Source: Anaerolineaceae bacterium (lineage in GTDB: Bacteria; Chloroflexota; Anaerolineae; Anaerolineales; Anaerolineaceae). Taken from it: 64,000 bases of DNA. The position numbers and the translations under genes were made by a program. This document shows, in pieces, positions 1 through 64,000 of this stretch. Position 1 is the stretch's first letter, and every line of letters begins with the position of its first letter. The notes beneath the pieces are model-generated. The model saw only the letters and a list, made by a program, of their open reading frames with translations, was not told the origin of the DNA and did no database searches. Where the stretch lies: assembly GCA_029975475.1 (NCBI GenBank), contig JARKPB010000010.1, positions 186,001 to 250,000 of the forward strand, given 5' to 3'.

Positions 1-949
1 CCAGCAGGCCGTAGATGATCGTCTTGCGGCGGCCAAATTTCCCGGCCAGGAAACCGGAAGGAATGGCGAAGGCGATAAAGGACAGATTGGCGATTGATGC
101 CACAATCGAAGCCGTACCAGGTTTTATCCCCAGTTCAAAAACAGCGAATGAGGACAGGCCAGTTTCCACAGCGTTAAACCCGGTGAACCAGCAAAAGATC
201 GCCAGCAGAATAAACAAACCGGAGCGGTCTTTATTGGAGAATATCTCTTTTAGATTGGGAATCAGTCCCTTCACGCTTTCATTTGGGTCAGCGGTAGACT
301 GCTGCTCTTTATGTTCTTTGACAAAAAGGATCACCACCACCATCGCCACGGCCAGGGCGATTGCGCCGGCGAAGAATGGGCCGCTGCGGCCAAAGGCGTT
401 GAAAATCGCCCCGCCGCCCACATAAGCCAGCACACCGCCAACCCCGCCCATCAGGTTGATCACCCCGTTGGCTTTACTGCGTTCTTCCGGCTTGAACAGG
501 TCGCCCAGCCAGGCGATCACCGGCGAACGGAACAGAGCCATACCAAAATTGGTGATCAGGATAAAGACAGCCACAGCCAGGACCGACTGCGCCAGGGGAA
601 TGGAGATGAAGCCCACCAAGGCAATCGGCAGCCCCAGCAGAATCCACCCCTTGCGGCGGCCGAAGCGGTTCCAGGTGCGGTCGCTGCGCGCGCCCACCCA
701 GGGTTGAACAAAAATATTAATAATGTTATCCCAGGTCATGATAAACATCGCCAGGGAAGGAGCCAGAGCAAAACCAGCCAGCTTGGGCAGTTCCTTCCCC
801 TCCGCCAGCAGGCGCTGAGTAAATTCAGGGTTCCCGGCCTGCAGGATCAACGGAACCCACTGGTTGAAAATTGGCCAGAGGATGCTGATGCCCAGAAAGC
901 CAAAACCGATCAGAAAGGTGCGGCCCCAGGGAAATGCTTTTTTCTCCAT
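1..949 (-). CDS. MFS transporter, sugar-cation symporter-like (partial, C-terminus outside window)
   Basis: A minus-strand frame stays open from an ATG at 947-949 to the window edge, about 316 codons, so only the N-terminal part is present. The protein begins MEKKAFPWGRTF and has many hydrophobic segments. Between segments 2 and 3 it carries the MFS-like loop WNRFGRRKGW, and a second FGRRKTI loop lies near the edge. The long early loop after helix 1 and the motif SPVIAWLGDLFKPEERSKANG resemble the GPH/SLC45-like sugar symporters. It would sit in the cytoplasmic membrane. The substrate cannot be told. The divergent neighbour is a SIMPL lipoprotein. Confidence 0.8.
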   Translation of the reverse strand, partial: MEKKAFPWGRTFLIGFGFLGISILWPIFNQWVPLILQAGNPEFTQRLLAEGKELPKLAGFALAPSLAMFIMTWDNIINIFVQPWVGARSDRTWNRFGRRKGWILLGLPIALVGFISIPLAQSVLAVAVFILITNFGMALFRSPVIAWLGDLFKPEERSKANGVINLMGGVGGVLAYVGGGAIFNAFGRSGPFFAGAIALAVAMVVVILFVKEHKEQQSTADPNESVKGLIPNLKEIFSNKDRSGLFILLAIFCWFTGFNAVETGLSSFAVFELGIKPGTASIVASIANLSFIAFAIPSGFLAGKFGRRKTIIYGLL

Positions 950-1106
950 TTGTATTCTCCTATGAATGATTCTCGCGGGTCAGGGTTAATTATAGCCAGG
1001 AAGCAGAAGCAGACCTTCAACCGCAGGGATTCACTTTCTTTTTCGGGAACTTTTTTCGCCGGTCATCGTCTACTGCAATAGTTCAACAAAAAAGAGGAGC
1101 GACCCT

Positions 1107-1826
1107 ATGAACAAGAAACATCTTTTAACCCTGGTGATCGGCTTTGTGCTGGTCTCGCTTTTAAGCGCCTGCGCTGGTCAGGTGGCAGCCGTTCCCGGGC
1201 AGCAGCCTAACGTGCGCACCATCTCGGTCAGCGGTTATGGCGAAGTGCATATTGTGCCGGATATCGCCTACATCAATATTGGTGTTCAGACCCGCTCTGA
1301 AACCGTCAAAGATGCCATCAGCATTAACAACGCTCAGGCGAGAGCCATCGCGGACGCGCTGGCAAAACTCGGTGTGGAAGCCAAAGACATCCAGACCTCG
1401 AGTTTTAACGTGTACCCGATGCAGGAATACGGGCCGAACGGTGAAGTGCTGCGCACCGTGTATGTGGTCGATAATATCGTCTACGTGACCGTGCGCGATC
1501 TGCAAAAACTGGGCGAAATCCTTGATCAGGTGGTGCAAAACGGCGCCAATACCATCAACGGCATCTCTTTCGATGTACTGAACAAGGAAGAGGCTCAGTC
1601 CAAAGCCCGCGATCTGGCAATCGCTGACGCGCGCAAGCAGGCAGAAGAAATCGCCGCCGCCGCTGGCGTCAAACTTGGCAACATCACCAACATCAGCGTC
1701 TACGGGAATTACAACCCGGTCCCGACCTACGATGGCAAAGGCGGCAACTTCGCGGCATCCGTGCCCGTTTCCGCCGGCCAGCTGGTCTTGAGCATGACCG
1801 CTTCGATCACTTACGAGATCAAGTAA
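1107..1826 (+). CDS. SIMPL (DUF541) domain lipoprotein
   Basis: 239 residues. The N-terminus is a lipoprotein signal (MNKKHLLTLVIGF...LLSAC, predicted lipid-bearing Cys near residue 22), so the protein is expected on the outer face of the membrane. The body matches the SIMPL/DUF541 pattern: ISVSGYGEVHIVPDIAYI near the start, a VYVVDNIVYVTVRD strand, then the helix DARKQAEEIAAAAGVKLG and a C-terminal strand ending SMTASITYEIK. Members of this family (periplasmic Omp28-like or BP26-like proteins) have no well-defined biochemical role. A ribosome site (aagaggag) precedes the ATG, and a strong terminator follows, so it is probably monocistronic. Confidence 0.85.
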   Translation: MNKKHLLTLVIGFVLVSLLSACAGQVAAVPGQQPNVRTISVSGYGEVHIVPDIAYINIGVQTRSETVKDAISINNAQARAIADALAKLGVEAKDIQTSSFNVYPMQEYGPNGEVLRTVYVVDNIVYVTVRDLQKLGEILDQVVQNGANTINGISFDVLNKEEAQSKARDLAIADARKQAEEIAAAAGVKLGNITNISVYGNYNPVPTYDGKGGNFAASVPVSAGQLVLSMTASITYEIK

Positions 1827-1870
1827 CGGTTCCCCTCTGCCGTACGTCCCTGGTGAATCGGCAGAACGCA

Positions 1871-1901
1871 AGCGCCCGGAATACCTCCGGGCGCTTTTTT
1901 T
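1871..1901 (+). terminator. Rho-independent terminator after the SIMPL gene
   Basis: Perfect 10-bp stem (AGCGCCCGGA 1871-1880 with TCCGGGCGCT 1886-1895), 5-nt loop, followed by a run of seven T. It lies between the convergent SIMPL gene and glpX. Confidence 0.9.
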
Positions 1902-1916
1902 ACGCTTCTTTTCGGG

Positions 1917-2903
1917 TTAATACGGGATCACGCTGATCTGCGAGAGTTTATTCAGGCGGTGGGTGGCTTTAATCCGCCGGACCGTACCGGTCAGGCCGCG
2001 CATCACCAGGCTGTCGGTGGTGGCGCCGTCAGCGAAGTAATCCACGCCGTCCAGCAGCTCGCCTTTGGTAATGCCGGTGGCGGCGAAAAATACATCTTCC
2101 GATGAAATTAAATCATCCAGGGTAAGCACCCGGTTGACATCATACCCCAGCCGGCGGCCGGCTTCCAGCTCCTCTGGCGTGCGCGCATACAGCTTGCCCA
2201 TCAGCGTTCCGCCAGTGCTGCGCAGCGCCGCTGCCGCCAGCACGCCCTCAGGCGTGCCGCCAATACCCATCATGATGTCAATTCCCGTTTCTGGCAGGGA
2301 GGTCATCAACGCGCCGGCCACATCGCCGTCAGGGATCAGGCGGATGCGCGCGCCGACCTCGCGAATTTCCGCGATCAGGCGCTCGTGGCGCGGGCGGTCG
2401 AGCACAACCACGGTGATGTCTTTGACGTGTTCACCGCGGGCTTTGGCGACTTTGATCAGGTTATCTTTGACCGGAGCATTGATATCAATCACATCTTTGG
2501 CTTCAGGACCGACCGCGATCTTGTGCATATACACAAAGGGGCCGGGGTTAAACATCGTCCCGCGCGGCGCAAGGGCAACCGTTGAAATCGCGTTTTGCAA
2601 ACCCAGCGCCAGCGGGCGGGTGCCGTCAATTGGATCCACCGCAATATCCACCTGGGGTTCTTCACCGGTGCCAAGTCGCTCACCGTTAAACAGCATCGGG
2701 GCTTCGTCTTTTTCCCCTTCGCCGATCACAATCACGCCGTCCATTTGGATGGTGTTAAGCATCAGGCGCATGCCCTCAACAGCGGCGCGGTCAGCGGCGA
2801 TCTTGTCGCCGCGGCCCATGTAACGGCCGGCGCCCAGCGCAGCGGATTCGGTAACACGCACCAGTTCGAGCGCCAGATTACGAGTGGGACGAGTTTCGAT
2901 CAT
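1917..2903 (-). CDS. glpX: Fructose-1,6-bisphosphatase, class II (GlpX)
   Basis: 328 residues, starting MIETRPTRNLALELVRVTESAA. It hydrolyses fructose 1,6-bisphosphate to fructose 6-phosphate in gluconeogenesis. The GlpX signatures are clear: GEGEKDEAPML, the metal and phosphate-binding VDPIDGTRPLA, and GIGGTPEGVLAAAALRSTGG. The start at 2901-2903 is preferred because GGAGG lies about 7 nt upstream; a longer frame would run into cdsA. It is the last gene of the frr-uppS-cdsA-glpX series, about 50 nt after cdsA. Length fits the family (about 320-330). Confidence 0.95.
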   Translation of the reverse strand: MIETRPTRNLALELVRVTESAALGAGRYMGRGDKIAADRAAVEGMRLMLNTIQMDGVIVIGEGEKDEAPMLFNGERLGTGEEPQVDIAVDPIDGTRPLALGLQNAISTVALAPRGTMFNPGPFVYMHKIAVGPEAKDVIDINAPVKDNLIKVAKARGEHVKDITVVVLDRPRHERLIAEIREVGARIRLIPDGDVAGALMTSLPETGIDIMMGIGGTPEGVLAAAALRSTGGTLMGKLYARTPEELEAGRRLGYDVNRVLTLDDLISSEDVFFAATGITKGELLDGVDYFADGATTDSLVMRGLTGTVRRIKATHRLNKLSQISVIPY

Positions 2904-2953
2904 CTTCTGCCTCCTCAGATAGGGTATGGTCCGCGGCAGGCATTCCGATCCAC

Positions 2954-3769
2954 CTACCGCGCCAGCCAGAACCAGCTGATCAGATAATATCCTACGGCCG
3001 CAGCCCACAGCCAAGAATCAATCCGGTCGAGCATTCCGCCGTGACCGGCTAACAGGTGGCTTGAATCTTTGACATGAAACTGTCGCTTGATCAGGCTTTC
3101 GCCCAGGTCGCCGAGCGGGCAGACGGCGGAAACAATGACGCCCAGCAGCAGACCCTGAATGGGCGTGATCGACGGGGCGTTGAGATGCCAGAGAGCGGCC
3201 AGGCCCATCGTGCCCAGACCGCCAGTCAGGATGCCGCCCAGATACCCCTCCCAGGTCTTTTTTGGGCTGGTGCGCGGGGCCAGTTTCCGGCGCCCGAAAC
3301 GGCGCCCGATAAAAAATGCGCCGGAATCAGCGATGGCGATGCCGGGCAGGGCCAGCAGCATCCAGTACATCCCGTCTGGCAGGGCGCGCAGCGAGACCAG
3401 GTAGCTGCCCAGCCAGCCCAGGTAAGCGATGCCGCTCAGGGTGACGGCAAAATTCGCGGCCGCCTGATCGCAGCCGCGTTCATACTGGATAATATGCCAG
3501 GTCATGGCGGTCAAAACAGCCGCCGCCAGGGGCAGCGCCGAAGCTTCCAGCCCGCCAAAGTGACGCCAGAGCGCCAGCCCGGCCGGAAAGATCACCAGCA
3601 GGGGTTGGGCGGGAGCGTATCCGCCGTGTTGAAAAATGCGGCCGTATTCCCAGCCCGCGACCGCCAGCATCACCGTGACCAGCAAAGCCAGCGGCAGGCC
3701 GCCCAGCCAGATGAAGGCAGCCGCCAGTGGAATTAAACCGATGGCGACCAGTAAACGGCTGGTTAACAT
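2954..3769 (-). CDS. cdsA: Phosphatidate cytidylyltransferase (CDP-diglyceride synthase)
   Basis: 271 residues from the ATG at 3767-3769. It makes CDP-diacylglycerol from phosphatidate and CTP, the precursor of the phospholipids. Seven to eight hydrophobic segments are visible. The family signature is complete near the C-terminus: SLIKRQFHVKDSS followed by HGGMLDRIDS. A longer frame exists upstream, but it overlaps uppS; the chosen ATG lies directly after the uppS stop, which indicates translational coupling. The uppS-cdsA order is conserved in most bacteria. Confidence 0.95.
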   Translation of the reverse strand: MLTSRLLVAIGLIPLAAAFIWLGGLPLALLVTVMLAVAGWEYGRIFQHGGYAPAQPLLVIFPAGLALWRHFGGLEASALPLAAAVLTAMTWHIIQYERGCDQAAANFAVTLSGIAYLGWLGSYLVSLRALPDGMYWMLLALPGIAIADSGAFFIGRRFGRRKLAPRTSPKKTWEGYLGGILTGGLGTMGLAALWHLNAPSITPIQGLLLGVIVSAVCPLGDLGESLIKRQFHVKDSSHLLAGHGGMLDRIDSWLWAAAVGYYLISWFWLAR

Positions 3770-3770
3770 C

Positions 3771-4502
3771 TCAACTTTCCCCCTGACACTCCGACAGCCT
3801 GCCAAAGCGGCGGTCGCGGTGGCTGTAATCAACCAACGCCTGGTAATATTCTTCACGCCCGAAGTCCGGCCAGAGGGTGCGGGTTACATACCACTCCGAA
3901 TAGGCGCTCTGCCAGATGAGAAAGTTGCTGATGCGCATTTCTCCAGAGGTGCGAATGATTAAATCTGGATCCGGGATGCCGGCCGTGAAAAGATAACTGC
4001 TGACCAGTTGATCGCTGACCATCTCGGGGCGAACCCCGTCTTCAATCATCTTGCGGATGGCGCAGACGATTTCATCGCGCCCGCCGTAATTCCAGGCGAC
4101 GCACAGGATCAGCCGTTGATTTTCGCGGGTGATCTCGATCGCCTGTTGAACTTTCTGGCGCAGCCGCGGCGACATAGCCTCCAGCTGGCCGATATGCAGG
4201 ATGCGCACCCCTTCGCGGTGCAGTTCGTCCAACTCTGAATCGATCACATCTTCGAGGATGCGCATCAATCCCTTGACTTCATCCTCCGGCCGCCCCCAGT
4301 TCTCGGTGGAAAAAGCGTATATGGTCAAAACCTTAACGCCAAACTCAACGCTGGCGCGGATGATCCGGCGTAAATTTTCTGTGCCGGATTTATGCCCGGC
4401 CAGGCGCGGCAGCCCGCGAGCCGCCGCCCAGCGGCCGTTGCCGTCCATGATGATGGCCACATGGTGGGGAACTTTGGTCAAAGGGGGATATTCGGAGTTC
4501 AT
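3771..4502 (-). CDS. uppS: Isoprenyl (undecaprenyl) diphosphate synthase
   Basis: 243 residues. A cis-prenyltransferase that extends farnesyl diphosphate to the C55 lipid carrier for peptidoglycan and polysaccharide synthesis. The active-site segment [13 protein letters not shown] is near residue 15, followed by [12 protein letters not shown] and [11 protein letters not shown], and the C-terminal family signature is present ([16 protein letters not shown], then [10 protein letters not shown]). It lies 14 nt downstream of frr and directly upstream of cdsA, the usual order. Confidence 0.96.
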
Positions 4503-4516
4503 GGGTGCGGAGGGTC

Positions 4517-5074
4517 TCAGACCTCCATGATTTCTTTCTCTTTGCGATCGCCGACGGCATCCACCTGCTGAATGAAGCGGTCGGTAACCTTCTGTAATTC
4601 TTCTTCTCCGGTCTTCAGGTCATCTTCGGAGATCATCTTTTCTTTCTCAAAATCGCGCAGGTCTTTTAACTGGTCGCGGCGGATATTCCGGATGGCTACC
4701 CGGGCTTCTTCCAGGCGGTTGTGAACCACCTTGACCAGCTCGCGGCGGCGTTCTTCGGTCAGTGCGGGGATGTTCAGGCGGATCACTTTGCCGTCGTTAT
4801 TGGGAGTCAGACCCAGCTCTGAAGCCAGAATGGCTTTTTCGATGATTTTTATGGTCGCAGGGTCAAACGGACGGATCAGGATGGCGCGCGCTTCGGGAAC
4901 GCTGATGCTGGCCAACTGCATCAGCGGAGTGGGCATCCCGTAATATTCAACAGGCAGTTTTTCAACCAGCGCCGGGCTGGCCCGGCCGGTTCGAATGGCG
5001 GCAAGATCATCTTCGAGAGCCTGAATGGCTGCTTTCATCCGATTTTCGGTGTCTTTGATGGTTTCTTTAATCAT
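4517..5074 (-). CDS. frr: Ribosome recycling factor
   Basis: 185 residues, the standard length. It splits the post-termination ribosome together with EF-G. The N-terminus [46 protein letters not shown] and the C-terminal helix [24 protein letters not shown] are typical. It heads the frr-uppS-cdsA-glpX run. In many bacteria pyrH, tsf and rpsB lie upstream; here a divergent GntR operon takes that place. A ribosome site (aggaggcag) lies 7-8 nt before the ATG. Confidence 0.97.
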
Positions 5075-5291
5075 TCTGCCTCCTATCCGATGGGTGGTGC
5101 CAAATAAAATGAACTGGCAGACAGGACCGACCAGCGGTTAAAGGATACCTTAAAACCGGAATTTATGCTACCTCGAGGACTGCCAGCCGTTCATCGAGTC
5201 AGCCATGAGGCAAGATGCCAATTCTTAAATTAATCTTAAAGTACTTGCAATTTACTTGTTATAACAATATAATAAGTATGACAGGTAACCC
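5075..5291. other. Divergent intergenic region between frr and the GntR operon
   Basis: 217 nt, clearly AT-rich near the GntR end. It holds the ribosome site of frr at its left end and the promoter-operator of the GntR gene at its right end (described separately). No coding frame or structured RNA was recognised in the middle. Confidence 0.7.
5245..5277 (+). promoter_or_regulatory. Promoter with overlapping inverted repeat, GntR gene
   Basis: TTGCAA (5245-5250), 17-nt spacer, perfect TATAAT (5268-5273). The spacer contains the perfect palindrome TTGTTATAACAA (5256-5267). It lies within a longer imperfect inverted repeat, ACTTGTTATA (5254-5263) with TATAATAAGT (5268-5277), which covers the -10 box. 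An operator for the adjacent GntR protein, giving autoregulation, is the simplest reading (inference). Confidence 0.75.
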
Positions 5292-6026
5292 ATGCCCGCC
5301 TCTTCCCGACGGTCTTTTACCCCCCTGTATTACCAGATTGAGCAGGATTTGCTGCGTCAGATTGACAGCGGCGAGCTAAAACCTGGCGATCAGCTGCCAT
5401 CCGAAGCGCAGCTTTCTTTGAAATACTCAGTCAGCCGCATCACCGCCCGGCGGGCGCTGGAAGATCTCTGTCAGCAGGGCATTGTCTACACCCATCAGGG
5501 CGTGGGCAGTTTCGTGGCGCAGACCCGCATCCGCGAGATGTCGGGGTTTCGCAGTTTCAGCGAAGACATTCTCGCCCGCGGGCTTAAGCCTTCCTCGCGG
5601 GTGGTCGAGATGAGCGAATGCGACCCGGACAGCGAGACCATCCGCCGGCTGGCGCTTTCCGCCGGGGAACGGGTGTTCCGCCTTCACCGCGTGCGCCTGG
5701 CGGATGAGCAGCCGGTGGCGGATGAACTCGCCTACCTGCCGGTGCGCCTTTTTCCGGGTCTGGATCAATACGATTTTTCAGCCGCCTCGCTCTACGGAAT
5801 TTTTCGCGATCAGTACAAAGTCTTTCCAACCTGGGCCGACGCGGAAATTGAAGCCGCACCGGCCAGCCCGGAACTGGCCCAATCATTAAATATTGCCGTC
5901 GGCGAGCCGGTCCTGGTTGCCCTGCGCCAGACGTATACTGCTTCTTTTGAGGTCATTGAACTTGTCCGCTCGGTGTACCGCGGGAACCGTTTCACATTTT
6001 TTACGGGCCGCCAATTCATCGGGTAA
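5292..6026 (+). CDS. GntR-family regulator, HutC/UTRA subfamily
   Basis: 244 residues. The N-terminal winged helix (about residues 8-75) reads PLYYQIEQDLLRQIDSGELKPGDQLPSEAQLSLKYSVSRITARRALEDL and ends in the wing GIVYTHQGVGSFVA. The C-terminal UTRA ligand domain follows from about residue 95 (SRVVEMSECDPDS, then LHRVRLADEQPVADELAYLP). UTRA regulators commonly sense sugar phosphates or amino sugars. The gene opens the operon for a sugar ABC transporter, ROK kinase and SIS isomerase, so it probably represses them. The leader is short, with a weak AGG ribosome site. Confidence 0.92.
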   Translation: MPASSRRSFTPLYYQIEQDLLRQIDSGELKPGDQLPSEAQLSLKYSVSRITARRALEDLCQQGIVYTHQGVGSFVAQTRIREMSGFRSFSEDILARGLKPSSRVVEMSECDPDSETIRRLALSAGERVFRLHRVRLADEQPVADELAYLPVRLFPGLDQYDFSAASLYGIFRDQYKVFPTWADAEIEAAPASPELAQSLNIAVGEPVLVALRQTYTASFEVIELVRSVYRGNRFTFFTGRQFIG

Positions 6027-6059
6027 TCCACCCCATTCCCCAATTCCTAAGGAGGTCGT

Positions 6060-7361
6060 ATGTTTCACAAGTCCCGTCCCGTGTTCATCCTGGTTCTGGT
6101 CGCGCTGCTGTTCAGCCTGGTCGGCTGCGGCGCCCAACCCCAGGCAGACACCGGTCCCAAAGTGGTCAAAGTCCTGACCATGCAGCAGGCCGGACCCACG
6201 CCGGAAGAGATGAATGCCATTGTTGCCAAGTTCAACGAAGGCAACCCGAATGTCAAGGTTGAGATCGAGTACGTGTCGTACGACGCGCTGCACGACAAGA
6301 TCGCCACAGCCATGGCGACCACGCCGCCCTCTTACGATGTCGTGCTGGTCGATGACATCTGGTACGCCGAATTCGCCAAAGCCGGTTATCTGTGGGACGT
6401 AACCAGCAAAATTGACGCCGCAACCAAAGAGAAAGTCTTCGCCGCCGCCTGGGACATCACCACCGTCAACGGCGTGACCTACGGTATGCCCTGGCTGCTG
6501 GATGCCAAATACTTCTACTACAATGAGAAGCTGCTGGCCGAAGCCGGTTTCAACGCTCCGCCCAAGACCTGGGAAGAGCTGGTCGCCATGTCGAAGGTGA
6601 TCAAGGAAAAAGGCATTGTCGAATACCCGATCGTCTGGTCGTGGGGTCAGGCAGAAGCAGCCATCTGCGATTTTGTCGCCCTGCTTTTTGGTAACGGCGG
6701 CACGCTGGTGGATGCAGAAGGCAAGCCCGCCTTCAACAATGAAAAAGGCGTCCAGGTGGTTCAGTGGATGCTGGATACGATCGACGCGGGCATCAGCAAC
6801 CCCGCCTCGGTATCCTACGTGGAAGAGGATGTCCGCAATGTCTTCTCTCAGGGCAAGGCTGTCTTTGCGGTCAACTGGCTGTATATGTACGAGCTGGCCA
6901 ACCTGAACAAAGACGAATCCCAGATCACCGGACAGGTGAAATTCGGGTTGATGCCCGCCTTTGAAGGCAGCGGCGTAGAAAGCGCCACGATCAACGGCTC
7001 GATGGGCTTTTCGGTCGTGGATAAATCCCCCAACCGCGAACAGGCCTGGGAATTCGTAAAATTCCTGACCAGCGAAGCCATCCAGAAGGAATATTCCGCC
7101 CACCTGCTGCCGATCTGGAGCAGCAATTATGAAGGCGAGGCGCTGAATGAACTGATGGCGCTGAACGAAGCCACCCCGGTAACCGTCCCGGCTTTCAAGG
7201 CGCAGTTCCCCTTCTCGCATGTTCGCCCCAAGGTTCCGTATTATCCAGAAGCCTCCAAAGCGCTGCAGCTGGCACTGCAGGAAGCGCTGACCAAGGTGAA
7301 GACCCCCAAGCAGGCGCTGGATGACGCCGCAGCCAAGTGGAACGAGCTGCAAGGCAAGTAA
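6060..7361 (+). CDS. Sugar ABC transporter substrate-binding lipoprotein (family 1)
   Basis: 433 residues with a lipoprotein signal (MFHKSRPVFILVLVALLFSLVGC, Cys near residue 23). The mature domain starts KVVKVLTMQQAGPTPEEMNAIVAKFNEGNPNVKVEIEYV, and SYDVVLVDDIWYAEFAKAGYL and GMPWLLDAKYFYYNEKLLAEAGF are typical of family 1 (MalE-like) proteins. It captures a sugar outside the membrane for the two permeases downstream. A good ribosome site (aaggaggtcgt) precedes the ATG. The ligand is not determined; the kinase and SIS genes suggest an amino sugar or aldose. Confidence 0.93.
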   Translation: MFHKSRPVFILVLVALLFSLVGCGAQPQADTGPKVVKVLTMQQAGPTPEEMNAIVAKFNEGNPNVKVEIEYVSYDALHDKIATAMATTPPSYDVVLVDDIWYAEFAKAGYLWDVTSKIDAATKEKVFAAAWDITTVNGVTYGMPWLLDAKYFYYNEKLLAEAGFNAPPKTWEELVAMSKVIKEKGIVEYPIVWSWGQAEAAICDFVALLFGNGGTLVDAEGKPAFNNEKGVQVVQWMLDTIDAGISNPASVSYVEEDVRNVFSQGKAVFAVNWLYMYELANLNKDESQITGQVKFGLMPAFEGSGVESATINGSMGFSVVDKSPNREQAWEFVKFLTSEAIQKEYSAHLLPIWSSNYEGEALNELMALNEATPVTVPAFKAQFPFSHVRPKVPYYPEASKALQLALQEALTKVKTPKQALDDAAAKWNELQGK

Positions 7362-7376
7362 ATTCAATCGGTTTCA

Positions 7377-7407
7377 GGGGGTAGGGAGACAGCCAAACCC
7401 TACCCCC
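7377..7407 (+). other. Intercistronic hairpin after the binding-protein gene
   Basis: Perfect 10-bp stem GGGGGTAGGG (7377-7386) with CCCTACCCCC (7398-7407), 11-nt loop, no T-run behind it. Such hairpins after binding-protein genes usually protect the upstream mRNA or attenuate read-through, so that more binding protein than permease is made. Confidence 0.7.
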
Positions 7408-7423
7408 GTCTGTTTCATACAGG

Positions 7424-8383
7424 ATGATTCTAGCCCGCCGCGCGGATGCGGCGATGGATTTGCCCATGACTCAAGCTGCCCTTCCCAAACCTCGCCAGAG
7501 CCTGCGCCAGCAGGAAGCGCGGGACGCGTTCTTAATGCTGCTGCCGGGTTTGCTCATCATCTTCGTGATCACCCTGATCCCGGTCTTATACACTTTTATC
7601 CTCAGCTTCACGGATACACCGCTTTCTAACCCGCGGCCGCAAAACTTCACCGGGCTGCAAAACTATCTGGCTTTCTTAAAACAACCGCTTTTCTGGCAGA
7701 CGATCTGGCGCACGTTTTACTTTACGGTTGTGTCGGTCGGCATCGAGCTGGTGCTCGGGCTGGCAATCGCCACCCTGCTGCACAGCCGCCCGCCAGGCTG
7801 GAAGTTCCTGCGCACCAGTCTGATCATCCCCTGGGCTGTGCCGACCATCGTCAACGGCGCGCTCTGGCGCTGGATCTACAACGCCGACTACGGCGCGCTC
7901 AACGGGCTGCTGCTCAGCCTGGGAATCATCACAAAATACCAGCCCTGGTTGACCCAGCCCGACCTGGCTATGAACCTGGTGATTGTCGCGGATGTCTGGC
8001 ACAGCATGCCGTTTATCGTCCTGATTCTCTCGGCTGCCCTGGCGACCATTCCGACCGACCTGGAAGAGGCAGCCCAGGTGGACGGCGCCACGGCCTGGCA
8101 GCGGTTCTGGCTGATTCGCATGCCGCTGCTCAAGCCGGCCATTCTGGTAGCGCTGGTGATCCGCACGGTCGAAGCCTTCCGCGTCTTTGACATCATCTAT
8201 GTCATCACGCAGGGCGGCCCGGCCTTCCGCACGGTCACCATTTCCTACTTGACCTATCTGGAATCTTTCTCTTACGGCAAGCTCGGTTCCGGTTCCGCGC
8301 TGTCGTTCCTGATCTCGATCTTTACCCTGGCGATGGCGCTGGTTTACATCCGCCTGTTGTACCGGCCGGAGGGACGCCAATGA
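7424..8383 (+). CDS. Sugar ABC transporter permease, MalF-type
   Basis: 319 residues from the first ATG; in-frame ATGs at 7454 and 7466 are equally possible, because no start has a convincing ribosome site. Six hydrophobic segments are visible. The EAA loop that docks the ATPase reads DLEEAAQVDGATAWQRFWLIRMPLLKP, with the conserved G and P. It forms a heterodimer with the next permease. The gene overlaps its partner by 4 nt (ATGA). Confidence 0.92.
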   Translation: MILARRADAAMDLPMTQAALPKPRQSLRQQEARDAFLMLLPGLLIIFVITLIPVLYTFILSFTDTPLSNPRPQNFTGLQNYLAFLKQPLFWQTIWRTFYFTVVSVGIELVLGLAIATLLHSRPPGWKFLRTSLIIPWAVPTIVNGALWRWIYNADYGALNGLLLSLGIITKYQPWLTQPDLAMNLVIVADVWHSMPFIVLILSAALATIPTDLEEAAQVDGATAWQRFWLIRMPLLKPAILVALVIRTVEAFRVFDIIYVITQGGPAFRTVTISYLTYLESFSYGKLGSGSALSFLISIFTLAMALVYIRLLYRPEGRQ

Positions 8384-9240
8384 AAACCACCCGCAAAATC
8401 TTCGGCCTGAGCATCAAGATGTTCTTGATGCTGGTCATCCTGATTTTTATTTACGCCCCGCTGTCATGGCTGTTCCTATCATCAATTTCGACCCGGGCGG
8501 AACTGCTGGCGACCCCGCCGCGCTGGATCCCGGAACACCCGACGCTGCAAAATTACCGCGACATTCTCGTCCCCGGTACCGCGGTATCGGAAGTGGCGCG
8601 GACATTCAAGAATACCCTGTTAAATTCCTTCATTGTCGCATCCACCACCACTGTCATTTGTCTTTTGGTCGGGTCGCTGGCGGCTTATGCCCTGGCGCGG
8701 CTGCGCATGCGCTACCGCAACCATATTTTTCTGGGGATCCTCAGTGTGCGCATGATCCCGGAAATCTCGCTGGTCATCCCGCTGTATATCGCCGCCGCCT
8801 TTCTTGGCTGGCGCGACCGGCCGATTATATTGATCGTCACCTACCTTTCTTTCGCGCTGCCTTTTGCGATCTGGATGTTGACCACTTTCTTCGAGACCGT
8901 GCCGATCGAACTGGAGGACGCGGCGTTAATTGACGGCAGTTCCCGGCTTGGCACGCTCTTCCGGGTTGTGCTGCCCGTCGCGTCGCCCGGGCTGGTCTCG
9001 ACCGCGCTGTTCACCTTTCTGCTCGCCTGGGATGAATTTTTCTTTGCCCTGCTCTTCACCAGCACCATCCAGGCAAAAACCGTGCCGGTCGCGATCGCCG
9101 AATTCACCGGTCGCTACGCCGTGGATATCACCGCGATGATGACCGGCGGTATCCTGGCTGCGCTGCCGCCGGTGATCCTGGCGCTGATCTTCCAGCGCTA
9201 TATCGTCAGCGGGCTTTCGGCGGGAGCGGTTAAAGGATGA
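8380..9240 (+). CDS. Sugar ABC transporter permease, MalG-type
   Basis: 286 residues with six hydrophobic segments. The EAA loop reads ELEDAALIDGSSRLGTLFRVVLPVASPG, and the C-terminus (SGLSAGAVKG) is typical of MalG-like permeases. It starts inside the stop of the first permease (ATGA overlap), and its own end overlaps the ROK gene in the same way, which indicates one tightly coupled message. No ATPase gene accompanies the pair, so a shared MsmK/UgpC-type ATPase encoded elsewhere is expected. Confidence 0.93.
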   Translation: MKTTRKIFGLSIKMFLMLVILIFIYAPLSWLFLSSISTRAELLATPPRWIPEHPTLQNYRDILVPGTAVSEVARTFKNTLLNSFIVASTTTVICLLVGSLAAYALARLRMRYRNHIFLGILSVRMIPEISLVIPLYIAAAFLGWRDRPIILIVTYLSFALPFAIWMLTTFFETVPIELEDAALIDGSSRLGTLFRVVLPVASPGLVSTALFTFLLAWDEFFFALLFTSTIQAKTVPVAIAEFTGRYAVDITAMMTGGILAALPPVILALIFQRYIVSGLSAGAVKG

Positions 9241-10211
9241 GTCGGAGCGAGCCTATCTTGATCGGGATAGACCTGGGCGGCACCAACGTGCGCGCCGGGG
9301 CCGTCAGCCCGCAGGGCGAACTGCTCAACTGGTCAGAGACCCTGATCGAAGCCCGCCGCGGCCCTCAAGCCGGGGTTGAACGGATCGCCGCGCTGGTAAA
9401 CACCGTGGCGGCCGGGAGGCAGATCCTGGCGATTGGGATCGGCGCCACCGGGCCGATTGACCGCGAACGCGGGGCAATCCAGAACCCGTATACCCTGCCA
9501 ACCTGGGAAGACGTGGATATTCTCGGGCCGCTCAGCCAGCGTTTTGGCGTCCCGGCGATCCTGGAAAACGATGCGGATGCGGCGGCGCTGGGCGAGTGGT
9601 GGCGCGGGGCCGGCCAGGGGGTGAAACGCCTGGCGATGGTGACCGTTGGCACCGGGATTGGTTACGCTCTGGTGCTGGACGGGAAAATTTACCGCGGCAC
9701 CGGCGGCTGGCACCCCGAAGGCGGGCATATGCGGCTGGACCCCAACGGCCCGCTGTGTTACTGCGGCGGCAACGGCTGCTGGGAGAGCCTGGCCGCCGGC
9801 CCGGCGATTGCGCGCGATTTGCAGGCGGCCGCCCGCCAGCAGCCCACGCGCATGCTGGATCTGGCTGGCGGTGTGATTGAGAAAATTGACGCGGCAGTGA
9901 TGGCCGAGGCAGCCCGCCTGGGCGATGCGCTGGCGCTTGAATGGACCGCCCGTCTGGGCAAGATTTACGGGCTGGGTGTGGCAAACATTATTCTGCTCGT
10001 GCTGCCAGATTCCATCGTTCTGGGCGGCGGGGTGATGCGCTCTTTTGACCTGTTTGAAGCCAGTATGCGCGCCACCGCGGCCCAGACCGTTCCGATCGTT
10101 CCGGCCGGGCAGGTAAAAATTTTAGCGGCCCAACTGGGTCAGCAGGCCGGGGTGCTGGGCGCTGCCCGCGCGGCCCTTGACCTGTATCAGGAGAAGGGAC
10201 ACCATGATTAG
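9237..10211 (+). CDS. ROK-family sugar kinase
   Basis: 324 residues. The N-terminal phosphate-binding motif is ILIGIDLGGTNVRAGAV. The ROK signature VTVGTGIGYALVLDGKIYRGTGGW contains the sugar-binding region, and HPEGGHMRLDP followed by CYCGGNGCWE gives the zinc-site cysteines and histidine of the family. It should phosphorylate an incoming hexose such as glucose, N-acetylglucosamine or N-acetylmannosamine. The position after the transporter and before the SIS gene supports an intracellular sugar-activation step. Confidence 0.93.
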   Translation: MSRSEPILIGIDLGGTNVRAGAVSPQGELLNWSETLIEARRGPQAGVERIAALVNTVAAGRQILAIGIGATGPIDRERGAIQNPYTLPTWEDVDILGPLSQRFGVPAILENDADAAALGEWWRGAGQGVKRLAMVTVGTGIGYALVLDGKIYRGTGGWHPEGGHMRLDPNGPLCYCGGNGCWESLAAGPAIARDLQAAARQQPTRMLDLAGGVIEKIDAAVMAEAARLGDALALEWTARLGKIYGLGVANIILLVLPDSIVLGGGVMRSFDLFEASMRATAAQTVPIVPAGQVKILAAQLGQQAGVLGAARAALDLYQEKGHHD

Positions 10212-11244
10212 CAATCCATATTTACAAGACATCCTCAGCGAACCGGAGAGTTTGCGCGCCGCCCTGCGCGCTTTCTCTCCCGAGCCGCTTGCCGGGCTGA
10301 CAGAACGGCTGCGCAAGGGCGAATTTGCCAATATTGTCCTGACCGGGATGGGCGCATCCTACTGCGCCGCTTACCCGGCCTGGCTGCGCCTGACCGCCAG
10401 CGGCATACCCGTTTCCTGGGTGGAGACCTCCGAACTGCTGCATTACAGCCCAGGGCTGGTCACGGCGCGCAGTTTGCTGATCGCCATCTCCCAATCCGGT
10501 TACAGCGCGGAAATCCAGAGTCTGGTGGCGGAAGGCAGCGCCACCCGCCCGGCCGCGCTGCTGGGCGTGACCAATGATTTGGATAGTCCCCTGGCCCGCC
10601 GCGCCGACCTGGCGCTGCCGATCCACGCCGGCACGGAGTCCACGGTCAGCACGCGCACCTATCTCAACACGCTGTCCACCTTGCTGCTGACCGCCGCACT
10701 GTTTTGCGGGGATGCGCTGGAAACGGTGCGCGCCAGCCTGCTTTCCGCCGCGGACGGCGCAGAAGCCTTTTTACTCGGCTGGAAAAAGCACGTCGAGGAC
10801 CTGAAAGTGCGCGTCGGCCTGCCGGAGACGATGTTCATCCTGGGACGCGGGGCATCCATGGCGGCGGTCATGAATGGTTCTCTGGTTTTAAAAGAAGCGG
10901 CCAAAGTCGCTTATGAAGGGATGAGCACCCCCTATTTCCGCCACGGACCGCTGGAACTGGCCGGACCCGACCTGTTCATCTGGATGTTCGCCGGCAGCGA
11001 AAAGACGCGCCGGCTGAACCGCGACCTGGCAACGGAGGTGAAAGGTTACGGAGGGCGAGTCCTGTGGGTGGACAGCCAGGCAGACCCGGAACTGGAAAGC
11101 CTGGTGATCCCCAAAGTTGATGAGATCGCCCGTCCGCTGGTGGAAATTCTGCCGCTGCAGCTGTATTCGCTGGCGGCCGCCGAACTAAAAGGAATCGAAG
11201 CCGGAGCATTCCGCCATATTGGCAAAGTAACGCTTAAGGAGTAA
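10204..11244 (+). CDS. SIS-domain sugar isomerase/deaminase-like protein
   Basis: 346 residues from the ATG at 10204, which follows aggagaaggg; a longer frame begins 27 nt earlier but lacks such a site. Two SIS domains are visible: the first with NIVLTGMGASYCAAYPAW and LLIAISQSGYSAEIQSL, the second with MFILGRGASMAAVMNGSLVLKEAAKVAYEGMS. The layout matches the isomerase half of glucosamine-6-phosphate synthase without its glutaminase domain, as in AgaS and FrlB-type sugar-phosphate deaminases or deglycases. It overlaps the ROK gene by 8 nt and completes the operon. Confidence 0.9.
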   Translation: MISNPYLQDILSEPESLRAALRAFSPEPLAGLTERLRKGEFANIVLTGMGASYCAAYPAWLRLTASGIPVSWVETSELLHYSPGLVTARSLLIAISQSGYSAEIQSLVAEGSATRPAALLGVTNDLDSPLARRADLALPIHAGTESTVSTRTYLNTLSTLLLTAALFCGDALETVRASLLSAADGAEAFLLGWKKHVEDLKVRVGLPETMFILGRGASMAAVMNGSLVLKEAAKVAYEGMSTPYFRHGPLELAGPDLFIWMFAGSEKTRRLNRDLATEVKGYGGRVLWVDSQADPELESLVIPKVDEIARPLVEILPLQLYSLAAAELKGIEAGAFRHIGKVTLKE

Positions 11245-11273
11245 TTTTCCCCTTCCCCTGGAATTCAGACATC

Positions 11274-11305
11274 AACCCGTTTCGGCCAGCTGGTCGAAAC
11301 GGGTT
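11274..11305. terminator. Hairpin between convergent genes
   Basis: Perfect 11-bp stem AACCCGTTTCG (11274-11284) with CGAAACGGGTT (11295-11305) between the sugar operon and the convergent THEP1-like gene. Only a short T-run follows, so termination strength is uncertain. Confidence 0.6.
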
Positions 11306-11326
11306 TGCGATTCAAACAATAAGGGA

Positions 11327-11872
11327 TTATTGTCCAAGCAGATCTTCCAGAGATTGCACGGCAGCGCGCAGCTGTCCGGGTGAGTCTGCCCGGTTTTTCA
11401 GTTCAATGATCCTGGAAGGATTCCACAGCGCGCTGGCGGACTCAATGAGTTCGGGGCGCACCACCACAAGCGCCACAGAAAAAGCTGGCTGGCGCAGCAC
11501 GTCGAAGGCGGCGGTCCAACCCTGCGAAAAATTAAACTCCAGAGGTCCAAGCTCGTCAATAATTAAAAGACGGGTGGGGAGGCTTTCCCGCAGAACCTGG
11601 TTGCCCCAAGAAAACGCCTGCCGGTTAAAATACCAGTCCACAAACTGATAGTCTTGCGGGGTCTGCCGCGCGGCGGAGGCCAGCAGGCACTTCTCACCGC
11701 CGCGAAGATCTACCGCCCAGATGTTTTGCTTGATCTGACCGGAAAATTCTGCCGGAGAGAGCAAACCGGATACCTGCCAGGCTCGTTCAGAAGCCCGGTC
11801 AACCAAGTGCTGGCAGAAGGTGGTCTTCCCAACCCCGCGCCAGCCAGTGAGCAGCCAGACTTCTACAGCCAA
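11327..11872 (-). CDS. THEP1-like P-loop NTPase
   Basis: 181 residues. Walker A is LLTGWRGVGKTTFCQHL (K at residue 16), and Walker B is RLLIIDELGPLEF (D106, E107). After the P-loop, SGLLSPAEFSGQIKQNIWAVDL resembles the THEP1/COG1618 nucleotide triphosphatases. These hydrolyse NTPs in vitro, but their cellular role is unknown. The gene overlaps the end of the ABC ATPase gene by 10 nt and is the last gene of the metal-chelate uptake cluster, so a role in handling the imported cofactor or metal is possible (inference). Confidence 0.8.
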   Translation of the reverse strand: MAVEVWLLTGWRGVGKTTFCQHLVDRASERAWQVSGLLSPAEFSGQIKQNIWAVDLRGGEKCLLASAARQTPQDYQFVDWYFNRQAFSWGNQVLRESLPTRLLIIDELGPLEFNFSQGWTAAFDVLRQPAFSVALVVVRPELIESASALWNPSRIIELKNRADSPGQLRAAVQSLEDLLGQ

Positions 11873-12642
11873 TTGATCTGCTTCCTTCCTTCCGATGAAG
11901 TGACTCGAATCGGCACGCCGTAGATTTGAGACAGATTCTGGTCTGTGGCAACCGCTTCGGTCTCGCCGGTGAGAACCACCCGCCCCTTCTGCATCAAGAC
12001 CAGTTGATCGCTGACCGCCAGGGCGATTTCCGGTTCGTGGGTGGTCATCAGCACTGTGACACCGCTTAATTTTAACCGCTGTAATAACTCCACCAGATGA
12101 ACTTTGTTGCTGAGGTCGAGATGAGAGGTTGGCTCATCCAGCAATAACAACTTTGGCTTTTGCGCCAGCGCGCGGGCGGCCAGCACCAGCTGTTTTTCGC
12201 CGCCGCTGAGAGCCAGCATGGACTGTCGGGAGATATGCGCAATGCCTACCCGCTCCAGAGCCTCGTACGCCACTTCATAGTCTTCTTCGCCCGGCAGGCC
12301 GAGCGGCGGCAGGTAGGGAGTCCGACCCAGGAGGACGTATTCCAGGACGGAGTATTCAAACGGGATGTGCTCGCTTTGAGGAATCAACGCGATCTGCTGC
12401 CCAAGATGGCGGCGGCTGATCTGTTGAATGCGCTTTCCGTCAAGCTGGATCGTCCCCTTCCAGGGTTTTAACCAGCCCAGCGCCAGCAGCAAGAGGGTGG
12501 TCTTTCCGGCGCCGTTCGGACCTAGGACAGCGGTAACGCCGCCTTTCTTCAGCGAGAGATTAAGATTGTCCAGCACCGGTCCCGATGCGCGGTTGTACCC
12601 AAACGCAACCTGGTCAAAGGTCATCAAAGCCGGCGCGCTCAT
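11863..12642 (-). CDS. ABC transporter ATPase, iron-chelate/cobalamin type (FecE/BtuD-like)
   Basis: 259 residues from the ATG at 12640-12642, which overlaps the permease stop (ATGA). Walker A GPNGAGKTT, Q-loop LIPQSEHIPF, signature LSGGEKQLVLAARAL, Walker B LLLLDEPTSHLDL and the switch histidine in TTHEPE are all intact. A much longer frame continues upstream, but it is antisense or frame-shifted relative to the permease and is not used. It energises the FecCD-type permease. Confidence 0.94.
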   Translation of the reverse strand: MSAPALMTFDQVAFGYNRASGPVLDNLNLSLKKGGVTAVLGPNGAGKTTLLLLALGWLKPWKGTIQLDGKRIQQISRRHLGQQIALIPQSEHIPFEYSVLEYVLLGRTPYLPPLGLPGEEDYEVAYEALERVGIAHISRQSMLALSGGEKQLVLAARALAQKPKLLLLDEPTSHLDLSNKVHLVELLQRLKLSGVTVLMTTHEPEIALAVSDQLVLMQKGRVVLTGETEAVATDQNLSQIYGVPIRVTSSEGRKQINWL

Positions 12643-13676
12643 CGCTCCACCTTCACACCGCGCGAAATCATCAGGATAAGAAACACGCCTGCGCCAAGTA
12701 AAGAGGTCAAGATGCCCAGCGGAATTTCCCCTGCCAGCAGGGTGCGGGCCAAATCGTCGCACAGGATGGTAAACATGCCCCCCAGCAGCATCGCAGCCGG
12801 CAGAGCATAGCGCGTATCCGAGCCAAAAATCCGCCGCGAGATATGCGGAATGATCAACCCGACCCAGCCCACCATGCCGGCGACGGAGATCACCGCTGCG
12901 GTTGGCAGCACCGCGGCCGTCAGCAGCAAGAGCCGTTCCCGCTGCGGCGCAGCCCCAATGGAAAAAGCGGTTTCTTCGTTGAGCGCGAGCACATTTAAGC
13001 GCCAGCGAAGCAGAAACAGGACAGACAGGCTGACCAGCACCACCGGCAAAATAGACAATAACTTTGGCCAGGTAACACTGGCCAACCCGCCAAGCAGCCA
13101 AAAGGTGATTTCCGGCAGCTGGCTGAGCGGATCAGCCAGATATTTAAGGATCCCCAACCCGGCGGAGAACAGCGCTGAGACCGCGATGCCGGCCAGCACC
13201 AGCCGCAGCACCCACCCCCCGTAGCGGATGCGCCGGGCGAGGAGATACGACATTCCCAGACCGAGCAGCGCGAAAAAGGCAGCGCTGCCCTGGATGACCA
13301 CAGCAGAGCTGCCCAATAACACAATACAGAACGCCGCTCCAAATGAAGCGCCCTGAGAAACACCCAGAAAACCGGGCTCCACCAGCGGATTGCTGAAAAG
13401 CATTTGAAAGACGACCCCGCCCGCCGAAAGCGCCATGCCCAGAAGCAGAGCCGTGATCAGGCGCGGCAGGCGCAGATTGAGCACCAGCAGCCTGGCCAGA
13501 TCATCCTGATTGAGGCGCTCCCAGCTGATCAAACCTGGAGCCGGGTAGCGCCCCAATAACAGCGAGGCCAGGAAGAGAAACGCCAGCCCGAACAGAAGCG
13601 CCCAGAATAACCGGCGGTGAGATTGATTGCGGCGGTAGACCACTTGCAGTTCGGAGCTGGCAGTTTCAGAGATCAA
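12639..13676 (-). CDS. ABC transporter permease, FecCD/BtuC family
   Basis: 345 residues, a polytopic protein with about ten hydrophobic segments. Characteristic segments are LRLPRLITALLLGMALSAGGVVFQMLFSNPLVEPGFLGVSQGASFGA, SVAGMVGWVGLIIPHISRRIFG and GEIPLGILTSLLGAGVFL. This family imports iron-siderophore, heme or cobalamin complexes. It is coupled by 4-nt overlaps to the binding-protein gene upstream and to the ATPase downstream. Confidence 0.94.
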   Translation of the reverse strand: MISETASSELQVVYRRNQSHRRLFWALLFGLAFLFLASLLLGRYPAPGLISWERLNQDDLARLLVLNLRLPRLITALLLGMALSAGGVVFQMLFSNPLVEPGFLGVSQGASFGAAFCIVLLGSSAVVIQGSAAFFALLGLGMSYLLARRIRYGGWVLRLVLAGIAVSALFSAGLGILKYLADPLSQLPEITFWLLGGLASVTWPKLLSILPVVLVSLSVLFLLRWRLNVLALNEETAFSIGAAPQRERLLLLTAAVLPTAAVISVAGMVGWVGLIIPHISRRIFGSDTRYALPAAMLLGGMFTILCDDLARTLLAGEIPLGILTSLLGAGVFLILMISRGVKVER

Positions 13677-14797
13677 GGCAGGTCCCCACGGAAAGTAGGA
13701 CGAATTTTACCCTCAAAAAACTCGGCGTTCAAGCCGTAAACGGTTTGATAGAATTGCTGGGTTTCTTTAAGAATATCCAGCTGTGAGAAGATTTCAGGAT
13801 GCAGCCGGCCAGCCAGATAGGTCAGGCCCAGGATCCAGCGCGCGTCAGACTGGTCCCAGCTGTACACGTCAGCCGGGAAGCCGAAGAGATGTTCTTCTTT
13901 CACGGCCCGGAGCGCCTGCCATTTGGGATCGGTTTTTAAGGAAGCGGCGATCTCGGCAGAATTCTTCTGATAAGAAATTATAAAGATGTAATCCGCGTCC
14001 CAGGCAGCAATTTGCTCTAAGGTTACTTCAGTCCAGCCTTTGCCAGGGTTGGCTGACGCCCAGGCGGGTGTACCGCCCGCCATTTCCACCATGCGGGTTT
14101 GAATCCAGGACATCGGCGGGACATTGAAGGCGACCGCGCCGTCCTTCTCGGTGTAATACAGCATCAATACGCTGGGTTTCTGGGCAGCATCCTTGACCGC
14201 ATTTTCCACTGCTGCGGCTTTATTCAGGTAGAAATCAGCCATTTCTTGTGCGCGGGGTTCATTTTGAAACACCTTTCCCAGGATGGCGAGATCGCGGGTG
14301 TACTGTTCGGGAGTTTCGAGGTCCAGATAAATGACCGGAATATTCAGCGCTTCAATGGGTTTGCCAACTGTTTCAGCCAGATAACTCTTCAGAATCACCA
14401 GATCCGGTTTGGCTGCCGCGATCTGTTCAGCGCCCGCGTCATTTTCCAGAAGCATTTTCTGATCATAACCCGGATCAATCAGGGAAATAAAATTGCCGGT
14501 GCCCTGCGAAGCCTTGCCCAGCGCGACGATCCGCTGCGCCGCTTCGGGGAACATATAGGCAGCGTCCAGAATCAAGATCAGGCCCTTGCCGGTAATCACA
14601 ATCCGCTGCGGCGCGGCGGCCAGGGTTACTTCGCGGCCGAGCGCGTCCGTAATCTTAATTGAAGTATCCACCGGCGCCTGCGTTTCCGTTTCAACCGCCG
14701 CCGGAGCAGCCGGCTCCGATGTCGGTTGCGCAGCCTGCGGGCTGCAAGCACCAAGCACCAGAGCTGCAAGCAGTACGAACATCCAAAGTTTTTTCAT
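13673..14797 (-). CDS. Iron-chelate/cobalamin-type substrate-binding lipoprotein
   Basis: 374 residues with a lipoprotein signal (MKKLWMFVLLAALVLGAC) and a Pro/Thr/Ala linker. The mature protein has the class III (FepB/BtuF-like) pattern: IKITDALGREVTLAAAPQRIVITGKG, KPDLVILKSYLAETVGKPIEALNIPVIYLDLETPEQY, and a long connecting helix. It delivers a metal chelate to the FecCD permease. The chelate is not identifiable from sequence. The upstream gene is the PadR regulator, 27 nt away. Confidence 0.9.
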   Translation of the reverse strand: MKKLWMFVLLAALVLGACSPQAAQPTSEPAAPAAVETETQAPVDTSIKITDALGREVTLAAAPQRIVITGKGLILILDAAYMFPEAAQRIVALGKASQGTGNFISLIDPGYDQKMLLENDAGAEQIAAAKPDLVILKSYLAETVGKPIEALNIPVIYLDLETPEQYTRDLAILGKVFQNEPRAQEMADFYLNKAAAVENAVKDAAQKPSVLMLYYTEKDGAVAFNVPPMSWIQTRMVEMAGGTPAWASANPGKGWTEVTLEQIAAWDADYIFIISYQKNSAEIAASLKTDPKWQALRAVKEEHLFGFPADVYSWDQSDARWILGLTYLAGRLHPEIFSQLDILKETQQFYQTVYGLNAEFFEGKIRPTFRGDLP

Positions 14798-14824
14798 GCG
14801 ACAGTCATCTCCTTAATAAATGGA

Positions 14825-15370
14825 TTAAAGGTTTTGGTATGGTGCGCCGCAATGTTCCAGTTCATCCAGCCATTGCAAAATGCTTTGCACCTGATGATAG
14901 CGAAACAGCGCCACCTGGCCGGAAAAGCCGCTGACACTGTCCAGTTGATTTTCCAGAGAGACCAGCCACTTCTGGCAGATCTCTTTTTGGCGGTTGATAA
15001 GCGCAGACATCACCCGCGGCTCAACATCCTGCCAGAAATACAAACGGGCAATAAAATCCTGGCGAAAATCGCGGGCGGCCGAAACCGGAGATTGCAGCCA
15101 GGCAAGAAAGGCTTCCTCTCCGGCCGGTGTGATGGAAAATTCATTGCGCGCCGGGGAAGCGGGCTGGGGCAGGCGCCGGTGTTCAAGGTATCCCAGCTGT
15201 TCCAGCTTATCCAGAGAGGCGTACAGCACGGCCGGTTTGATTTCCCAGACCTGTCCGATGCCGTTGGGTTCATGCCAGGCCTGAAGAAGCTCATACCCAT
15301 GTTTGCTGCCGCGGCGGATCAATCCCAGCAGCAGATATTCCAGGCGGAGCGGTTGAGCAGTGCGCGGCAT
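14825..15370 (-). CDS. PadR-family transcriptional regulator
   Basis: 181 residues from the ATG at 15368-15370 (MPRTAQPLRLEYLLLGLI). The PadR winged helix is clear: LGLIRRGSKHGYELLQAW, IKPAVLYASLDKLEQLGYLEHR and FSITPAGEEAFLAWL. A helical C-terminal region follows. An upstream GTG would start inside a large palindrome and is less likely. It precedes the chelate ABC transporter genes on the same strand, so it probably controls them. The palindrome 10 nt upstream is a candidate operator. Confidence 0.88.
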   Translation of the reverse strand: MPRTAQPLRLEYLLLGLIRRGSKHGYELLQAWHEPNGIGQVWEIKPAVLYASLDKLEQLGYLEHRRLPQPASPARNEFSITPAGEEAFLAWLQSPVSAARDFRQDFIARLYFWQDVEPRVMSALINRQKEICQKWLVSLENQLDSVSGFSGQVALFRYHQVQSILQWLDELEHCGAPYQNL

Positions 15371-15379
15371 AATCAATAA

Positions 15380-15414
15380 AAAATCCACTAGTCATTAAAT
15401 GACTAGTGGATTTT
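15380..15414. promoter_or_regulatory. Perfect 17-bp inverted repeat upstream of the PadR gene
   Basis: Arms 15380-15396 and 15398-15414 are exact reverse complements around a single central base, with core CCACTAGTCATT. It lies between the DUF364 stop and the PadR start. Read on the minus strand it is followed by a run of six T, so it can form a terminator for the DUF364 gene. Its position also suits an operator of PadR. The sequence cannot decide between these roles. Confidence 0.75.
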
Positions 15415-15434
15415 AACCGACGCGCCGGTAAATG

Positions 15435-16196
15435 TCAATCTATTGCCATCAGGCCGGGCGACTGCAAAGTTACCAGACGAACGCCATGCCCGCGAATCTG
15501 ACGAAAGGTTGCGCCCTGACGCACCAGAGGCACCACCCGCTGCGGATCAGTCACGATCGAGCCGGACAGGACATCAATACCGTAATCAAACAAGCGGGGA
15601 GACAGCGGCGTTGAGGGTCCCAGCAGCAGCACTTTGGCATCTTGCCGGCGGTGACGAAAGACATCCTCAAAGGTGTGGTTGATCAGCGTGGTCGCCGTGA
15701 TGGCCAGGATATCCGCCTGCGGAATAATTTCCGGAGCCGCTTCTGCAGGCAGATCATCCTCCTGCGGATTCAATTCCAGTACCCACAACTGTTTTACCTG
15801 CTGGTAAAGCTTCTTCACGAATGGAAAATGTCCGATCAAGGCGACGCTTGAATCGCTGCCCAGGCGGGCGATTAAATCTTCAGCGGGAAGGTCTACAGCG
15901 TTCTGCACCGGCGGCAGCAGGGCATTCAGCGCGGCCAGAGCGATGCTCACTTCGGTGTAGCTTTTGGAGGATATCCCTTGCAGGAGTTCATCGCTGCTTA
16001 AGCTGTCCAGCCATCCGGCGCGTTCAACGGCCGGCAGGCGCGCATGCTCAAATTCTGGATTTGCCAGGGTCGCCGCCAGCCCGCAGCGGTGCTCGCCCGC
16101 CAGATCAAGCTCCACCGCCGTCCAGAACAAACCGACGGTAACCTGAAGGACTTTCGCTTGAGGAAGTTCGGTGATCAAGTCCGATAAGAATTGCAT
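15435..16196 (-). CDS. DUF364 (putative heavy-metal chelation) protein with DUF4213-like N-terminus
   Basis: 253 residues. The N-terminal part carries VTVGLFWTAVELDLAGEHRCGLAATL and, later, SSKSYTEVSIALAALNALLP. The C-terminal Rossmann-like part has SVALIGHFPFVKKL, then ADILAITATTLINHTFEDVFRHRRQDAKVLLLGPSTPLSP and the end DPQRVVPLVRQGATFRQIRGHG. This matches the DUF4213-DUF364 architecture found near metal and cofactor transport genes. The enzymatic role is unknown. It is the first gene of the co-directional uptake cluster. Confidence 0.82.
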   Translation of the reverse strand: MQFLSDLITELPQAKVLQVTVGLFWTAVELDLAGEHRCGLAATLANPEFEHARLPAVERAGWLDSLSSDELLQGISSKSYTEVSIALAALNALLPPVQNAVDLPAEDLIARLGSDSSVALIGHFPFVKKLYQQVKQLWVLELNPQEDDLPAEAAPEIIPQADILAITATTLINHTFEDVFRHRRQDAKVLLLGPSTPLSPRLFDYGIDVLSGSIVTDPQRVVPLVRQGATFRQIRGHGVRLVTLQSPGLMAID

Positions 16197-16460
16197 GGTT
16201 GAGTTTTTTCCTTTTTATCAATATGCAGGCAGACAGTCCAATGCCCACAAGTTTACTCCAAATCTGCGCAGAAAACCAAATAAAAATCCGCTGCGCAGCG
16301 CAGATGGAACCACCCGGTCTGCCGTTCGAAGCCTTCGGGCAGGTGCCGGTAGAGCACGGCGTCACAATTCGCATCAGAAAAAAACAGAAAATTGAGGGTT
16401 GACTATTTAAAAATTTTCTTTAGAATAGAATTAGAATTCTAATTCTTTTCTAGAGGTCCA
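16197..16460. other. Divergent intergenic region, DUF364 gene and TetR operon
   Basis: 264 nt. The right end carries the TetR promoter and operator (listed separately). The middle has an inverted repeat of ATCTGCGC and GCGCAGAT about 35 nt apart, of unknown meaning. No coding frame is convincing. Confidence 0.6.
16399..16446 (+). promoter_or_regulatory. Promoter and 20-bp perfect palindrome, TetR operon
   Basis: TTGACT (16399-16404), 16-nt spacer, TAGAAT (16421-16426). Directly after the -10 box is the perfect palindrome AGAATTAGAATTCTAATTCT (16427-16446), covering the expected transcription start. This is a classic layout for repression by the first gene product, a TetR protein. Confidence 0.75.
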
Positions 16461-17132
16461 ATGAGCGCCTCTTCCCCCGAGTACCTGATCCAACAACCCC
16501 AGCAGAACCGCAGCCGTGCCACCATGGAGCAGATCCTGGATGCCGCTGCGGAAATCCTCGAAATAAAAAATTTCGAGACCCTGACTATCTCTGAAGTGGT
16601 TGAGAAAGCCGGCACGTCGGTCGGCGCCTTTTACGGCCGTTTTCGTGACAAAGAAGCTTTGCTGCATGCGCTGGACGCGCGGTTCTTTGCGGATTTTGAA
16701 CAGGGGTTTTTTCAATTGCTGGCACCTTCGCGCTGGCAGGGCAAGTCCGCTGCATATATTATCCAGGATGCCTGCCGCTTCTTGTTCGCGGTCTACAACA
16801 GGCAGAAAGGAGTACTGCGCTCCTTAAATTTGAAGGCGCGGCTTGAAAATGACCCCGCATTTCGCAAACGCGAGCAGCGCGCCTGGGACGAATTATTTCC
16901 TCTATTACAGGCTGCGCTGTTGGCCTGCAAAGATGAAATCCGCCATCCCAATCCGCCTTTAGCGATTCGCTTAGGGTTTCAACAGATGTTTTTTTCCATG
17001 CGTGAGATCCTGCTGTGGGAACCGCTGCGCGGGTCAGCTCCTTACGATAGCGAAGTTCTGATTAAAGAACTAAGCCGGGCTTTTTTCGCCTACTTAAGAC
17101 TCGCCAGCGAGGAAAATGCCAATGGAGAATAA
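16461..17132 (+). CDS. TetR/AcrR-family regulator
   Basis: 223 residues. The N-terminal DNA-binding domain (about residues 15-65) reads SRATMEQILDAAAEILEIKNFETLTISEVVEKAGTSVGAFYGRFRDKEALLHAL. The C-terminal ligand domain is helical and unassigned. It is the first gene of an operon with a membrane protein, MFS transporter, MLE-subgroup enolase and M20 hydrolase. The palindrome overlapping its promoter suggests autorepression relieved by a substrate of this pathway. Confidence 0.9.
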   Translation: MSASSPEYLIQQPQQNRSRATMEQILDAAAEILEIKNFETLTISEVVEKAGTSVGAFYGRFRDKEALLHALDARFFADFEQGFFQLLAPSRWQGKSAAYIIQDACRFLFAVYNRQKGVLRSLNLKARLENDPAFRKREQRAWDELFPLLQAALLACKDEIRHPNPPLAIRLGFQQMFFSMREILLWEPLRGSAPYDSEVLIKELSRAFFAYLRLASEENANGE

Positions 17133-17772
17133 ACGTCTTTCCACCTTGGGCGGCCTGGCAGCCGTGACCGCCTGCCTTTTCTTGATTTCCCTGGCTTTTA
17201 TCCGCTTTCCCGGCGGACAGGAATATCCCGGGCTGGCGATTCTAAGCGGAGATCTAGCCCTTTTAGCCGAGGATTTGCAGGCTTACCTGGATTCCATGCG
17301 TCTGTTATTCATCCTGGATGGTTTATTTCTGCTCGCGTGGGTGTTAGCCTGGATCGGCCTTTTTGATTACCTGCGCGAACACTCGACCACGGGAGCAGCG
17401 CTGTCGCTTGGGTTTGGTCTGGCCGGGGCGGTGTTTGACTTAAGCGAGAACAGCCTCATCCTGGGATGGATGACCGCCTGGGAAACCGGCGCTGTTGTCC
17501 CGCCGGTCTGGCCCCTTGTCTGGCAGGCTGTCCGCCATCTGAGCTACTGGCTGCCGTTTCTGGGAGCCGCGGTTGCCTGCCTGGTTTTACTTGTCAGCCA
17601 TTCCAGAGACCGCCTCGCGGCCGCTTTGGGCTTGCTTTCCATACCCGCTGCTGTTTGCGGACTGTATCTCCCGCAAGTAAATCTACTTGCCAACCTTTGG
17701 TTTCTGTTCTGGTTCGGGTTAATCGGCCTGCTGCTTCTTCGGCGGCCGATTTTACAAAAACAATCCAAATAA
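17122..17772 (+). CDS. Six-helix membrane protein of unknown function
   Basis: 216 residues from the ATG at 17122, chosen because GAGG lies 9 nt upstream; the ATG at 17116 leaves only 3 nt. About six hydrophobic segments are visible (GGLAAVTACLFLISLAFI near the start, then FILDGLFLLAWVLAWIGLFDYL, and LLANLWFLFWFGLIGLLLL near the end). The pattern is vaguely like DUF4386-type membrane proteins, but I do not recognise a family with confidence. It overlaps the TetR gene by 11 nt and lies 16 nt before the MFS gene. Confidence 0.75.
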   Translation: MENKRLSTLGGLAAVTACLFLISLAFIRFPGGQEYPGLAILSGDLALLAEDLQAYLDSMRLLFILDGLFLLAWVLAWIGLFDYLREHSTTGAALSLGFGLAGAVFDLSENSLILGWMTAWETGAVVPPVWPLVWQAVRHLSYWLPFLGAAVACLVLLVSHSRDRLAAALGLLSIPAAVCGLYLPQVNLLANLWFLFWFGLIGLLLLRRPILQKQSK

Positions 17773-17788
17773 AAAAAGGAAGGCTGTC

Positions 17789-18994
17789 ATGAGTGCATCA
17801 GGTCACCGAAATTTGCGTTTTGCTTTGTTCACAGCAGTTTATTTTGTGGAAGGCGCAGTATTGACCTACTTTTCAGCGTTCAATGTGCTATATCTGCGTT
17901 CCTTTGACCTGTCTTATTCGCTGATTGGGATCGCCGGTGGAATAACGTTGATTCCTTTTGTGTTAAAAATCCTGATCGGGTTGTTGAGCGACCGCGTAAA
18001 CCTGTTTAAAGCTGGCCACCGCCGTCCTTACATATTAATTGGACTGATTTTACAGTCAGTTTGTTTTCTTCTGCTGCCACTGGCATCTCCAGCCAGCCAG
18101 TTTGGATTTTATCTAACACTGATGGTGTTGATAGCGGTCGGCATGTCTACATACGACACCTGTTCAGACGGACTGTCAATTGATACAACCGCGCCGGAAG
18201 ACCGCGGGCTGGTTCAGGGTTTAATGGTCGGCGGGCGCGCATTAAGCGCGATCGTAACCGCGGCCTTAATGGGCCTCTTTTCGGGGCAGGGGCAATGGGC
18301 AGCTATTTTCTGGATGATTGCCGGGATCGGACTGATCCCGCTCGTGCTGACCCTGCTGGTTCAAGAGAAGAAAGACCGCACCCCGGAAATGCAATTCTCC
18401 CGGGCTGCCTTTCGCGCTTTCAAGGATAAAGCTTTGCTCATCTTCCTGGCGATTGGTATTATTTACCCGCTGGCGCTGTACAGCGCGCAGGGTATGGTGG
18501 GAGCTTTTCTCAACGAGGGTCTGGGAATCTCATTAACCGCGGTGGGGCTATACACTGCTGTGTTTGGCGTCGGCACAATTCTAGGCGGAATCATTGGCGG
18601 ACCGTTGATGAAGCGTTTTGGCCGCCGAATCAGTATCCTGGCTGCCCTGTTGATCACCTCGGCCACTACGTTTGGCTTGGCGCTTGCGCCGTCCGCCGGA
18701 CTGATGTGGGTGGTCGTTTTCCTCTTTGGCTTTGCTTTTGGATATTACGAAACTGTTTATTTTGCCATGGGGATGGATTTTTCCGATCCGCGTATTGCCG
18801 CCTTCATGTTCGCAGTCATTATGGCTGTGGGGAACTTTGGTATCGCTGCTGGCCAACCTCTTGCCGGTACACTGGTTGACAGCATGGGCTTTCGCCCGAT
18901 GTTCATCATATTTGCCGGCATCCATCTGCTGGCGCTGCCGCTGGTTATCTGGATGTTCAAAGTTCTGAAAACAAAAAACGCTGATATCCAATGA
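17789..18994 (+). CDS. MFS transporter, AmpG/PAT-like
   Basis: 401 residues with about 12 hydrophobic segments. Early loop region: SYSLIGIAGGITLIPFVLKILIGLLSDRVNLFKAGHRRPYILIGL; a second MFS loop, PLMKRFGRRISIL, starts the C-terminal half. The compact length and the first loop resemble AmpG and acetyl-CoA transporter-like MFS proteins more than drug exporters (weak evidence). It overlaps the enolase gene by 4 nt (ATGA), so it probably imports the substrate of the enolase and M20 enzymes. Confidence 0.88.
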   Translation: MSASGHRNLRFALFTAVYFVEGAVLTYFSAFNVLYLRSFDLSYSLIGIAGGITLIPFVLKILIGLLSDRVNLFKAGHRRPYILIGLILQSVCFLLLPLASPASQFGFYLTLMVLIAVGMSTYDTCSDGLSIDTTAPEDRGLVQGLMVGGRALSAIVTAALMGLFSGQGQWAAIFWMIAGIGLIPLVLTLLVQEKKDRTPEMQFSRAAFRAFKDKALLIFLAIGIIYPLALYSAQGMVGAFLNEGLGISLTAVGLYTAVFGVGTILGGIIGGPLMKRFGRRISILAALLITSATTFGLALAPSAGLMWVVVFLFGFAFGYYETVYFAMGMDFSDPRIAAFMFAVIMAVGNFGIAAGQPLAGTLVDSMGFRPMFIIFAGIHLLALPLVIWMFKVLKTKNADIQ

Positions 18995-20061
18995 GAATAA
19001 CCACCATTGAAGTCCGCCCGCTGGATTTAACCCTCGAAACTGCCCTGACAGTCGCCTACGGCAGTTATCCGGTCTTAAACTATGCACTGCTGCTGGTGCA
19101 CACGGATAACGGATTGCTCGGGTTGGGAGAAGCTTCGCCTGACCCGGAGGTCACTGGCGAAACACAGGCGGGGGTGCTGGAGGCATTGAACCGCCTCAAA
19201 GATATTCTTGTCGGTAAAGACCCGTTTGACCTTGAAGCCATCCTGCTGGAATGTTCTCGCGCGGCAGGTGAGTTTCCGTCAGCCATTGCGGCCGTGGATA
19301 TGGCGCTCTATGACCTGATGGGCAAATCCATCAGCCTGCCAGTGTATGCGTTGATAGGCGGTCATTCGCGCCTATCCGTTCCGCTCTATCCGGTAATCCC
19401 TTTGGACCAACCGGAGGTCATGGCCGGAATGGCTGCCCGTTTTCACGCTATGGGCGCGGAGACTTTCAAAATCAAACTGGGATCAAATCCGGAAGAAGAT
19501 TTACGCCGCCTGGAAGCCATCACCAACACGATCGGATCCGAAATCCGCCTGCGGCTGGACATCAACCAGGGCTGGAAGGACCCCCGCACAGCCATAACAG
19601 CCATTCAAAGCCTGAAACATTTCCGGGTTGACTGGGTTGAACAACCCGTGCGGGCTGACGATTTGAACGGCATGGCGAAAGTGAGCGCCGCGGTTGATGT
19701 ACCGGTAATGGCGGATGAAGCCTGCATCAACCTGAATGATGTTTTCCGCATTGCGGAAAGTCGTGCGGCGAGCATGATCAACATCAAATTGATGAAATGC
19801 GGCGGGATTTTCCAGGCGTTGAAAATGCTCGCAGCAGCCGAAAGCGCCGGATTAAGCTGCATTCTGGGAAGTATGGGGGAGAGTTCCATCGGCAGCGCGG
19901 CCGGTCTGCATGTAGTTACCGCCCGCTCCGGCATATTGGCCTGTGAATTGCTTGGACCGTTGTTCATCCTTAATGATCCTGCTACCGGTTACCTGGTAGA
20001 TCCGCAGACTTATCATGCCCGCGCTGGAGAACTTCCTGGGTTAGGAGTGAAATTAAAATGA
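18991..20061 (+). CDS. Enolase-superfamily enzyme, MLE subgroup
   Basis: 356 residues. The N-terminal capping domain is followed by a barrel with the complete MLE-subgroup catalytic set: FKIKL (K160, K162), RLDINQGW (D190), WVEQPV (E217), MADEA (D242) and NIKLMKCGG (K266). The C-terminal region reads CELLGPLFILND where dipeptide epimerases have a DxD motif, so a canonical L-Ala-D/L-Glu epimerase is unlikely; the ELxGPL form recalls muconate cycloisomerases. Racemisation, epimerisation or cycloisomerisation are all possible. It is coupled to the MFS gene upstream and overlaps the M20 gene downstream. Confidence 0.9.
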   Translation: MRITTIEVRPLDLTLETALTVAYGSYPVLNYALLLVHTDNGLLGLGEASPDPEVTGETQAGVLEALNRLKDILVGKDPFDLEAILLECSRAAGEFPSAIAAVDMALYDLMGKSISLPVYALIGGHSRLSVPLYPVIPLDQPEVMAGMAARFHAMGAETFKIKLGSNPEEDLRRLEAITNTIGSEIRLRLDINQGWKDPRTAITAIQSLKHFRVDWVEQPVRADDLNGMAKVSAAVDVPVMADEACINLNDVFRIAESRAASMINIKLMKCGGIFQALKMLAAAESAGLSCILGSMGESSIGSAAGLHVVTARSGILACELLGPLFILNDPATGYLVDPQTYHARAGELPGLGVKLK

Positions 20062-21383
20062 TCGACTGGCACATAACGGGTCAGGAAGCGGCAAACTTAC
20101 TGAGTGGTTATTTAAAAATTCCCTCGTTAAACCCTCCAGGGGATGAAATCGAGTCCGCCCGCTACCTTTCCGAAGCCCTTGAAGCGCGAGGTTTTTCGGT
20201 AAAATCGTTCGACTCGGCCCCCCGGCGCAGAAACCTGGTCAGCAGACTGCCAGGCAGCGGAGAAAAAGGAGCTGTCCTCCTCTACAACCACATGGATGTG
20301 GTTGAAGTCAGCCGGGATGAATGGAGCGTTGACCCCTTCGGCGGTCTGATACGAGATGGTTTTATTTACGGCCGGGGCGCGCTGGATATGAAGGGCATGG
20401 CCATTATGCAGTTAATGGCAATGAACCTGTTAAAAAAGAACCATCCCAAACGGACTCGAGATATTATTTTTCTGGCTGCCGCGGACGAAGAAAAGGGCGG
20501 CCATTTCGGGGCTGAATGGATGGTTGAACACCACTGGGATGAGCTGCGCTGCGAGTACGTTTGGGACGAAGGCGGATTTGGACTCAAAGACTTCTTCGGC
20601 CCCCAGACGGTGTTTACCATCTCGCTGGCCGAAAAGCAGGACCTCTGGTTAAAGTTGATCGTTCACGGCGAACCCGGTCATGGCGGGATGCCCAGAGACG
20701 ACCACGCGGTCAATGTCCTGCTTTCGGCTCTTGAGAAAATCCGCCGCATCAACCTTCAATACCGGGTTCATCCGATCACCCGGCGCATGTTTAATGGGAT
20801 CAGTCAGGGTTTGTCCTTTCCAGCATCCTTCCTGCTGGGTCATTTACAAAACCCGCTGGCTTTTCGACTGGCGCGGCCCGCCCTGCTGTCCAACCCGACC
20901 ATCGCAGCCATGCTGCGGGATACGATCAGTATCACCATCCTGCGAGCAGGCGGGAAAGAAAACGTGGTTCCTGATCTGGCCGAAGCGGTTCTGGATGTGC
21001 GCCTGCTGCCCGACCGCAGCCCGGAAGAGTTTTTGGAAGGGTTAAAAGCCATGATCGCTGATCAACGCGTGGCTATTGAAATCTTGCAACAAGCGGCGCC
21101 GGCTGCAGAAACTAGCGCGGATAGCGAGTTTTACAACTGCCTGCAAAACTGCCTGAAAATCCTGGTGCCAGAGGCGGTTAGCGTGCCCATGCTCACCCCG
21201 GGGACAACTGACTCGTGCTATTTCCGCCGAAAAGGGGTAAATAGCTACGGTCTGGTTCCGATTGTCATAGACCCCGCAGAATTTGCAGGGTTCCACGGAC
21301 ACAATGAGCGTATCTCGATAGATAACCTCATACTCGGAACGCGGGTAATATACGAGGTTCTTTCAGAATTGACCCGCCCGTGA
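20058..21383 (+). CDS. M20-family metallohydrolase (ArgE/DapE/aminoacylase-like)
   Basis: 441 residues. Metal-site motifs are visible: LLYNHMDVVEV (His and Asp), GRGALDMKGM (bridging Asp), AAADEEKGGHFGAEW (catalytic Glu pair) and YVWDEGGFG. The lid domain follows (HGEPGHGGMPRDDHAVN). M20 enzymes cleave amide bonds of N-acyl amino acids or short peptides using one or two zinc ions. It overlaps the enolase gene by 4 nt, so the two should act on the same compound or its isomer. Confidence 0.92.
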   Translation: MIDWHITGQEAANLLSGYLKIPSLNPPGDEIESARYLSEALEARGFSVKSFDSAPRRRNLVSRLPGSGEKGAVLLYNHMDVVEVSRDEWSVDPFGGLIRDGFIYGRGALDMKGMAIMQLMAMNLLKKNHPKRTRDIIFLAAADEEKGGHFGAEWMVEHHWDELRCEYVWDEGGFGLKDFFGPQTVFTISLAEKQDLWLKLIVHGEPGHGGMPRDDHAVNVLLSALEKIRRINLQYRVHPITRRMFNGISQGLSFPASFLLGHLQNPLAFRLARPALLSNPTIAAMLRDTISITILRAGGKENVVPDLAEAVLDVRLLPDRSPEEFLEGLKAMIADQRVAIEILQQAAPAAETSADSEFYNCLQNCLKILVPEAVSVPMLTPGTTDSCYFRRKGVNSYGLVPIVIDPAEFAGFHGHNERISIDNLILGTRVIYEVLSELTRP

Positions 21384-21395
21384 AGGCGGGTTTTG
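21372..21395 (+). terminator. Terminator overlapping the M20 stop codon
   Basis: Stem ACCCGCC (21372-21378) with GGCGGGT (21385-21391), 6-nt loop, then TTTT. The stop TGA lies in the loop. It separates the M20 gene from the GNAT gene. Confidence 0.7.
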
Positions 21396-21434
21396 TTACA
21401 ATTAGGGATACGCATCCCTTCAGGAGTGATATAC

Positions 21435-22319
21435 ATGTGGCAGACTTCCGGTTTGAGCAGCGCGCAGGACCTTGAGGATGTGCGCCGGATGATTGCCGTG
21501 CTGGGCAAGCGCTCTGGCATGGTTGACTTTGAAGAAAACATCCAGCTGCCGGAAGTGCGTTCCAGCCTGCGCTTATGGCGGAAGGCGGGTGAACTGCGGG
21601 CTATCGCCCTGGTGGATGCCTGGAGCAATCTGTGGTTTGACTGTATCTCAGACGCGGTCATGGACGAACTGGGCGGCGAACTGGCTGCCTGGGGCTCAGC
21701 CTGCCTTCGCCGCCGCAACGCAAAAAGCAGCAGCCAGGACACCCTGGATTTTTCCTGTTCCGCCGGCGACAGCGCGCGCATGCGCTTTGCCAGCCAAAAC
21801 GGCTTTCGATTGCTCGAGGTTCGCAGCCTGCAGTACGCCCGCTCAACCGCAATCCCGCTGGAAACCCGCCCCTTCCCGCCCGGTTATTCCTGGCGCGCGG
21901 TGCGCGGTGAGGAGGAGGCGCCGGCGCTGGTGAACCTGCACCGCGCCGCCTTTGGCACCGAAGCCATGACCGTGGAAGAACGCCTGGCGATAATGCGCGC
22001 GCCGCAATATCAACCTGATATGGACCTGGTGGCCGAGGCTCCAGACGGCAGCCTGGCGGCATTTTGCATCTGCGGATTGGCGTCCGCGGAAGAACGAGTC
22101 GGCACCACTGACCCAATTGGGGTCCATCCAGCCCACCGCGGCCTTGGCCTGGCAGCCGCGCTGGTTACAGCGGGTATGGAAGCGCTCATCCGCGCCGGCG
22201 TGGAACGCATAGAGCTGGCAACAAGCAGCGACAACCCAGCCATGCAGCGCCTGGCGCGGCAGCTGAGCTTTGAGCTGATCTCTGAAAAGGTCTGGTTTAG
22301 CAAAAAAGTGGGGGGATGA
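21435..22319 (+). CDS. GNAT N-acetyltransferase, two-domain
   Basis: 294 residues from the ATG at 21435, which has aggag 9 nt upstream; the longer frame has no such site. The C-terminal half is a GNAT domain: acetyl-CoA loop VHPAHRGLGLAAALVTAGMEAL, then IELATSSDNPAMQRLARQLSFEL. The N-terminal half resembles a degenerate GNAT domain. It acylates an unknown amine. It lies 51 nt after the M20 gene but behind a terminator, so co-transcription with the enolase operon is uncertain. Confidence 0.85.
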   Translation: MWQTSGLSSAQDLEDVRRMIAVLGKRSGMVDFEENIQLPEVRSSLRLWRKAGELRAIALVDAWSNLWFDCISDAVMDELGGELAAWGSACLRRRNAKSSSQDTLDFSCSAGDSARMRFASQNGFRLLEVRSLQYARSTAIPLETRPFPPGYSWRAVRGEEEAPALVNLHRAAFGTEAMTVEERLAIMRAPQYQPDMDLVAEAPDGSLAAFCICGLASAEERVGTTDPIGVHPAHRGLGLAAALVTAGMEALIRAGVERIELATSSDNPAMQRLARQLSFELISEKVWFSKKVGG

Positions 22320-22327
22320 CCGGCAGC

Positions 22328-22966
22328 TCAGCCGGGCTTTTGTTTTTCTCCGGGTGGCCGCGGCCAGCGGAAATCGCTGCTCCAGTTGCTGCGCAGCAGG
22401 CGCCAGCCGTCCTGCGCGCGCATCACGGCGGTGATGGAACCGGTGCCAACCGCAATGCGCTGGAAGCGGTCCAGCGGAAGGCCCAGGGCATAAGCGACCG
22501 CCAGCGCGATCGGGTCGCTGTGCGAAAAGCAGGCAGCCAGCTCGTGTTCCTCGTGCCGGGCGGCGATCTCCTCCAGAGCCGCTCCGATGCGCGCCTGAGC
22601 CTCAGCAAAGCTTTCTCCGCCCGGGAAACGGAAGGCGGAGGGCTGTTCCTGCACGGTTTTCCAGGCTTTTTGTTTGCTCAATTCCTTTAACCGCCGACCC
22701 TGCCAGCGGCCAATATCCATCTCGATTAACCCGGGGTGAATCTGGATTTCCAATCCCAGGCGGGCGGCCAGCGGTTCAGCGGTTTGAACAGCGCGCTCAA
22801 GGGGGCTGGAATAAATGGCGCGGATCGGCGCACCCGCCAGCGCGTCAGCGATCTGGCGCGCCTGAAGTTGACCGGCGGAATTCAGATTCACCCCCGCCAG
22901 ACGCCCAGCCAGCCTTTTACCGACGAAGTCATTCTCGCCGTGGCGAATCAGCAGCAGAATCGTCAT
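22328..22966 (-). CDS. Histidine phosphatase family protein (phosphoglycerate mutase-like)
   Basis: 212 residues. The catalytic motif is [13 protein letters not shown] (RHGE), followed by YSSPLERAVQTAEPLA, EMDIGRWQGRRLKEL and, near the C-terminus, LAACFSHSDPIALAVAYALGLP, which supplies the second histidine. Such proteins remove phosphate from sugar phosphates, cobalamin intermediates or proteins; the substrate here is unclear. It overlaps the end of rarA by 38 nt on the same strand and is convergent with the GNAT gene. Confidence 0.9.
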   Translation of the reverse strand: MTILLLIRHGENDFVGKRLAGRLAGVNLNSAGQLQARQIADALAGAPIRAIYSSPLERAVQTAEPLAARLGLEIQIHPGLIEMDIGRWQGRRLKELSKQKAWKTVQEQPSAFRFPGGESFAEAQARIGAALEEIAARHEEHELAACFSHSDPIALAVAYALGLPLDRFQRIAVGTGSITAVMRAQDGWRLLRSNWSSDFRWPRPPGEKQKPG

Positions 22967-24326
22967 CTTTTACCGTTGGGGGTGGGGGTGCGTAGCCCAG
23001 CGCCTGCGCCTGGGCTGCCCGCCAGCGTTTAAGCCGTTCAGCAGCCAGGGCTTCGAAGCCCTGATCCGAAGGTCGGTAAAATTCGCGTCCCAGCAGTCCA
23101 TCCGGCAGATATTGCTGCGGGACAAAATGGTCTGGGAAAGCGTGCGGATACTGATAACCTCTACCGTGGCCAAAGCCGCGCGCGTCCCGGCTGGGATCCA
23201 TCAGATGAACGGGCACCGGTCCAGCGCCGTTCTGTTCCAGTTCCTCCCGAACGCGGAAGAATGCCCCGGCTGAATTGCTCTTGGGTGCGGTGGCCAGGTA
23301 AAGGGTGGCTTCGACCAGCGGGTAAATGCCCTCCGGCATACCAATGTATTCATACGCATTGGCAGCCGCGCTGGCGACCACCAGACCTAGCGGGTCAGCC
23401 AGGCCGATATCCTCACCGGAAAGCACGATCAGACGGCGCAGGATAAAACGCGGGTCCTCGCCCGCCAGGATCATTTTCGCCAGCCAGTAGAGAGCCGCGT
23501 CCGGGTCAGAACCGCGCACTGACTTAATGAAAGCCGAGATGGTATCGTAATGAGCATCGCCCATTCGATCGTAAAGAATGGCGCGTTTTTGTATCGATTC
23601 CTGGGCGACTTCCAGGGTGATATGGATGCTGCCATCCGCTTCCGGCGGGGTCGATTCGACCGCCAATTCCAGCGCGTTGAGCAGATTGCGCGCGTCCCCG
23701 CCAGCGACGTGAATCAGATGAGCGCGGGCGTCTTCATCCACACGGATATCGCGCCCGCCGTACCCGCGTTCGCTGTCTTGCAGGGCAGTTTGAAAGATCT
23801 GGCAAAGATGCGCTTCTTTAAGCGGCTCGAGTTGAAAGACGCGCGAACGCGATACCAGGGCGGGAATAACATCAAAATACGGATTTTCAGTGGTCGCGCC
23901 GATCAGGGTCAGCATGCCGTTTTCAACCAGCGGCAGTAATGCGTCCTGCTGGGCTTTGTTCCAGCGGTGAACTTCATCAACAAACAGCAGTGTGCGGCGT
24001 TGATACAGGCTGCGGCGTTCCCGCGCCTCGCTGATGACCCGCCGCAGCTCGGCCACGCCGGCCAAAACTGCCGAGATGGTCTCAAAATGAGCCTGGGTAT
24101 GCAGAGCAATTAATTGCGCCAGGGTCGTCTTGCCAGTTCCAGGCGGCCCGGTAAAGATGATCGAGGAAAACAGGCGGTCGGCCTGAATAGCGCGGCGCAG
24201 CAGTTTGCCTTCACCGATAATGTGCTCCTGGCCGACAAATTCTTCCAGGCTGCGCGGGCGCATCCGCGCCGCAAGCGGCGCTTCGCGGTTCATCCGCTGT
24301 TCCATGGCGTGATCAAAGAGATCCAT
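22929..24326 (-). CDS. rarA: Replication-associated recombination protein A (AAA ATPase)
   Basis: 465 residues. An AAA clamp-loader-like ATPase that acts at stalled replication forks. Start [38 protein letters not shown]; Walker [18 protein letters not shown]; Walker [19 protein letters not shown]; sensor [12 protein letters not shown]. The C-terminal tetramerisation region ([31 protein letters not shown]) is present. A candidate -10 TAGAAT (24336-24341 on the minus strand) lies only 9 nt from the ATG, so the leader must be very short. Confidence 0.95.
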
Positions 24327-24354
24327 CGTACATTTATTCTACCACAGGCGCCGG

Positions 24355-24382
24355 TTGACCGCTGGACGGGATTTGGTATAAT
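24355..24382 (+). promoter_or_regulatory. tRNA-Gly promoter
   Basis: TTGACC (24355-24360), 16-nt spacer, TATAAT (24377-24382). The tRNA begins 12 nt after the -10 box. It is divergent from rarA. Confidence 0.8.
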
Positions 24383-24393
24383 ACACAGCGCGA

Positions 24394-24465
24394 GCGGGAG
24401 TCGCCAAGCGGTAAGGCATCAGCCTTCCAAGCTGACATTCGCGGGTTCGAATCCCGTCTCCCGCT
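24394..24465 (+). tRNA. tRNA-Gly (anticodon TCC)
   Basis: 72 nt. Acceptor GCGGGAG (24394-24400) pairs with CTCCCGC (24458-24464). The anticodon stem TCAGC/GCTGA encloses the loop CTTCCAA, anticodon TCC. The T-arm is GCGGG-TTCGAAT-CCCGT. CCA is not encoded. A run of T follows directly and can end transcription. Confidence 0.96.
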
Positions 24466-24682
24466 CCTTTTTTTCAGCAAGACATTCGGGCCACCCGACG
24501 GGGAGGGGTGGGTTCCAATCATGCTCCCCCCGCTCACTTTCTTATTGACATCGCGTGTGCTAAGAAATGTATTGAGATCTGGATAACTTTTTAATGTTAG
24601 TAGGGGTAACTCATCTAATCCAACCATTTGCAATCAGTACGATCGGTTTTGATTAAATATTAGCCCTAATCAAGTCTTATTC
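24466..24682. other. Intergenic region with a decayed copy of the tRNA 3' end
   Basis: 217 nt. The segment at about 24510-24535 (GGGTTCCAATC...CCCCGCTC) resembles the 3' third of the adjacent tRNA (GGGTTCGAATC...CCCGCTC), and an 8-nt match GACATTCG also recurs at 24481. The rest becomes AT-rich toward the TPR gene. No gene was found. Confidence 0.55.
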
Positions 24683-25783
24683 CTAAAGATAATGTTTTGC
24701 CCATTCGTATTTGATCGGATCTTTCGAAATTAAGTACTTTGCCACCAACCTCCGCTGGTCCACTTCAGCCATCTCTATTGATTTTCGGATCTGATCATCG
24801 ATTTCTTTCGGCGATGAACCAAGCTCAATCGCCCTTGCAAAATATTTGTCTGCTTCCTCAGGTTTTCCAGTTTGGTAATGAATCGCGCCGAGCAAATTAT
24901 AGGGGTGATAATTCATTGGGGTGAGTTTAATGGCATTTTCCGCATTTTGCTTGGCAATATCAAATTCCTTTCGATCTCGGAAAGCGCCTCCCCTGCTTGT
25001 TAAGAGAGCCGATTGTTTCTTAATATCTTCTGAAACAACATTATTTGATATATTCAAAGCATGCTCAGGATTTCCATCTTTCCGCCAATATGATATTGCC
25101 CTTACCAATGTCCATATATCGGAAGTATTCTGCGCAAATTTATTCTCAAAGAATGTTCCAAGAAGTATGTATAGATTATGAACCTCAAGCCATTTGATGT
25201 CTTCTTCATTAAGGTCCTCCCCATTATCCAGTTTTAAGAGGATCATATATAGCAGCGATGTTGGAGAATCTTCATTAAACCTGATGTCATACTTGTTTTT
25301 TAGCCGGCGAAATACCACTTTATCATGTATTTCCCTCAATGCCTGTTGCTCATTTTCGACCTGGCGCATTTCTGCTTCGCGTATTTTTTTATTTCTCTCT
25401 TCCTCTTCTCTTTTTGCCTGTTCCTCTATTGCTTTCTGGATGGAGTCGTATTCCACTTTCCATTTTTCATATAATCCCCAAAGCGATTTATTTGTTTGCT
25501 CTGGAAAGTCTGGATGACCCAATAGAAAAAAGAAACCACTAGTAAATGCCTTGTTTAGGAACCTTTTTTCTTGATGTTCTTCTCCTTCAAAAAAAGTCAT
25601 GAAAACAGTAAGTTCATTATCTTCACATCCGATAATTGAAGTTATTTGTCCTTCACCAAAAGTTTTATTTGCTAAGCGGCATTGTTTTAAAAAATCCCAT
25701 TCAACCAGAGGTATATTCGATAGGAACAACAAATTGCTTAGTTCATGTATGGAATATTTTAGAGGCAAATTCTTAATCTCCAT
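24683..25783 (-). CDS. TPR-containing protein of unknown function, AT-rich
   Basis: 366 residues from the ATG at 25781-25783, which has AGGAG 5 nt upstream. The N-terminal 110 residues are unassigned. A charged coiled-coil stretch follows (EKWKVEYDSIQKAIEEQAKREEEERNKKIREAEMRQ). The C-terminal third holds TPR-like helices (GAFRDRKEFDIAKQNAENAIKLTPMNYHPYNLLGAIHYQTGKPEEADKYFARAIELG). Base composition is visibly much more AT-rich than its neighbours, and codons end mainly in A or T, so the gene was probably acquired. It lies beside tRNA-Gly. Function unknown. Confidence 0.8.
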   Translation of the reverse strand: MEIKNLPLKYSIHELSNLLFLSNIPLVEWDFLKQCRLANKTFGEGQITSIIGCEDNELTVFMTFFEGEEHQEKRFLNKAFTSGFFFLLGHPDFPEQTNKSLWGLYEKWKVEYDSIQKAIEEQAKREEEERNKKIREAEMRQVENEQQALREIHDKVVFRRLKNKYDIRFNEDSPTSLLYMILLKLDNGEDLNEEDIKWLEVHNLYILLGTFFENKFAQNTSDIWTLVRAISYWRKDGNPEHALNISNNVVSEDIKKQSALLTSRGGAFRDRKEFDIAKQNAENAIKLTPMNYHPYNLLGAIHYQTGKPEEADKYFARAIELGSSPKEIDDQIRKSIEMAEVDQRRLVAKYLISKDPIKYEWAKHYL

Positions 25784-26083
25784 TTTTCTCCTATGACGAT
25801 TGATGTTCAAATTTTGGTTATAAAATAATTATATATTTTGTTGTTCGTCCTAATATTATTTAAAGGATTAATAAATATTTTTAAAGCCAATACCTAAAGT
25901 TATGACAAGCTGTGTTCTTATACAAAAACTTCCTCTTCTAAAGTGTTCTTGATTGAAATCCTCTCAATTGATATGAAAAAATCAACCTACCAACCTCGCT
26001 TCCCCCGATTTCTAACGAGCCTAACGAACCGAAAGCGCCGGTGTCTTACAGACACCGGCGCTGCGCATTCCACCTAAATTTCT
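25784..26083. other. AT-rich intergenic region
   Basis: 300 nt between the AT-rich TPR gene and the DHA2 exporter. Long A/T tracts suggest promoter activity for the TPR gene. Composition returns to normal near 26000. The right end holds a hairpin (listed separately). No gene was recognised. Confidence 0.6.
26034..26062 (-). terminator. Hairpin after the DHA2 exporter gene
   Basis: Perfect 12-bp stem AGCGCCGGTGTC (26034-26045) with GACACCGGCGCT (26051-26062), 5-nt loop. On the minus strand only TTTC follows, so it is a moderate terminator candidate. Confidence 0.65.
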
Positions 26084-27529
26084 TCAATCTGCCGCGACCG
26101 CCTGTTCCCGGCGCTGGCGCCGCTCGGTTAAAAACGCTTCCAGGCTGAGGAAAAACGCTACCGCGATCAGGGCGATGATGATCCACAGGGTGATGTGCAG
26201 CGCCTGCACCTGCACCGCCGCCGGGGCTTCGGTGGCGCCGCCAGGCAGCGGGCCGTCGAACAGCGCGGTCACAATCGTTGCCCAGACTCCGCCCATAATG
26301 GAAATCCCCAGGGTCTGTCCCATCGTGCGCGTGATCGAAAGCAGCCCGGAAGCCACCCCCAGCCGCTGGCGCGGCACAGAACCCATGATGGTCGAGTTAT
26401 TCGGCGATTGAAATGCGCCCATGCCAACCCCGACGGGTAAAAGGGTCAGCGCATAGCGCAGGGGAGAGGTATCCGTGCCCAGCGACTGGGCGCTGAGATA
26501 ACCGGCCAGAAGGATCAACAGACCGATGACGGTCAGCGGCCGCGTGCCGAAGCGGTCAGACAGCGACCCGGCAATGGGCGCGGTGATCCCCATGGAGAGG
26601 GGCACGACCGCCAGCAATATGCCGGCTGTGCGCGGGTCAAGCCTGAGGACAATTTGCAAATAAAACGGCAGCAGGATGACCATGCCAGCGCTGCAGACAA
26701 AGGTCAGGAAACCGGTCACCAGGTTGACTGTGAACAAACGGTTGGAGAACAGCCGCAAATCCACCATCGGCTGTTCCTGACGGGTTTCAATCCGGATAAA
26801 CAGAAACACAAACAGCAAAAACAGCCCCAGCAGACTGAGTGTCAGCGGATGGTCAAATCCGCGCTCCTGGCCAAGCGTAATCGCCATGAGCAATGAAAGC
26901 AAGCCAATACACAACACCGCCGCGCCGGCAAAATCGAAGCGCTGGCGGCCAACCGGTTTGTAATTCGGCAGCACGCGCAGGCCCACCAGCACGGCGAGCA
27001 ATCCAATCGGCAGATTGACCCAGAAGATCCAGTGCCAGGAAAGCGAACCGAGCAGCAGCCCGCCAATGGTAGGGCCAGAAATTGCGCCCAGCGAGACCAT
27101 TAAACCGGTGATGCCCAGCGCTTTGCCCCGCTCGCTGGGAGGAAAAGCCTCGGTGGTGATGGCTGCGCCCAGCGACATGGTCATGACCGCCCCCAGCGCC
27201 TGCAGGACGCGGAAGCCGATCAGGGCGTAGATGTTTTGCGAAAGACCGCACAACCCCGAGCCGAGGATAAACAGAAAAAAACCGGCGATGTAGAGCGGTT
27301 TCTTGCCGAACATATCTCCCAACCGCCCGACCACCAGAGTCAGGGTCACCAGGGTTAACAGATAGGCCAGCACAACCCATTGGACCAGCGCGAAGGAAGT
27401 ATTTAATTCGCGCTCCAGAGTCGGCAGAGCCACGTTGACAATACTGCCGTCCAGGGTGGCCATAAACACACCCAGTGAGACTGAAGCCAGCACCAGCCAT
27501 TTTCTACCGTAATTTACTTCTTGATTCAT
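26084..27529 (-). CDS. MFS drug exporter, DHA2 (EmrB/QacA) family
   Basis: 481 residues from the ATG at 27527-27529, behind an AGGTGA ribosome site; a longer frame upstream lacks one. The DHA2 start is typical: WLVLASVSLGVFMATLDGSIVNVALPTLERELNTSFALVQWVVLAYLLT. The loop-2 motif GRLGDMFGKKPLYIAG and the motif-C region GLMVSLGAISGPTIGGLLLGSLSWHWIFWVNLPIG follow. About 14 hydrophobic segments are expected. It probably exports a drug or toxic compound by proton antiport. No regulator gene is adjacent. Confidence 0.92.
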   Translation of the reverse strand: MNQEVNYGRKWLVLASVSLGVFMATLDGSIVNVALPTLERELNTSFALVQWVVLAYLLTLVTLTLVVGRLGDMFGKKPLYIAGFFLFILGSGLCGLSQNIYALIGFRVLQALGAVMTMSLGAAITTEAFPPSERGKALGITGLMVSLGAISGPTIGGLLLGSLSWHWIFWVNLPIGLLAVLVGLRVLPNYKPVGRQRFDFAGAAVLCIGLLSLLMAITLGQERGFDHPLTLSLLGLFLLFVFLFIRIETRQEQPMVDLRLFSNRLFTVNLVTGFLTFVCSAGMVILLPFYLQIVLRLDPRTAGILLAVVPLSMGITAPIAGSLSDRFGTRPLTVIGLLILLAGYLSAQSLGTDTSPLRYALTLLPVGVGMGAFQSPNNSTIMGSVPRQRLGVASGLLSITRTMGQTLGISIMGGVWATIVTALFDGPLPGGATEAPAAVQVQALHITLWIIIALIAVAFFLSLEAFLTERRQRREQAVAAD

Positions 27530-27543
27530 ACCCGTCACCTTAC

Positions 27544-27575
27544 GATAAAAATACCCTGGAAGACTCTTCCAGGGT
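27544..27575 (-). terminator. Terminator of the dnaX-ybaB-recR operon
   Basis: ACCCTGGAAGA (27553-27563) and TCTTCCAGGGT (27565-27575) are perfect inverted repeats; on the minus strand the hairpin is followed by TATTTTTATC. It lies after the recR stop and before the DHA2 gene. Confidence 0.8.
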
Positions 27576-27597
27576 TGTGAGTGTATCACAATCCTGC

Positions 27598-28209
27598 CTA
27601 ACCGGACATATTTTGCCGCCCGGCCAGAGCACGCAGCAGGGTGTTTTGATCGGCATATTCCAGATCGCCGCCGACCGGCAGGCCGCGCGCCAGGCGGGTA
27701 ATACGCACATGAAAAGGCGCCAGCTGCTGATGAAGGTAGAGCGCCGTGGCGTCGCCTTCCATGCTCGGGTTGGTGGCGAGGATGACTTCTTGAAAATTGC
27801 CGGCGCGCACGCGTTCAATCAGGGCCGCGATTTTCAGGTCAGATGGACCGATCCCTTCGATTGGAGACAGCACGCCATGCAGCACATGGTAGCGTCCGTG
27901 AAAGCCGGCCGTGCGCTCGAGCATGAGAACATCCATAGGCTCTTCGACCACACACAGCAGGCTATCGTCGCGCTGGCCGCTGGCGCAGATCTCGCACTGC
28001 TCCTGCCCGGCGCGGGTGATGTTAAAGCAGGTCTGACACAGACTGGTCTGACTTTTCAACTGCGCCAGGGCATCAGCCAGATCCAGCGAAATTTCATCCG
28101 CGGCGCGCAGCAGGTAAAAGGTCAGACGCGAGGCAGTTTTTGGCCCAATGCCTGGCAGACGTTCAAAGGCAGCGGTCAGTTTTTGAATCGGCTCTGGCAG
28201 GACTTGCAT
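27598..28209 (-). CDS. recR: Recombination protein RecR
   Basis: 203 residues, the usual length. It works with RecF/RecO in recombinational repair. The HhH region (IQKLTAAFERLPGIGPKTASRLTFYLL) is followed by the zinc finger CQTCFNI...CEIC and the Toprim domain (LLCVVEEPMDVLMLERTAGFHGRYHVLHGVLSPIEGIGPSDL). It ends the conserved dnaX-ybaB-recR series, 12 nt after ybaB. Confidence 0.96.
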   Translation of the reverse strand: MQVLPEPIQKLTAAFERLPGIGPKTASRLTFYLLRAADEISLDLADALAQLKSQTSLCQTCFNITRAGQEQCEICASGQRDDSLLCVVEEPMDVLMLERTAGFHGRYHVLHGVLSPIEGIGPSDLKIAALIERVRAGNFQEVILATNPSMEGDATALYLHQQLAPFHVRITRLARGLPVGGDLEYADQNTLLRALAGRQNMSG

Positions 28210-28221
28210 ACCGCAGCCTCT

Positions 28222-28563
28222 TTAGAAACCCAGCCCCGGCATTCCGCCAGCCAGCGGTCCGAGCTTCTCTTCCGCCATTTTGCGCGAGGCATCCAGGGCA
28301 TTATTGACCGCGCTCAGCACCAGGTCTTGCAGCATCTCGACATCAGCATCTTTGAGCAGTTCCGGGTCAATTTCTACTCCCCGGCAGCGCTGGTCGCCCG
28401 TCATGGTCACTTTCACCGCCCCGCCGCCAGCTGTCGCGCTGACGGTTTCTTCAGCCAGTTGAGCCTGCGCCGCTTCCATCTGCTCTTGCAGGCGTTTGAT
28501 CTGTTGCAGCATGTTTCCCTGTCCGCCGCCTATCCCGGCAGGACGATTAAAGCCTTTCGCCAT
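28222..28563 (-). CDS. YbaB/EbfC nucleoid-associated protein
   Basis: 113 residues. A small dimeric DNA-binding protein. The N-terminus is Gly/Asn-rich (FNRPAGIGGGQGNMLQQIKRLQEQMEAAQAQLAEETV), followed by the family core GGGAVKVTMTGDQRCRGVEIDPELL and AVNNALDASRKMAEEKLGPLAGGMPGLGF. It sits between dnaX and recR, as in most bacteria. Confidence 0.95.
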   Translation of the reverse strand: MAKGFNRPAGIGGGQGNMLQQIKRLQEQMEAAQAQLAEETVSATAGGGAVKVTMTGDQRCRGVEIDPELLKDADVEMLQDLVLSAVNNALDASRKMAEEKLGPLAGGMPGLGF

Positions 28564-28585
28564 TCGTTCCTCTCCTTACGCTTCA

Positions 28586-30211
28586 TTAATCTTTATGCAC
28601 AATTTTACCGCCCAGATTCAGGGCCGCGTTGACCATGCCGTCGCTCTCCGCTTCCTGCTCGAGGGTCAGCGGACCGCCACCGTGCGTCACCGCGCAGGTT
28701 ACGGGGATATCCTTGCCGGTTACCCTGACCAATGCCTGACGGGTGACCTCCAGATGATCCCCACTTTCCATCTTTGATTTTAACACCTCGCTGGCGAATC
28801 CCAGGATGAGGGTATTGTCTTTTACGTCCATCTTGCGCACAGAATTGAGCAGCGCCTCGGTCTGGCTGCGCTGTTTTTTAACCAGAGCGCGCACCTGAGG
28901 CCAGGCGCTCTGGATTTCATGCAGTCCAAAGCCGACGGCCGAATTCGCCGGCCCGGGTTTGGCTGCCGCCGGCTGGACCGCGCTATCAAATTTATCGGCG
29001 GGTTTCTCCGCCAGCGGCTCTTTTTCTGGCCCAGGAGGAGCCTCCATCCTGACAGCGGCCTCCGGTTTTGTATTCGCCGTCTGGGCTGGCGGCCTGACCG
29101 CCCGAACCGCCGGTTGTTCCGCCGCGGCCTCAATTGACTGCCCGCAAAACTCAGCCACCGCCATCTCCAGCTGCAACCCGGGCTGCCAGCCGCTGCGCAC
29201 TTCGGAGGCGGCGTTATTGAACAGCCGCAGGGCTTCCACAAGCCGGGCGGAGGGAAAACGCTCCGCCTGGATTTTCATCACCTCCCGCTGCTCTCCGGTG
29301 GTATCTACCTGAGCGGCATTCCCGGTCTGAACCAGCAGTAATCCGCGCAAATAATCCACCACCTGGCGGGCAAACTGGCGCGCATCCGCGCCGCTGTCCA
29401 GCGCCTGATGGATACAACCCATCCCGCTGCCTGGCTGGCGGTCAAGGAGCGCATTCACCAGTTCCACCACCGTCTGGCTGGCAGCCGTACCCAGAACCGC
29501 CTGCGCGGTGTCCAGGTCAACCGCCTGACCGGTGGAGGTAAGCTGATCCAGCAAGGAAATGGCATCGCGCATGCTGCCGGTGGCCTGGCGGGCGATCAAA
29601 GTCAGGGCCGCGTCTTCTACCTGCAGCGATTCCTGCTGGCACAAGCGCTTTAGCTCTGCGCTGATCTGTTCAACCGGAATACGGCGGAATTCATGCCGCT
29701 GACAGCGCGAGAGCACAGTGGCCGGGATCTTATGGATCTCTGTGGTAGCCAGAATAAAGATGGCGTGGGGGGGCGGTTCTTCCAGGGTTTTTAACAGCGC
29801 GTTAAATGCGGCTGTGGATAACATGTGAACTTCATCAATGATGTAAATTTTGTACTTCCCCTGAGTGGGGGAAAAATTGATCTTATCGCGCAGATCGCGC
29901 ACATCCTCCACGCTGGTATTCGAGGCTGCGTCAATCTCAATTAAGTCGAGAAACTTGTTGGCGTTGACAGCCAGACAGTGTTCGCACTGATTACAGGGTC
30001 GGCTTCCGGCGTCCTGGTCAAGACAGTTTACCGCCTTGGCCAGCAAGCGGGCCGTGGTGGTTTTTCCGGTCCCACGGGGACCGGCGAACAGGTAAGCGTG
30101 TCCAACCCGCCCGGCCTGGATGGCATTGCGCAGGGTTTGCACAATATGTTCCTGACCAATGACTTCATCCCATAACTTAGGACGCCATTTTCGATACAAA
30201 GCCTGTGCCAT
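28586..30211 (-). CDS. dnaX: DNA polymerase III subunit gamma/tau
   Basis: 541 residues from the ATG at 30209-30211 (MAQALYRKWRPKLWDEVIGQEHI); the longer frame has no support. This is the clamp-loader motor. Walker A FAGPRGTGKTTTARLLAKA, zinc-binding cysteines (CLDQDAG..CNQCEHC), Walker B YIIDEVHMLSTAAFNALLKTLEEPPPHAIFILATTE. A Pro/Ala-rich linker (about residues 385-430) leads to a C-terminal domain like domain V of tau. No slippery frameshift site was recognised. Confidence 0.96.
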   Translation of the reverse strand: MAQALYRKWRPKLWDEVIGQEHIVQTLRNAIQAGRVGHAYLFAGPRGTGKTTTARLLAKAVNCLDQDAGSRPCNQCEHCLAVNANKFLDLIEIDAASNTSVEDVRDLRDKINFSPTQGKYKIYIIDEVHMLSTAAFNALLKTLEEPPPHAIFILATTEIHKIPATVLSRCQRHEFRRIPVEQISAELKRLCQQESLQVEDAALTLIARQATGSMRDAISLLDQLTSTGQAVDLDTAQAVLGTAASQTVVELVNALLDRQPGSGMGCIHQALDSGADARQFARQVVDYLRGLLLVQTGNAAQVDTTGEQREVMKIQAERFPSARLVEALRLFNNAASEVRSGWQPGLQLEMAVAEFCGQSIEAAAEQPAVRAVRPPAQTANTKPEAAVRMEAPPGPEKEPLAEKPADKFDSAVQPAAAKPGPANSAVGFGLHEIQSAWPQVRALVKKQRSQTEALLNSVRKMDVKDNTLILGFASEVLKSKMESGDHLEVTRQALVRVTGKDIPVTCAVTHGGGPLTLEQEAESDGMVNAALNLGGKIVHKD

Positions 30212-30316
30212 GCAGTTCAACCTTTCCCGATCTAAAGTTGAGGCGGTTTGAAGCCGCCACGCTCTCATTCTAATTCAGAATGCTGAGAGAAACAGGGCAG
30301 CGCTGCTTAAAATTTC

Positions 30317-30832
30317 TCAAGGAATCACATAGGTGGCGCGCACGGCGCCGTTGTAATCCTGCAGCGTAACCGTCTCTCCCGGCTGCCAGACGGCTTCGCT
30401 CAATCCCCAAAAACGGGCGATTGAGCTGCTTTGTCCGCTGCGCGTGTTGATTTGAATCGCGCCCTCATAAAAAGCGAAAACAGGAAATGTAAATTGATGC
30501 CCGTCTTCATCTTTCAAGGTCCAGCCAGTCAGGTCAAGCCGGCCGCTGCCCACGCGTCTGAGCCAGACCGTTTCACGGGCCAGATCGCCCGGGTTTTCAA
30601 CCGCGGTGATTTCGATGAGGGAGGCGTCGGCTGGCGGTAAGGTCGGGGTGAAATCCGGCTGCGGGGTTGGCAGATTAATGCTGGCCGCGGGAGTAACAAT
30701 CGGCGGCAGGAGGGCCGGGACGCTGGCCTTGCGGCTGCTGTCCCAGATGGAAAGCACCAGCAGGGTGGTAGCGGCAGATATAACGATATTCAGAAGGATA
30801 AACGGCAATAAAGAGCGTTGATTTCTTTTCAT
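30317..30832 (-). CDS. Membrane-anchored lamin-tail-like domain protein
   Basis: 171 residues. One N-terminal membrane segment (LLPFILLNIVISAATTLLVLSIW) is followed by a Pro/Thr-rich linker and a C-terminal domain with IEITAVENPGDLARETVWLRRVG and LDLTGWTLKDEDGHQFTFP. The latter matches the lamin-tail (LTD) beta-sandwich pattern seen in bacterial exported proteins. The domain would lie outside the membrane; its role is unknown. It lies upstream of dnaX, about 105 nt away, and is divergent from the NYN gene. Confidence 0.75.
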   Translation of the reverse strand: MKRNQRSLLPFILLNIVISAATTLLVLSIWDSSRKASVPALLPPIVTPAASINLPTPQPDFTPTLPPADASLIEITAVENPGDLARETVWLRRVGSGRLDLTGWTLKDEDGHQFTFPVFAFYEGAIQINTRSGQSSSIARFWGLSEAVWQPGETVTLQDYNGAVRATYVIP

Positions 30833-30923
30833 TTTCGATTTTTATTCAGCGGCTTGTCCTGAGGCGGATGTTCGTTAAAATCATAGCATAGAAACCGGCG
30901 TTGACAGCATCAGGCAGGTCGAA

Positions 30924-31433
30924 ATGTTAATCTTAGTGGACGGGCACAATCTAATTCCCAAACTGGGCGGCAGCCTGAAAGCGCCGGATGATGAACAGCG
31001 CCTGATCCTGCAACTGCAGGCTTACGCCCGGAAATCCCGGAATACCATCGAGGTCTTTTTCGATCAGGCACCGCCTGGATTTTCCGGTCCGCGTTCGTTT
31101 GGCACCGTGAAGGCGCATTTTGTCCGCCAGGGCCGCAGCGCGGATGAAGCCATCCGCCTGCGCTTGCAGCAGCTGGGCGCAGAAGCGCGCAATGTGCGCG
31201 TGGTAACTTCTGACCGCCAGGTTCAGGCAGAAGCGCGCGCCTGCCAGGCCGGGGTGATCCGTTCGGAAGAGTTCGCCCGTCAGGTCCTGGAAGCAGTGTA
31301 CCAGGAGCCAGCCCAGCCAGAGCGTCCCCAAAACAGCCCGGATGATGTGGAAGAATGGCTGCGATTGTTTGGCGGTGAAGGGGATGATGATCTGCCGCCC
31401 TTGATGGGAAAACCCCCGCGGGGAAGATATTAA
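30924..31433 (+). CDS. NYN/PIN-like RNase domain protein (YacP family)
   Basis: 169 residues. It begins MLILVDGHNLIPKLGGSL, the catalytic Asp strand of NYN domains, and continues with RNTIEVFFDQAPPGFSG, then FVRQGRSADEAIRLRLQQLG and VRVVTSDRQVQAEARACQAGVIRSEEFARQVL, which hold the further acidic residues. This matches the YacP/Rae1-type NYN proteins, which cleave RNA on or near the ribosome. It stands alone on the plus strand. Confidence 0.85.
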   Translation: MLILVDGHNLIPKLGGSLKAPDDEQRLILQLQAYARKSRNTIEVFFDQAPPGFSGPRSFGTVKAHFVRQGRSADEAIRLRLQQLGAEARNVRVVTSDRQVQAEARACQAGVIRSEEFARQVLEAVYQEPAQPERPQNSPDDVEEWLRLFGGEGDDDLPPLMGKPPRGRY

Positions 31434-31555
31434 CCAATTTTTAGGATTTTCTCATACACTTTTAATGCAATATCGACAAATTGGATGTATATTATCTGAT
31501 AGATATCGGAAAAGAAATTACTGGTATCCCGATATTGACCACCGATATAAAAAGT

Positions 31556-31576
31556 CAGCGTGTCCCCCCCACGCTG
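31556..31576. repeat. Hairpin with TCCCCCC loop, copy 1
   Basis: CAGCGTG (31556-31562), loop TCCCCCC, CACGCTG (31570-31576): a perfect 7-bp stem. Confidence 0.7.
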
Positions 31577-31625
31577 GCGCTCCCGAGAGGGCGCAAAATT
31601 GATGGTGGTTTTCCCTCCCTGAAGG

Positions 31626-31656
31626 TTGCCTGGCATGTCCCCCCCATGCCAGGCAA
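31626..31656. repeat. Hairpin with TCCCCCC loop, copy 2
   Basis: TTGCCTGGCATG (31626-31637), loop TCCCCCC, CATGCCAGGCAA (31645-31656): a perfect 12-bp stem whose loop equals that of copy 1 while the stem differs. It may also serve as terminator between the convergent NYN and GT-C genes. Confidence 0.75.
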
Positions 31657-31664
31657 ACCGCTTT

Positions 31665-33041
31665 TTAACCCGGCAGGTTCTGCTTTTTACGCAGGCGCAG
31701 CCAGGTATCCACGCCCAGCACGCAAAGGGTCAGGATCAACGGTTCAACCGACAGACGGCTGCGCGGTTCGCCCATCTCAACCAGCACGGTTACCGCGGTA
31801 TTGTAGGCAAAGGCAGCCAGCGCCAGGGTCAGCAGACACCAGCGCAGCCGGGCGGGAGGGTCCAGCCAGGCGATCAGGCCGCGCCTGCGTTCCCGCGTCA
31901 GGCCCAACCAGATCAGCCCCAAACCGCCCAGCAGCAGCAAAGCCAGGAAGAAGACCAGCATGGTCAAGTAGTGCGCTGCTGTCCAGGTGAACTGCAGCAC
32001 AGCGGATTGAAAATGAGAAAGCGCGTTGGTCACCGGCAGGAAGGTATTGGCAAGGCTGTAGCCAACCTCCTGAATGTAACTCAATGGGGCTTCGGCAATG
32101 AGCAGCAGGTTGAGGCGGGTGTAATAAGACGAGATTTGCGCATAGCTCATCCCGGGCTGCGGGCGCAGCTCATCCATCGGAATTTCCCAGACATAGTTGT
32201 AGAACTGGTGGGCATCTTCAAAGGAAAGCAGGCTTTTATCCCGGTAGCGCATCAACACTTCGCGGGTCCGGGCATATTCATCCGGAAGCAGCTCCAGAAC
32301 CCGGGCGGTTTTCTGAGTCAGGTTGAGTCCAAAAAGCGGAGTAGTGCCAAAAAAACCGTGAGAGCGGTAATTATGCCACGCCAGGCCGCCGATGATCAGC
32401 ACCGCCAGAAGGGTCAGCCCGGCAGCTCCCCACAGCAGGCGGCCGCGCCACTTATTAATGAAGACAGCCGCCAGCGCGAGCAGGAAAGCCAGCGCCAGCG
32501 GAAAGATCTGAAAAGTCGGCCGGGTGATGCCCAGAACGGCGAGGAAGAACGCCGCCAGCAGCAGACGCAGCCAGCCGCCGCGGCACAGCCACAATGAAAG
32601 CAGCCCCAGCCCAAACGCCAGCAGGAACTGCGCCTGGGTTTCGGTCAGGGCTTTGGCGGCCGGCATCACATTGTAGGGCAGCAGGGCGAAGCCGGTGAAC
32701 ACACCAATCAACGCCCAGCCAAGCCCGGCGCGGCGCAGCAGCCATCCCAGAAAACCCACCAGCCCCAGGTACATCCCCAGCTGGATGATAAACAGCAGCC
32801 GGGTCGGCTTTTCGGCCGAGCCGGACAGCATTAACAGCCAGGGGTATCCCGGGGCGCGGACGTGGAATTCATCCAGACGAAAATCGCGTAAATCGCGGGC
32901 GATATCCAGATATGGGTTGGTATCGTTTCCAGCTACCGGTGCCTGGGGCCACAGCCAAAGGTAAAAGAGGAATGCCAGCAGCAGTACAGCAGCCAGCGCC
33001 AGCCAGGGCCGGAGAGCCTGCGGATTTTTCAATCGCAACAT
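31665..33041 (-). CDS. Polytopic membrane protein, GT-C glycosyltransferase-like
   Basis: 458 residues with about ten hydrophobic segments. After the first helix an external loop reads PVAGNDTNPYLDIARDLRDFRLDEFHVRAPGYPWLLML, an Asp-containing loop positioned like the catalytic loop of lipid-linked sugar transferases (PMT/ArnT-like). A large C-terminal loop follows (EYARTREVLMRYRDKSLLSFEDAHQFYNYVWEI). The family assignment rests on topology and the loop only, so treat it as a candidate. It is divergent from infC. Confidence 0.65.
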   Translation of the reverse strand: MLRLKNPQALRPWLALAAVLLLAFLFYLWLWPQAPVAGNDTNPYLDIARDLRDFRLDEFHVRAPGYPWLLMLSGSAEKPTRLLFIIQLGMYLGLVGFLGWLLRRAGLGWALIGVFTGFALLPYNVMPAAKALTETQAQFLLAFGLGLLSLWLCRGGWLRLLLAAFFLAVLGITRPTFQIFPLALAFLLALAAVFINKWRGRLLWGAAGLTLLAVLIIGGLAWHNYRSHGFFGTTPLFGLNLTQKTARVLELLPDEYARTREVLMRYRDKSLLSFEDAHQFYNYVWEIPMDELRPQPGMSYAQISSYYTRLNLLLIAEAPLSYIQEVGYSLANTFLPVTNALSHFQSAVLQFTWTAAHYLTMLVFFLALLLLGGLGLIWLGLTRERRRGLIAWLDPPARLRWCLLTLALAAFAYNTAVTVLVEMGEPRSRLSVEPLILTLCVLGVDTWLRLRKKQNLPG

Positions 33042-33056
33042 GCGGACGCCTTTCTG

Positions 33057-33086
33057 TTGACGAGGTATTGTGAAATATGGTATGAT
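33057..33086 (+). promoter_or_regulatory. infC operon promoter
   Basis: TTGACG (33057-33062), 18-nt spacer, TATGAT (33081-33086). The leader to the infC start is about 55 nt and contains a CCGGTTTAGGCCGG-type small hairpin. Confidence 0.7.
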
Positions 33087-33147
33087 TTTACCATTCCAGT
33101 CCGGTTTAGGCCGGCACAGACCCGTTAAAGAGAAACAGGAGAGCGCT

Positions 33148-33735
33148 ATCAGTACTCAAAATTTTCGTGTGAATGAAATGATCACCGCGCCGGAAGTCCG
33201 TTTGATTGGCGCGGACGGGGAAAACATCGGGGTCGTCCCCATTCAGAAAGCCCTGCAATTATCCCGCGAAGCAGAAAAAGATCTGGTCGAAGTGGCCGCT
33301 GGTGCGGAACCGCCGGTTTGCCGCATCATGGATTTTGGAAAATTCCTCTTTGAGCGCACAAAGAAAGAACGCGAAGCGCGCAAGAGCCAGACCAAGATTG
33401 AAGTCAAGGAAATTCGGCTGCGCCCCAAGACCAACGAACACCACCGCGGATTCAAGACCCGCGATGCGCGGCGCTGGTTGATGGACGGGATGAAAGTTCG
33501 CGTCACCGTGCGCTTCCGCGGGCGCGAGATTACCTACCCCGAGCTGGCGCTCGAAGATTTGAAGGAGATCGCCGAAGAACTGAGCGATATCGCTGTCGTG
33601 GAACAGGCACCCGCGCTGGAAGGCAAGACCATGAGCATGGTGCTGGCGGCCGGCAAACCCGCCAAGAAGAAAGCGGCAGATGGCGAACCAAAAGCTGAAA
33701 AACCAGCGCCCCCGGCCCCCGAAACGGCCAACTGA
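33148..33735 (+). CDS. infC: Translation initiation factor IF-3, ATC start codon
   Basis: 195 residues if translation begins at ATC (33148-33150), read as fMet, giving fMet-STQNFRVNEMITAPEVRLIGADGENIG. AGGAG at 33137-33141 is 6 nt upstream of this ATC. IF-3 genes typically start at a rare AUU or AUC codon for autoregulation. The next ATG in frame would cut the conserved N-terminus; the upstream ATG adds a non-homologous extension. The N-domain (VPIQKALQLSREAEKDLVEVAAGAEPPVCRIMDFGKFLFE) and C-domain (KEIRLRPKTNEHHRGFKTRDARRWL) are intact. A Lys/Pro/Ala-rich C-terminal tail is added. Confidence 0.93.
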   Translation: MSTQNFRVNEMITAPEVRLIGADGENIGVVPIQKALQLSREAEKDLVEVAAGAEPPVCRIMDFGKFLFERTKKEREARKSQTKIEVKEIRLRPKTNEHHRGFKTRDARRWLMDGMKVRVTVRFRGREITYPELALEDLKEIAEELSDIAVVEQAPALEGKTMSMVLAAGKPAKKKAADGEPKAEKPAPPAPETAN

Positions 33736-33739
33736 TGGC

Positions 33740-33794
33740 TTGACTCGAGAAAAACTCTGTTATAATTGGCGGTTGCGCAATTCGACCGCCAATT
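33740..33794 (+). promoter_or_regulatory. rpmI leader: possible internal promoter and hairpin
   Basis: TTGACT (33740-33745) and TATAAT (33761-33766) are 15 nt apart. A perfect 10-bp stem AATTGGCGGT (33764-33773) with ACCGCCAATT (33785-33794) lies between infC and rpmI. The hairpin overlaps the -10 box, so it exists only in messages from the infC promoter. An L20-dependent control element is possible. Confidence 0.5.
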
Positions 33795-33815
33795 ATTTAT
33801 TTAAGGAGTTACGCT

Positions 33816-34046
33816 GTGCCCAGGAAGATGAAAGATAGCAAGTATAAACTGAAGACCCACAAGGCAACCTCCAAACGGTTCCGCCTGAGCGGGTCCGGGG
33901 TCTTGCTGCGCACCAAGGGCGGCAAAAGCCATCTGCGCCGCCGCACCTCGAAGCGCACCAAAGCCCTGTTCACCGAGATGATCACCGTCAAGGGCGAGAA
34001 GATCATCCAGCGCGTGAAACGCCTGGTCCCCAGTCTGGACCGGTAA
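33816..34046 (+). CDS. rpmI: 50S ribosomal protein L35
   Basis: 76 residues with a GTG start after aaggagtt. The sequence MPRKMKDSKYKLKTHKATSKRFRLSGSGVLLRTKGGKSHLRRRTSKRTKAL is typical; the protein is about ten residues longer than usual at the C-terminus (EKIIQRVKRLVPSLDR). It is the middle gene of infC-rpmI-rplT. Confidence 0.97.
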   Translation: MPRKMKDSKYKLKTHKATSKRFRLSGSGVLLRTKGGKSHLRRRTSKRTKALFTEMITVKGEKIIQRVKRLVPSLDR

Positions 34047-34135
34047 TCACGCCGTCGCATCCGGTTTAATGCGGCTGTTGGGCGTGAACAACATGGCAAC
34101 CTGCCGACGCCCAGGGGTTCGCAAAGGAGTTTTCT

Positions 34136-34486
34136 ATGGCTAGAGTGAAACGTGGCCCTGCTGGAGTTCTGCGCCACAAAAAGGTATTGAAATTAAACAA
34201 AGGCTATTACGGCAGCCGACATTTACTGTTCCGCCGCGCTCAGGAGGCGATGCTGAAGAGCCTTTGGTATGCTTACCGCGACCGCCGCGTGCGCAAGCGC
34301 GACCTGCGCCGTCTGTGGATCGTGCGTATCAATGCTGCCGCGCGCCTCAACGGCACAACCTACAGCCGTCTGATCAGCGCGATGCGCGTGGCCAATATTG
34401 CCATCAACCGCAAGATGCTGGCAGACCTGGCCGTGCGCGACCCGAAGACCTTCACCGCTGTTGTGGCGAAGGCCAAAGCAGCGTAA
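34136..34486 (+). CDS. rplT: 50S ribosomal protein L20
   Basis: 116 residues. [73 protein letters not shown] is the usual L20 sequence. It binds 23S rRNA early in assembly and represses its own operon in several bacteria. A strong ribosome site (aaaggag) precedes it; a terminator follows. Confidence 0.97.
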
Positions 34487-34508
34487 CCACAGCCCATCGA
34501 ATTGCGCG

Positions 34509-34542
34509 CAGCGCGGCCGTTTGGCCGCGCTGTTTTATTTTT
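34509..34542. terminator. Terminator after rplT (bidirectional)
   Basis: Perfect 10-bp stem CAGCGCGGCC (34509-34518) with GGCCGCGCTG (34523-34532), loop GTTT, then TTTTATTTTT. The convergent TetR gene ends at 34535, inside the T-run. Confidence 0.9.
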
Positions 34543-35257
34543 GCTTTCCCAGACCGCGCAGAATCAGCTCAAACCCGGCCTGAAAAACGCGCTCAGCCGG
34601 CATACCTTCTTCGCTGACGCGGAAGTAGCGGTTCAGGGATGGAAAGAGCTGGCTGTCGCCCAGGGCGATCAAGAGGGCGTTGACCGCACGCGCCGCGGCC
34701 GGTACATCCACCCCCGGATCAATTTCCCCCCGCGCGGCCGCCGCCTGCAGCAGTTCTTCCACAAAGCGCTGCAAACGCTCAGCCACCGGCTGAACCACTG
34801 TTGCGGCGAACTGCGGGTCGCCCTGGTACGCCGCGCGGCCAAAGAAAAGCAGCATGCCGCGCTGGGTCTGGCCCCAGGCCATCCCGCCGTTCAGATACCA
34901 GTAAAGTGCCTCGCGCAGCGGCAGGGACAGCATGGCTTCCCGCCCGGACTCCAGCAGATCGAGCAGCGAAGCGGTGGAAAGCCGGACGGCGAAATCCAGC
35001 ATGCCCCGGCGGTTGGGGAAATACTGGTAGAGCGAACCGACCGCCACCCCGGCGCGCGCCGCCACGCGGGTCATATTCAGGTTTGCCGGGCCGTGCTCGC
35101 CCGCTTCAGCCAGGATGGCGTTGATCACCGCGATCTGCCGTTCAGGATCCAGACGCCGAAAGGTGCGCGAAACCATCCCGGCCTGTTCAGCCGCCAGGAT
35201 GTGTTCCGCAAGACCGCCCCATTCTTTAGCGAGGTCAAACGCCGCCGTCTGGCTCAT
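34535..35257 (-). CDS. TetR/AcrR-family regulator
   Basis: 240 residues. The DNA-binding part (about residues 38-85) reads DPERQIAVINAILAEAGEHGPANLNMTRVAARAGVAVGSLYQYFPNRRGMLDFAV. The C-terminal helical domain (LREALYWYLNGGMAWGQTQRGMLLFFGRAAYQGDPQFAATVVQPV) fits the TetR ligand domain. It overlaps the nitroreductase gene by 4 nt and lies behind it in the same message, so it probably reports a redox-active or aromatic ligand handled by that enzyme. Confidence 0.9.
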   Translation of the reverse strand: MSQTAAFDLAKEWGGLAEHILAAEQAGMVSRTFRRLDPERQIAVINAILAEAGEHGPANLNMTRVAARAGVAVGSLYQYFPNRRGMLDFAVRLSTASLLDLLESGREAMLSLPLREALYWYLNGGMAWGQTQRGMLLFFGRAAYQGDPQFAATVVQPVAERLQRFVEELLQAAAARGEIDPGVDVPAAARAVNALLIALGDSQLFPSLNRYFRVSEEGMPAERVFQAGFELILRGLGKQK

Positions 35258-36177
35258 AGCGCCTCGCCGCGCTGCCAGTCCACGCGACCAAAGCGGCGAA
35301 CCAGCCCGCGCTGATATTTGAAGCGCGGGTAACCAAAAATCACCATTAAACCGCCGCGATAATTGCCGGGCAGGTTGAATTTTTTACGGGTAGCCTGATC
35401 ATACTGGCAGATCATGCCGGGAAAACCCAGAAAGCAGCTGCCCAGGCCGAGCGATTGCCCGGCCAGCATGGCGTAAGTCGCGGCAATCGAAGCGTCGGCC
35501 GAATCAGCCAGGCTGTTCGCATAAAACAGCATCGCCAGCGGGGCATTGTAGAAAAACCAGTCCTCGCCCCGGCTGGCTCCTTGAATGTAAATCTCCAGCG
35601 CCGGTCCGACAAAAGCCTTCATCATCTGGTAATCATCCCGCCCCATAAACGGGCGCATCAGCGCCAGGGAAGGCATTTGAAACATAAAGTGGATCTTGCG
35701 CAGAAAAGCGGTCAGGGAATCGCGAAACGCCGCCACCCGTTCGCGCCCGTCCAGCACCAGCACGCCGACTTCAGAAGGCGGGAGGCCCATTGGCGCGGTT
35801 GAGGCTGCTTTCAGGATCTTTTCAATCAGGTCGCGTTCTACCGCGCGCCCGTCAAAGTCGCGCACGCTGCGCCGGCGGACCGCCAGGCCGTATAAGCCGT
35901 CATAATCGGCCGCTGCCGGCAGGGTCTGAAAGGAAAGCAAATCTTCCGGCGAAAGATCGCGCCCGCGAATCTGAATGGCGCCTGTGGGACAGACGCACAT
36001 ACACTGACCGCAGCCGATGCAGCCAAACAGGCGGGATTGATCCACCTGCACCTCACCCGCTTCAAAGTACAGCGGATTGCCCTTGCAAACCTGCACGCAC
36101 AGCCCGCACTGCGAGCATTTCTCCCGGTCAATTGTGACCTCGGCGGTTCCGCCGCCGCGCCCAAAATTCAAGCTCAT
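35254..36177 (-). CDS. Ferredoxin-nitroreductase fusion protein
   Basis: 307 residues from the ATG at 36175-36177 (MSLNFGRGGGTAEVTIDREKC). Residues about 15-65 hold two 4Fe-4S motifs (CSQCGLCVQVCKGNP and CIGCGQCMCVCPTGA). The rest is an FMN nitroreductase domain (GLAVRRRSVRDFDGRAVERDLIEKILKAASTAPMGLPPSEVGVLVL, and AGQSLGLGSCFLGFPGMI near the end). Electrons from ferredoxin or an internal cluster would reduce a substrate through FMN. Such fusions are common in anaerobes. The substrate is unknown. Confidence 0.9.
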   Translation of the reverse strand: MSLNFGRGGGTAEVTIDREKCSQCGLCVQVCKGNPLYFEAGEVQVDQSRLFGCIGCGQCMCVCPTGAIQIRGRDLSPEDLLSFQTLPAAADYDGLYGLAVRRRSVRDFDGRAVERDLIEKILKAASTAPMGLPPSEVGVLVLDGRERVAAFRDSLTAFLRKIHFMFQMPSLALMRPFMGRDDYQMMKAFVGPALEIYIQGASRGEDWFFYNAPLAMLFYANSLADSADASIAATYAMLAGQSLGLGSCFLGFPGMICQYDQATRKKFNLPGNYRGGLMVIFGYPRFKYQRGLVRRFGRVDWQRGEAL

Positions 36178-36190
36178 GGCAACCTTTTCT

Positions 36191-36227
36191 TGAATAATAT
36201 ATTCATATATTATGAATTTTATATTCA
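36191..36227. promoter_or_regulatory. Overlapping TGAAT inverted repeats upstream of the nitroreductase gene
   Basis: Three interleaved inverted repeats: TGAATA-N3-TATTCA (36191-36205), ATTCATA-N3-TATGAAT (36201-36217) and TGAAT-N5-ATTCA (36213-36227). They lie 14 nt upstream of the start codon. A multi-site operator for the TetR protein encoded in the same operon is likely. Confidence 0.7.
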
Positions 36228-36312
36228 CATCGTACCACGCCCGCGGGTTTTTGTCTCTGCCGGCTGTCACCTGCTGCGGGTGAGGTTGTTCCTTTTCGCC
36301 TGCCGGCTGGTG

Positions 36313-36327
36313 TACAATAAAGTCATG
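36313..36327 (+). promoter_or_regulatory. Candidate leaderless promoter of the macrodomain gene
   Basis: TACAAT (36313-36318) is followed after 6 nt by the ATG at 36325. No purine-rich ribosome site exists. The -35 element is unclear: TTGTTC at 36286 gives a 21-nt spacer, which is too long. Confidence 0.45.
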
Positions 36328-36897
36328 GACCAGCCTGAGCCCCTGCTGACGGTTATTTCGCACGACGGGCGCCGCCGCTTTGAACTGATTCGGGGAGATC
36401 TGACCCGCGAATCGGTGGATGCCATCGTCAATGCGGCCAACAGCCATCTGCTGCACGGCGGCGGGGTGGCCGCCGCCATCGCCCGCGCAGGCGGCCCGGC
36501 CATCCAGGCCGAAAGTCGGGAATGGGTGGCGAAAAACGGCCCCGCCAGCCCGCAGCGGCCTGGGCTGACCTCCGGCGGACGTCTGCCCTGCCGTTATGTC
36601 ATCCACGCCGTCGGCCCGGTCTGGGGTGAGGGAGAGGAAACAGAAAAACTTTCTCAGGCGCTGCGCAGCGCGGTTGCCCTGGCGGAGGCGCTGGGCTGCG
36701 CCAGCCTGGCCTTACCGGCGATTTCCACCGGCATTTTTGGCTTTCCCCTCCATCTGGCCGCGCCAGTTTTTCGCGATGAAATTGCTGCCTGGCTGCGCAC
36801 AGAAAAAAGCAGTCTGCGCCTGATTCGCCTGGTCCTGCTGGAACCGGCCGTCATCCAGGCATTTTTACCCGTGCTCAACCGGCTGCGAGAAGCATGA
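36325..36897 (+). CDS. Macrodomain protein (ADP-ribose-binding/hydrolase type)
   Basis: 190 residues from the ATG at 36325 (MDQPEPLLTV); longer frames upstream run through the promoter region. The macrodomain hallmarks are present: IRGDLTRESVDAIVNAANSHLLHGGGVAAAIARAGG (ADP-ribose loop) and LALPAISTGIFGFPLHLAAPVFRDEI (second loop). Such domains bind or remove ADP-ribose, or deacetylate O-acetyl-ADP-ribose. It overlaps the SpoU methyltransferase gene by 4 nt. Confidence 0.92.
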   Translation: MDQPEPLLTVISHDGRRRFELIRGDLTRESVDAIVNAANSHLLHGGGVAAAIARAGGPAIQAESREWVAKNGPASPQRPGLTSGGRLPCRYVIHAVGPVWGEGEETEKLSQALRSAVALAEALGCASLALPAISTGIFGFPLHLAAPVFRDEIAAWLRTEKSSLRLIRLVLLEPAVIQAFLPVLNRLREA

Positions 36898-37676
36898 TTA
36901 CCTCGATCCACAACCCGCGTCTGAAACGCATCCGACAGCTGCTTGCCCGCCGCGAAACCCGCCGTGAAGAAGGTGCATTTGTGATTGAAGGCGTCCGCCT
37001 GTGCGAAGAAGCGGCGGCTGGCGGGTGGGAATTCGAGTTTATTCTGACCGCCGAGAATCTCTCGGCGCGCGGGCAAGCGCTGGCCAGACAAATGGCATCC
37101 CGCGGGATTGATGTAGAAGCGGTCAGCGCGGAGCTGCTGAATCGGGCGGCTGATACCGAAACCAGTCCGGGTATTCTGGCGGTGCTGCGTTTTCAAGAGC
37201 TGGCCCTGCCGTCTTCGCCCGACTTCCTGTTGATTTGCGACAACCTGCGCGATCCCGGCAACCTGGGGACCATCCTGCGCACCGCTCTGGCCGCTGGTGT
37301 CCAGGGTGTGCTGCTGACCCGCGGCACGACCGATGCCTTCGCCCCCAAGGTGCTGCGCGCCGGCATGGGAGCCCATTTCCGCTTGCCGATTCGCGACACC
37401 AGCCCGGAAGATCTGCGCGCCCTGCTGCACCAACCGGACAAACCGCTGGTGCTGCTGGCGGCTGACGCAGAGCAGGGAGTCTCCTGCTGGCAGTCCGATT
37501 TGACACAGCCCCTGGCGCTCGCGGTTGGCGGTGAAGCGGAAGGAGTCAGTCCAGAGGTGCGCGCCATCGCGGACGGTACCATCCGCATTCCGATGCCAGG
37601 CGGATCAGAAAGCTTAAACGCTGCGGTCGCAGCCTCGATATTAATGTTTGAAACCTGCCGTCAAAGGAGCCGTTGA
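36894..37676 (+). CDS. SpoU/TrmH-family RNA 2'-O-ribose methyltransferase
   Basis: 260 residues. The N-terminal substrate-binding domain (SIHNPRLKRIRQLLARRETRREEGAFVIEGVRLCEEA) is followed by a SPOUT knot with motif 1 DNLRDPGNLGTILRTALAAGV, motif 2 ALAVGGEAEGVSPEV and motif 3 RIPMPGGSESLNAAVAASILMFE. It uses SAM to methylate a ribose in rRNA or tRNA. It is translationally coupled to the macrodomain gene and followed after 6 nt by a DUF711 gene. Confidence 0.93.
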   Translation: MITSIHNPRLKRIRQLLARRETRREEGAFVIEGVRLCEEAAAGGWEFEFILTAENLSARGQALARQMASRGIDVEAVSAELLNRAADTETSPGILAVLRFQELALPSSPDFLLICDNLRDPGNLGTILRTALAAGVQGVLLTRGTTDAFAPKVLRAGMGAHFRLPIRDTSPEDLRALLHQPDKPLVLLAADAEQGVSCWQSDLTQPLALAVGGEAEGVSPEVRAIADGTIRIPMPGGSESLNAAVAASILMFETCRQRSR

Positions 37677-37682
37677 GTCGCC

Positions 37683-38909
37683 ATGAAAATACGCTCGATC
37701 ACCTGTTTTTACGATCCCGGCGGACGGGACGCGGACCGCAACCTTGGCCGCCTGGGAAGGCTGGCCGCCGCGGGCAAGGAACGCTTTAACGCCGCCGGTT
37801 TTTCGGTTCAGACAACCCGCCTGGCCACCACAGCCTTTCCCGAGTTGATTCCCAGCTGCTGTGACGAAAGCGCGGTCAATCTGGTCTCGACGCTTGAAAC
37901 CGCAGCGCTGGCCAGCGGATTTGATTACATCTCGTTCGGCCCGGCCCTGCCGGCTTTCCCGGACAGTTACCGCCTGATCCCGGCCCTGCTGGCTGCCAGT
38001 AAAGCCGCCTTTTTTAGCGGAAGCATGACCTCTCCGCAGCACGGCCTTCACCTGCCGGCTGTGCGCGCCTGCGCGGAAGTCATCGCGCAGGCAGCGCCGA
38101 TCAGCCCGGACGGGTTCGCCAATCTGCGTTTTGCCGCCATGGCCAACGTCTCCCCCGGCGGGCCGTTTTTTCCAGCGGCCTACCACGCCAGCGGAGGCGG
38201 ACCGGCTTTTGCCCTGGCGGTGGAGAGCGCCGATGAAGCCGTGGCTGCCTTTCAGCAAGCCTCCAGCCTGGCGGACGCCCGCCGCCTGCTGCTGGACCGC
38301 CTGAACGAAGCGGCGGAGAAAATGGAAGAAATAACCCGTCAGCTGGCGCTGGAATACCCGGCCGACTTTCTCGGCTTCGATTTCTCGCTGGCGCCCTTCC
38401 CCGTCCCGGAGGTATCGCTGGGCGGGGCGATGGAAACGCTGGGCGTGCGCGCGCTGGGCCTTTCCGGCTCGCTGGCCGCCGCCGCCTTCGTGGCGGATGC
38501 GCTTGACCGCGGCCGCTGGAAGCGGGCCGGGTTTAACGGCCTGATGCTGCCCGTGCTGGAAGACAGCACCCTGGCCGCCCGCAGCCTGGACGGCAGTCTG
38601 AACATCCGTGATTTGCTCATGTTTTCCAGCGTGTGCGGCACCGGGCTGGATACCGTTCCGCTGCCGGGCGGAAGCAGCCCCGAAGATCTGGCCGGCCTTC
38701 TGCTCGATGTGGCCGCGCTGGCGGTCCGCCTCGGAAAACCGCTCACCGCCCGCCTGATGCCCATTCCGGGTAAAGCGGCTGGCGACCTGACAGAATTTCA
38801 GTTTGAATATTTTGCCAACGGGCGCGTGCTGGCGCTGCCCCCCGCCGGCGCGGTTCGTTTTCTGGTCGGGGATGAGTCCGTGCGGCTGAACCCCCGCCTG
38901 ACCTATTAA
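37683..38909 (+). CDS. DUF711 family protein
   Basis: 408 residues. It begins MKIRSITCFYDPGGRDADRNLGRLGRLAAAGKERFNAAGFSVQTTRLAT, as DUF711/UPF0210 proteins do, and later has RFAAMANVSPGGPFFPAAYHASGGGPAFALAVESAD and FDFSLAPFPVPEVSLGGAMETLGV. The family is structurally related to glycyl-radical enzyme folds, but no activity is established. It follows the SpoU gene by 6 nt and ends the operon. Confidence 0.88.
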   Translation: MKIRSITCFYDPGGRDADRNLGRLGRLAAAGKERFNAAGFSVQTTRLATTAFPELIPSCCDESAVNLVSTLETAALASGFDYISFGPALPAFPDSYRLIPALLAASKAAFFSGSMTSPQHGLHLPAVRACAEVIAQAAPISPDGFANLRFAAMANVSPGGPFFPAAYHASGGGPAFALAVESADEAVAAFQQASSLADARRLLLDRLNEAAEKMEEITRQLALEYPADFLGFDFSLAPFPVPEVSLGGAMETLGVRALGLSGSLAAAAFVADALDRGRWKRAGFNGLMLPVLEDSTLAARSLDGSLNIRDLLMFSSVCGTGLDTVPLPGGSSPEDLAGLLLDVAALAVRLGKPLTARLMPIPGKAAGDLTEFQFEYFANGRVLALPPAGAVRFLVGDESVRLNPRLTY

Positions 38910-38937
38910 TCTTTGACTGGAATCCACAGGAATAAAA

Positions 38938-38969
38938 AACAGCAGGCGCCGCGCGGCGCCTGTTGTTTT
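38938..38969 (+). terminator. Terminator after the DUF711 gene
   Basis: 13-bp stem (38938-38950 with 38955-38967, one G-T pair) around GCGC, ending in TTTTC. It lies between convergent genes. Confidence 0.85.
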
Positions 38970-38984
38970 CTGTAAACCAGCCCT

Positions 38985-39716
38985 TTACTTAACCTGTTTA
39001 AAATTGATGATCACCAGGTTGCGCGAACAATCGGCAAAAGTCTCAAAATATACTTTTGGCGAAATGGGAATATCCGCCTGATCAAATAATTGAATGAACA
39101 GCGTATTTTTGGAATTAAGCGGCTGCGTGTTGATTTGAAATTCATAACCGGATTCGCCGTACGAGCGCGCCAGACCGGAAAGAGTCACCTGACTGACCGA
39201 TTTGTTGTTGTAATTGCCCCCCATGCGGATCTGCACCCCAAGCACCGGCCCATTCTTCAGGTCGAAAATCTGTCCGGCAGCACCCTGCCAGTCGCAGCCG
39301 CTTTCGGGGCGAAATAGGGTGCTGGCAGCGTAAGAAGGCTGGCTCTGCAGCACGAAAGGATAGTTCCCGGCGGCGGGGGTCGCACTCGCTTTGAGCACGG
39401 GCGTTTTGGTCGGCGGCAGCATCTGCCGGGCGGTCGGGCTGGGAGAAGCGGTTAGAGTCAGGCTGGGTTCTGCCGTCCAGGTTGGCGGAAGGACGTAAAC
39501 CGTGCTGGTGGCGCTCGGCAGGACCAGCGGTTGGGGCAGCTCCAGCGGGGGGAATGGATTCAATGAAGAAGTGGGCTGCAAAAAAATCAACGCGAACCAC
39601 AAGACCAGCAGCACAAGACCAATCACGGTTAAAACCGTCAGGATATCCCAGATGAGCGCCGGGTTCGCCTCACGCCGGGCCGGTTGGGAATCATTGGGGA
39701 GGTAAGCAGGATCCAC
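38985..39716 (-). CDS. Membrane-anchored exported protein, unknown
   Basis: 243 residues. A cytoplasmic N-tail, one membrane segment (LIWDILTVLTVIGLVLLVLWFALIFL), a Thr/Ser/Pro-rich linker (about residues 85-120), and a C-terminal beta-rich domain (RPESGCDWQGAAGQIFDLKNGPVLGVQIRMGG, ending FADCSRNLVIINFKQVK) with two Cys that may pair. I do not recognise the domain. It lies 18 nt downstream of the parvulin lipoprotein gene, so they are probably co-transcribed. Confidence 0.75.
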   Translation of the reverse strand: MDPAYLPNDSQPARREANPALIWDILTVLTVIGLVLLVLWFALIFLQPTSSLNPFPPLELPQPLVLPSATSTVYVLPPTWTAEPSLTLTASPSPTARQMLPPTKTPVLKASATPAAGNYPFVLQSQPSYAASTLFRPESGCDWQGAAGQIFDLKNGPVLGVQIRMGGNYNNKSVSQVTLSGLARSYGESGYEFQINTQPLNSKNTLFIQLFDQADIPISPKVYFETFADCSRNLVIINFKQVK

Positions 39717-39734
39717 AGGCTCTCCGTGTAACCA

Positions 39735-40631
39735 TCATGGGATCAAAATTTCGATCACCGCCTGGCTGCGTTGTTGTTCGATCCAGTCTTTAAGGGCAGT
39801 TTCCTGAAAGGCGCGTCTGGCCGCCGGAGAAAGCGGGCGATTCGGATCGCGCTCCGTGACCAGCAAAACATGGTAGCCGTAATCGGTCTGAATCACGCCG
39901 CTGTGTTGACCGGGTTGCAGGGCAAAAGCCGCGTCTTCGATTTCTTTCTTGTAAAGGTAGCCGCGCGGGAACCAGCCCAGGTCGCCGCCGGTGGGAGAAT
40001 TACTATAGAGACTGACCAGCGAGGCGAAGTCAGCGCCAGAATCAAGGCGGCGCACAATTTGATTGGCGCTGGCTTCATCCAGCACCAGGATCTGGTAGGC
40101 GTGAACCTGTTCCATCGTTTCCGGGATGCTGGCCAGCACGGCATCGCGCTGGTGCATCGCCAGCAGCTGGCGTTTTAGCCGGGCGCGAAAAGTCGTTTCA
40201 TCATAATGATTCTTAACCAGCCAGTCCGTAAACGCCTGAGGACTGCCGAGCTGGGAAACCAGCGAGTCGATGCGCGCCTGAACATCTCCATCCGAGACCG
40301 AAAAGCCGTTCGCGGCAGCCTTTTGAGCCAGCAGGACTTCAATAATCAGTTCGTCAAGGGTTTTTTGCCGGAGTTCCTCAGGGGTCAGGCTGACCCCCTG
40401 AGCGGCGGCCGCATCCTGCAGGCGCAGCAACTCGGCGTTGTATTCCGCCAGCAGAATTCCTTCGCCGTTTACGCGGGCCGCCAGCGGTTCAGGCGTCGGT
40501 GTAGGCGGGCCCTGGGTCGGCTCGGGGGTGGGGGTGGCAGAAGGCGCGAACAGGCCGCACGCGCTTAACAGGCCAGCGGACAGAACAGCCAGCGCCAGAA
40601 AAAAGAATGCGTTGCGCTTCAGTTTCACCAT
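39735..40631 (-). CDS. Parvulin-type peptidyl-prolyl isomerase lipoprotein
   Basis: 298 residues. Lipoprotein signal (FFFLALAVLSAGLLSAC) and a Pro/Thr/Glu linker, then a SurA-like N-domain (AARVNGEGILLAEYNAELLRLQDAAAAQG and TLDELIIEVLLAQKAAANGFSVSDGDVQARIDSL). The PPIase domain reads HAYQILVLDEASANQIVRRLDSGADFASLVSLYSNSPTGGDLGWFPRG and ends GVIQTDYGYHVLLVTERDP. It helps fold exported proteins outside the membrane (PrsA/SurA-like). It precedes the unknown exported protein. Confidence 0.92.
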   Translation of the reverse strand: MVKLKRNAFFFLALAVLSAGLLSACGLFAPSATPTPEPTQGPPTPTPEPLAARVNGEGILLAEYNAELLRLQDAAAAQGVSLTPEELRQKTLDELIIEVLLAQKAAANGFSVSDGDVQARIDSLVSQLGSPQAFTDWLVKNHYDETTFRARLKRQLLAMHQRDAVLASIPETMEQVHAYQILVLDEASANQIVRRLDSGADFASLVSLYSNSPTGGDLGWFPRGYLYKKEIEDAAFALQPGQHSGVIQTDYGYHVLLVTERDPNRPLSPAARRAFQETALKDWIEQQRSQAVIEILIP

Positions 40632-40675
40632 TGAAAAGGATTATACCCGAATTTAGAACCTGCTTTTTTGGGCAA

Positions 40676-40705
40676 GCAAACAGGCCGTCCCGAAGGACGG
40701 CCTGT
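40676..40705 (-). terminator. Terminator after groEL
   Basis: Perfect 11-bp stem ACAGGCCGTCC (40680-40690) with GGACGGCCTGT (40695-40705), loop CGAA. On the minus strand TTTGCTTG follows. Confidence 0.75.
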
Positions 40706-40727
40706 GGTTTACCGTGACAGCCGTGAA

Positions 40728-42359
40728 TTAGTATTCAGGCATGGGCGGGGGCGCCGGTTTTTCTTTTTCCGGCACATCCGCGATCAGGGCTTCGGTGGTC
40801 AGGATCATGGCCGCGATCGAAGCAGCGTTCTCGAGCGCGCCGCGGGTAACCTTGGCGGGATCAATTGTGCCGCTCTTGACCATATCCACATATTCTTCCT
40901 TGAGCACATCGTAGCCGATCTTGCTGTTCTTTTCGCGGGCCTGAGCCTGGCGGACATTTTCAATCACCACCGGGCCGTCTTTGCCAGCGTTTTCGGCGAT
41001 CTTGCGCATGGGAACTTCCAGCGCCTTGCGCACAATATTCACGCCGATCTTTTCATCTTCGTTGGCGACCTTGATCTCGTCGAGGGCAGGGATGGCGTTG
41101 ATCAGGGCCACACCGCCGCCGGGGACGATGCCTTCTTCCACAGCCGCGCGAGTCGCGGAGAGGGCGTCTTCAACGCGGTGCTTCTTTTCTTTCAATTCCG
41201 TCTCGGTGGCAGCGCCCACGCGGATGATGGCCACACCGCCGGAAAGTTTCGCCAGGCGTTCTTGCAGTTTTTCGCGGTCGTAATCGCTGGTGGTCTTGTC
41301 AATTTCGACTTTAATCTGCTCAATGCGCCCGCGAATGGCTTTCTCATCACCTTTGCCGCCCACAATGGTGGTGTTGTCTTTGTCAGCAGAAACTTTTTCG
41401 GCGCGGCCCAGGTCTGCGATGGTCACGGTTTCCAGCTTGCGGCCGGTTTCATCCGAAATCACGGTGGCGCCGGTCAGCACAGCGATATCCTGCAGCATCG
41501 CTTTGCGGCGGTCGCCAAAGCCCGGGGCTTTGACAGCCAGCACGTTGAGCATGCCGCGCAGTTTGTTCAACACCAGGGTCGCCAGCGCTTCGCCGTCCAC
41601 ATCTTCAGCGATAATGACCAGCTCGCGTTTGCCAACCTGGACCAGTTTTTCCAGGATCGGGACGATATCCGCAGCCGCCGATATCTTCTTGTCATAGATC
41701 AGGATATGCGGCTCGTTGATCACCGCTTCCATGTGCTCGGAATCGGTGATGAAGTAGGGCGAGATATAACCGCGGTCGAACTGCATCCCTTCAACGTATT
41801 CGGTTTCAAATTCAAGGCCCTTGGATTCTTCAACCGTAATCACACCATCTTTGCCAACCTTATCCATCACTTCCGCGATCAGTTCACCAATGGTGCGGTC
41901 CTGGGCGGAAATGGTGGCGACGTTGGCGATATCTTCTTTGGTATTGATGGTGATAGCCTGGGCGCGGATGCCGTTGGCAACTGCTTTCGAGGCGGCTTCG
42001 ATTCCGCGTTTGAGCAGCATCGGGTTGGCGCCAGCGGCCAGGGTCTTCAAGCCTTCGGTAACAATGGCGTGCGCCAGCACGGTTGAGGTGGTGGTGCCGT
42101 CGCCGGCGATATCATTGGTCTTGGTCGCGGCTTCCTTCAGCAGCTGGGCGCCCATGTTCTCGAACGGGTCTTCGAGTTCGATTTCTTTGGCCACAGTAAC
42201 GCCGTCGTGGGTGATGGTCGGGGAACCAAATTTGCGGTCAATGGCCACATTGCGCCCCTTGGGGCCGAGGGTGGTGGCCACAGCGGTCGCCACGATATCA
42301 ATGCCGTTCTTCAGCTTACGGCGCGCTTCTTCGGAGAAAACCAGTTGTTTTGCGGACAT
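40728..42359 (-). CDS. groL: Chaperonin GroEL (60 kDa)
   Basis: 543 residues. The sequence ([85 protein letters not shown]) is standard, with the ATP-binding Asp in GDGTTT. The C-terminus [13 protein letters not shown] replaces the usual GGM-rich tail. It lies 32 nt after groES under a CIRCE-controlled promoter. Confidence 0.98.
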
Positions 42360-42390
42360 ATGAAACGTCTCCCTTTGCTAAAATTGCCAT

Positions 42391-42678
42391 TTACTTGACG
42401 ATTGCGAGGATATCGCTTTCGCGCAGGATGAGGTACTTCTTGCTGTCAATCTTGATTTCAGTGCCGCCGTATTTGGCATACAGGACCACATCGCCAACCG
42501 CGACATCCATGGGGATGCGGTTGCCTTTGTCATCGCGGTCGCCGGGGCCGACTGCCAGGACGGTGCCTTTCTGCGGCTTTTCCTTGGCGGTTTCGGGCAG
42601 CACAATACCGATGGCGGTGCGCTCGTCTTCCTCGATCGGTTCAACGACAACACGGCTGCCTAAGGGTTTGAGATTCAT
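42391..42678 (-). CDS. groS: Co-chaperonin GroES (10 kDa)
   Basis: 95 residues. [93 protein letters not shown] is canonical, including the mobile loop. It precedes groEL. A GGAGG ribosome site lies before the ATG, and CIRCE lies about 47 nt upstream. Confidence 0.98.
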
Positions 42679-42725
42679 AAGATGACCTCCTGATCATTTG
42701 ATCGGTATAAGGTTTGAGTGGTTTT

Positions 42726-42752
42726 TTAGCACTCATTTGCCATGAGTGCTAA
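42726..42752 (-). promoter_or_regulatory. CIRCE element (HrcA operator)
   Basis: TTAGCACTC (42726-42734), 9-nt spacer, GAGTGCTAA (42744-42752): an exact consensus. HrcA bound here represses groESL in the absence of heat stress. hrcA is not in the window. Confidence 0.97.
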
Positions 42753-42763
42753 ATCCAGGCAGA

Positions 42764-42792
42764 ATAATACTTGCCCTTACATCAAAAGTCAA
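42764..42792 (-). promoter_or_regulatory. groESL promoter
   Basis: On the minus strand TTGACT (42787-42792), 17-nt spacer, TATTAT (42764-42769). CIRCE starts about 11 nt downstream of the -10 box, covering the start of transcription. Confidence 0.85.
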
Positions 42793-42827
42793 GGGATGTT
42801 AATTTTTTCTTATACAATTCTGACAAT

Positions 42828-44174
42828 TCAGGGCGTGTTGTAGCCGTAACTTTCGCAGATGGCGATGCTGGGCGCGATGATGTTCATAATAATAGTATCG
42901 CTGCGAAACGCTTCGCGCACCTTGCCAAGGATGACCACGGCTCTGGCGCAGTAGTTATTGGTTTTTCGGTGAAGGCCGGCCAGAGCTGAACCGTAGGTGT
43001 AATAATACACCACAGTCTCATCCGTCAGCGGCAGGCCGCTGATGGTGATGGCCGGGTCGTTCGCATCCGCGCAGCGCCGCACCTTACAGGATTCCTCGGG
43101 CGTGCAGCCCTCCACAGCGCATTTGAGCGCTTCGATCGCGCCTTCGTAGTTCTTGCCCTTGTAAAAAATAATCCCGGTTTGACCGTAGACATCCGCGCTG
43201 TCCGGCATATATTCCAGAGCTTTGCGGATATTGAGCGCGGCCGGGAAAAATGTGCCCAGCTGGGCATACGTTTTGGCGATGGAGATATAGGGCAGCGGAT
43301 CTTTAATTCCCAGCTGCTGGTTAATTGTCGCGGCCTGTTCAAAATATTCCAGCGCGCGGTCGTAATAATCCTTGCGCTGATCCGCGGCCAGGACGCGGTA
43401 GGTCACCCCGATGCGCAGGTGAAGAAAGGTCAGGTTGGGCGTGATTTGCAGCGCTTTTTCATATTCTTTGATCGCGCCTTCGTAATCGCGCAGCGACTCT
43501 TTGACATAGGCATAAATGCGGTGGACGTCCATCAGGCTGGGGTCGCGCTGCACCGCCTGCTCGATATATTCCTGAGCCTGCAGAACCTTTAATTGATCCG
43601 CCAGAATCTCGGCGTAATACGCCAGCGCCAGCGTGTTGGTGCCGTCCAGCTGCAGGGCGCGGATGGCTGCCTGTTCCGCCTCCACCAGATAGGTCTCGGC
43701 GTCCGGCCCGCCCAGCCCGGCGTTCCAGTCCAGCACAAAAGCGCGAATGGCATGAGCGGTGCTGTTGTCTGGAGCCAGTTCCACCGCGCGGTTGACCGAA
43801 TCAAGCGCCTCTTTTAAGCGCTTCGCGCGGTCCTCCGCGTTGACTTTCTGAGTCGAGGAATACACCTGAATACGCGCCAGTTCCGCCCACAACCGGGCTT
43901 CTTTGGGGCTGACTTCCAGGGCGCGCTTGTAGGCGGTGATGGCGTCTTCCAGGTTTCCGGCGGCGAAATGGGTTTTCGCCTCTTCTTCGTAGGAAACAAA
44001 CGTGCGCGTGGGGGTCGGGGTGACCAGAGACACCGGCTGAATTCCGCCGGTGGCGTACCCGCGCAGGACGAACAGCGCGGCCAGCACCATCACCAGCCAG
44101 AACAGGATGCGGTAGGGATGAACGCGCTCCGCGTGTTTTCGGAACAACGGTTTTGAACCGTTCAGGTCAATCAT
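42828..44174 (-). CDS. Membrane-anchored TPR protein (paralog 2)
   Basis: 448 residues. One membrane segment near the N-terminus (ILFWLVMVLAALFVLRGYATGG), then Thr/Pro residues and TPR-like repeats from about residue 68 (AKTHFAAGNLEDAITAYKRALEVSPKEARLWAELARIQVYS, then repeated 34-residue units). A conserved end segment, ETVVYYYTYGSALAGL, also occurs in the neighbour. The TPR domain would face outside. It lies 9 nt after the paralogous gene at 44184-45467. The role is unknown; protein-protein scaffolding is likely. Confidence 0.85.
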   Translation of the reverse strand: MIDLNGSKPLFRKHAERVHPYRILFWLVMVLAALFVLRGYATGGIQPVSLVTPTPTRTFVSYEEEAKTHFAAGNLEDAITAYKRALEVSPKEARLWAELARIQVYSSTQKVNAEDRAKRLKEALDSVNRAVELAPDNSTAHAIRAFVLDWNAGLGGPDAETYLVEAEQAAIRALQLDGTNTLALAYYAEILADQLKVLQAQEYIEQAVQRDPSLMDVHRIYAYVKESLRDYEGAIKEYEKALQITPNLTFLHLRIGVTYRVLAADQRKDYYDRALEYFEQAATINQQLGIKDPLPYISIAKTYAQLGTFFPAALNIRKALEYMPDSADVYGQTGIIFYKGKNYEGAIEALKCAVEGCTPEESCKVRRCADANDPAITISGLPLTDETVVYYYTYGSALAGLHRKTNNYCARAVVILGKVREAFRSDTIIMNIIAPSIAICESYGYNTP

Positions 44175-44183
44175 GCTTCATCC

Positions 44184-45467
44184 TCACGGCGCCGGGGTGG
44201 GCGTTTCCGTGGCGGGGGCTCCATTTGTTTCGGTTACGGTAGCTTTTGGCAGTGAAGCAGAAACCTGCTGGCAGATATTGATGATTTCCTGAGCGTTGAA
44301 GACCGCGATTTCATCGTTACGAACGCCCTTGATCAGCAATTGAGAAATGGGCAGCGCCTCGCCGCATTCGCCAATCCGGGCCAACGCCAGCCCGTAAGTG
44401 TAATAGAATTCAGCCGGGCGGCCGTAATCCAACGGTATTCCCTCAACCACTTCCCCCGCCTCATTGGTACCGCCCTGGACAGCAATTTTTAAGACCGCAA
44501 CCGCCTCTTCGTACTGCTTGTTTTTATACAGCATCACGCCCAGGTTGCCGTAGAGGAAAGGATCTTTGGGGTTATCTTTAAGCGCCTGCTGCCCGTACTG
44601 CACAGCGCGGACGAATTCACCGATCTGGGCATAGGTGCGCGAGATATACAGTTTTGGCAGCGGGTTTGTGGGATCCAGCGGGATAGCCTGGTTAAACTCC
44701 TTAACCGCGTTAACGTTATCCCCCAGGGCGCGGTAAGTGCGCCCCAGGAAGACGTGCAAATCGGCGATATTCGGGTTGATCTTGACCGCTTCCTGGAACA
44801 TTTGCAGCGCTTCTTCCGGGTTGCCGGTGTCTTCCAGCACCAGCCCGCGCGCGCGGTAGGACTCCATGGCGTTCGGGGCCAGATCCTGCGCGCGGCGCGA
44901 GGCTTGAATAGCCTCATCCAGGGTGGTGAGCGTGTCCTGACCGGCCTGCTTTTGCAGGATCAACACCTCGGCCAGGTAAGCGTAAGCGGCCGCGTTGTTG
45001 GGGTCAAGCTGGATGGCGGTTTTTAGCGAAGCCACACCGTTAAGATAATCGCCGGAAAGCCCCTGAGCCCAGCCGCGGTAGGCATACGCCTGGGGATTGT
45101 TTTCGCTGAGCAGCAGGGCGTTCTCCGCGTTGGTGATCGCATCCTGATATTTGCCGGTGTAGATTAACAGGCGCGCCAGAGCGATGTAGGGGCTGGGGTT
45201 GCGCGGGTCGACTTTAATGGCTTCACCGTAAGATTGGATTGCCCCGGTAAATTTTCCTTCTGCTTCCAGGGTTTGCGCTTCAATGATATACGCATCCGGC
45301 GAACGGGTCGGTTCCGCGGTAGGCACAAAGGGAGGCGGGATGGTAGGCACCACCCGTTCGTTGAAGTAAATCGCTCCTCCAACCAGCAGCAACAAAAAGA
45401 TGACCCGCAGCGGGTTCGACCGCCGCGTGCGCCGCTGCATGCTCCAGTTACTTCCTTTGAGATACAT
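44184..45467 (-). CDS. Membrane-anchored TPR protein (paralog 1)
   Basis: 427 residues from the first ATG; an alternative ATG at 45440 removes nine residues. A membrane segment ([21 protein letters not shown]) is followed by Pro-rich sequence and TPR units ([72 protein letters not shown] and so on). The segment [17 protein letters not shown] near the end matches its neighbour. The C-terminus is a Thr/Pro/Ala-rich tail. It and the next gene look like a tandem duplication. Confidence 0.85.
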
Positions 45468-45553
45468 AAATTCATCTTACCGTACTCGAAAACCAGCGTC
45501 AAGGCAAGGGCCTGCCTGGCGAAAGGGTTCTAAACCTGTTTTAATCGCCGATC

Positions 45554-45591
45554 TTGTCCGTTGTACGGCTCACAGTTACAATTATTCTATG
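45554..45591 (+). promoter_or_regulatory. trmD promoter, apparently leaderless
   Basis: TTGTCC (45554-45559), 17-nt spacer, TACAAT (45577-45582), then 6 nt and the ATG (45589). Transcription should start at or within 1-2 nt of the ATG; no ribosome site can fit. Confidence 0.7.
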
Positions 45592-46353
45592 CGCGTGGAA
45601 ATCTTCACCCTGTTTCCCGACCTGTTTCAACCCTACCTTGAAACCAGCATCCTGGATAAAGCCATAAAACGCGGACTGCTGCAGGTGGCGCTGCACGACA
45701 TCCGCGCCTATACCACCGACCGCCATCACACCACCGACGACGCCCCCTACGGCGGCGGCGGCGGGATGGTGATGAAGCCGGAACCGGTCTTTGCCGCGGT
45801 GGAAGGAGTGCTTGGCGCGCCGCCGTGCTGCCCGGTGATTTTAATGAGCCCCCAGGGAAGGCCCTTTACCCAAAAGGTGGCGTATGAACTGGCCGAACTG
45901 CCGCGCTTTGCCCTGCTGTGCGGGCGGTACGAGGGCGTGGACGAGCGCATCCGCGAGCATCTGGTCAGCGATCAAATCTCGATCGGCGATTTTGTGCTCA
46001 CCGGCGGGGAATTGCCAGCCCTGACCATTCTGGATGCCGTCTCGCGCCTGATCCCCGGGGTTCTGGGCGACCCGGACGGCGCGGCAGATGATTCTTTCGC
46101 TTCCGGTCTGCTGGAATATCCCCATTACACCCGCCCGGAAGTTTTTCGCGGCTGGCCGGTGCCGGCGGTGCTGCTTTCCGGCAACCACGCCGAGATCGCC
46201 CGCTGGCGGCGGGAGCAGGCACTGCTGCGCACGCTGCGCCAGCGCCCCGATTTACTGGAAACGTTTCCTTTGAGCCAGGCCGACCGTAAATTCCTCGACC
46301 GCATCCGGAATGAAAGCGAACCGGATTCCCCGCCCCCCGAAATAACCGGGTGA
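45589..46353 (+). CDS. trmD: tRNA (guanine37-N1)-methyltransferase
   Basis: 254 residues from the ATG at 45589 ([31 protein letters not shown]); the open frame extends upstream but through the promoter. It methylates G37 of tRNAs with SAM, preventing +1 frameshifts. The trefoil-knot motifs [27 protein letters not shown] and [14 protein letters not shown] are intact. It is alone here, without rimM, rpsP or rplS. Confidence 0.96.
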
Positions 46354-46407
46354 GGTCATGTTTTTGATATTTTCGATCCCCTCCGCGCCGTGAGCGCATT
46401 TGCTTTC

Positions 46408-46436
46408 TTGCAAATGATTTCGGTTTACGATATACT
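46408..46436 (+). promoter_or_regulatory. Promoter of the BMP transporter operon
   Basis: TTGCAA (46408-46413), 17-nt spacer, TATACT (46431-46436). The leader is about 70 nt and includes aggaggagaaag before the ATG. Confidence 0.8.
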
Positions 46437-46512
46437 TGTAAGACAAGGTTGGGGAATCAAAAAAAACAGAACATCGCCCCAACCGCCAACATTCTCTAGG
46501 AGGAGAAAGAAC

Positions 46513-47625
46513 ATGTCCAAAAAGTTGTATGCCATTTTCGCAGTAGTTCTGATGGCATCCATGCTGCTGGCTGCCTGCGGCCAGGCTGCCCCGGCTCCGA
46601 CCGAGGCTCCCGCCCCTGCCACCGAGGCTCCCGCCCCTGCGACCGAAGCCCCGACGGAAGCGCCCAAAGTCATCAAGGTTTGCGAAATCACCGACACCGG
46701 TGGTATTGATGACAAATCCTTCAACGCGACCGCCTGGAAGGGCGTGACCGACGCGATGGCCGAATTTGGCATCGAAGGCAAATATCTGGAATCGACCCAG
46801 GCTGCTGACTACGAAAAGAACATCAACGCTTTCATTGAAGAAGGCTGCGATCTGATCGTGACCGTCGGCTTCCTGCTGGGCGATGCCACCAAGGCTGGCG
46901 CCGAAGCCAACCCTGACTTCAAGTTCACCATCATCGACTACGCCTACGATCCCGCTCTGCCGAATGTCGTCGGACAGGTCTTCAACACCGACGAAGCCGC
47001 TTTCCTGGCTGGCTACCTGGCCGCCGGTATGAGCAAGACCGGCAAGGTCGGCACCTTTGGCGGTCTGCAGATCCCGCCCGTGACCATCTTCATGGACGGT
47101 TTCTATTACGGCGTGAAGTACTACAACGAGAAGAAAGGCACCAACGTGGAAGTCCTCGGTTGGGACCCCGTAGCTGCCACCGGCCTCTTCACCCAGTCCT
47201 TTGACGATCAGAACCTCGGCAAGCAGTTCGCCATCCAGCTGATGGACAACGGCGCCGATGTGGTCATGCCCGTTGCCGGCCCGGTCGGCATTGGCTCTGC
47301 CGCTGCCGTCAAGGAACGCACCACCGCCGACAAACCGATCTACTTCATCGGCGTTGACAGCGACTGGTTCCTCACCCAGCCCGACTACGCGGACATCATC
47401 CTGACCTCTGTGCTCAAGAAGATGGACGCCACCACCAAAGCCGTGATCAAGAAAGTCATCGACGGCACCTTTGAAGGCGGTCTGGAAGTTGGTAGCCTGG
47501 CCAACGGCGGTGTGGATATCGCCCCCTACCACAACTTTGACGCCGCGGTTCCCGCTGAACTGAAAGCCGAGATTGAACAGCTCAAGGCTGACATCATCTC
47601 CGGCGCTGTCAAGGTCAAGCCGTAA
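46513..47625 (+). CDS. BMP-family substrate-binding lipoprotein (nucleoside-type)
   Basis: 370 residues from the ATG at 46513 behind a strong ribosome site. Lipoprotein signal MSKKLYAIFAVVLMASMLLAAC, then the repeated linker PTEAPAPATEAPAPATEAP. The BMP/PnrA domain starts IKVCEITDTGGIDDKSFNATAWKGVTDAM and contains YEKNINAFIEEGCDLIVTVGFLLGDAT and GVDSDWFLTQPDYADIILTSVLKKMD. This family usually binds purine or pyrimidine nucleosides. A terminator follows, but the ABC genes on the same strand belong with it. Confidence 0.92.
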   Translation: MSKKLYAIFAVVLMASMLLAACGQAAPAPTEAPAPATEAPAPATEAPTEAPKVIKVCEITDTGGIDDKSFNATAWKGVTDAMAEFGIEGKYLESTQAADYEKNINAFIEEGCDLIVTVGFLLGDATKAGAEANPDFKFTIIDYAYDPALPNVVGQVFNTDEAAFLAGYLAAGMSKTGKVGTFGGLQIPPVTIFMDGFYYGVKYYNEKKGTNVEVLGWDPVAATGLFTQSFDDQNLGKQFAIQLMDNGADVVMPVAGPVGIGSAAAVKERTTADKPIYFIGVDSDWFLTQPDYADIILTSVLKKMDATTKAVIKKVIDGTFEGGLEVGSLANGGVDIAPYHNFDAAVPAELKAEIEQLKADIISGAVKVKP

Positions 47626-47655
47626 GCCGCGCTTCACTTGAAATCAAGCACGACA

Positions 47656-47685
47656 GGCGCTCCGGGCATACCGGAGCGCCTTTTA
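47656..47685 (+). terminator. Terminator after the BMP protein gene
   Basis: Perfect 10-bp stem GGCGCTCCGG (47656-47665) with CCGGAGCGCC (47671-47680), loop GCATA, then TTTTATTT. It probably lets the binding protein be made in excess over the transporter. Confidence 0.85.
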
Positions 47686-47788
47686 TTTGACATTCCTCTT
47701 AATATTCTCTTAATCGGATGGGCTGGCAGGGTGATTCAGATAAGCCTGTGGTAGAATATTTTAATCTTTTCCCTCAAGCGGAGTGAGT

Positions 47789-49354
47789 ATGGCTCCTGTC
47801 CTACAATTGAAATCGATCACCAAGCGGTTTCCAGGCGTGCTGGCCAATGACCATATTGACCTGACCCTGCAGCAAGGGGAGATCCTGGCCTTGCTGGGAG
47901 AAAACGGCGCCGGGAAAACCACCCTGATGAACATCCTTTACGGTCTGTACCAGCCGGATGAAGGCGAGATCTGGGTGCGCGAGAAGAAAATCAGCGTCCA
48001 TTCGCCCACCGACGCGATCCGGGCCGGTATTGGCATGGTTCATCAACATTTTATGCTCATCCCGGTTTTCACGGTAACAGAAAACGTGATGCTGGGCGAA
48101 GAGTCCCTGCGCTACGGCGATTTCCTGGACCGGCCGAAAGCCGCCGCGCGCATCCGCGAAATTTCCACGAAATACGGTCTGGAGGTGGATCCGGATACCT
48201 ACATCCGCGATCTGCCGGTCGGCGTGCAGCAGCGCGTTGAAATCATCAAGCTGCTCTACCGCGAGGCAGACATTTTGATCTTTGACGAGCCCACCGCCGT
48301 CCTGACTCCCCAGGAAGCGGACGAGCTCTTTGAAATCATGCGGCTGCTGGTCAAGCAGGGCAAATCCATCATCTTTATTACCCACAAGCTGCGCGAAGTG
48401 CTGGAAGTGGCGGACCGCATTATGGTGATCCGCCGCGGGGCGGTGGTCGGCGAAACCACACCGAAAGACGCGGACCGCGAAAAACTGGCCGCCATGATGG
48501 TCGGGCGGGCGGTCAACCTGGAAGTTGAAAAAGAATCGGCTACCCCCGGAGATGTCGTCCTGGAAGTTCGCGACCTGGAAGTGGCCAACGATCAGAAGCA
48601 GATCATGGTTGAAGGCGTCAGTTTTGAGATTCGCGCCGGCGAAATTCTTGGCCTGGCGGGGGTGCAGGGCAACGGCCAGACCGAACTGGTAGACGCGATT
48701 ACCGGTATGCGCAGACCGACCTCCGGAAGCATCCGGCTGCTGGGCGAGACGGTTACTTACGCCACCCCGCGCAAATTCACCGAAATGGGCAGCGCGCATG
48801 TTCCGGAAGACCGCCAGAAAGACGGGCTGGTGCTGAGCTTCTCCATCGCGGATAATCTAATTCTGAACACCTACTACAAGGAGCCTTTTGCGCGCGGGGT
48901 TATCCGCCAGGAAAAAGCAATCCTCGCCAATGCCGAGCGGCTGATTGAGCAGTTTGACGTGCGCACTCCCGGGCCGCTGATCCATGTTGGCGCGCTTTCC
49001 GGCGGCAACCAGCAAAAGGTGATCGTCGCGCGCGAACTTTCCCGGCCAATTAAACTGCTGGTGGCTTCTCAACCCACCCGCGGTCTGGATGTCGGTTCAA
49101 TCGAATACATCCATTCGCAAATCGTCAAGAAACGCGATGAAGGCTGCGCTGTGCTGGTGGCTTCGTCCGAGCTGGATGAAATTATGGAGCTGTCAGACCG
49201 CATCGCCGTCATGTACCGCGGCAAGATCATCGCGATTGTGAACGCGGGTGAAGTTACCAAACAGGAGGTCGGCCTGTTAATGGCGGGGGTTCAGATTGAT
49301 TTGACAGACGCTGGCCGCAAGAAGGGCCGGGTCAAAGTGGAATCTACTTTTTAA
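47789..49354 (+). CDS. Nucleoside ABC transporter, tandem ATPase
   Basis: 521 residues from the ATG at 47789, with GGAG about 7 nt upstream; a GTG at 47783 is in frame but less well placed. Two cassettes: the first with Walker A GENGAGKTT and LIFDEPTAVLTPQE, the second with the degenerate GVQGNGQTE, signature LSGGNQQKVIVARELS and LLVASQPTRGLDVGS. The second-site form (ASQPTRGLD) is typical of BMP-linked transporters such as NupA/YufO. It powers the two permeases that follow. Confidence 0.93.
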   Translation: MAPVLQLKSITKRFPGVLANDHIDLTLQQGEILALLGENGAGKTTLMNILYGLYQPDEGEIWVREKKISVHSPTDAIRAGIGMVHQHFMLIPVFTVTENVMLGEESLRYGDFLDRPKAAARIREISTKYGLEVDPDTYIRDLPVGVQQRVEIIKLLYREADILIFDEPTAVLTPQEADELFEIMRLLVKQGKSIIFITHKLREVLEVADRIMVIRRGAVVGETTPKDADREKLAAMMVGRAVNLEVEKESATPGDVVLEVRDLEVANDQKQIMVEGVSFEIRAGEILGLAGVQGNGQTELVDAITGMRRPTSGSIRLLGETVTYATPRKFTEMGSAHVPEDRQKDGLVLSFSIADNLILNTYYKEPFARGVIRQEKAILANAERLIEQFDVRTPGPLIHVGALSGGNQQKVIVARELSRPIKLLVASQPTRGLDVGSIEYIHSQIVKKRDEGCAVLVASSELDEIMELSDRIAVMYRGKIIAIVNAGEVTKQEVGLLMAGVQIDLTDAGRKKGRVKVESTF

Positions 49355-49366
49355 CGGGGGTACGCT

Positions 49367-50650
49367 GTGGCGAACCAACCTGATAACAAGCAAAAACCTG
49401 AAGTTACCAAAGTATTGCTCGAAGAGATCATCGACAGCCCTTCGAAGAAAAAGGGGCGGAGCGGTACCGGACAGGCTATTCTTATTCCGATCCTGGCGGT
49501 CCTCACCGGTCTGATCATTGGCGCGGTCATCATCGCCCTGACCACAGAGGACGTCTACAAAGCCTTCGCGCTGTCATTTGGAGACGGGCTGGGGGCAGCC
49601 TGGAAAGCGATTTCAACCTCTTACGAGGCGCTGTTCAAAGGCGCGTTTGGCGATCCGGCGCGGATTATCGCCGCCCTGCAGGGCGACAACCCGATTGAAC
49701 TGCGCCGCGCTGTGAATCCTTTCCTGGAAAGCCTGGTCGTGGCCACCCCGTATATTTTTGCCGGTCTGGCCGTCGCGGTGGCATTTCGGTCAGGTCTGTT
49801 CAGCATCGGCGCCGAAGGGCAGATTTTCATCGGCGCCACCGCGGCCACGTTCGTCGGCTATTCCATCAAAGGCCTGCCGCCCTACATTCATATGCCGCTG
49901 GCTTTTCTGGCTGGCGCGGCGGCCGGCGCGCTGTGGGGTTTTGTTCCCGGCTGGTTGAAAGCCAAAACGGGCGGCAGCGAGGTGATTAACACCATCATGG
50001 TGAACTGGATCACCTTCCGCCTGACAGAATGGCTGCTGACCGGCCCAATGCAGCGGCCCGGCTCGGGCGGCGTTCCGCTCAGTCCTTTTATTGAAAAGAG
50101 CGCGGAAATACCCCAATTTTTTGATAAGCCCATCCGCTTCCATCTCGGATTCTTTATCGCCCTGGCAGTCGCTTTCCTGGTGTATTACTTCCTCTTCAAG
50201 ACTACCTGGGGATACAACTTGCGCACGGTAGGCGCCAACCCGAACGCGGCGCGCTACGCTGGCATGAACATCGTCACCAGCACCATCGTGGCCATGAGCA
50301 TCTCCGGCGCGCTGGCCGGGATGGCCGGAGCGAATGAAATCCTCGCGCTCAACCGCACCCTGGCGCTGGGCTTTTCGCCGGGTTTTGGCTTTGACGCCAT
50401 CGCGCTGGCGCTGCTGGGCAACAGCAACCCGATCGGCGTGGTCCTGGCCGCGCTGCTCTTCGGCTTCCTGCGCAGCGGCGCCACCCGCATGATGCTGGCT
50501 ACCGGCATCCCGATTGACATTATCTCTATCCTGCAAGCGCTGATTATCATCTTTATCGCTGCCCCGGCGATCATTCGCACGATTTACCGCCTGCGCGCCC
50601 CGAAAATTGAAGATCGGGTCGTGGTCAAGACCGGCTGGGGAGGTAAATAA
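49367..50650 (+). CDS. Nucleoside ABC transporter permease 1 (YufP-like)
   Basis: 427 residues with a GTG start. A cytoplasmic N-tail (about 40 residues, Lys-rich) precedes about ten hydrophobic segments. Family segments: IFAGLAVAVAFRSGLFSIGAEGQIFIGA, GGSEVINTIMVNWI and GFGFDAIALALLGNSNPIGVVLAALLFGFLRSG. It pairs with the next permease and lies 12 nt after the ATPase gene. Confidence 0.92.
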   Translation: MANQPDNKQKPEVTKVLLEEIIDSPSKKKGRSGTGQAILIPILAVLTGLIIGAVIIALTTEDVYKAFALSFGDGLGAAWKAISTSYEALFKGAFGDPARIIAALQGDNPIELRRAVNPFLESLVVATPYIFAGLAVAVAFRSGLFSIGAEGQIFIGATAATFVGYSIKGLPPYIHMPLAFLAGAAAGALWGFVPGWLKAKTGGSEVINTIMVNWITFRLTEWLLTGPMQRPGSGGVPLSPFIEKSAEIPQFFDKPIRFHLGFFIALAVAFLVYYFLFKTTWGYNLRTVGANPNAARYAGMNIVTSTIVAMSISGALAGMAGANEILALNRTLALGFSPGFGFDAIALALLGNSNPIGVVLAALLFGFLRSGATRMMLATGIPIDIISILQALIIIFIAAPAIIRTIYRLRAPKIEDRVVVKTGWGGK

Positions 50651-50653
50651 GCT

Positions 50654-51922
50654 ATGGCTGAGATCATTGTTCATCGCAAGGTTGAAGAAATCACTCCGCG
50701 GCGCAAATACACCATCGCGGTTGTGCTGCTGCTCATCGCCGGTTTAATGACCGGGTTGTTCGTGGTAACCGCCAGTCACGACGCGTTTACCACCTTTGGC
50801 CTGACCCCGGGCGGCATCACCCGCGGCTCAGTGCCCGATCTGGTGCTGCCCACCCTGGAAGTGCTGATCGGCCTGACCGTTCTGGTCGGCCTGGCCGGGA
50901 TCTACCAGCTGTTCAAGGGTTTCGGCCGATTTACCAATCTGGTTCTGGGGTTATCCTTCTTTCTGTTCATCTTCGCGCTGCTGATCTGGACGGCATCTGG
51001 AAAATCCCTGAACCTGGGCGGGCTGCTGAAAGGCTCGCTGCTTCTGGCGGTGCCGATCGCGCTTGGAGCCCTTTCCGGGGTTATGAGCGAACGATCAGGC
51101 GTGGTCAACATCGCCATTGAGGGGATGATGCTGATGGGCGCCATGACCGGCGCGCTGTTCGGCAGCATCACCAAAAATTTCTGGATCGGGCTGGGAACCG
51201 CTCTGCTGGCCGGGCTGCTGATGGCCGCTATTCACGCCGTGCTGTCAATAAAATACAAAGTGGATCAAATCATCTCCGGCACGGTGATCAACATTTTTGG
51301 CGCGGGATTAAGCTCGTTTATCTCCTCCAAATTTATGCAGACCTACGAGTATCTTAACAATCCGCCCATCTTCCCGCGCGTGCCGATCCCGGTGCTGGCA
51401 GATATTCCCTTCCTGGGGCCCATTTTCTTCAACAACAACATCTTTGTTTACGTGCTGATGATCCTGCTGATCGTGATGCAGATCGCGCTCTTCCAGACCC
51501 GCTGGGGCCTGCGGCTGCGCTCGGTGGGCGAACACCCTAAAGCCGCGGATACGCTCGGGATTAACGTGATCCGCACCCGTTACATGGCGGTGCTGCTCAG
51601 CGGTCTGATCGCCGGTTTTGGCGGCGCGTATTTCACGCTGGGTTCCATCGGGCGCTTTGAAGAATTAATGACCGCCGGCAAGGGCTTTATCGGTCTGGCG
51701 AGCATGATTTTTGGCAACTGGTCGCCGGTCGGGGCGGTCAGCGCGAGCCTGCTGTTTGGCTTCTTTGAAAACCTGGGGCCTTCGCTCTCCCTGCTGGGCA
51801 GCAAAATCCCCAACCAGTTTACATCGATGCTGCCGTATATCGCCACGATGGTCATCCTGGCCGGGGTGGTGGGGCGCGGTCAGGTGCCGGCCGCGGACGG
51901 CGTGCCTTACGAAAAAGAATAA
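50654..51922 (+). CDS. Nucleoside ABC transporter permease 2 (YufQ-like)
   Basis: 422 residues. The first 150 residues are an extra hydrophobic extension with three segments. The core begins SLLLAVPIALGALSGVMSERSGVVNIAIEGMMLMGAM, followed by VDQIISGTVINIFGAGLSSFISS and FIGLASMIFGNWSPVGAVSASLLFGFFENLG. It completes the four-gene importer and lies 3 nt after permease 1. Confidence 0.92.
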   Translation: MAEIIVHRKVEEITPRRKYTIAVVLLLIAGLMTGLFVVTASHDAFTTFGLTPGGITRGSVPDLVLPTLEVLIGLTVLVGLAGIYQLFKGFGRFTNLVLGLSFFLFIFALLIWTASGKSLNLGGLLKGSLLLAVPIALGALSGVMSERSGVVNIAIEGMMLMGAMTGALFGSITKNFWIGLGTALLAGLLMAAIHAVLSIKYKVDQIISGTVINIFGAGLSSFISSKFMQTYEYLNNPPIFPRVPIPVLADIPFLGPIFFNNNIFVYVLMILLIVMQIALFQTRWGLRLRSVGEHPKAADTLGINVIRTRYMAVLLSGLIAGFGGAYFTLGSIGRFEELMTAGKGFIGLASMIFGNWSPVGAVSASLLFGFFENLGPSLSLLGSKIPNQFTSMLPYIATMVILAGVVGRGQVPAADGVPYEKE

Positions 51923-51934
51923 TCACAATCCCGA

Positions 51935-51962
51935 CCCCTTCCCTGCGGAAGGGGTTTTTTTT
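51935..51962 (+). terminator. Terminator of the nucleoside transporter operon
   Basis: Perfect 8-bp stem CCCCTTCC (51935-51942) with GGAAGGGG (51947-51954), loop CTGC, then eight T. Confidence 0.92.
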
Positions 51963-51989
51963 GCCCTTAAGGTCTGTGTGGGGTATAAT
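51961..51989 (+). promoter_or_regulatory. Promoter of the cytochrome c maturation operon
   Basis: TTGCCC (51961-51966), 17-nt spacer, perfect TATAAT (51984-51989). It begins right at the end of the preceding terminator. The leader to ccmE is about 118 nt. Confidence 0.75.
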
Positions 51990-52113
51990 TGGACTACTTA
52001 TGGCGGAATAGTGCAGGATGTTCCCCGCTGCGTTTCTCACCCTGAATTAATCTGGGTATGTCAAAATGAGAACGCGCTCGCATCTTTGTGTTAAACATTG
52101 AGGAGTCCGCTGG

Positions 52114-52599
52114 ATGTCTTTTCCAAACAAATTTATCATTGGCGGCGCATTGATGGTGATCGCCATCATCGCCTTGATTGTGGCTGCCGTATCGCAGGGC
52201 AGCCAGTATTTTCTAACGGTGGAAGAACTGCAAGCCCGTCAGGCAGAGATGACCGGGCGGGAAGTGCGCATTTCTGGCGCAGTGGTCGGCGACACGATTG
52301 TTTACGACCCGGAAACCCTGCAGCTTACCTTTACCATCGCCCATGTGCCCGGGGACAGCGCTGAAATTGAGCGCCTGGGCGGCTTGGGGTTGGTGCTGCA
52401 CAACGCGGTCAATGACCCAACGCTTCCGCGCCTGAAGGTGGTTTACACCGGCGAACGCCCGGACCTGATGCGCAACGAAGCCCAGGCCATCATGACCGGC
52501 AAATTAGGAGAAGACGGGGTTTTTCACGCCGAAGAACTGCTGCTGAAGTGCCCCAGCCGTTATGACGAGGCTGTGCCAGACCAATCGGCCAGCCAGTAA
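52114..52599 (+). CDS. ccmE: Cytochrome c maturation heme chaperone CcmE, cysteine type
   Basis: 161 residues. An N-terminal membrane anchor (IIGGALMVIAIIALIVAAV) and an OB-fold domain (REVRISGAVVGDTIVYD, LKVVYTGERPDLMRNEAQAIMTGKLGEDGVFHAEELLLKC) agree with CcmE. The heme-attachment motif is C146-P-S-R-Y150: a CxxxY form instead of the HxxxY of proteobacterial CcmE. Such cysteine forms are known from archaea and Desulfovibrio. It carries heme from CcmC to CcmF outside the membrane. First gene of the operon. Confidence 0.93.
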   Translation: MSFPNKFIIGGALMVIAIIALIVAAVSQGSQYFLTVEELQARQAEMTGREVRISGAVVGDTIVYDPETLQLTFTIAHVPGDSAEIERLGGLGLVLHNAVNDPTLPRLKVVYTGERPDLMRNEAQAIMTGKLGEDGVFHAEELLLKCPSRYDEAVPDQSASQ

Positions 52600-52648
52600 C
52601 CCAAACAAAGGAAACGCAGGTTTTGTTCGGCTGCCAGGGAGTGCGCGC

Positions 52649-54679
52649 ATGATCGCTAACATTGGATACGGCGGTTTACTGGTTGCGTTCGCGGTGGCGC
52701 TTTACGGTATCGCCGCAGCCATTTACGGGGCGGTGAAGAAAAACGAGCGGGTTGCGGAAAGCGCCCGCCTTGCCATGCAGTTGACCTTCCCGCTGGTCAG
52801 CGTGGCGGTCGTCGCTTTGCTGGTGCTGCTGGTCAGCGGGCGGTACGAATACGCCTATGTCTACAACGTCACCAGCAGCGCCATGCCGCTGTACTTAAAG
52901 ATCACCGCCCTGTGGGGCGGGCAGGACGGCTCGCTGTTATTCTGGTCGTGGCTGCTTTCTGCATTTACCACCGCTGTGACCCTGCGCAAATGGGACCGCG
53001 ACCGCGAATTCCTGCCCTGGGTGGTTGTGGTCGCGCTGGTTACGCTGGTTTTTTTCCTCACATTATCCCTTTTTGTGGATAATCCCTTTGAGCGCTTCTT
53101 TATCAGCGCAGACGGCGGCGAAGTCCTGGCGATGTTCCAGCCGGCGGGCACTTTCGCCGTCCTGCCGCCTGACGGGCGCGGGTTGAACCCGCTGCTGCGC
53201 CACCCGGGGATGATCATCCACCCGCCGATGCTCTATCTCGGCTTTGTTTCCTTCGTGATTCCTTTCGCTTTTGCCATCGCTGCGCTGGTCACCGGGCGCA
53301 GCGACGACCGCTGGATCCGCATTACCCGCCGCTGGAGTCTGACCGCCTGGCTGTTCTTATCGCTGGGTTTGCTGCTGGGCAGCCGCTGGGCTTATGACGT
53401 CCTGGGCTGGGGAGGCTACTGGGGCTGGGATCCGGTTGAACTGGCAGCCTTCATGCCCTGGTTAAGCGGAACCGCCTTTCTTCATTCCGTGATGATCCAG
53501 GAAAAGCGCGGCCTCTTCAAACGCTGGAACATGATCCTGATTATTCTGACCTATCTGCTGGTCATCTTTGGGACCTTCCTGACTCGTTCGGGTGTTGTCA
53601 ATTCCGTGCATTCTTTCGCCCGCTCAGCGCTGGGCCCGCTCTTTTTCGCCTTCATCGCCCTGTCTGCCCTGACGGCATTTGCCCTGCTGGTCTGGCGCTG
53701 GGAGAAACTGCACGCTGAAGGCAATATGACCTCGCTGCTGTCGCGGGAAAGCTTCTTCCTGTTCAACAATCTGCTGTTTATGGGTCTGCTGGTGATCTGT
53801 TTCAGCGGAGTGGTTTACCCGATTGTGGCCGAACTGGTTACCGGGAATAAAGTAACCGTTGGACCGCGGTATTACGAACTGGCAACTCCGCCGCTCTTTC
53901 TGGGATTGCTGCTGCTGATGGGCATCGCTCCGCTATCCGCCTGGGGGCGCTCAACCGTCAAAACACTGGGCAAAGCCATCTGGAAACCGCTGGCCGCCTC
54001 TCTGCTGGTGCTGGCGGGTGTGATCCTGCTCGGGGTTCGCTCGGTGATGGCGCTGACCGGGTTGTGGCTGGCGGCCGCGGTGGGGTTCATCACCCTGTAC
54101 GATTACGGCCGGGCGGTCCTGGCGCGCGCGCGGCGAAGCGGCGAGAGCCTGCCGCTGGCGTTCTGGCGGCTGGCCGGGCGCAACCGCCGCCGTTACGGCG
54201 GGTATATCATTCACCTGGGCGTGGTCATCATGGCGATCGGCATCATCGGGATTGAATCCTTTCAGGTAGAAACGCAGCGCGCGATCAGCCGCGGTGAAAC
54301 GCTCAGCCTGGGCGCATATTCCGTCCGTTTCGATGATGTCAAATCTTTCGATACCAATGACAACCGCAATGTGGTTCGCGCCGAGATGACCGTGATAAAA
54401 AACGGCCGTGAAGTGGGTCAAATCTATCCGCGCCGCGATTTCTTTTATGACAGCCAGCAGCCGATGACCATTCCCGGGATGTATTCCACCCTGGAAGAAG
54501 ATGTGTATGTCATTCTGGCTGACTGGCAGCCGCTGACGGCTGACCGCGCGACCTTCAAGTTTTATCTTAACCCGCTGATCAACTGGTTGTGGACGGGCGG
54601 GCTGGTCTTTATACTTGGCATGCTGGTCGCGGCCTGGCCCGCGCAGGAAGATGAACCCGCCGGGGAGGTTAAACCATGA
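52649..54679 (+). CDS. ccmF: Cytochrome c heme lyase CcmF
   Basis: 676 residues from the ATG at 52649, with GGGAG upstream; an in-frame extension overlaps ccmE. A polytopic protein with many hydrophobic segments. The heme-handling WWD domain is GWGGYWGWDPVELAAFMPWLSGTAF. The conserved stretch LKITALWGGQDGSLLFWSWLLS and RHPGMIIHPPMLYLGFVSFVIPFAFAIA provide the usual histidines. It joins heme to CxxCH apocytochromes. The stop overlaps ccmH by 4 nt. Confidence 0.95.
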   Translation: MIANIGYGGLLVAFAVALYGIAAAIYGAVKKNERVAESARLAMQLTFPLVSVAVVALLVLLVSGRYEYAYVYNVTSSAMPLYLKITALWGGQDGSLLFWSWLLSAFTTAVTLRKWDRDREFLPWVVVVALVTLVFFLTLSLFVDNPFERFFISADGGEVLAMFQPAGTFAVLPPDGRGLNPLLRHPGMIIHPPMLYLGFVSFVIPFAFAIAALVTGRSDDRWIRITRRWSLTAWLFLSLGLLLGSRWAYDVLGWGGYWGWDPVELAAFMPWLSGTAFLHSVMIQEKRGLFKRWNMILIILTYLLVIFGTFLTRSGVVNSVHSFARSALGPLFFAFIALSALTAFALLVWRWEKLHAEGNMTSLLSRESFFLFNNLLFMGLLVICFSGVVYPIVAELVTGNKVTVGPRYYELATPPLFLGLLLLMGIAPLSAWGRSTVKTLGKAIWKPLAASLLVLAGVILLGVRSVMALTGLWLAAAVGFITLYDYGRAVLARARRSGESLPLAFWRLAGRNRRRYGGYIIHLGVVIMAIGIIGIESFQVETQRAISRGETLSLGAYSVRFDDVKSFDTNDNRNVVRAEMTVIKNGREVGQIYPRRDFFYDSQQPMTIPGMYSTLEEDVYVILADWQPLTADRATFKFYLNPLINWLWTGGLVFILGMLVAAWPAQEDEPAGEVKP

Positions 54680-55206
54680 GACCGGCCCGCGCTGCCCGGG
54701 CGGCTGGATATGTTTTGGCAGCCTGCCTGATTGTTGGCCTGGTTTTTTCCGCCTTCGGGGTGCCGCGTGCGGCTGCCCAGTCTGAACAGCCCAGTCCAAC
54801 CCCGGTGATCAGCGACGACCAGGTCAACGCGATTGCCAGAGATATGTACTGCCCGATTTGCGATAATATTCCGCTGGATGTCTGCCCCACCGCCGCCTGC
54901 GCCGAATGGCGCGAACAAATTCGCACCAAACTGGCTGAAGGCTGGGACCGCAAGCAGATTGAAGAATTTTTCGCCCTGCGCTTTTCAGACCGCGTTCTCT
55001 CTTTGCCGCCCGCGCGGGGCTTAAACCTTCTTCTTTACATCGGCCCGGCGCTCATTTTGCTGGCTGGCATCGCAGCGGTCTATTTCACCGTGAAAAAACT
55101 GCTGAAGAAACCTTCGGCCGGCGGGCAAACTGCCGAACCCGCGCGCGAGGACGAGTACATCCGACGCGTCGAGGAAGAATTACGCCGGCGGGAGCGCGAA
55201 AAATGA
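54676..55206 (+). CDS. ccmH: CcmH/NrfF-type apocytochrome thiol-oxidoreductase
   Basis: 176 residues. A signal or membrane segment (AGYVLAACLIVGLVFSAFGV) is followed by the CcmH motif MYCPICDNIPLDVC with C59 and C62. Two extra cysteines, C70 and C75 (LDVCPTAACAEWREQI), may form a second pair. A second membrane helix (LLLYIGPALILLAGIAAVYF) lies near residue 130. It reduces apocytochrome thiols before heme attachment. Start and stop overlap ccmF and ccmG by 4 nt. Confidence 0.9.
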   Translation: MRPARAARAAGYVLAACLIVGLVFSAFGVPRAAAQSEQPSPTPVISDDQVNAIARDMYCPICDNIPLDVCPTAACAEWREQIRTKLAEGWDRKQIEEFFALRFSDRVLSLPPARGLNLLLYIGPALILLAGIAAVYFTVKKLLKKPSAGGQTAEPAREDEYIRRVEEELRRREREK

Positions 55207-55772
55207 GCCTTAACCCGTCTACCCCTGCCTCTGCCGAACCTACCCCCCCACGGGCTGCCCCTCTACCGTGGTGGGCGGTGGCGCTGGCTTTTCTGCTGCT
55301 GGTGGGTTTCTTAACCATCCTGGGTCTTGCGCTGCGCAACCCGGCGGTGGAGGTTGGAGATCACGTGCCGCCTTTTATCCTGGAATCATACAATGGCGAG
55401 CAGGTCAACACCGCGGATTTTCAAGGCAAGGTGATGTTGATTAATTTTTGGGCTTCCTGGTGCGATCCCTGCGCCCAGGAAGCCGCGGAACTCGAAGCCG
55501 CCTGGAAGGCGCTTCAACCCGGCGGGAAAGTGGTGTTTTTAGGGGTGGCTTACCTGGATACAGACCGCGAAGCGCTGAACTATCTGAAGCAATACGGCAT
55601 CACCTACCCCAACGGACCGGATAACCAAACCCGCATTTCGAATATCTTCCGTATTCGCGGCGTTCCCGAAACTTATCTTGTGGATGCCCAGGGACGCCTG
55701 GCGGCGGTCAAGATCGGGCCTTTCGCCAGTGTGGATGAAATCTTCCAGATGATACAACCGCATCTGCCATAA
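55203..55772 (+). CDS. Thioredoxin-like CcmG/TlpA protein
   Basis: 189 residues. A Pro-rich cytoplasmic tail, one membrane segment (WWAVALAFLLLVGFLTILGLAL), then a thioredoxin fold with FWASWCDPCAQEAAEL (C87, C90) and IFRIRGVPETYLVDAQG (cis-Pro loop). It passes electrons to the CcmH protein or directly to apocytochrome. It lies in the coupled ccmF-ccmH-ccmG chain. Confidence 0.9.
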   Translation: MSLNPSTPASAEPTPPRAAPLPWWAVALAFLLLVGFLTILGLALRNPAVEVGDHVPPFILESYNGEQVNTADFQGKVMLINFWASWCDPCAQEAAELEAAWKALQPGGKVVFLGVAYLDTDREALNYLKQYGITYPNGPDNQTRISNIFRIRGVPETYLVDAQGRLAAVKIGPFASVDEIFQMIQPHLP

Positions 55773-55785
55773 AAAGGTTACCGCT

Positions 55786-56262
55786 ATGGACCTGGTGTCT
55801 GCTCTGGTTATCTTAATTCTCGCGCTGCTCTCGGCTGTGGTGATCAGTCGGCCGTTCTCGGGCAGATCACCCGGAACAGCGGTCAGCCCGCAGGATCTGG
55901 CCGTCCGCCGATCAGCCCTGCTGGCTGAAAAAGAAAGGCTGCTGCGCTCGCTGCAGGAACTGGATTTTGATTACACGCTTGGGAAAATCCCCGCGGACGA
56001 CTATCCTGTCCAGCGCCGCGACCTCCTGGCGCGCAGCGCAGAAGTGCTGAAAACCCTGGACGAGGTAGAAGCCCGCCTGGAAACAGAGCGAAGCGCCGCG
56101 CGGACAGCCGTTGAAGAAGGCGACCTGGAAGCGCTGATCGCCAACCGCCGCCGCCAGCGCCAGGAACGGTCCGCCGGATTTTGTCCCTCCTGCGGTCATG
56201 CGTTGCAGCGGTCTGATAAATTCTGCCCGCAATGCGGTCACGCGCTTAAACAAGATGAATAA
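55786..56262 (+). CDS. Membrane-anchored zinc-ribbon protein in the ccm operon
   Basis: 158 residues. One N-terminal membrane segment (DLVSALVILILALLSAVVI), a long helical region (LAVRRSALLAEKERLLRSLQELDFDYTLGKIPADDYPVQRRDLLARSAEVLKTLDEVEARLE), and a C-terminal zinc ribbon (CPSCGHALQRSDKFCPQCGHAL). The helical part occupies the place of CcmI in other ccm operons, and its DYTLGKIPADDYPVQRRDLL segment is similar to the tail of the next protein. The function is not established. It overlaps the cytochrome gene by 8 nt. Confidence 0.8.
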   Translation: MDLVSALVILILALLSAVVISRPFSGRSPGTAVSPQDLAVRRSALLAEKERLLRSLQELDFDYTLGKIPADDYPVQRRDLLARSAEVLKTLDEVEARLETERSAARTAVEEGDLEALIANRRRQRQERSAGFCPSCGHALQRSDKFCPQCGHALKQDE

Positions 56263-58060
56263 AGCTATTCTCCTCTCCTTCATGCTCTTCGCGCTTCTGG
56301 TCAGCGGCTGCTCGCTTTCACTGGCTGGTGATGTGCTGCCCCCGCCCGATATAAACGGCGCGACTGACGTGCCACCCGGCAGCTTTCCGGTCAGCCTGCC
56401 CGACCCCGAACAGGGGCGCGCCATCTACCTGGAAAAATGCGCGCCATGCCACGGCGACACCGGCCGCGGAGACGGTAATCTGGCCAGTCGGGCGGCTTCT
56501 CCCGTTCCAGATATTCAAAGCCGCGCATCCTGGTTGAAAGCCAGCCCGTCCGCCTGGTACCGCATGGTAACCGAAGGAAATATGGCCCGGGGCATGCCGC
56601 CTTTTTCCAGCCTGAGCGACCAGCAGCGTTGGAATGTGGTGGCTTATGCGTTCAGCCTGGGTATGGACGCTGAAGCGCTGCAGTCCGCTGACGCACTGTT
56701 TAAGCAAGAGTGCGCTGCCTGCCACGGCGAAAATGGACGCGGCGCATCTTCCAGCGAAAGCGCATCTCCTGCGGACTGGACCAATCCGGCTGTTCTGGCA
56801 GGGCTCACCGGACAGCAGCTGGTAGATGCCGTCAGCGCGGGCCGCCCGCCGGCCATGCCGGCCTACGCTGAAAAATTAACCCAGGAACAGCGCTTCCAGC
56901 TGGCGGTTTATACGCGCGCGCTGGCCTTTTTTGGCGGACCGCAGCAGTTGATCGCCGCCAAATTCCCCGCGCCGTTGAATTCCAGCGGAAACAACCCGCA
57001 GCCGGGTTCGTTTAACATCCACGGCAGCATCCTGCTGCCGGACAGCCTTCAGCCCGGCGTGCGCCTGCCGGTCACCCTGCACGGTTATGACCAGATGGAA
57101 GAGACGTTTCAAACCGCTGCAGAGAGTGATGAGGACGGGAGTTTTGTATTTAGAAATGTTGAAGTCGTCAGCGGCAGAATCTACCTGGTGACCGTTGAAT
57201 ACGAAGGCCTGACCTACAATTCCGAATTTCTGGCCGCAGAGGAGGTCGGGCCGCTGGGGGACGTGAACCTGCGCATTTCCGTCTATCCCGCCAGCAGCGA
57301 TCCGGGATTATTAACAGCTGACCGCTTGCACGTTATCCTGGATTTAAGTTCAAAAGATCAATTGCAGGTTGGCGAGATTCTGGTTTTTTCCAACCGGTCA
57401 AACCGGGTTGTGCTTCCGGTTCAGGATGGTCAGCCGACTCTGCGCATTCGCCTGCCGGACCAGGCTGCGGATCTTGCATTTGAAGAAAACGGCGCCACCG
57501 GCAACATGACCCCGTTCGGGGGCGGTTTTGCCTACCTTGCGCCAGTAGAACCGGGCAGCAGCCGTCAGATTTTATTTGGCTATTCGCTGCCCTTCAGCAG
57601 ACGGCTGGATCTATCCCTGGCTCTGCCGATGAATACCGAGGAAATCGTGGTCATGGTGACCGGCGGAGAAGGCCGGCTGACCAGCGAGCAGCTCACCTTT
57701 TCTGGAACGCGCAACATTCAAGGAACCCAGGTGCAGATATACACCGGCCGCGGATTGTCCGCCAACCAGCCGCTGGCATTTACGCTGGTGCGGTTTTCGC
57801 TGGTGCCGGTCTTTCTGATTGGCGGCGCGATCCTGATGGCCGCCGCGGGTATGATGTTTTTTGGAAGAAAAAAACCGGCGCCGGCTGCCTCTGACGTGGA
57901 GGGCGAGTCAGTTCGCTTGATGGACGCCATCATCGCCCTGGATGATCAGCACCGCATCGGCGAGGTGTCGGACAGCGCTTATCAAAAACGCCGTCAGGAA
58001 TTGCTTGAAGCCTTGAGAGTTTCTTTGCGGAGCGGCGATGGAACCCGTCATTCAGGTTAG
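56255..58060 (+). CDS. Diheme c-type cytochrome lipoprotein with membrane C-terminus
   Basis: 601 residues from the ATG at 56255. Lipoprotein signal (LLSFMLFALLVSGC19), two heme motifs CAPCH (62-66) and CAACH (153-157) with likely axial Met in RGMPPF and AMPAY, then a large beta-rich region (about 220-510) of unknown type. A C-terminal membrane helix (LVPVFLIGGAILMAAAGMMFF) is followed by a short cytoplasmic tail (IALDDQHRIGEVSDSAYQKRRQELLEAL). The first domains are like cytochrome c subunits of oxidases or dehydrogenases. Its place inside the ccm operon suggests a dedicated link. Confidence 0.88.
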   Translation: MNKAILLSFMLFALLVSGCSLSLAGDVLPPPDINGATDVPPGSFPVSLPDPEQGRAIYLEKCAPCHGDTGRGDGNLASRAASPVPDIQSRASWLKASPSAWYRMVTEGNMARGMPPFSSLSDQQRWNVVAYAFSLGMDAEALQSADALFKQECAACHGENGRGASSSESASPADWTNPAVLAGLTGQQLVDAVSAGRPPAMPAYAEKLTQEQRFQLAVYTRALAFFGGPQQLIAAKFPAPLNSSGNNPQPGSFNIHGSILLPDSLQPGVRLPVTLHGYDQMEETFQTAAESDEDGSFVFRNVEVVSGRIYLVTVEYEGLTYNSEFLAAEEVGPLGDVNLRISVYPASSDPGLLTADRLHVILDLSSKDQLQVGEILVFSNRSNRVVLPVQDGQPTLRIRLPDQAADLAFEENGATGNMTPFGGGFAYLAPVEPGSSRQILFGYSLPFSRRLDLSLALPMNTEEIVVMVTGGEGRLTSEQLTFSGTRNIQGTQVQIYTGRGLSANQPLAFTLVRFSLVPVFLIGGAILMAAAGMMFFGRKKPAPAASDVEGESVRLMDAIIALDDQHRIGEVSDSAYQKRRQELLEALRVSLRSGDGTRHSG

Positions 58061-58751
58061 CCGGCTGGTGAAACGCTACGGCATCAAGCCCGCCCTGCGC
58101 GGCGTAGATTTTTCCGCCCGCGCCGGAGAGTTTGTCGCTGTCCTTGGGCCAAACGGAGCGGGTAAAACAACTTTTTTACGGATTCTGGCGTCATTGGTAA
58201 AAGCAAGCAGCGGAAACATCCGGGTAGCCGGTTATTCCCTGCCGCGCCAGGCGGCTGAGGCGCGTCTGCGCCTCGGGATGCTGGGCCACCAGCCCATGCT
58301 GTACGGAGATCTGACCGCCGCTGAAAATTTGCTTTTTTTTGCCCGGCTTTACAACCTGCCAGATGCGGGAAAACGGATCGAGACCGTCCTTGACCAGGTG
58401 GGTCTGCTCCGACAGCGGAATGATCTGGTGCGGACTTTCTCAAGAGGTATGCAGCAGCGCCTGGCGATAGGCCGCGCAGTGCTGCACAATCCGCAGGTTT
58501 TGCTGCTGGATGAGCCTCACACCGGTTTGGATCAGGAAGCCTGCGAAATGCTCGATGCCCTGCTGCGCCAGGTCGCATCGCAGCAGCGCACGATTGTGCT
58601 CACCACCCACGACCTGGCCCGCGCCGCAGCGCTCGCCAGCCGCTTCGACGTGCTGTCGCACGGGAAGTTCCTTGCCAGTACCGCGGCAGACCAGGTACCG
58701 CCTGACGGGATTCTGGCATTTTACCGACAGGCACTGGAGGCAGCACGTTGA
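58038..58751 (+). CDS. ccmA: Heme exporter ATPase CcmA
   Basis: 237 residues. ABC ATPase: Walker A GPNGAGKTTFLRILA, Q-loop LGHQPMLYGDLTA, signature FSRGMQQRLAIGRAVL, Walker B VLLLDEPHTGLDQEA, switch histidine in TTHDLA. It works with CcmB and CcmC to release holo-CcmE. It overlaps the cytochrome gene by 23 nt, so translation is coupled. Confidence 0.93.
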   Translation: MEPVIQVSRLVKRYGIKPALRGVDFSARAGEFVAVLGPNGAGKTTFLRILASLVKASSGNIRVAGYSLPRQAAEARLRLGMLGHQPMLYGDLTAAENLLFFARLYNLPDAGKRIETVLDQVGLLRQRNDLVRTFSRGMQQRLAIGRAVLHNPQVLLLDEPHTGLDQEACEMLDALLRQVASQQRTIVLTTHDLARAAALASRFDVLSHGKFLASTAADQVPPDGILAFYRQALEAAR

Positions 58752-59431
58752 GCCCGCTGAGGTTATACCTGCGCGCGATCGCGGCCATGACTGCTAAAGA
58801 CCTCAAAGCGGAGTGGCGCAGCCGGGAAATGTTCTCGGCGATGCTGGTTTTTGGGCTGCTGGTGATATTTATCTTCAATTTCGCGCTCGAAATGAAACCC
58901 GCCGAGCGCGGAGCGCTGACAGGTGGTATCCTGTGGGTAACCCTGGCCTTCACCGGCACCCTGGGACTCAACCGCGCTTTCGCGGCGGAAAAAGACCGCG
59001 GCAGTCTGGATGGGCTGCTGCTGGCGCCGGTAGACCGCAGCGCCATCTATCTCAGTAAAACCCTGTCAAGCCTGGTGATTATGCTGGCGACGGCGGCGGT
59101 TTTGCTGCCGCTGTACAGCCTGTTTTACAATCAAAATCTGCTGCTGCCGGGTATTCTACTGGTCATCCTGCTGGGCTGCAGCGGTTATGTTCTGGTCGGC
59201 GCGCTGCTTGCCAGTATGGCGGTTCAGGCGCGCACACGCGACATCCTGCTGCCAATTTTGCTTTTCCCGGTCGCCATTCCGCTGCTTGTGGCGGCGGTTA
59301 AAGCCACCGGGGCTTTTCTCGCCGGAGTAAACCTGAGCGAAATTCAGCCCTGGCTGCTGTTGCTGGCGGCGTATAATCTCATTTTTTTAGCCGTGGCGTT
59401 TATGGCATTTGATTACATTGTGGAAGAGTAG
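58748..59431 (+). CDS. ccmB: Heme exporter permease CcmB
   Basis: 227 residues with a TTG start preceded by GGAGG. Six hydrophobic segments; RAIAAMTAKDLKAEWRSREMFSAMLVFGLLVIFIFNFAL and LNRAFAAEKDRGSLDGLLLAPVDRSAIYLSKTLSSLV are typical of CcmB. It overlaps ccmA by 4 nt. Confidence 0.93.
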   Translation: MSPLRLYLRAIAAMTAKDLKAEWRSREMFSAMLVFGLLVIFIFNFALEMKPAERGALTGGILWVTLAFTGTLGLNRAFAAEKDRGSLDGLLLAPVDRSAIYLSKTLSSLVIMLATAAVLLPLYSLFYNQNLLLPGILLVILLGCSGYVLVGALLASMAVQARTRDILLPILLFPVAIPLLVAAVKATGAFLAGVNLSEIQPWLLLLAAYNLIFLAVAFMAFDYIVEE

Positions 59432-59451
59432 GTTTTTTTAGAGGAGGCTGG

Positions 59452-60162
59452 ATGGATAACAAACCCAAAGGTCTTACCCTGCTGGATGGGCTCAGCGCGC
59501 TCGGCCTGCTGGCAGCCACGCTGATGGTCTTTTTTTATGCGCCGGTTGAAGCGGTGATGGGGCCGGTTCAAAAGGTCTTTTATTATCATGTGGCGGCCGG
59601 CTGGGTTGGCATGCTCAGCTTCTTGTTTGCCGCCTTCAGCGGCGGAATCTACCTGAAAAGAGGGGATATGAAGTGGGACCGCCTCTCCGTAGCCGGGGTA
59701 GAACTTGGGCTGGTCTTTTCGCTGATCAACGTAATCACCGGCGCGATCTGGGCCAGGCCGATCTGGAACACCTGGTGGACCTGGGACCCGCGGCTTACCA
59801 CCGTGGCGATCATGCTGCTCGTATACGCCGCGTATCTGATGCTGCGCGCTGGAATTGACGAAGCGGAAAAACGCGCCCGCTTTGGCGCTGTTTACGCCAT
59901 CGTTGGTTTCATCTCCGTTCCCTTAACCTTCTTTTCCATCCGGCTTTCCCGCACAATCCACCCGGTGGTGATCGGCAGCAGCGATCCAGAAGCCCTTGGC
60001 AAGTTCAATATGACCGGGCCGATGTCCGCCACCTTTGTGGTCAGCCTGATCGTGTTTACCATTCTGTTCTTCGACCTGCTCTGGCACCGCTACCGCCTGG
60101 CAAAGTTTGCCCACCAGATTGAAATCGCCCGCAGCGCCGACAGCGCCATCGAAGGAGAGTAA
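59452..60162 (+). CDS. ccmC: Heme export protein CcmC
   Basis: 236 residues with six hydrophobic segments. The WWD domain reads IWARPIWNTWWTWDPRLTTVAIMLLVYAAYLML, and conserved histidines lie in KVFYYHVAAGW and LSRTIHPVVIG. It loads heme onto CcmE. It lies 20 nt after ccmB behind an AGAGGAGG ribosome site and is followed by a small CcmD-like gene. Confidence 0.94.
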   Translation: MDNKPKGLTLLDGLSALGLLAATLMVFFYAPVEAVMGPVQKVFYYHVAAGWVGMLSFLFAAFSGGIYLKRGDMKWDRLSVAGVELGLVFSLINVITGAIWARPIWNTWWTWDPRLTTVAIMLLVYAAYLMLRAGIDEAEKRARFGAVYAIVGFISVPLTFFSIRLSRTIHPVVIGSSDPEALGKFNMTGPMSATFVVSLIVFTILFFDLLWHRYRLAKFAHQIEIARSADSAIEGE

Positions 60163-60165
60163 ACC

Positions 60166-60324
60166 ATGAACGGCCCCGCAGACACCCTGACCTATATGCT
60201 GGCTGGCTACGCCGTGATTTTCGGAATCCTGATCATCTACCTGGTCAGCCTCATCGTCCGCTGGAATAATTTAAAACAAGACTGGCGGTATTTGGAAGAG
60301 ACACAGCAGGAGAAAAAGCCCTGA
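60166..60324 (+). CDS. Small CcmD-like membrane protein
   Basis: 52 residues, 3 nt after ccmC with GGAGAG upstream. It begins MNGPADTLTYMLAGYAVIFG and has one membrane helix (GYAVIFGILIIYLVSLIVRW) followed by a charged tail (NNLKQDWRYLEETQQEKKP). Size, topology and the place after ccmC match CcmD, which stabilises the CcmABC complex with CcmE. The sequence is too short for firm family assignment. Confidence 0.8.
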   Translation: MNGPADTLTYMLAGYAVIFGILIIYLVSLIVRWNNLKQDWRYLEETQQEKKP

Positions 60325-60332
60325 AACGAGGC

Positions 60333-60362
60333 CGCGCCGGATTTTTTCCGGCGCGTTTTTTT
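60333..60362 (+). terminator. Terminator of the ccm operon
   Basis: Perfect 8-bp stem CGCGCCGG (60333-60340) with CCGGCGCG (60348-60355), loop ATTTTTT, then seven T. Confidence 0.92.
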
Positions 60363-60465
60363 ACCTGTTTTCTTTTTCATAATATTCTTTACAATTAGAA
60401 ATCATGGGAACTATCCACAGGGCAATTTCGTCTTACAGTGGATCTGACTCATTGAGAGGCTTGCG

Positions 60466-61641
60466 ATGAAACGAAAATTAATTTGGATAATTCTATTCCT
60501 GGCAGTATTTCTACTGACTGCCTGCGGCGGACAGGCCTTTCCGCCGGCGGTAGATCCACGGCTGCAGGAGACCTTCATGGCCGCCACCATCTCAGCCCGC
60601 CTGACCGAAATCTACCTGCAAACCCAGATCGCTGTGCTTTCGACCCAGGCGGCGATGCCAACCGCAACCGCGACTCTGACGCCCACCGAAACGCCCGTGC
60701 CGCCCACGCCGACCCCGACGGTGACTCAGACCCCTGTGCCAACGGCGACCAAAACCAAACCGCCCATTCCATGCAACAATATCACTTTTAAGGGCGATGT
60801 CACCGTCCCGGACGGGACAGAATTTGAAGCCGGCGCCAGTTTTACCAAAACCTGGCTGCTGCAAAACACCGGCACCTGTACCTGGACGAAAGACTACAAA
60901 CTGGTCTTCGTCAGCGGAAACGCCATGAGCGGCCCGGCCAGCCAAAAGTTGAATGTGGAAGTCAAGCCGGGCGAGACGCTCCAGATTTCAGTCAACCTGG
61001 TAGCCCCCGGCGAATCCGGCACCCACACCGGTTACTGGATGCTGCAGAACGCCAGCGGCGGACGTTTCGGCATGGGCGCGGACAGCGGCACCCCCTTCTG
61101 GGTGAAGATCAAGGTTAACGCGTATCCCAAACTGCCATCGGACGTGGTGGTGGATTTTGCCAAGGAGTACTGCAGCGCCTATCTGGAAACCAACAAGGGT
61201 GAATTGACCACCTGCCCGTCTCCGGCAGACGACTTTACCAACGGTTCCATCTACCGCACCTTCAAGCCCAAGTTTGAGAATAAATCGGTGGATGATGAAC
61301 AGACGCTGGTAATGATCCCCGGCAAAGGCAGCGGCGGCTACATTCTGGCTGAATACAAGAGCATCACCGTGCCCGCCGGCGCGCGCTTCCAGACCGTGAT
61401 TGGATGTATGTACGACCAGAAAGATTGTGATGTGGTCTTCCAGGTGCGGTACCGCGTGATTGGTAGCCCGACCGAGACACTGGGTGAGTGGACTCAGATC
61501 TACGATGGAAATATCGAGGTTATTAATGAAGACCTCTCTGCTTTAGAAGGACAAAAAGTGGTCTTTACCCTGCGGGTGTGGAGCAACGACAACAACACCA
61601 ACGACAAGGTCTTCTGGCTCTTCCCGCGGATCACAAAATAA
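60466..61641 (+). CDS. Lipoprotein with NBR1-type Ig-like domain
   Basis: 391 residues. Lipoprotein signal (MKRKLIWIILFLAVFLLTAC), a helical stretch, then a Thr/Pro linker (about 63-100). The next domain matches the NBR1/FW Ig-like family: VPDGTEFEAGASFTKTWLLQNTGTCTWTKDYKLVFVSGNAM and LQISVNLVAPGESGTHTGYWMLQNASGGRFG. A C-terminal beta-rich domain of about 180 residues (VVDFAKEYCSAYLETNKGEL...) is unassigned. It would be displayed on the outer face of the cell. Function unknown. Confidence 0.85.
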   Translation: MKRKLIWIILFLAVFLLTACGGQAFPPAVDPRLQETFMAATISARLTEIYLQTQIAVLSTQAAMPTATATLTPTETPVPPTPTPTVTQTPVPTATKTKPPIPCNNITFKGDVTVPDGTEFEAGASFTKTWLLQNTGTCTWTKDYKLVFVSGNAMSGPASQKLNVEVKPGETLQISVNLVAPGESGTHTGYWMLQNASGGRFGMGADSGTPFWVKIKVNAYPKLPSDVVVDFAKEYCSAYLETNKGELTTCPSPADDFTNGSIYRTFKPKFENKSVDDEQTLVMIPGKGSGGYILAEYKSITVPAGARFQTVIGCMYDQKDCDVVFQVRYRVIGSPTETLGEWTQIYDGNIEVINEDLSALEGQKVVFTLRVWSNDNNTNDKVFWLFPRITK

Positions 61642-61718
61642 ACGCGTCCGCCTGCCCGCCTCTCCGAACCGATGAGAGGCGGGCAGCAGCGGGGAATAGT
61701 AATTTATTAAAACCTCGT

Positions 61719-61724
61719 TATAAT
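61719..61724 (+). promoter_or_regulatory. -10 element of the repeat-protein gene
   Basis: Perfect TATAAT 36 nt before the ATG, in an AT-rich stretch; no good -35 element is visible. Confidence 0.5.
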
Positions 61725-61760
61725 GAAAACAAGCGTTTTTAGCAGCCAAGGGAGGACCGT

Positions 61761-62819
61761 ATGACCCCAACCGTATTTCGATCACCTGTTCTGCGTCTGG
61801 CGCTGGCACTGACGCTGGTGCTTGCCCTGTTTTCCAGCACGTTTCAATCGGTGAGCGCGGGTGCTATCCCCACTTTCTCGATTATTTCCGTCGAAAAAGA
61901 CGTGAAAGTGGAGATAAAAACCTTTAACCTGCCGGCCGGAAAGACCTTCACCGTGCGCATGGGTCCTTACGGAACTCTGGGCATCGGCGGGACAACCGTC
62001 GGCACGTTTGATTCTGGCAGCGGCGGCAGCCTGACCAAGACCTTTAATATCCCGGACGGGCTGAAAGGCTCGCAGCGCATCGCCATCCGCATGGATGCGG
62101 ATTCGGGCGGTTACTACGCCTACAACTGGTTCTGGAACAACCCGTCCTCCTCCAGCGGCGCCCCGACTCCCATTCCGGGCTATTCCGGCATTCCGACTTT
62201 CTCAATTGTGTCTGTAGAAAAGGACAGCAAGGTTACCATCAAAACCAACAATTTCCCGCCTTCAATGACATTCAAAGTATTGATGGGAAAATACGGCACC
62301 AAAGGGATTGGCGGCACGCAGGTGGCGACCACCGATTCTGGTTCCGGCGGGACCTTCACCAAAACCTACGATATCCCTGACGGGTTGAAAGGCGATCAAA
62401 AAATCGCCATTCGTCTGGAAGGCACCGGTGGTTATTACGCCTTTAACTGGTTCTGGAACAACTCGACCAGCGGAAGCAGCCCGGCGCCCACCCCGGTGCC
62501 CGGCGCCACACCTGTTCCATCTTCTTACAGCGGATATCCGTATTTTTACATTCAGGCGGTGGTGAAAGATTCAAAGGTGACCATCAAGGGCTACAACTTC
62601 CCGGCTGGCCAAACCTTTACCGTGCGGATGGGCCCCTACGGCTCGCTGGGGATTGGCGGCACATCGGTCGGCACGACCGATACTGGCTCTGGCGGCAATC
62701 TAAGCGCGACCTACACGATCCCGGACGGGCTGAAAGGCAGCCAGAAGATCGCCATCCGCATGGACAGCTCCTCGGGCTACTACGCTTACAACTGGTTCTG
62801 GAACAACAACGCTCCTTAA
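61761..62819 (+). CDS. Secreted three-repeat protein of unknown function
   Basis: 352 residues. Signal peptide (LRLALALTLVLALFSSTF, likely cut after VSA at 33). The mature protein is three tandem repeats of about 91 residues (36-127, 144-234, 260-350), joined by Ser/Pro/Thr linkers. Each repeat runs from a short FSI or FYI strand through TFTVRMGPYG, GIGGT, GSGG, IPDGLKG and IAIR to YNWFWNN. The even spacing of strands suggests a beta-sandwich. I do not recognise the family. Confidence 0.85.
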   Translation: MTPTVFRSPVLRLALALTLVLALFSSTFQSVSAGAIPTFSIISVEKDVKVEIKTFNLPAGKTFTVRMGPYGTLGIGGTTVGTFDSGSGGSLTKTFNIPDGLKGSQRIAIRMDADSGGYYAYNWFWNNPSSSSGAPTPIPGYSGIPTFSIVSVEKDSKVTIKTNNFPPSMTFKVLMGKYGTKGIGGTQVATTDSGSGGTFTKTYDIPDGLKGDQKIAIRLEGTGGYYAFNWFWNNSTSGSSPAPTPVPGATPVPSSYSGYPYFYIQAVVKDSKVTIKGYNFPAGQTFTVRMGPYGSLGIGGTSVGTTDTGSGGNLSATYTIPDGLKGSQKIAIRMDSSSGYYAYNWFWNNNAP

Positions 62820-62838
62820 TCGGCAGCCTCAAAAAACT

Positions 62839-62868
62839 GGCGCCCGGGAATTTTCCGGGCGCCTTTTT
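62839..62868 (+). terminator. Terminator after the repeat-protein gene
   Basis: Perfect 9-bp stem GGCGCCCGG (62839-62847) with CCGGGCGCC (62855-62863), then five T. Confidence 0.9.
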
Positions 62869-62901
62869 CATTGATACTTACCGCTGATCCACCGCGCTGA
62901 C

Positions 62902-63270
62902 TCACAGACCAAACAACCACTCCAGAGCGGCTTCTTTTGAGTCAAAGACGCGAAAGGAACGACCGCGGTTGGTTTCAAGCGTGAATTCATAAAACTTACC
63001 CCGACCAATTTGATCGGCGCTCACCACCGCGGCGGCGGCAACCCGGTAAGTGGAAAACTTGCGCAGGATGTCTCCGGCCGTTCCGGTACGCAAATCGAAA
63101 AAGGCCGCTGTCAGCCTTTCTCCCGGGATCAATACCCGGTCCGTCTGCGCCTCGGCGCAGAGCTGAAGGGCTTCCAGCGCGGCAGCTTCGCTGTCTAGAG
63201 TTCCGGCGACCAGTTCAATCACCCGAAGGTCGCCACGATCATGCCACCTGGCCTGCAGCGTCATATTCAT
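62902..63270 (-). CDS. DUF4180-like protein
   Basis: 122 residues from the ATG at 63268-63270; a second ATG at 63264 has a better-spaced AGAGG. The sequence shows RLTAAFFDLRTGTAGDILRKFSTYRVAAAAVV and ETNRGRSFRVFDSKEAALEWLFGL, the layout of DUF4180 and related SpoIIAA-like small domains. The function is unknown. It lies directly downstream of the GNAT gene, with only a few bases between. Confidence 0.75.
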   Translation of the reverse strand: MNMTLQARWHDRGDLRVIELVAGTLDSEAAALEALQLCAEAQTDRVLIPGERLTAAFFDLRTGTAGDILRKFSTYRVAAAAVVSADQIGRGKFYEFTLETNRGRSFRVFDSKEAALEWLFGL

Positions 63271-63274
63271 CCTC

Positions 63275-64000
63275 TCATTTCCAGACTTTTTCCCAGGGTT
63301 CAGCCAGGAAAAATTGATCAAAACCGGCTGAAGCGTACAGCGCGCCGGCGGGGACGGAATAGGAATCCACAAAAGCCATCACCGCGCCGATTTGTTTTAA
63401 CCGCCGCAGTCCTTCGCACATCAGAGCTTTCCCCAGCCCGCGGCGCTGATAGGCTGGTACTGTACCGACGGGTTCAAATTCGCCCACCCGGGTAACTTCA
63501 TCAAACCAGATTGTGGCAAAAGCAGCCACATGGCCCTGTTCCGTGACAGCGACCAGGTCAAAATCGCGGCGGTATTGCGGGCAGCCCTGAACATGCCGGT
63601 ACCAGCGGATATCCCTGCGGTTTTCCACGGCGATTTGAATATCATCCGGGTGGAAAGCCAGCCCGGAGGCATAGGCGCGTTCAAGCACTTCTGCGCCTTC
63701 CCCCAGGGCGCGCAGGTGAAATCCATCCGGCACTGGCGCGCTGGGCAAGGTCTGGTCAAGGCGCAGGCAGCGCTGATACTCCGGTTCATCCAGACGGGAA
63801 TACCCGAGCCTGGTCAGCAGCCCTTCGCGCATGCTGTCGCCCTGCTGCGCCCAGATGGTCAGGCGGCGGGTTTCACCGCTGCGAAGCTGCGGCATGCGTT
63901 CTTCAGCCAGCCGAATCATCTCTTCTTCCAGTTCAACCCTGCGCAAATCCGGGTGAAGATGGAGATAGGCTTCACCGCTGCGGCGGTCCAGGTTCAACAT
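63275..64000 (-). CDS. GNAT N-acetyltransferase (5' end possibly outside window)
   Basis: 241 residues visible. The C-terminal GNAT domain is clear: VAAFATIWFDEVTRVGEFEPVGTVPAYQRRGLGKALMCEGLRRLKQIGAVMAFVDSYSVPAGALYASAGFDQF, with the acetyl-CoA loop QRRGLG. The N-terminal part looks like a second, degenerate GNAT domain that is incomplete at its start. The ATG that coincides with the window edge is therefore probably internal, and the gene likely extends beyond. Confidence 0.85.
   Translation of the reverse strand: MLNLDRRSGEAYLHLHPDLRRVELEEEMIRLAEERMPQLRSGETRRLTIWAQQGDSMREGLLTRLGYSRLDEPEYQRCLRLDQTLPSAPVPDGFHLRALGEGAEVLERAYASGLAFHPDDIQIAVENRRDIRWYRHVQGCPQYRRDFDLVAVTEQGHVAAFATIWFDEVTRVGEFEPVGTVPAYQRRGLGKALMCEGLRRLKQIGAVMAFVDSYSVPAGALYASAGFDQFFLAEPWEKVWK

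Follow-up and report, generated by a model that had tools for sequence, protein, structure and literature searches.

Proteins of the THEP1/NTPCR family are found from archaea to humans. Structures of the family have been solved and its members hydrolyse NTPs slowly; we know of no agreed role for them. The family (COG1618, PF03266) includes human NTPCR and Aquifex THEP1 (aaTHEP1; PDB:1ye8), which splits both ATP and GTP slowly, for which no kinase activity was confirmed, and whose cleft near the γ-phosphate is lined by conserved basic residues and could take an anion (PMC1079890). Among importers, MolBCA (HI1470-1472) is the molybdate/tungstate importer of Haemophilus influenzae (PMC4031551). 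The Moco riboswitch (RF01055) has been described by Regulski et al. 2008 (PMC2408646) as an element that precedes Moco genes and genes for molybdate transporters, and ABC transporters for tungstate, molybdate and iron, together with PadR, have already been noted as neighbours of the DUF364 protein Dhaf4260 (PDB:3l5o; PMC2954201).

The window analysed here, a 64-kb stretch (64,000 nucleotides) from an anaerobic, Anaerolineaceae-type member of the Chloroflexota, carries six intact genes on the minus strand between positions 11327 and 16196. The genome is 3.15 Mb long and 98.9% complete, and Levilinea and Anaerolinea thermophila are its closest named relatives. The six genes encode a DUF364 protein, a PadR regulator, a FecB lipoprotein, a FecCD permease, a FecE ATPase, and a THEP1-like NTPase; Pfam profiles back the family of each, so that the six-gene cluster described in the first-pass annotation is confirmed in its gene content. 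FecB overlaps FecCD by 4 bp, FecCD overlaps FecE by 4 bp, and FecE overlaps the NTPase gene by 10 bp. In our view the cluster probably codes for an importer of BtuCD/MolBCA architecture that carries molybdate (possibly tungstate), together with a dedicated THEP1-family NTPase. Importers of this type are known; what is new, within the literature searched, is the association with the NTPase, the linkage to Moco RNA and the NTPase-ECF operons described below.

The substrate-binding lipoprotein (FecB/MolA-like, 374 aa; 13673..14797, minus strand; Peripla_BP_2, 1.9e-24) has an LGAC lipobox at residues 15-18, with Cys18 invariant in the alignment. Its AlphaFold model (pLDDT 88) has MolA (PDB:3psa; VIA-align Z 29.2) among its best structural matches and lies just as close to the iron binder YiuA (Z 29.0) and to proteins without an assignment; taken alone, the fold cannot tell a molybdate binder from an iron binder. 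The FecCD/BtuC-type permease (345 aa; 12639..13676, minus strand; PF01032, 1.9e-75) has BtuC as its top NCBIfam model, with a score far below the cut-off, and is followed by the FecE/BtuD-type ABC ATPase (259 aa; 11863..12642, minus strand; PF00005 ABC_tran, 6e-33). The MolBCA-type (class II) architecture, which the window shares with MolBCA, combines a permease and an ATPase of BtuCD type with a binding protein of FecB fold. Unlike MolBCA, however, the window operon also contains a THEP1-like NTPase and PadR, relatives carry a Moco riboswitch, and the lipoprotein is only about 22% identical to MolA.

The THEP1-family P-loop NTPase (181 aa; 11327..11872, minus strand) matches PF03266 (NTPase_1, 2.7e-11) over the Pfam cut-off, as do all 25 aligned orthologs. 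It has Walker A (GWRGVGKT) and Walker B (IIDELGPLEF) motifs, and the 25 orthologs have in common the Walker A motif, DELGPLE (Walker B plus the ASCE glutamate), and a W...WGN motif. The closest folds to its model (pLDDT 96.7) are Aquifex THEP1 (1ye8; Z 18.2) and human NTPCR (Z 15.8), with the next fold at Z 10. The fold, the P-loop and the Walker B glutamate of an ASCE NTPase are thus shared with THEP1/NTPCR, whereas the W...WGN and DELGPLE motifs and the tie to metal importers set the window subfamily apart; aaTHEP1, by contrast, has been tentatively linked to tRNA modification. The NTPase scores 38 bits against the NCBIfam equivalog PRK13695, below its cut-off of 156 bits. MobB is a small P-loop protein of Moco maturation. 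Both it and the window NTPase are small P-loop NTPases linked to Mo, but their folds match poorly (TM about 0.25). Weak Pfam MobB matches occur in 9 of the 25 orthologs, and kinship with either DUF2478 or MobB was set aside, the profile matches being weak only. Our literature search, incomplete in coverage, found no paper linking THEP1 to molybdenum.

Conservation of the cluster was followed in stretches of up to 20 kb around FecB orthologs, which are present in 42 of the 151 sampled genomes of the order (compared loci are labelled L###, families f86 and f91, one genus g3, and one genome G072). The NTPase gene adjoins FecB-FecCD-FecE in 29 of the 44 labelled rows of the FecB tree, lying either directly downstream or, in f86/f91, upstream of FecB, and in three genomes of genus g3 (L218, L219, L222) the NTPase is joined in one gene to the C-terminal end of FecE. 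PadR stands ahead of FecB in 12 of the loci and in the window. Since FecB orthologs occur in so many genomes and the NTPase adjoins them in most loci examined, the arrangement is not due to chance, and the conserved unit is (PadR)-FecB-FecCD-FecE-NTPase, with DUF364 an occasional neighbour outside this core. The tight linkage of the importer to the NTPase and PadR, on which the first-pass annotation was built, therefore recurs well beyond the window: across the order and with a gene fusion for the NTPase, and in orthologous loci for PadR.

A Moco riboswitch (RF01055) lies directly upstream of six orthologous operons (L096, L100-L104), which come from two families of the order; an Rfam search of the loci gave L100, L101, L103 and L104, and L096 and L102 came from a genome-wide search. 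L096 resembles the window most closely: its riboswitch is followed by DUF364, FecB, FecCD, FecE, and the NTPase. There are approximately 41 Moco RNAs in the 151 genomes, and that six adjoin a FecB operon is far beyond chance, with four of the six from one genus. The P3 stem, which has been linked to Moco rather than Tuco, the tungsten cofactor (PMC2408646), is present in both of the six RNAs that were aligned to the model (L096 and L104). In both L098 and L103 the operon has DMSO-reductase-family molybdoenzyme genes upstream of it in the same orientation, and L100 has a homolog. The RNA stands ahead of transporter genes in these Chloroflexota relatives as in the described regulon (PMC2408646), but here it precedes FecBCDE-NTPase and NTPase-ECF operons, and neither 'fec' nor 'NTPase' occurs in the text of Regulski et al. 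2008 (PMC2408646). RF01055 was found neither in the window (E<=10) nor in the host genome, so the Mo assignment for the host rests on orthology; the window FecB is 56-63% identical to those of the aligned riboswitch-bearing relatives. As Moco riboswitches precede six orthologous operons and the host has a separate BtuF-like FecBCD system elsewhere in its genome, the cargo predicted by these comparisons is most likely molybdate or tungstate rather than a corrinoid, siderophore or metal chelate. The earlier suggestion of a pathway that takes up a metal complex or corrinoid and processes it with NTP use thus stands in part: the link between transporter and NTP-using partner recurs and extends to fusion, whilst the Moco riboswitches tell against a corrinoid or metal-chelate cargo.

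The host genome has MoaA, MoeA, a QrcB-like protein, and an FdhA-type formate dehydrogenase that scores over its NCBIfam cut-off, and therefore needs Mo or W; it has ModB too, which counts against the proposed cargo. ModB is rarer in genomes with the FecB system (8 of 42, versus 42 of 109; one-sided p 0.016, ignoring phylogeny), as expected if the FecB system and ModB can replace each other. MoaA is not enriched in FecB genomes (29 of 42, versus 87 of 109), and its presence was ruled out as a phyletic correlate of FecB. One genome with a full PadR-type operon (G072; 99% complete) gave no match to MoaA, MoeA or PF01568; both observations speak against a Mo/W cargo.

A phylum-wide search revealed a second context for the NTPase. 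In L215, L256, L259 and L260 the order is Moco riboswitch, NTPase, ABC ATPase; the ATPase of L215 (the annotated one) is a tandem ECF-type protein, and those of L256, L259 and L260 score alike with the same profile. In L261 the riboswitch and the start of the NTPase lie at a contig end (partial), and L225 also has riboswitch and NTPase. The genomes of L215, L256, L259, L260 and L261 fall in five families. The L256 operon continues with an Oxidored_molyb-domain protein, CbiQ, and FmdE. Small Dehalococcoidia-like genomes have a weaker NTPase homolog (70-86 bits) after a TtrA-like molybdoenzyme operon; relatives in two other phyla score weakly (44-51 bits), and the sizes of the ORFs, taken alone, gave no sign of a Mo context. 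Because the NTPase accompanies importers of two unrelated classes and one cofactor-sensing RNA is common to both settings, it may serve their shared cargo, and this pattern of gene order suggests that the THEP1 subfamily is tied to Mo uptake itself and not to one transporter type. More tentatively, the subfamily could represent a new Mo-handling NTPase acting just after Mo/W entry through any importer class, with the NTPase-ECF operons encoding an undescribed ECF-type molybdate/tungstate (or pterin-Mo) importer.

A predicted sigma-70 promoter (TTGACA-N17-TAAAAT; 15410..15438, minus strand), the region's top site with 11 of 12 consensus matches, sits between the DUF364 and PadR genes. Over its -10 and start region lies a perfect inverted repeat (15380..15414; 17-bp arms, 1-nt centre), the predicted PadR operator, which is the longest perfect palindrome from a scan of the 64 kb and whose length was matched in 0 of 200 shuffles of the surrounding 5.3-kb region. 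Analogous inverted repeats of related design (TACTCACTnAGTGAGTA-like; for example TATACTCACTGAGTGAGTA) stand just ahead of PadR in most orthologous loci. The PadR-family regulator (14825..15370, minus strand; Pfam PadR, 2.4e-12) belongs to an ORF open from GTG 15388; as this codon falls within the palindrome, ATG 15370 is the likely start. From this layout, PadR-FecB-FecCD-FecE-NTPase is predicted to be an autorepressed operon starting after DUF364, although the repeat could instead be a weak terminator, since T's come after it. The window PadR groups with FecB-linked PadRs (<=42% identity), not with DUF364-linked ones. PadR and a Moco riboswitch occur together at no locus (13 and 6 of about 40 loci, respectively; p about 0.08, not significant).

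In the mechanism that we propose, the lipoprotein would capture the oxyanion on the outer side of the membrane, and the FecCD2-FecE2 complex would bring it inside with ATP being spent. The NTPase, encoded beside or fused with FecE, would spend ATP or GTP in receiving or passing the metal for cofactor assembly, and we infer that what it hands over is a Mo/W-oxyanion or a Moco precursor. PadR, on the palindrome over its own promoter, would switch the operon off; in some relatives a Moco riboswitch ahead of the orthologous genes would take the place of PadR control, and DUF364 would be an occasional accessory to the importer.

The NTPase gene adjoins, or is fused with, that of an ATPase, both FecE and the ECF tandem ATPase, which would also fit a regulatory role, in gating or energy coupling of the ABC ATPase, in place of metal handling. 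This alternative, which is compatible with a Mo/W importer, we consider rather doubtful, since the NTPase and the Moco signal remain constant although the two ATPases come from transporter classes that are unrelated, the NTPase lies upstream of FecB in the f86/f91 loci, and in L224, L225 and L229 it occurs without an importer. A different cargo is less probable still. Moco riboswitches precede orthologous operons in two families, and the NTPase in further ones, which makes it unlikely that the cluster is a ferric-siderophore or iron-chelate importer whose Moco-riboswitch clades reflect a later change of use; molybdoenzyme genes adjoin orthologous operons, and a non-systematic look at the annotated neighbours turned up no siderophore genes. 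What speaks for iron is that the FecBCD/FecE families are mostly iron systems, that the binding protein has structural ties to YiuA and to the annotated iron binder 4hn9, and that G072 has the operon but gave no match to Moco genes.

A corrinoid (B12) importer with a salvage NTPase is very improbable. The permease and ATPase do score best against BtuC and corrinoid/F420-type models, and CobA is next closest to the THEP1 fold, but no cobalamin riboswitch over the Rfam threshold was present in the 28 orthologous loci scanned, the BtuF-like system already noted is separate, and the regulatory RNA actually found is that for Moco; corrinoid cargo was rejected on these grounds. With molybdate or tungstate as the preferred cargo, a bacterial THEP1 branch that repeatedly follows Moco riboswitches, has two unrelated importer types as neighbours and is fused to one receives a concrete, testable assignment. 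A Mo/W importer class would be added to the Moco regulon of Chloroflexota, and the corrinoid or chelate reading of such clusters would be corrected.

The DUF364/DUF4213 protein (253 aa; 15435..16196, minus strand) contains a PF04016 domain (2.6e-39) and an N-terminal DUF4213 domain (PF13938, 4e-13), and has 3l5o as a PDB relative; like Dhaf4260, it is a two-domain protein. Its gene adjoins the operon only in the window, L030-L032, L096, L216 (0.9-kb gap), and two distant loci (L133 and L146). The L096 copy follows the Moco riboswitch and shares 4 bp with FecB; at other sites, DUF364 genes are solitary or paired with a different PadR, in most cases a shorter one. These neighbourhood counts rule it out as a core operon partner, and the first-pass annotation's picture of DUF364 as a standing member of the cluster does not hold, its co-occurrence with THEP1 being close to absent from the neighbourhoods surveyed. 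The strongest promoter-like site separates DUF364 from PadR, for which reason DUF364 is probably a separate transcription unit and an optional accessory; unlike in the description of Dhaf4260, the importer and NTPase here form a conserved unit that DUF364 adjoins only in some cases. Other DUF364 neighbours are mixed, including a sulfonate-type ABC system, a phosphodiesterase and, in one case (L136), a MoeA-like gene.

The Moco riboswitch is followed by a THEP1-like NTPase gene and then an ABC ATPase gene at four loci of related Chloroflexota genomes (L215, L256, L259 and L260), the ATPase of L215 being of the tandem ECF type and L256 also carrying genes for an Oxidored_molyb protein, CbiQ and FmdE. 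L225 and L261 (partial) are further loci of the riboswitch/NTPase kind, and the arrangement with the ABC ATPase possibly encodes an ECF-type Mo/W importer. At L243, L244 and L245, the riboswitch precedes genes for an ABC_cobalt-type protein (460–470 aa), a tandem ABC ATPase and CbiQ; P3 is absent from the single riboswitch aligned among this set (L155 being the same site as L243), and the genomes carrying these loci gave no MoaA match. At L235–L238, in small Dehalococcoidia-like genomes, a TtrA-like molybdoenzyme operon is directly followed by a weak NTPase homolog.

The PadR-FecB-FecCD-FecE-NTPase operon is complete at L097; the genome that holds it, G072, is 99% complete and yielded matches to none of MoaA, MoeA and PF01568. 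Mutually homologous regulator genes lie upstream of the operon in L032, L098, L099 and L100, and read as a candidate third control mode beside PadR and the Moco RNA; the L100 regulator reads as an XRE-type HTH protein with a cupin-like C-terminus.

PadR (mostly short) and DUF364 form a recurring two-gene pair, independent of any importer, at nine loci (L034–L037, L039, L042, L043, L045 and L064); in a closed Anaerolineaceae-type genome a DUF364 gene is directly followed by a MoeA-like gene (L136:9300-10611). In the window itself, TTTAGCACTC-N9-GAGTGCTAAA (42725-42753) resembles a CIRCE (HrcA) operator.
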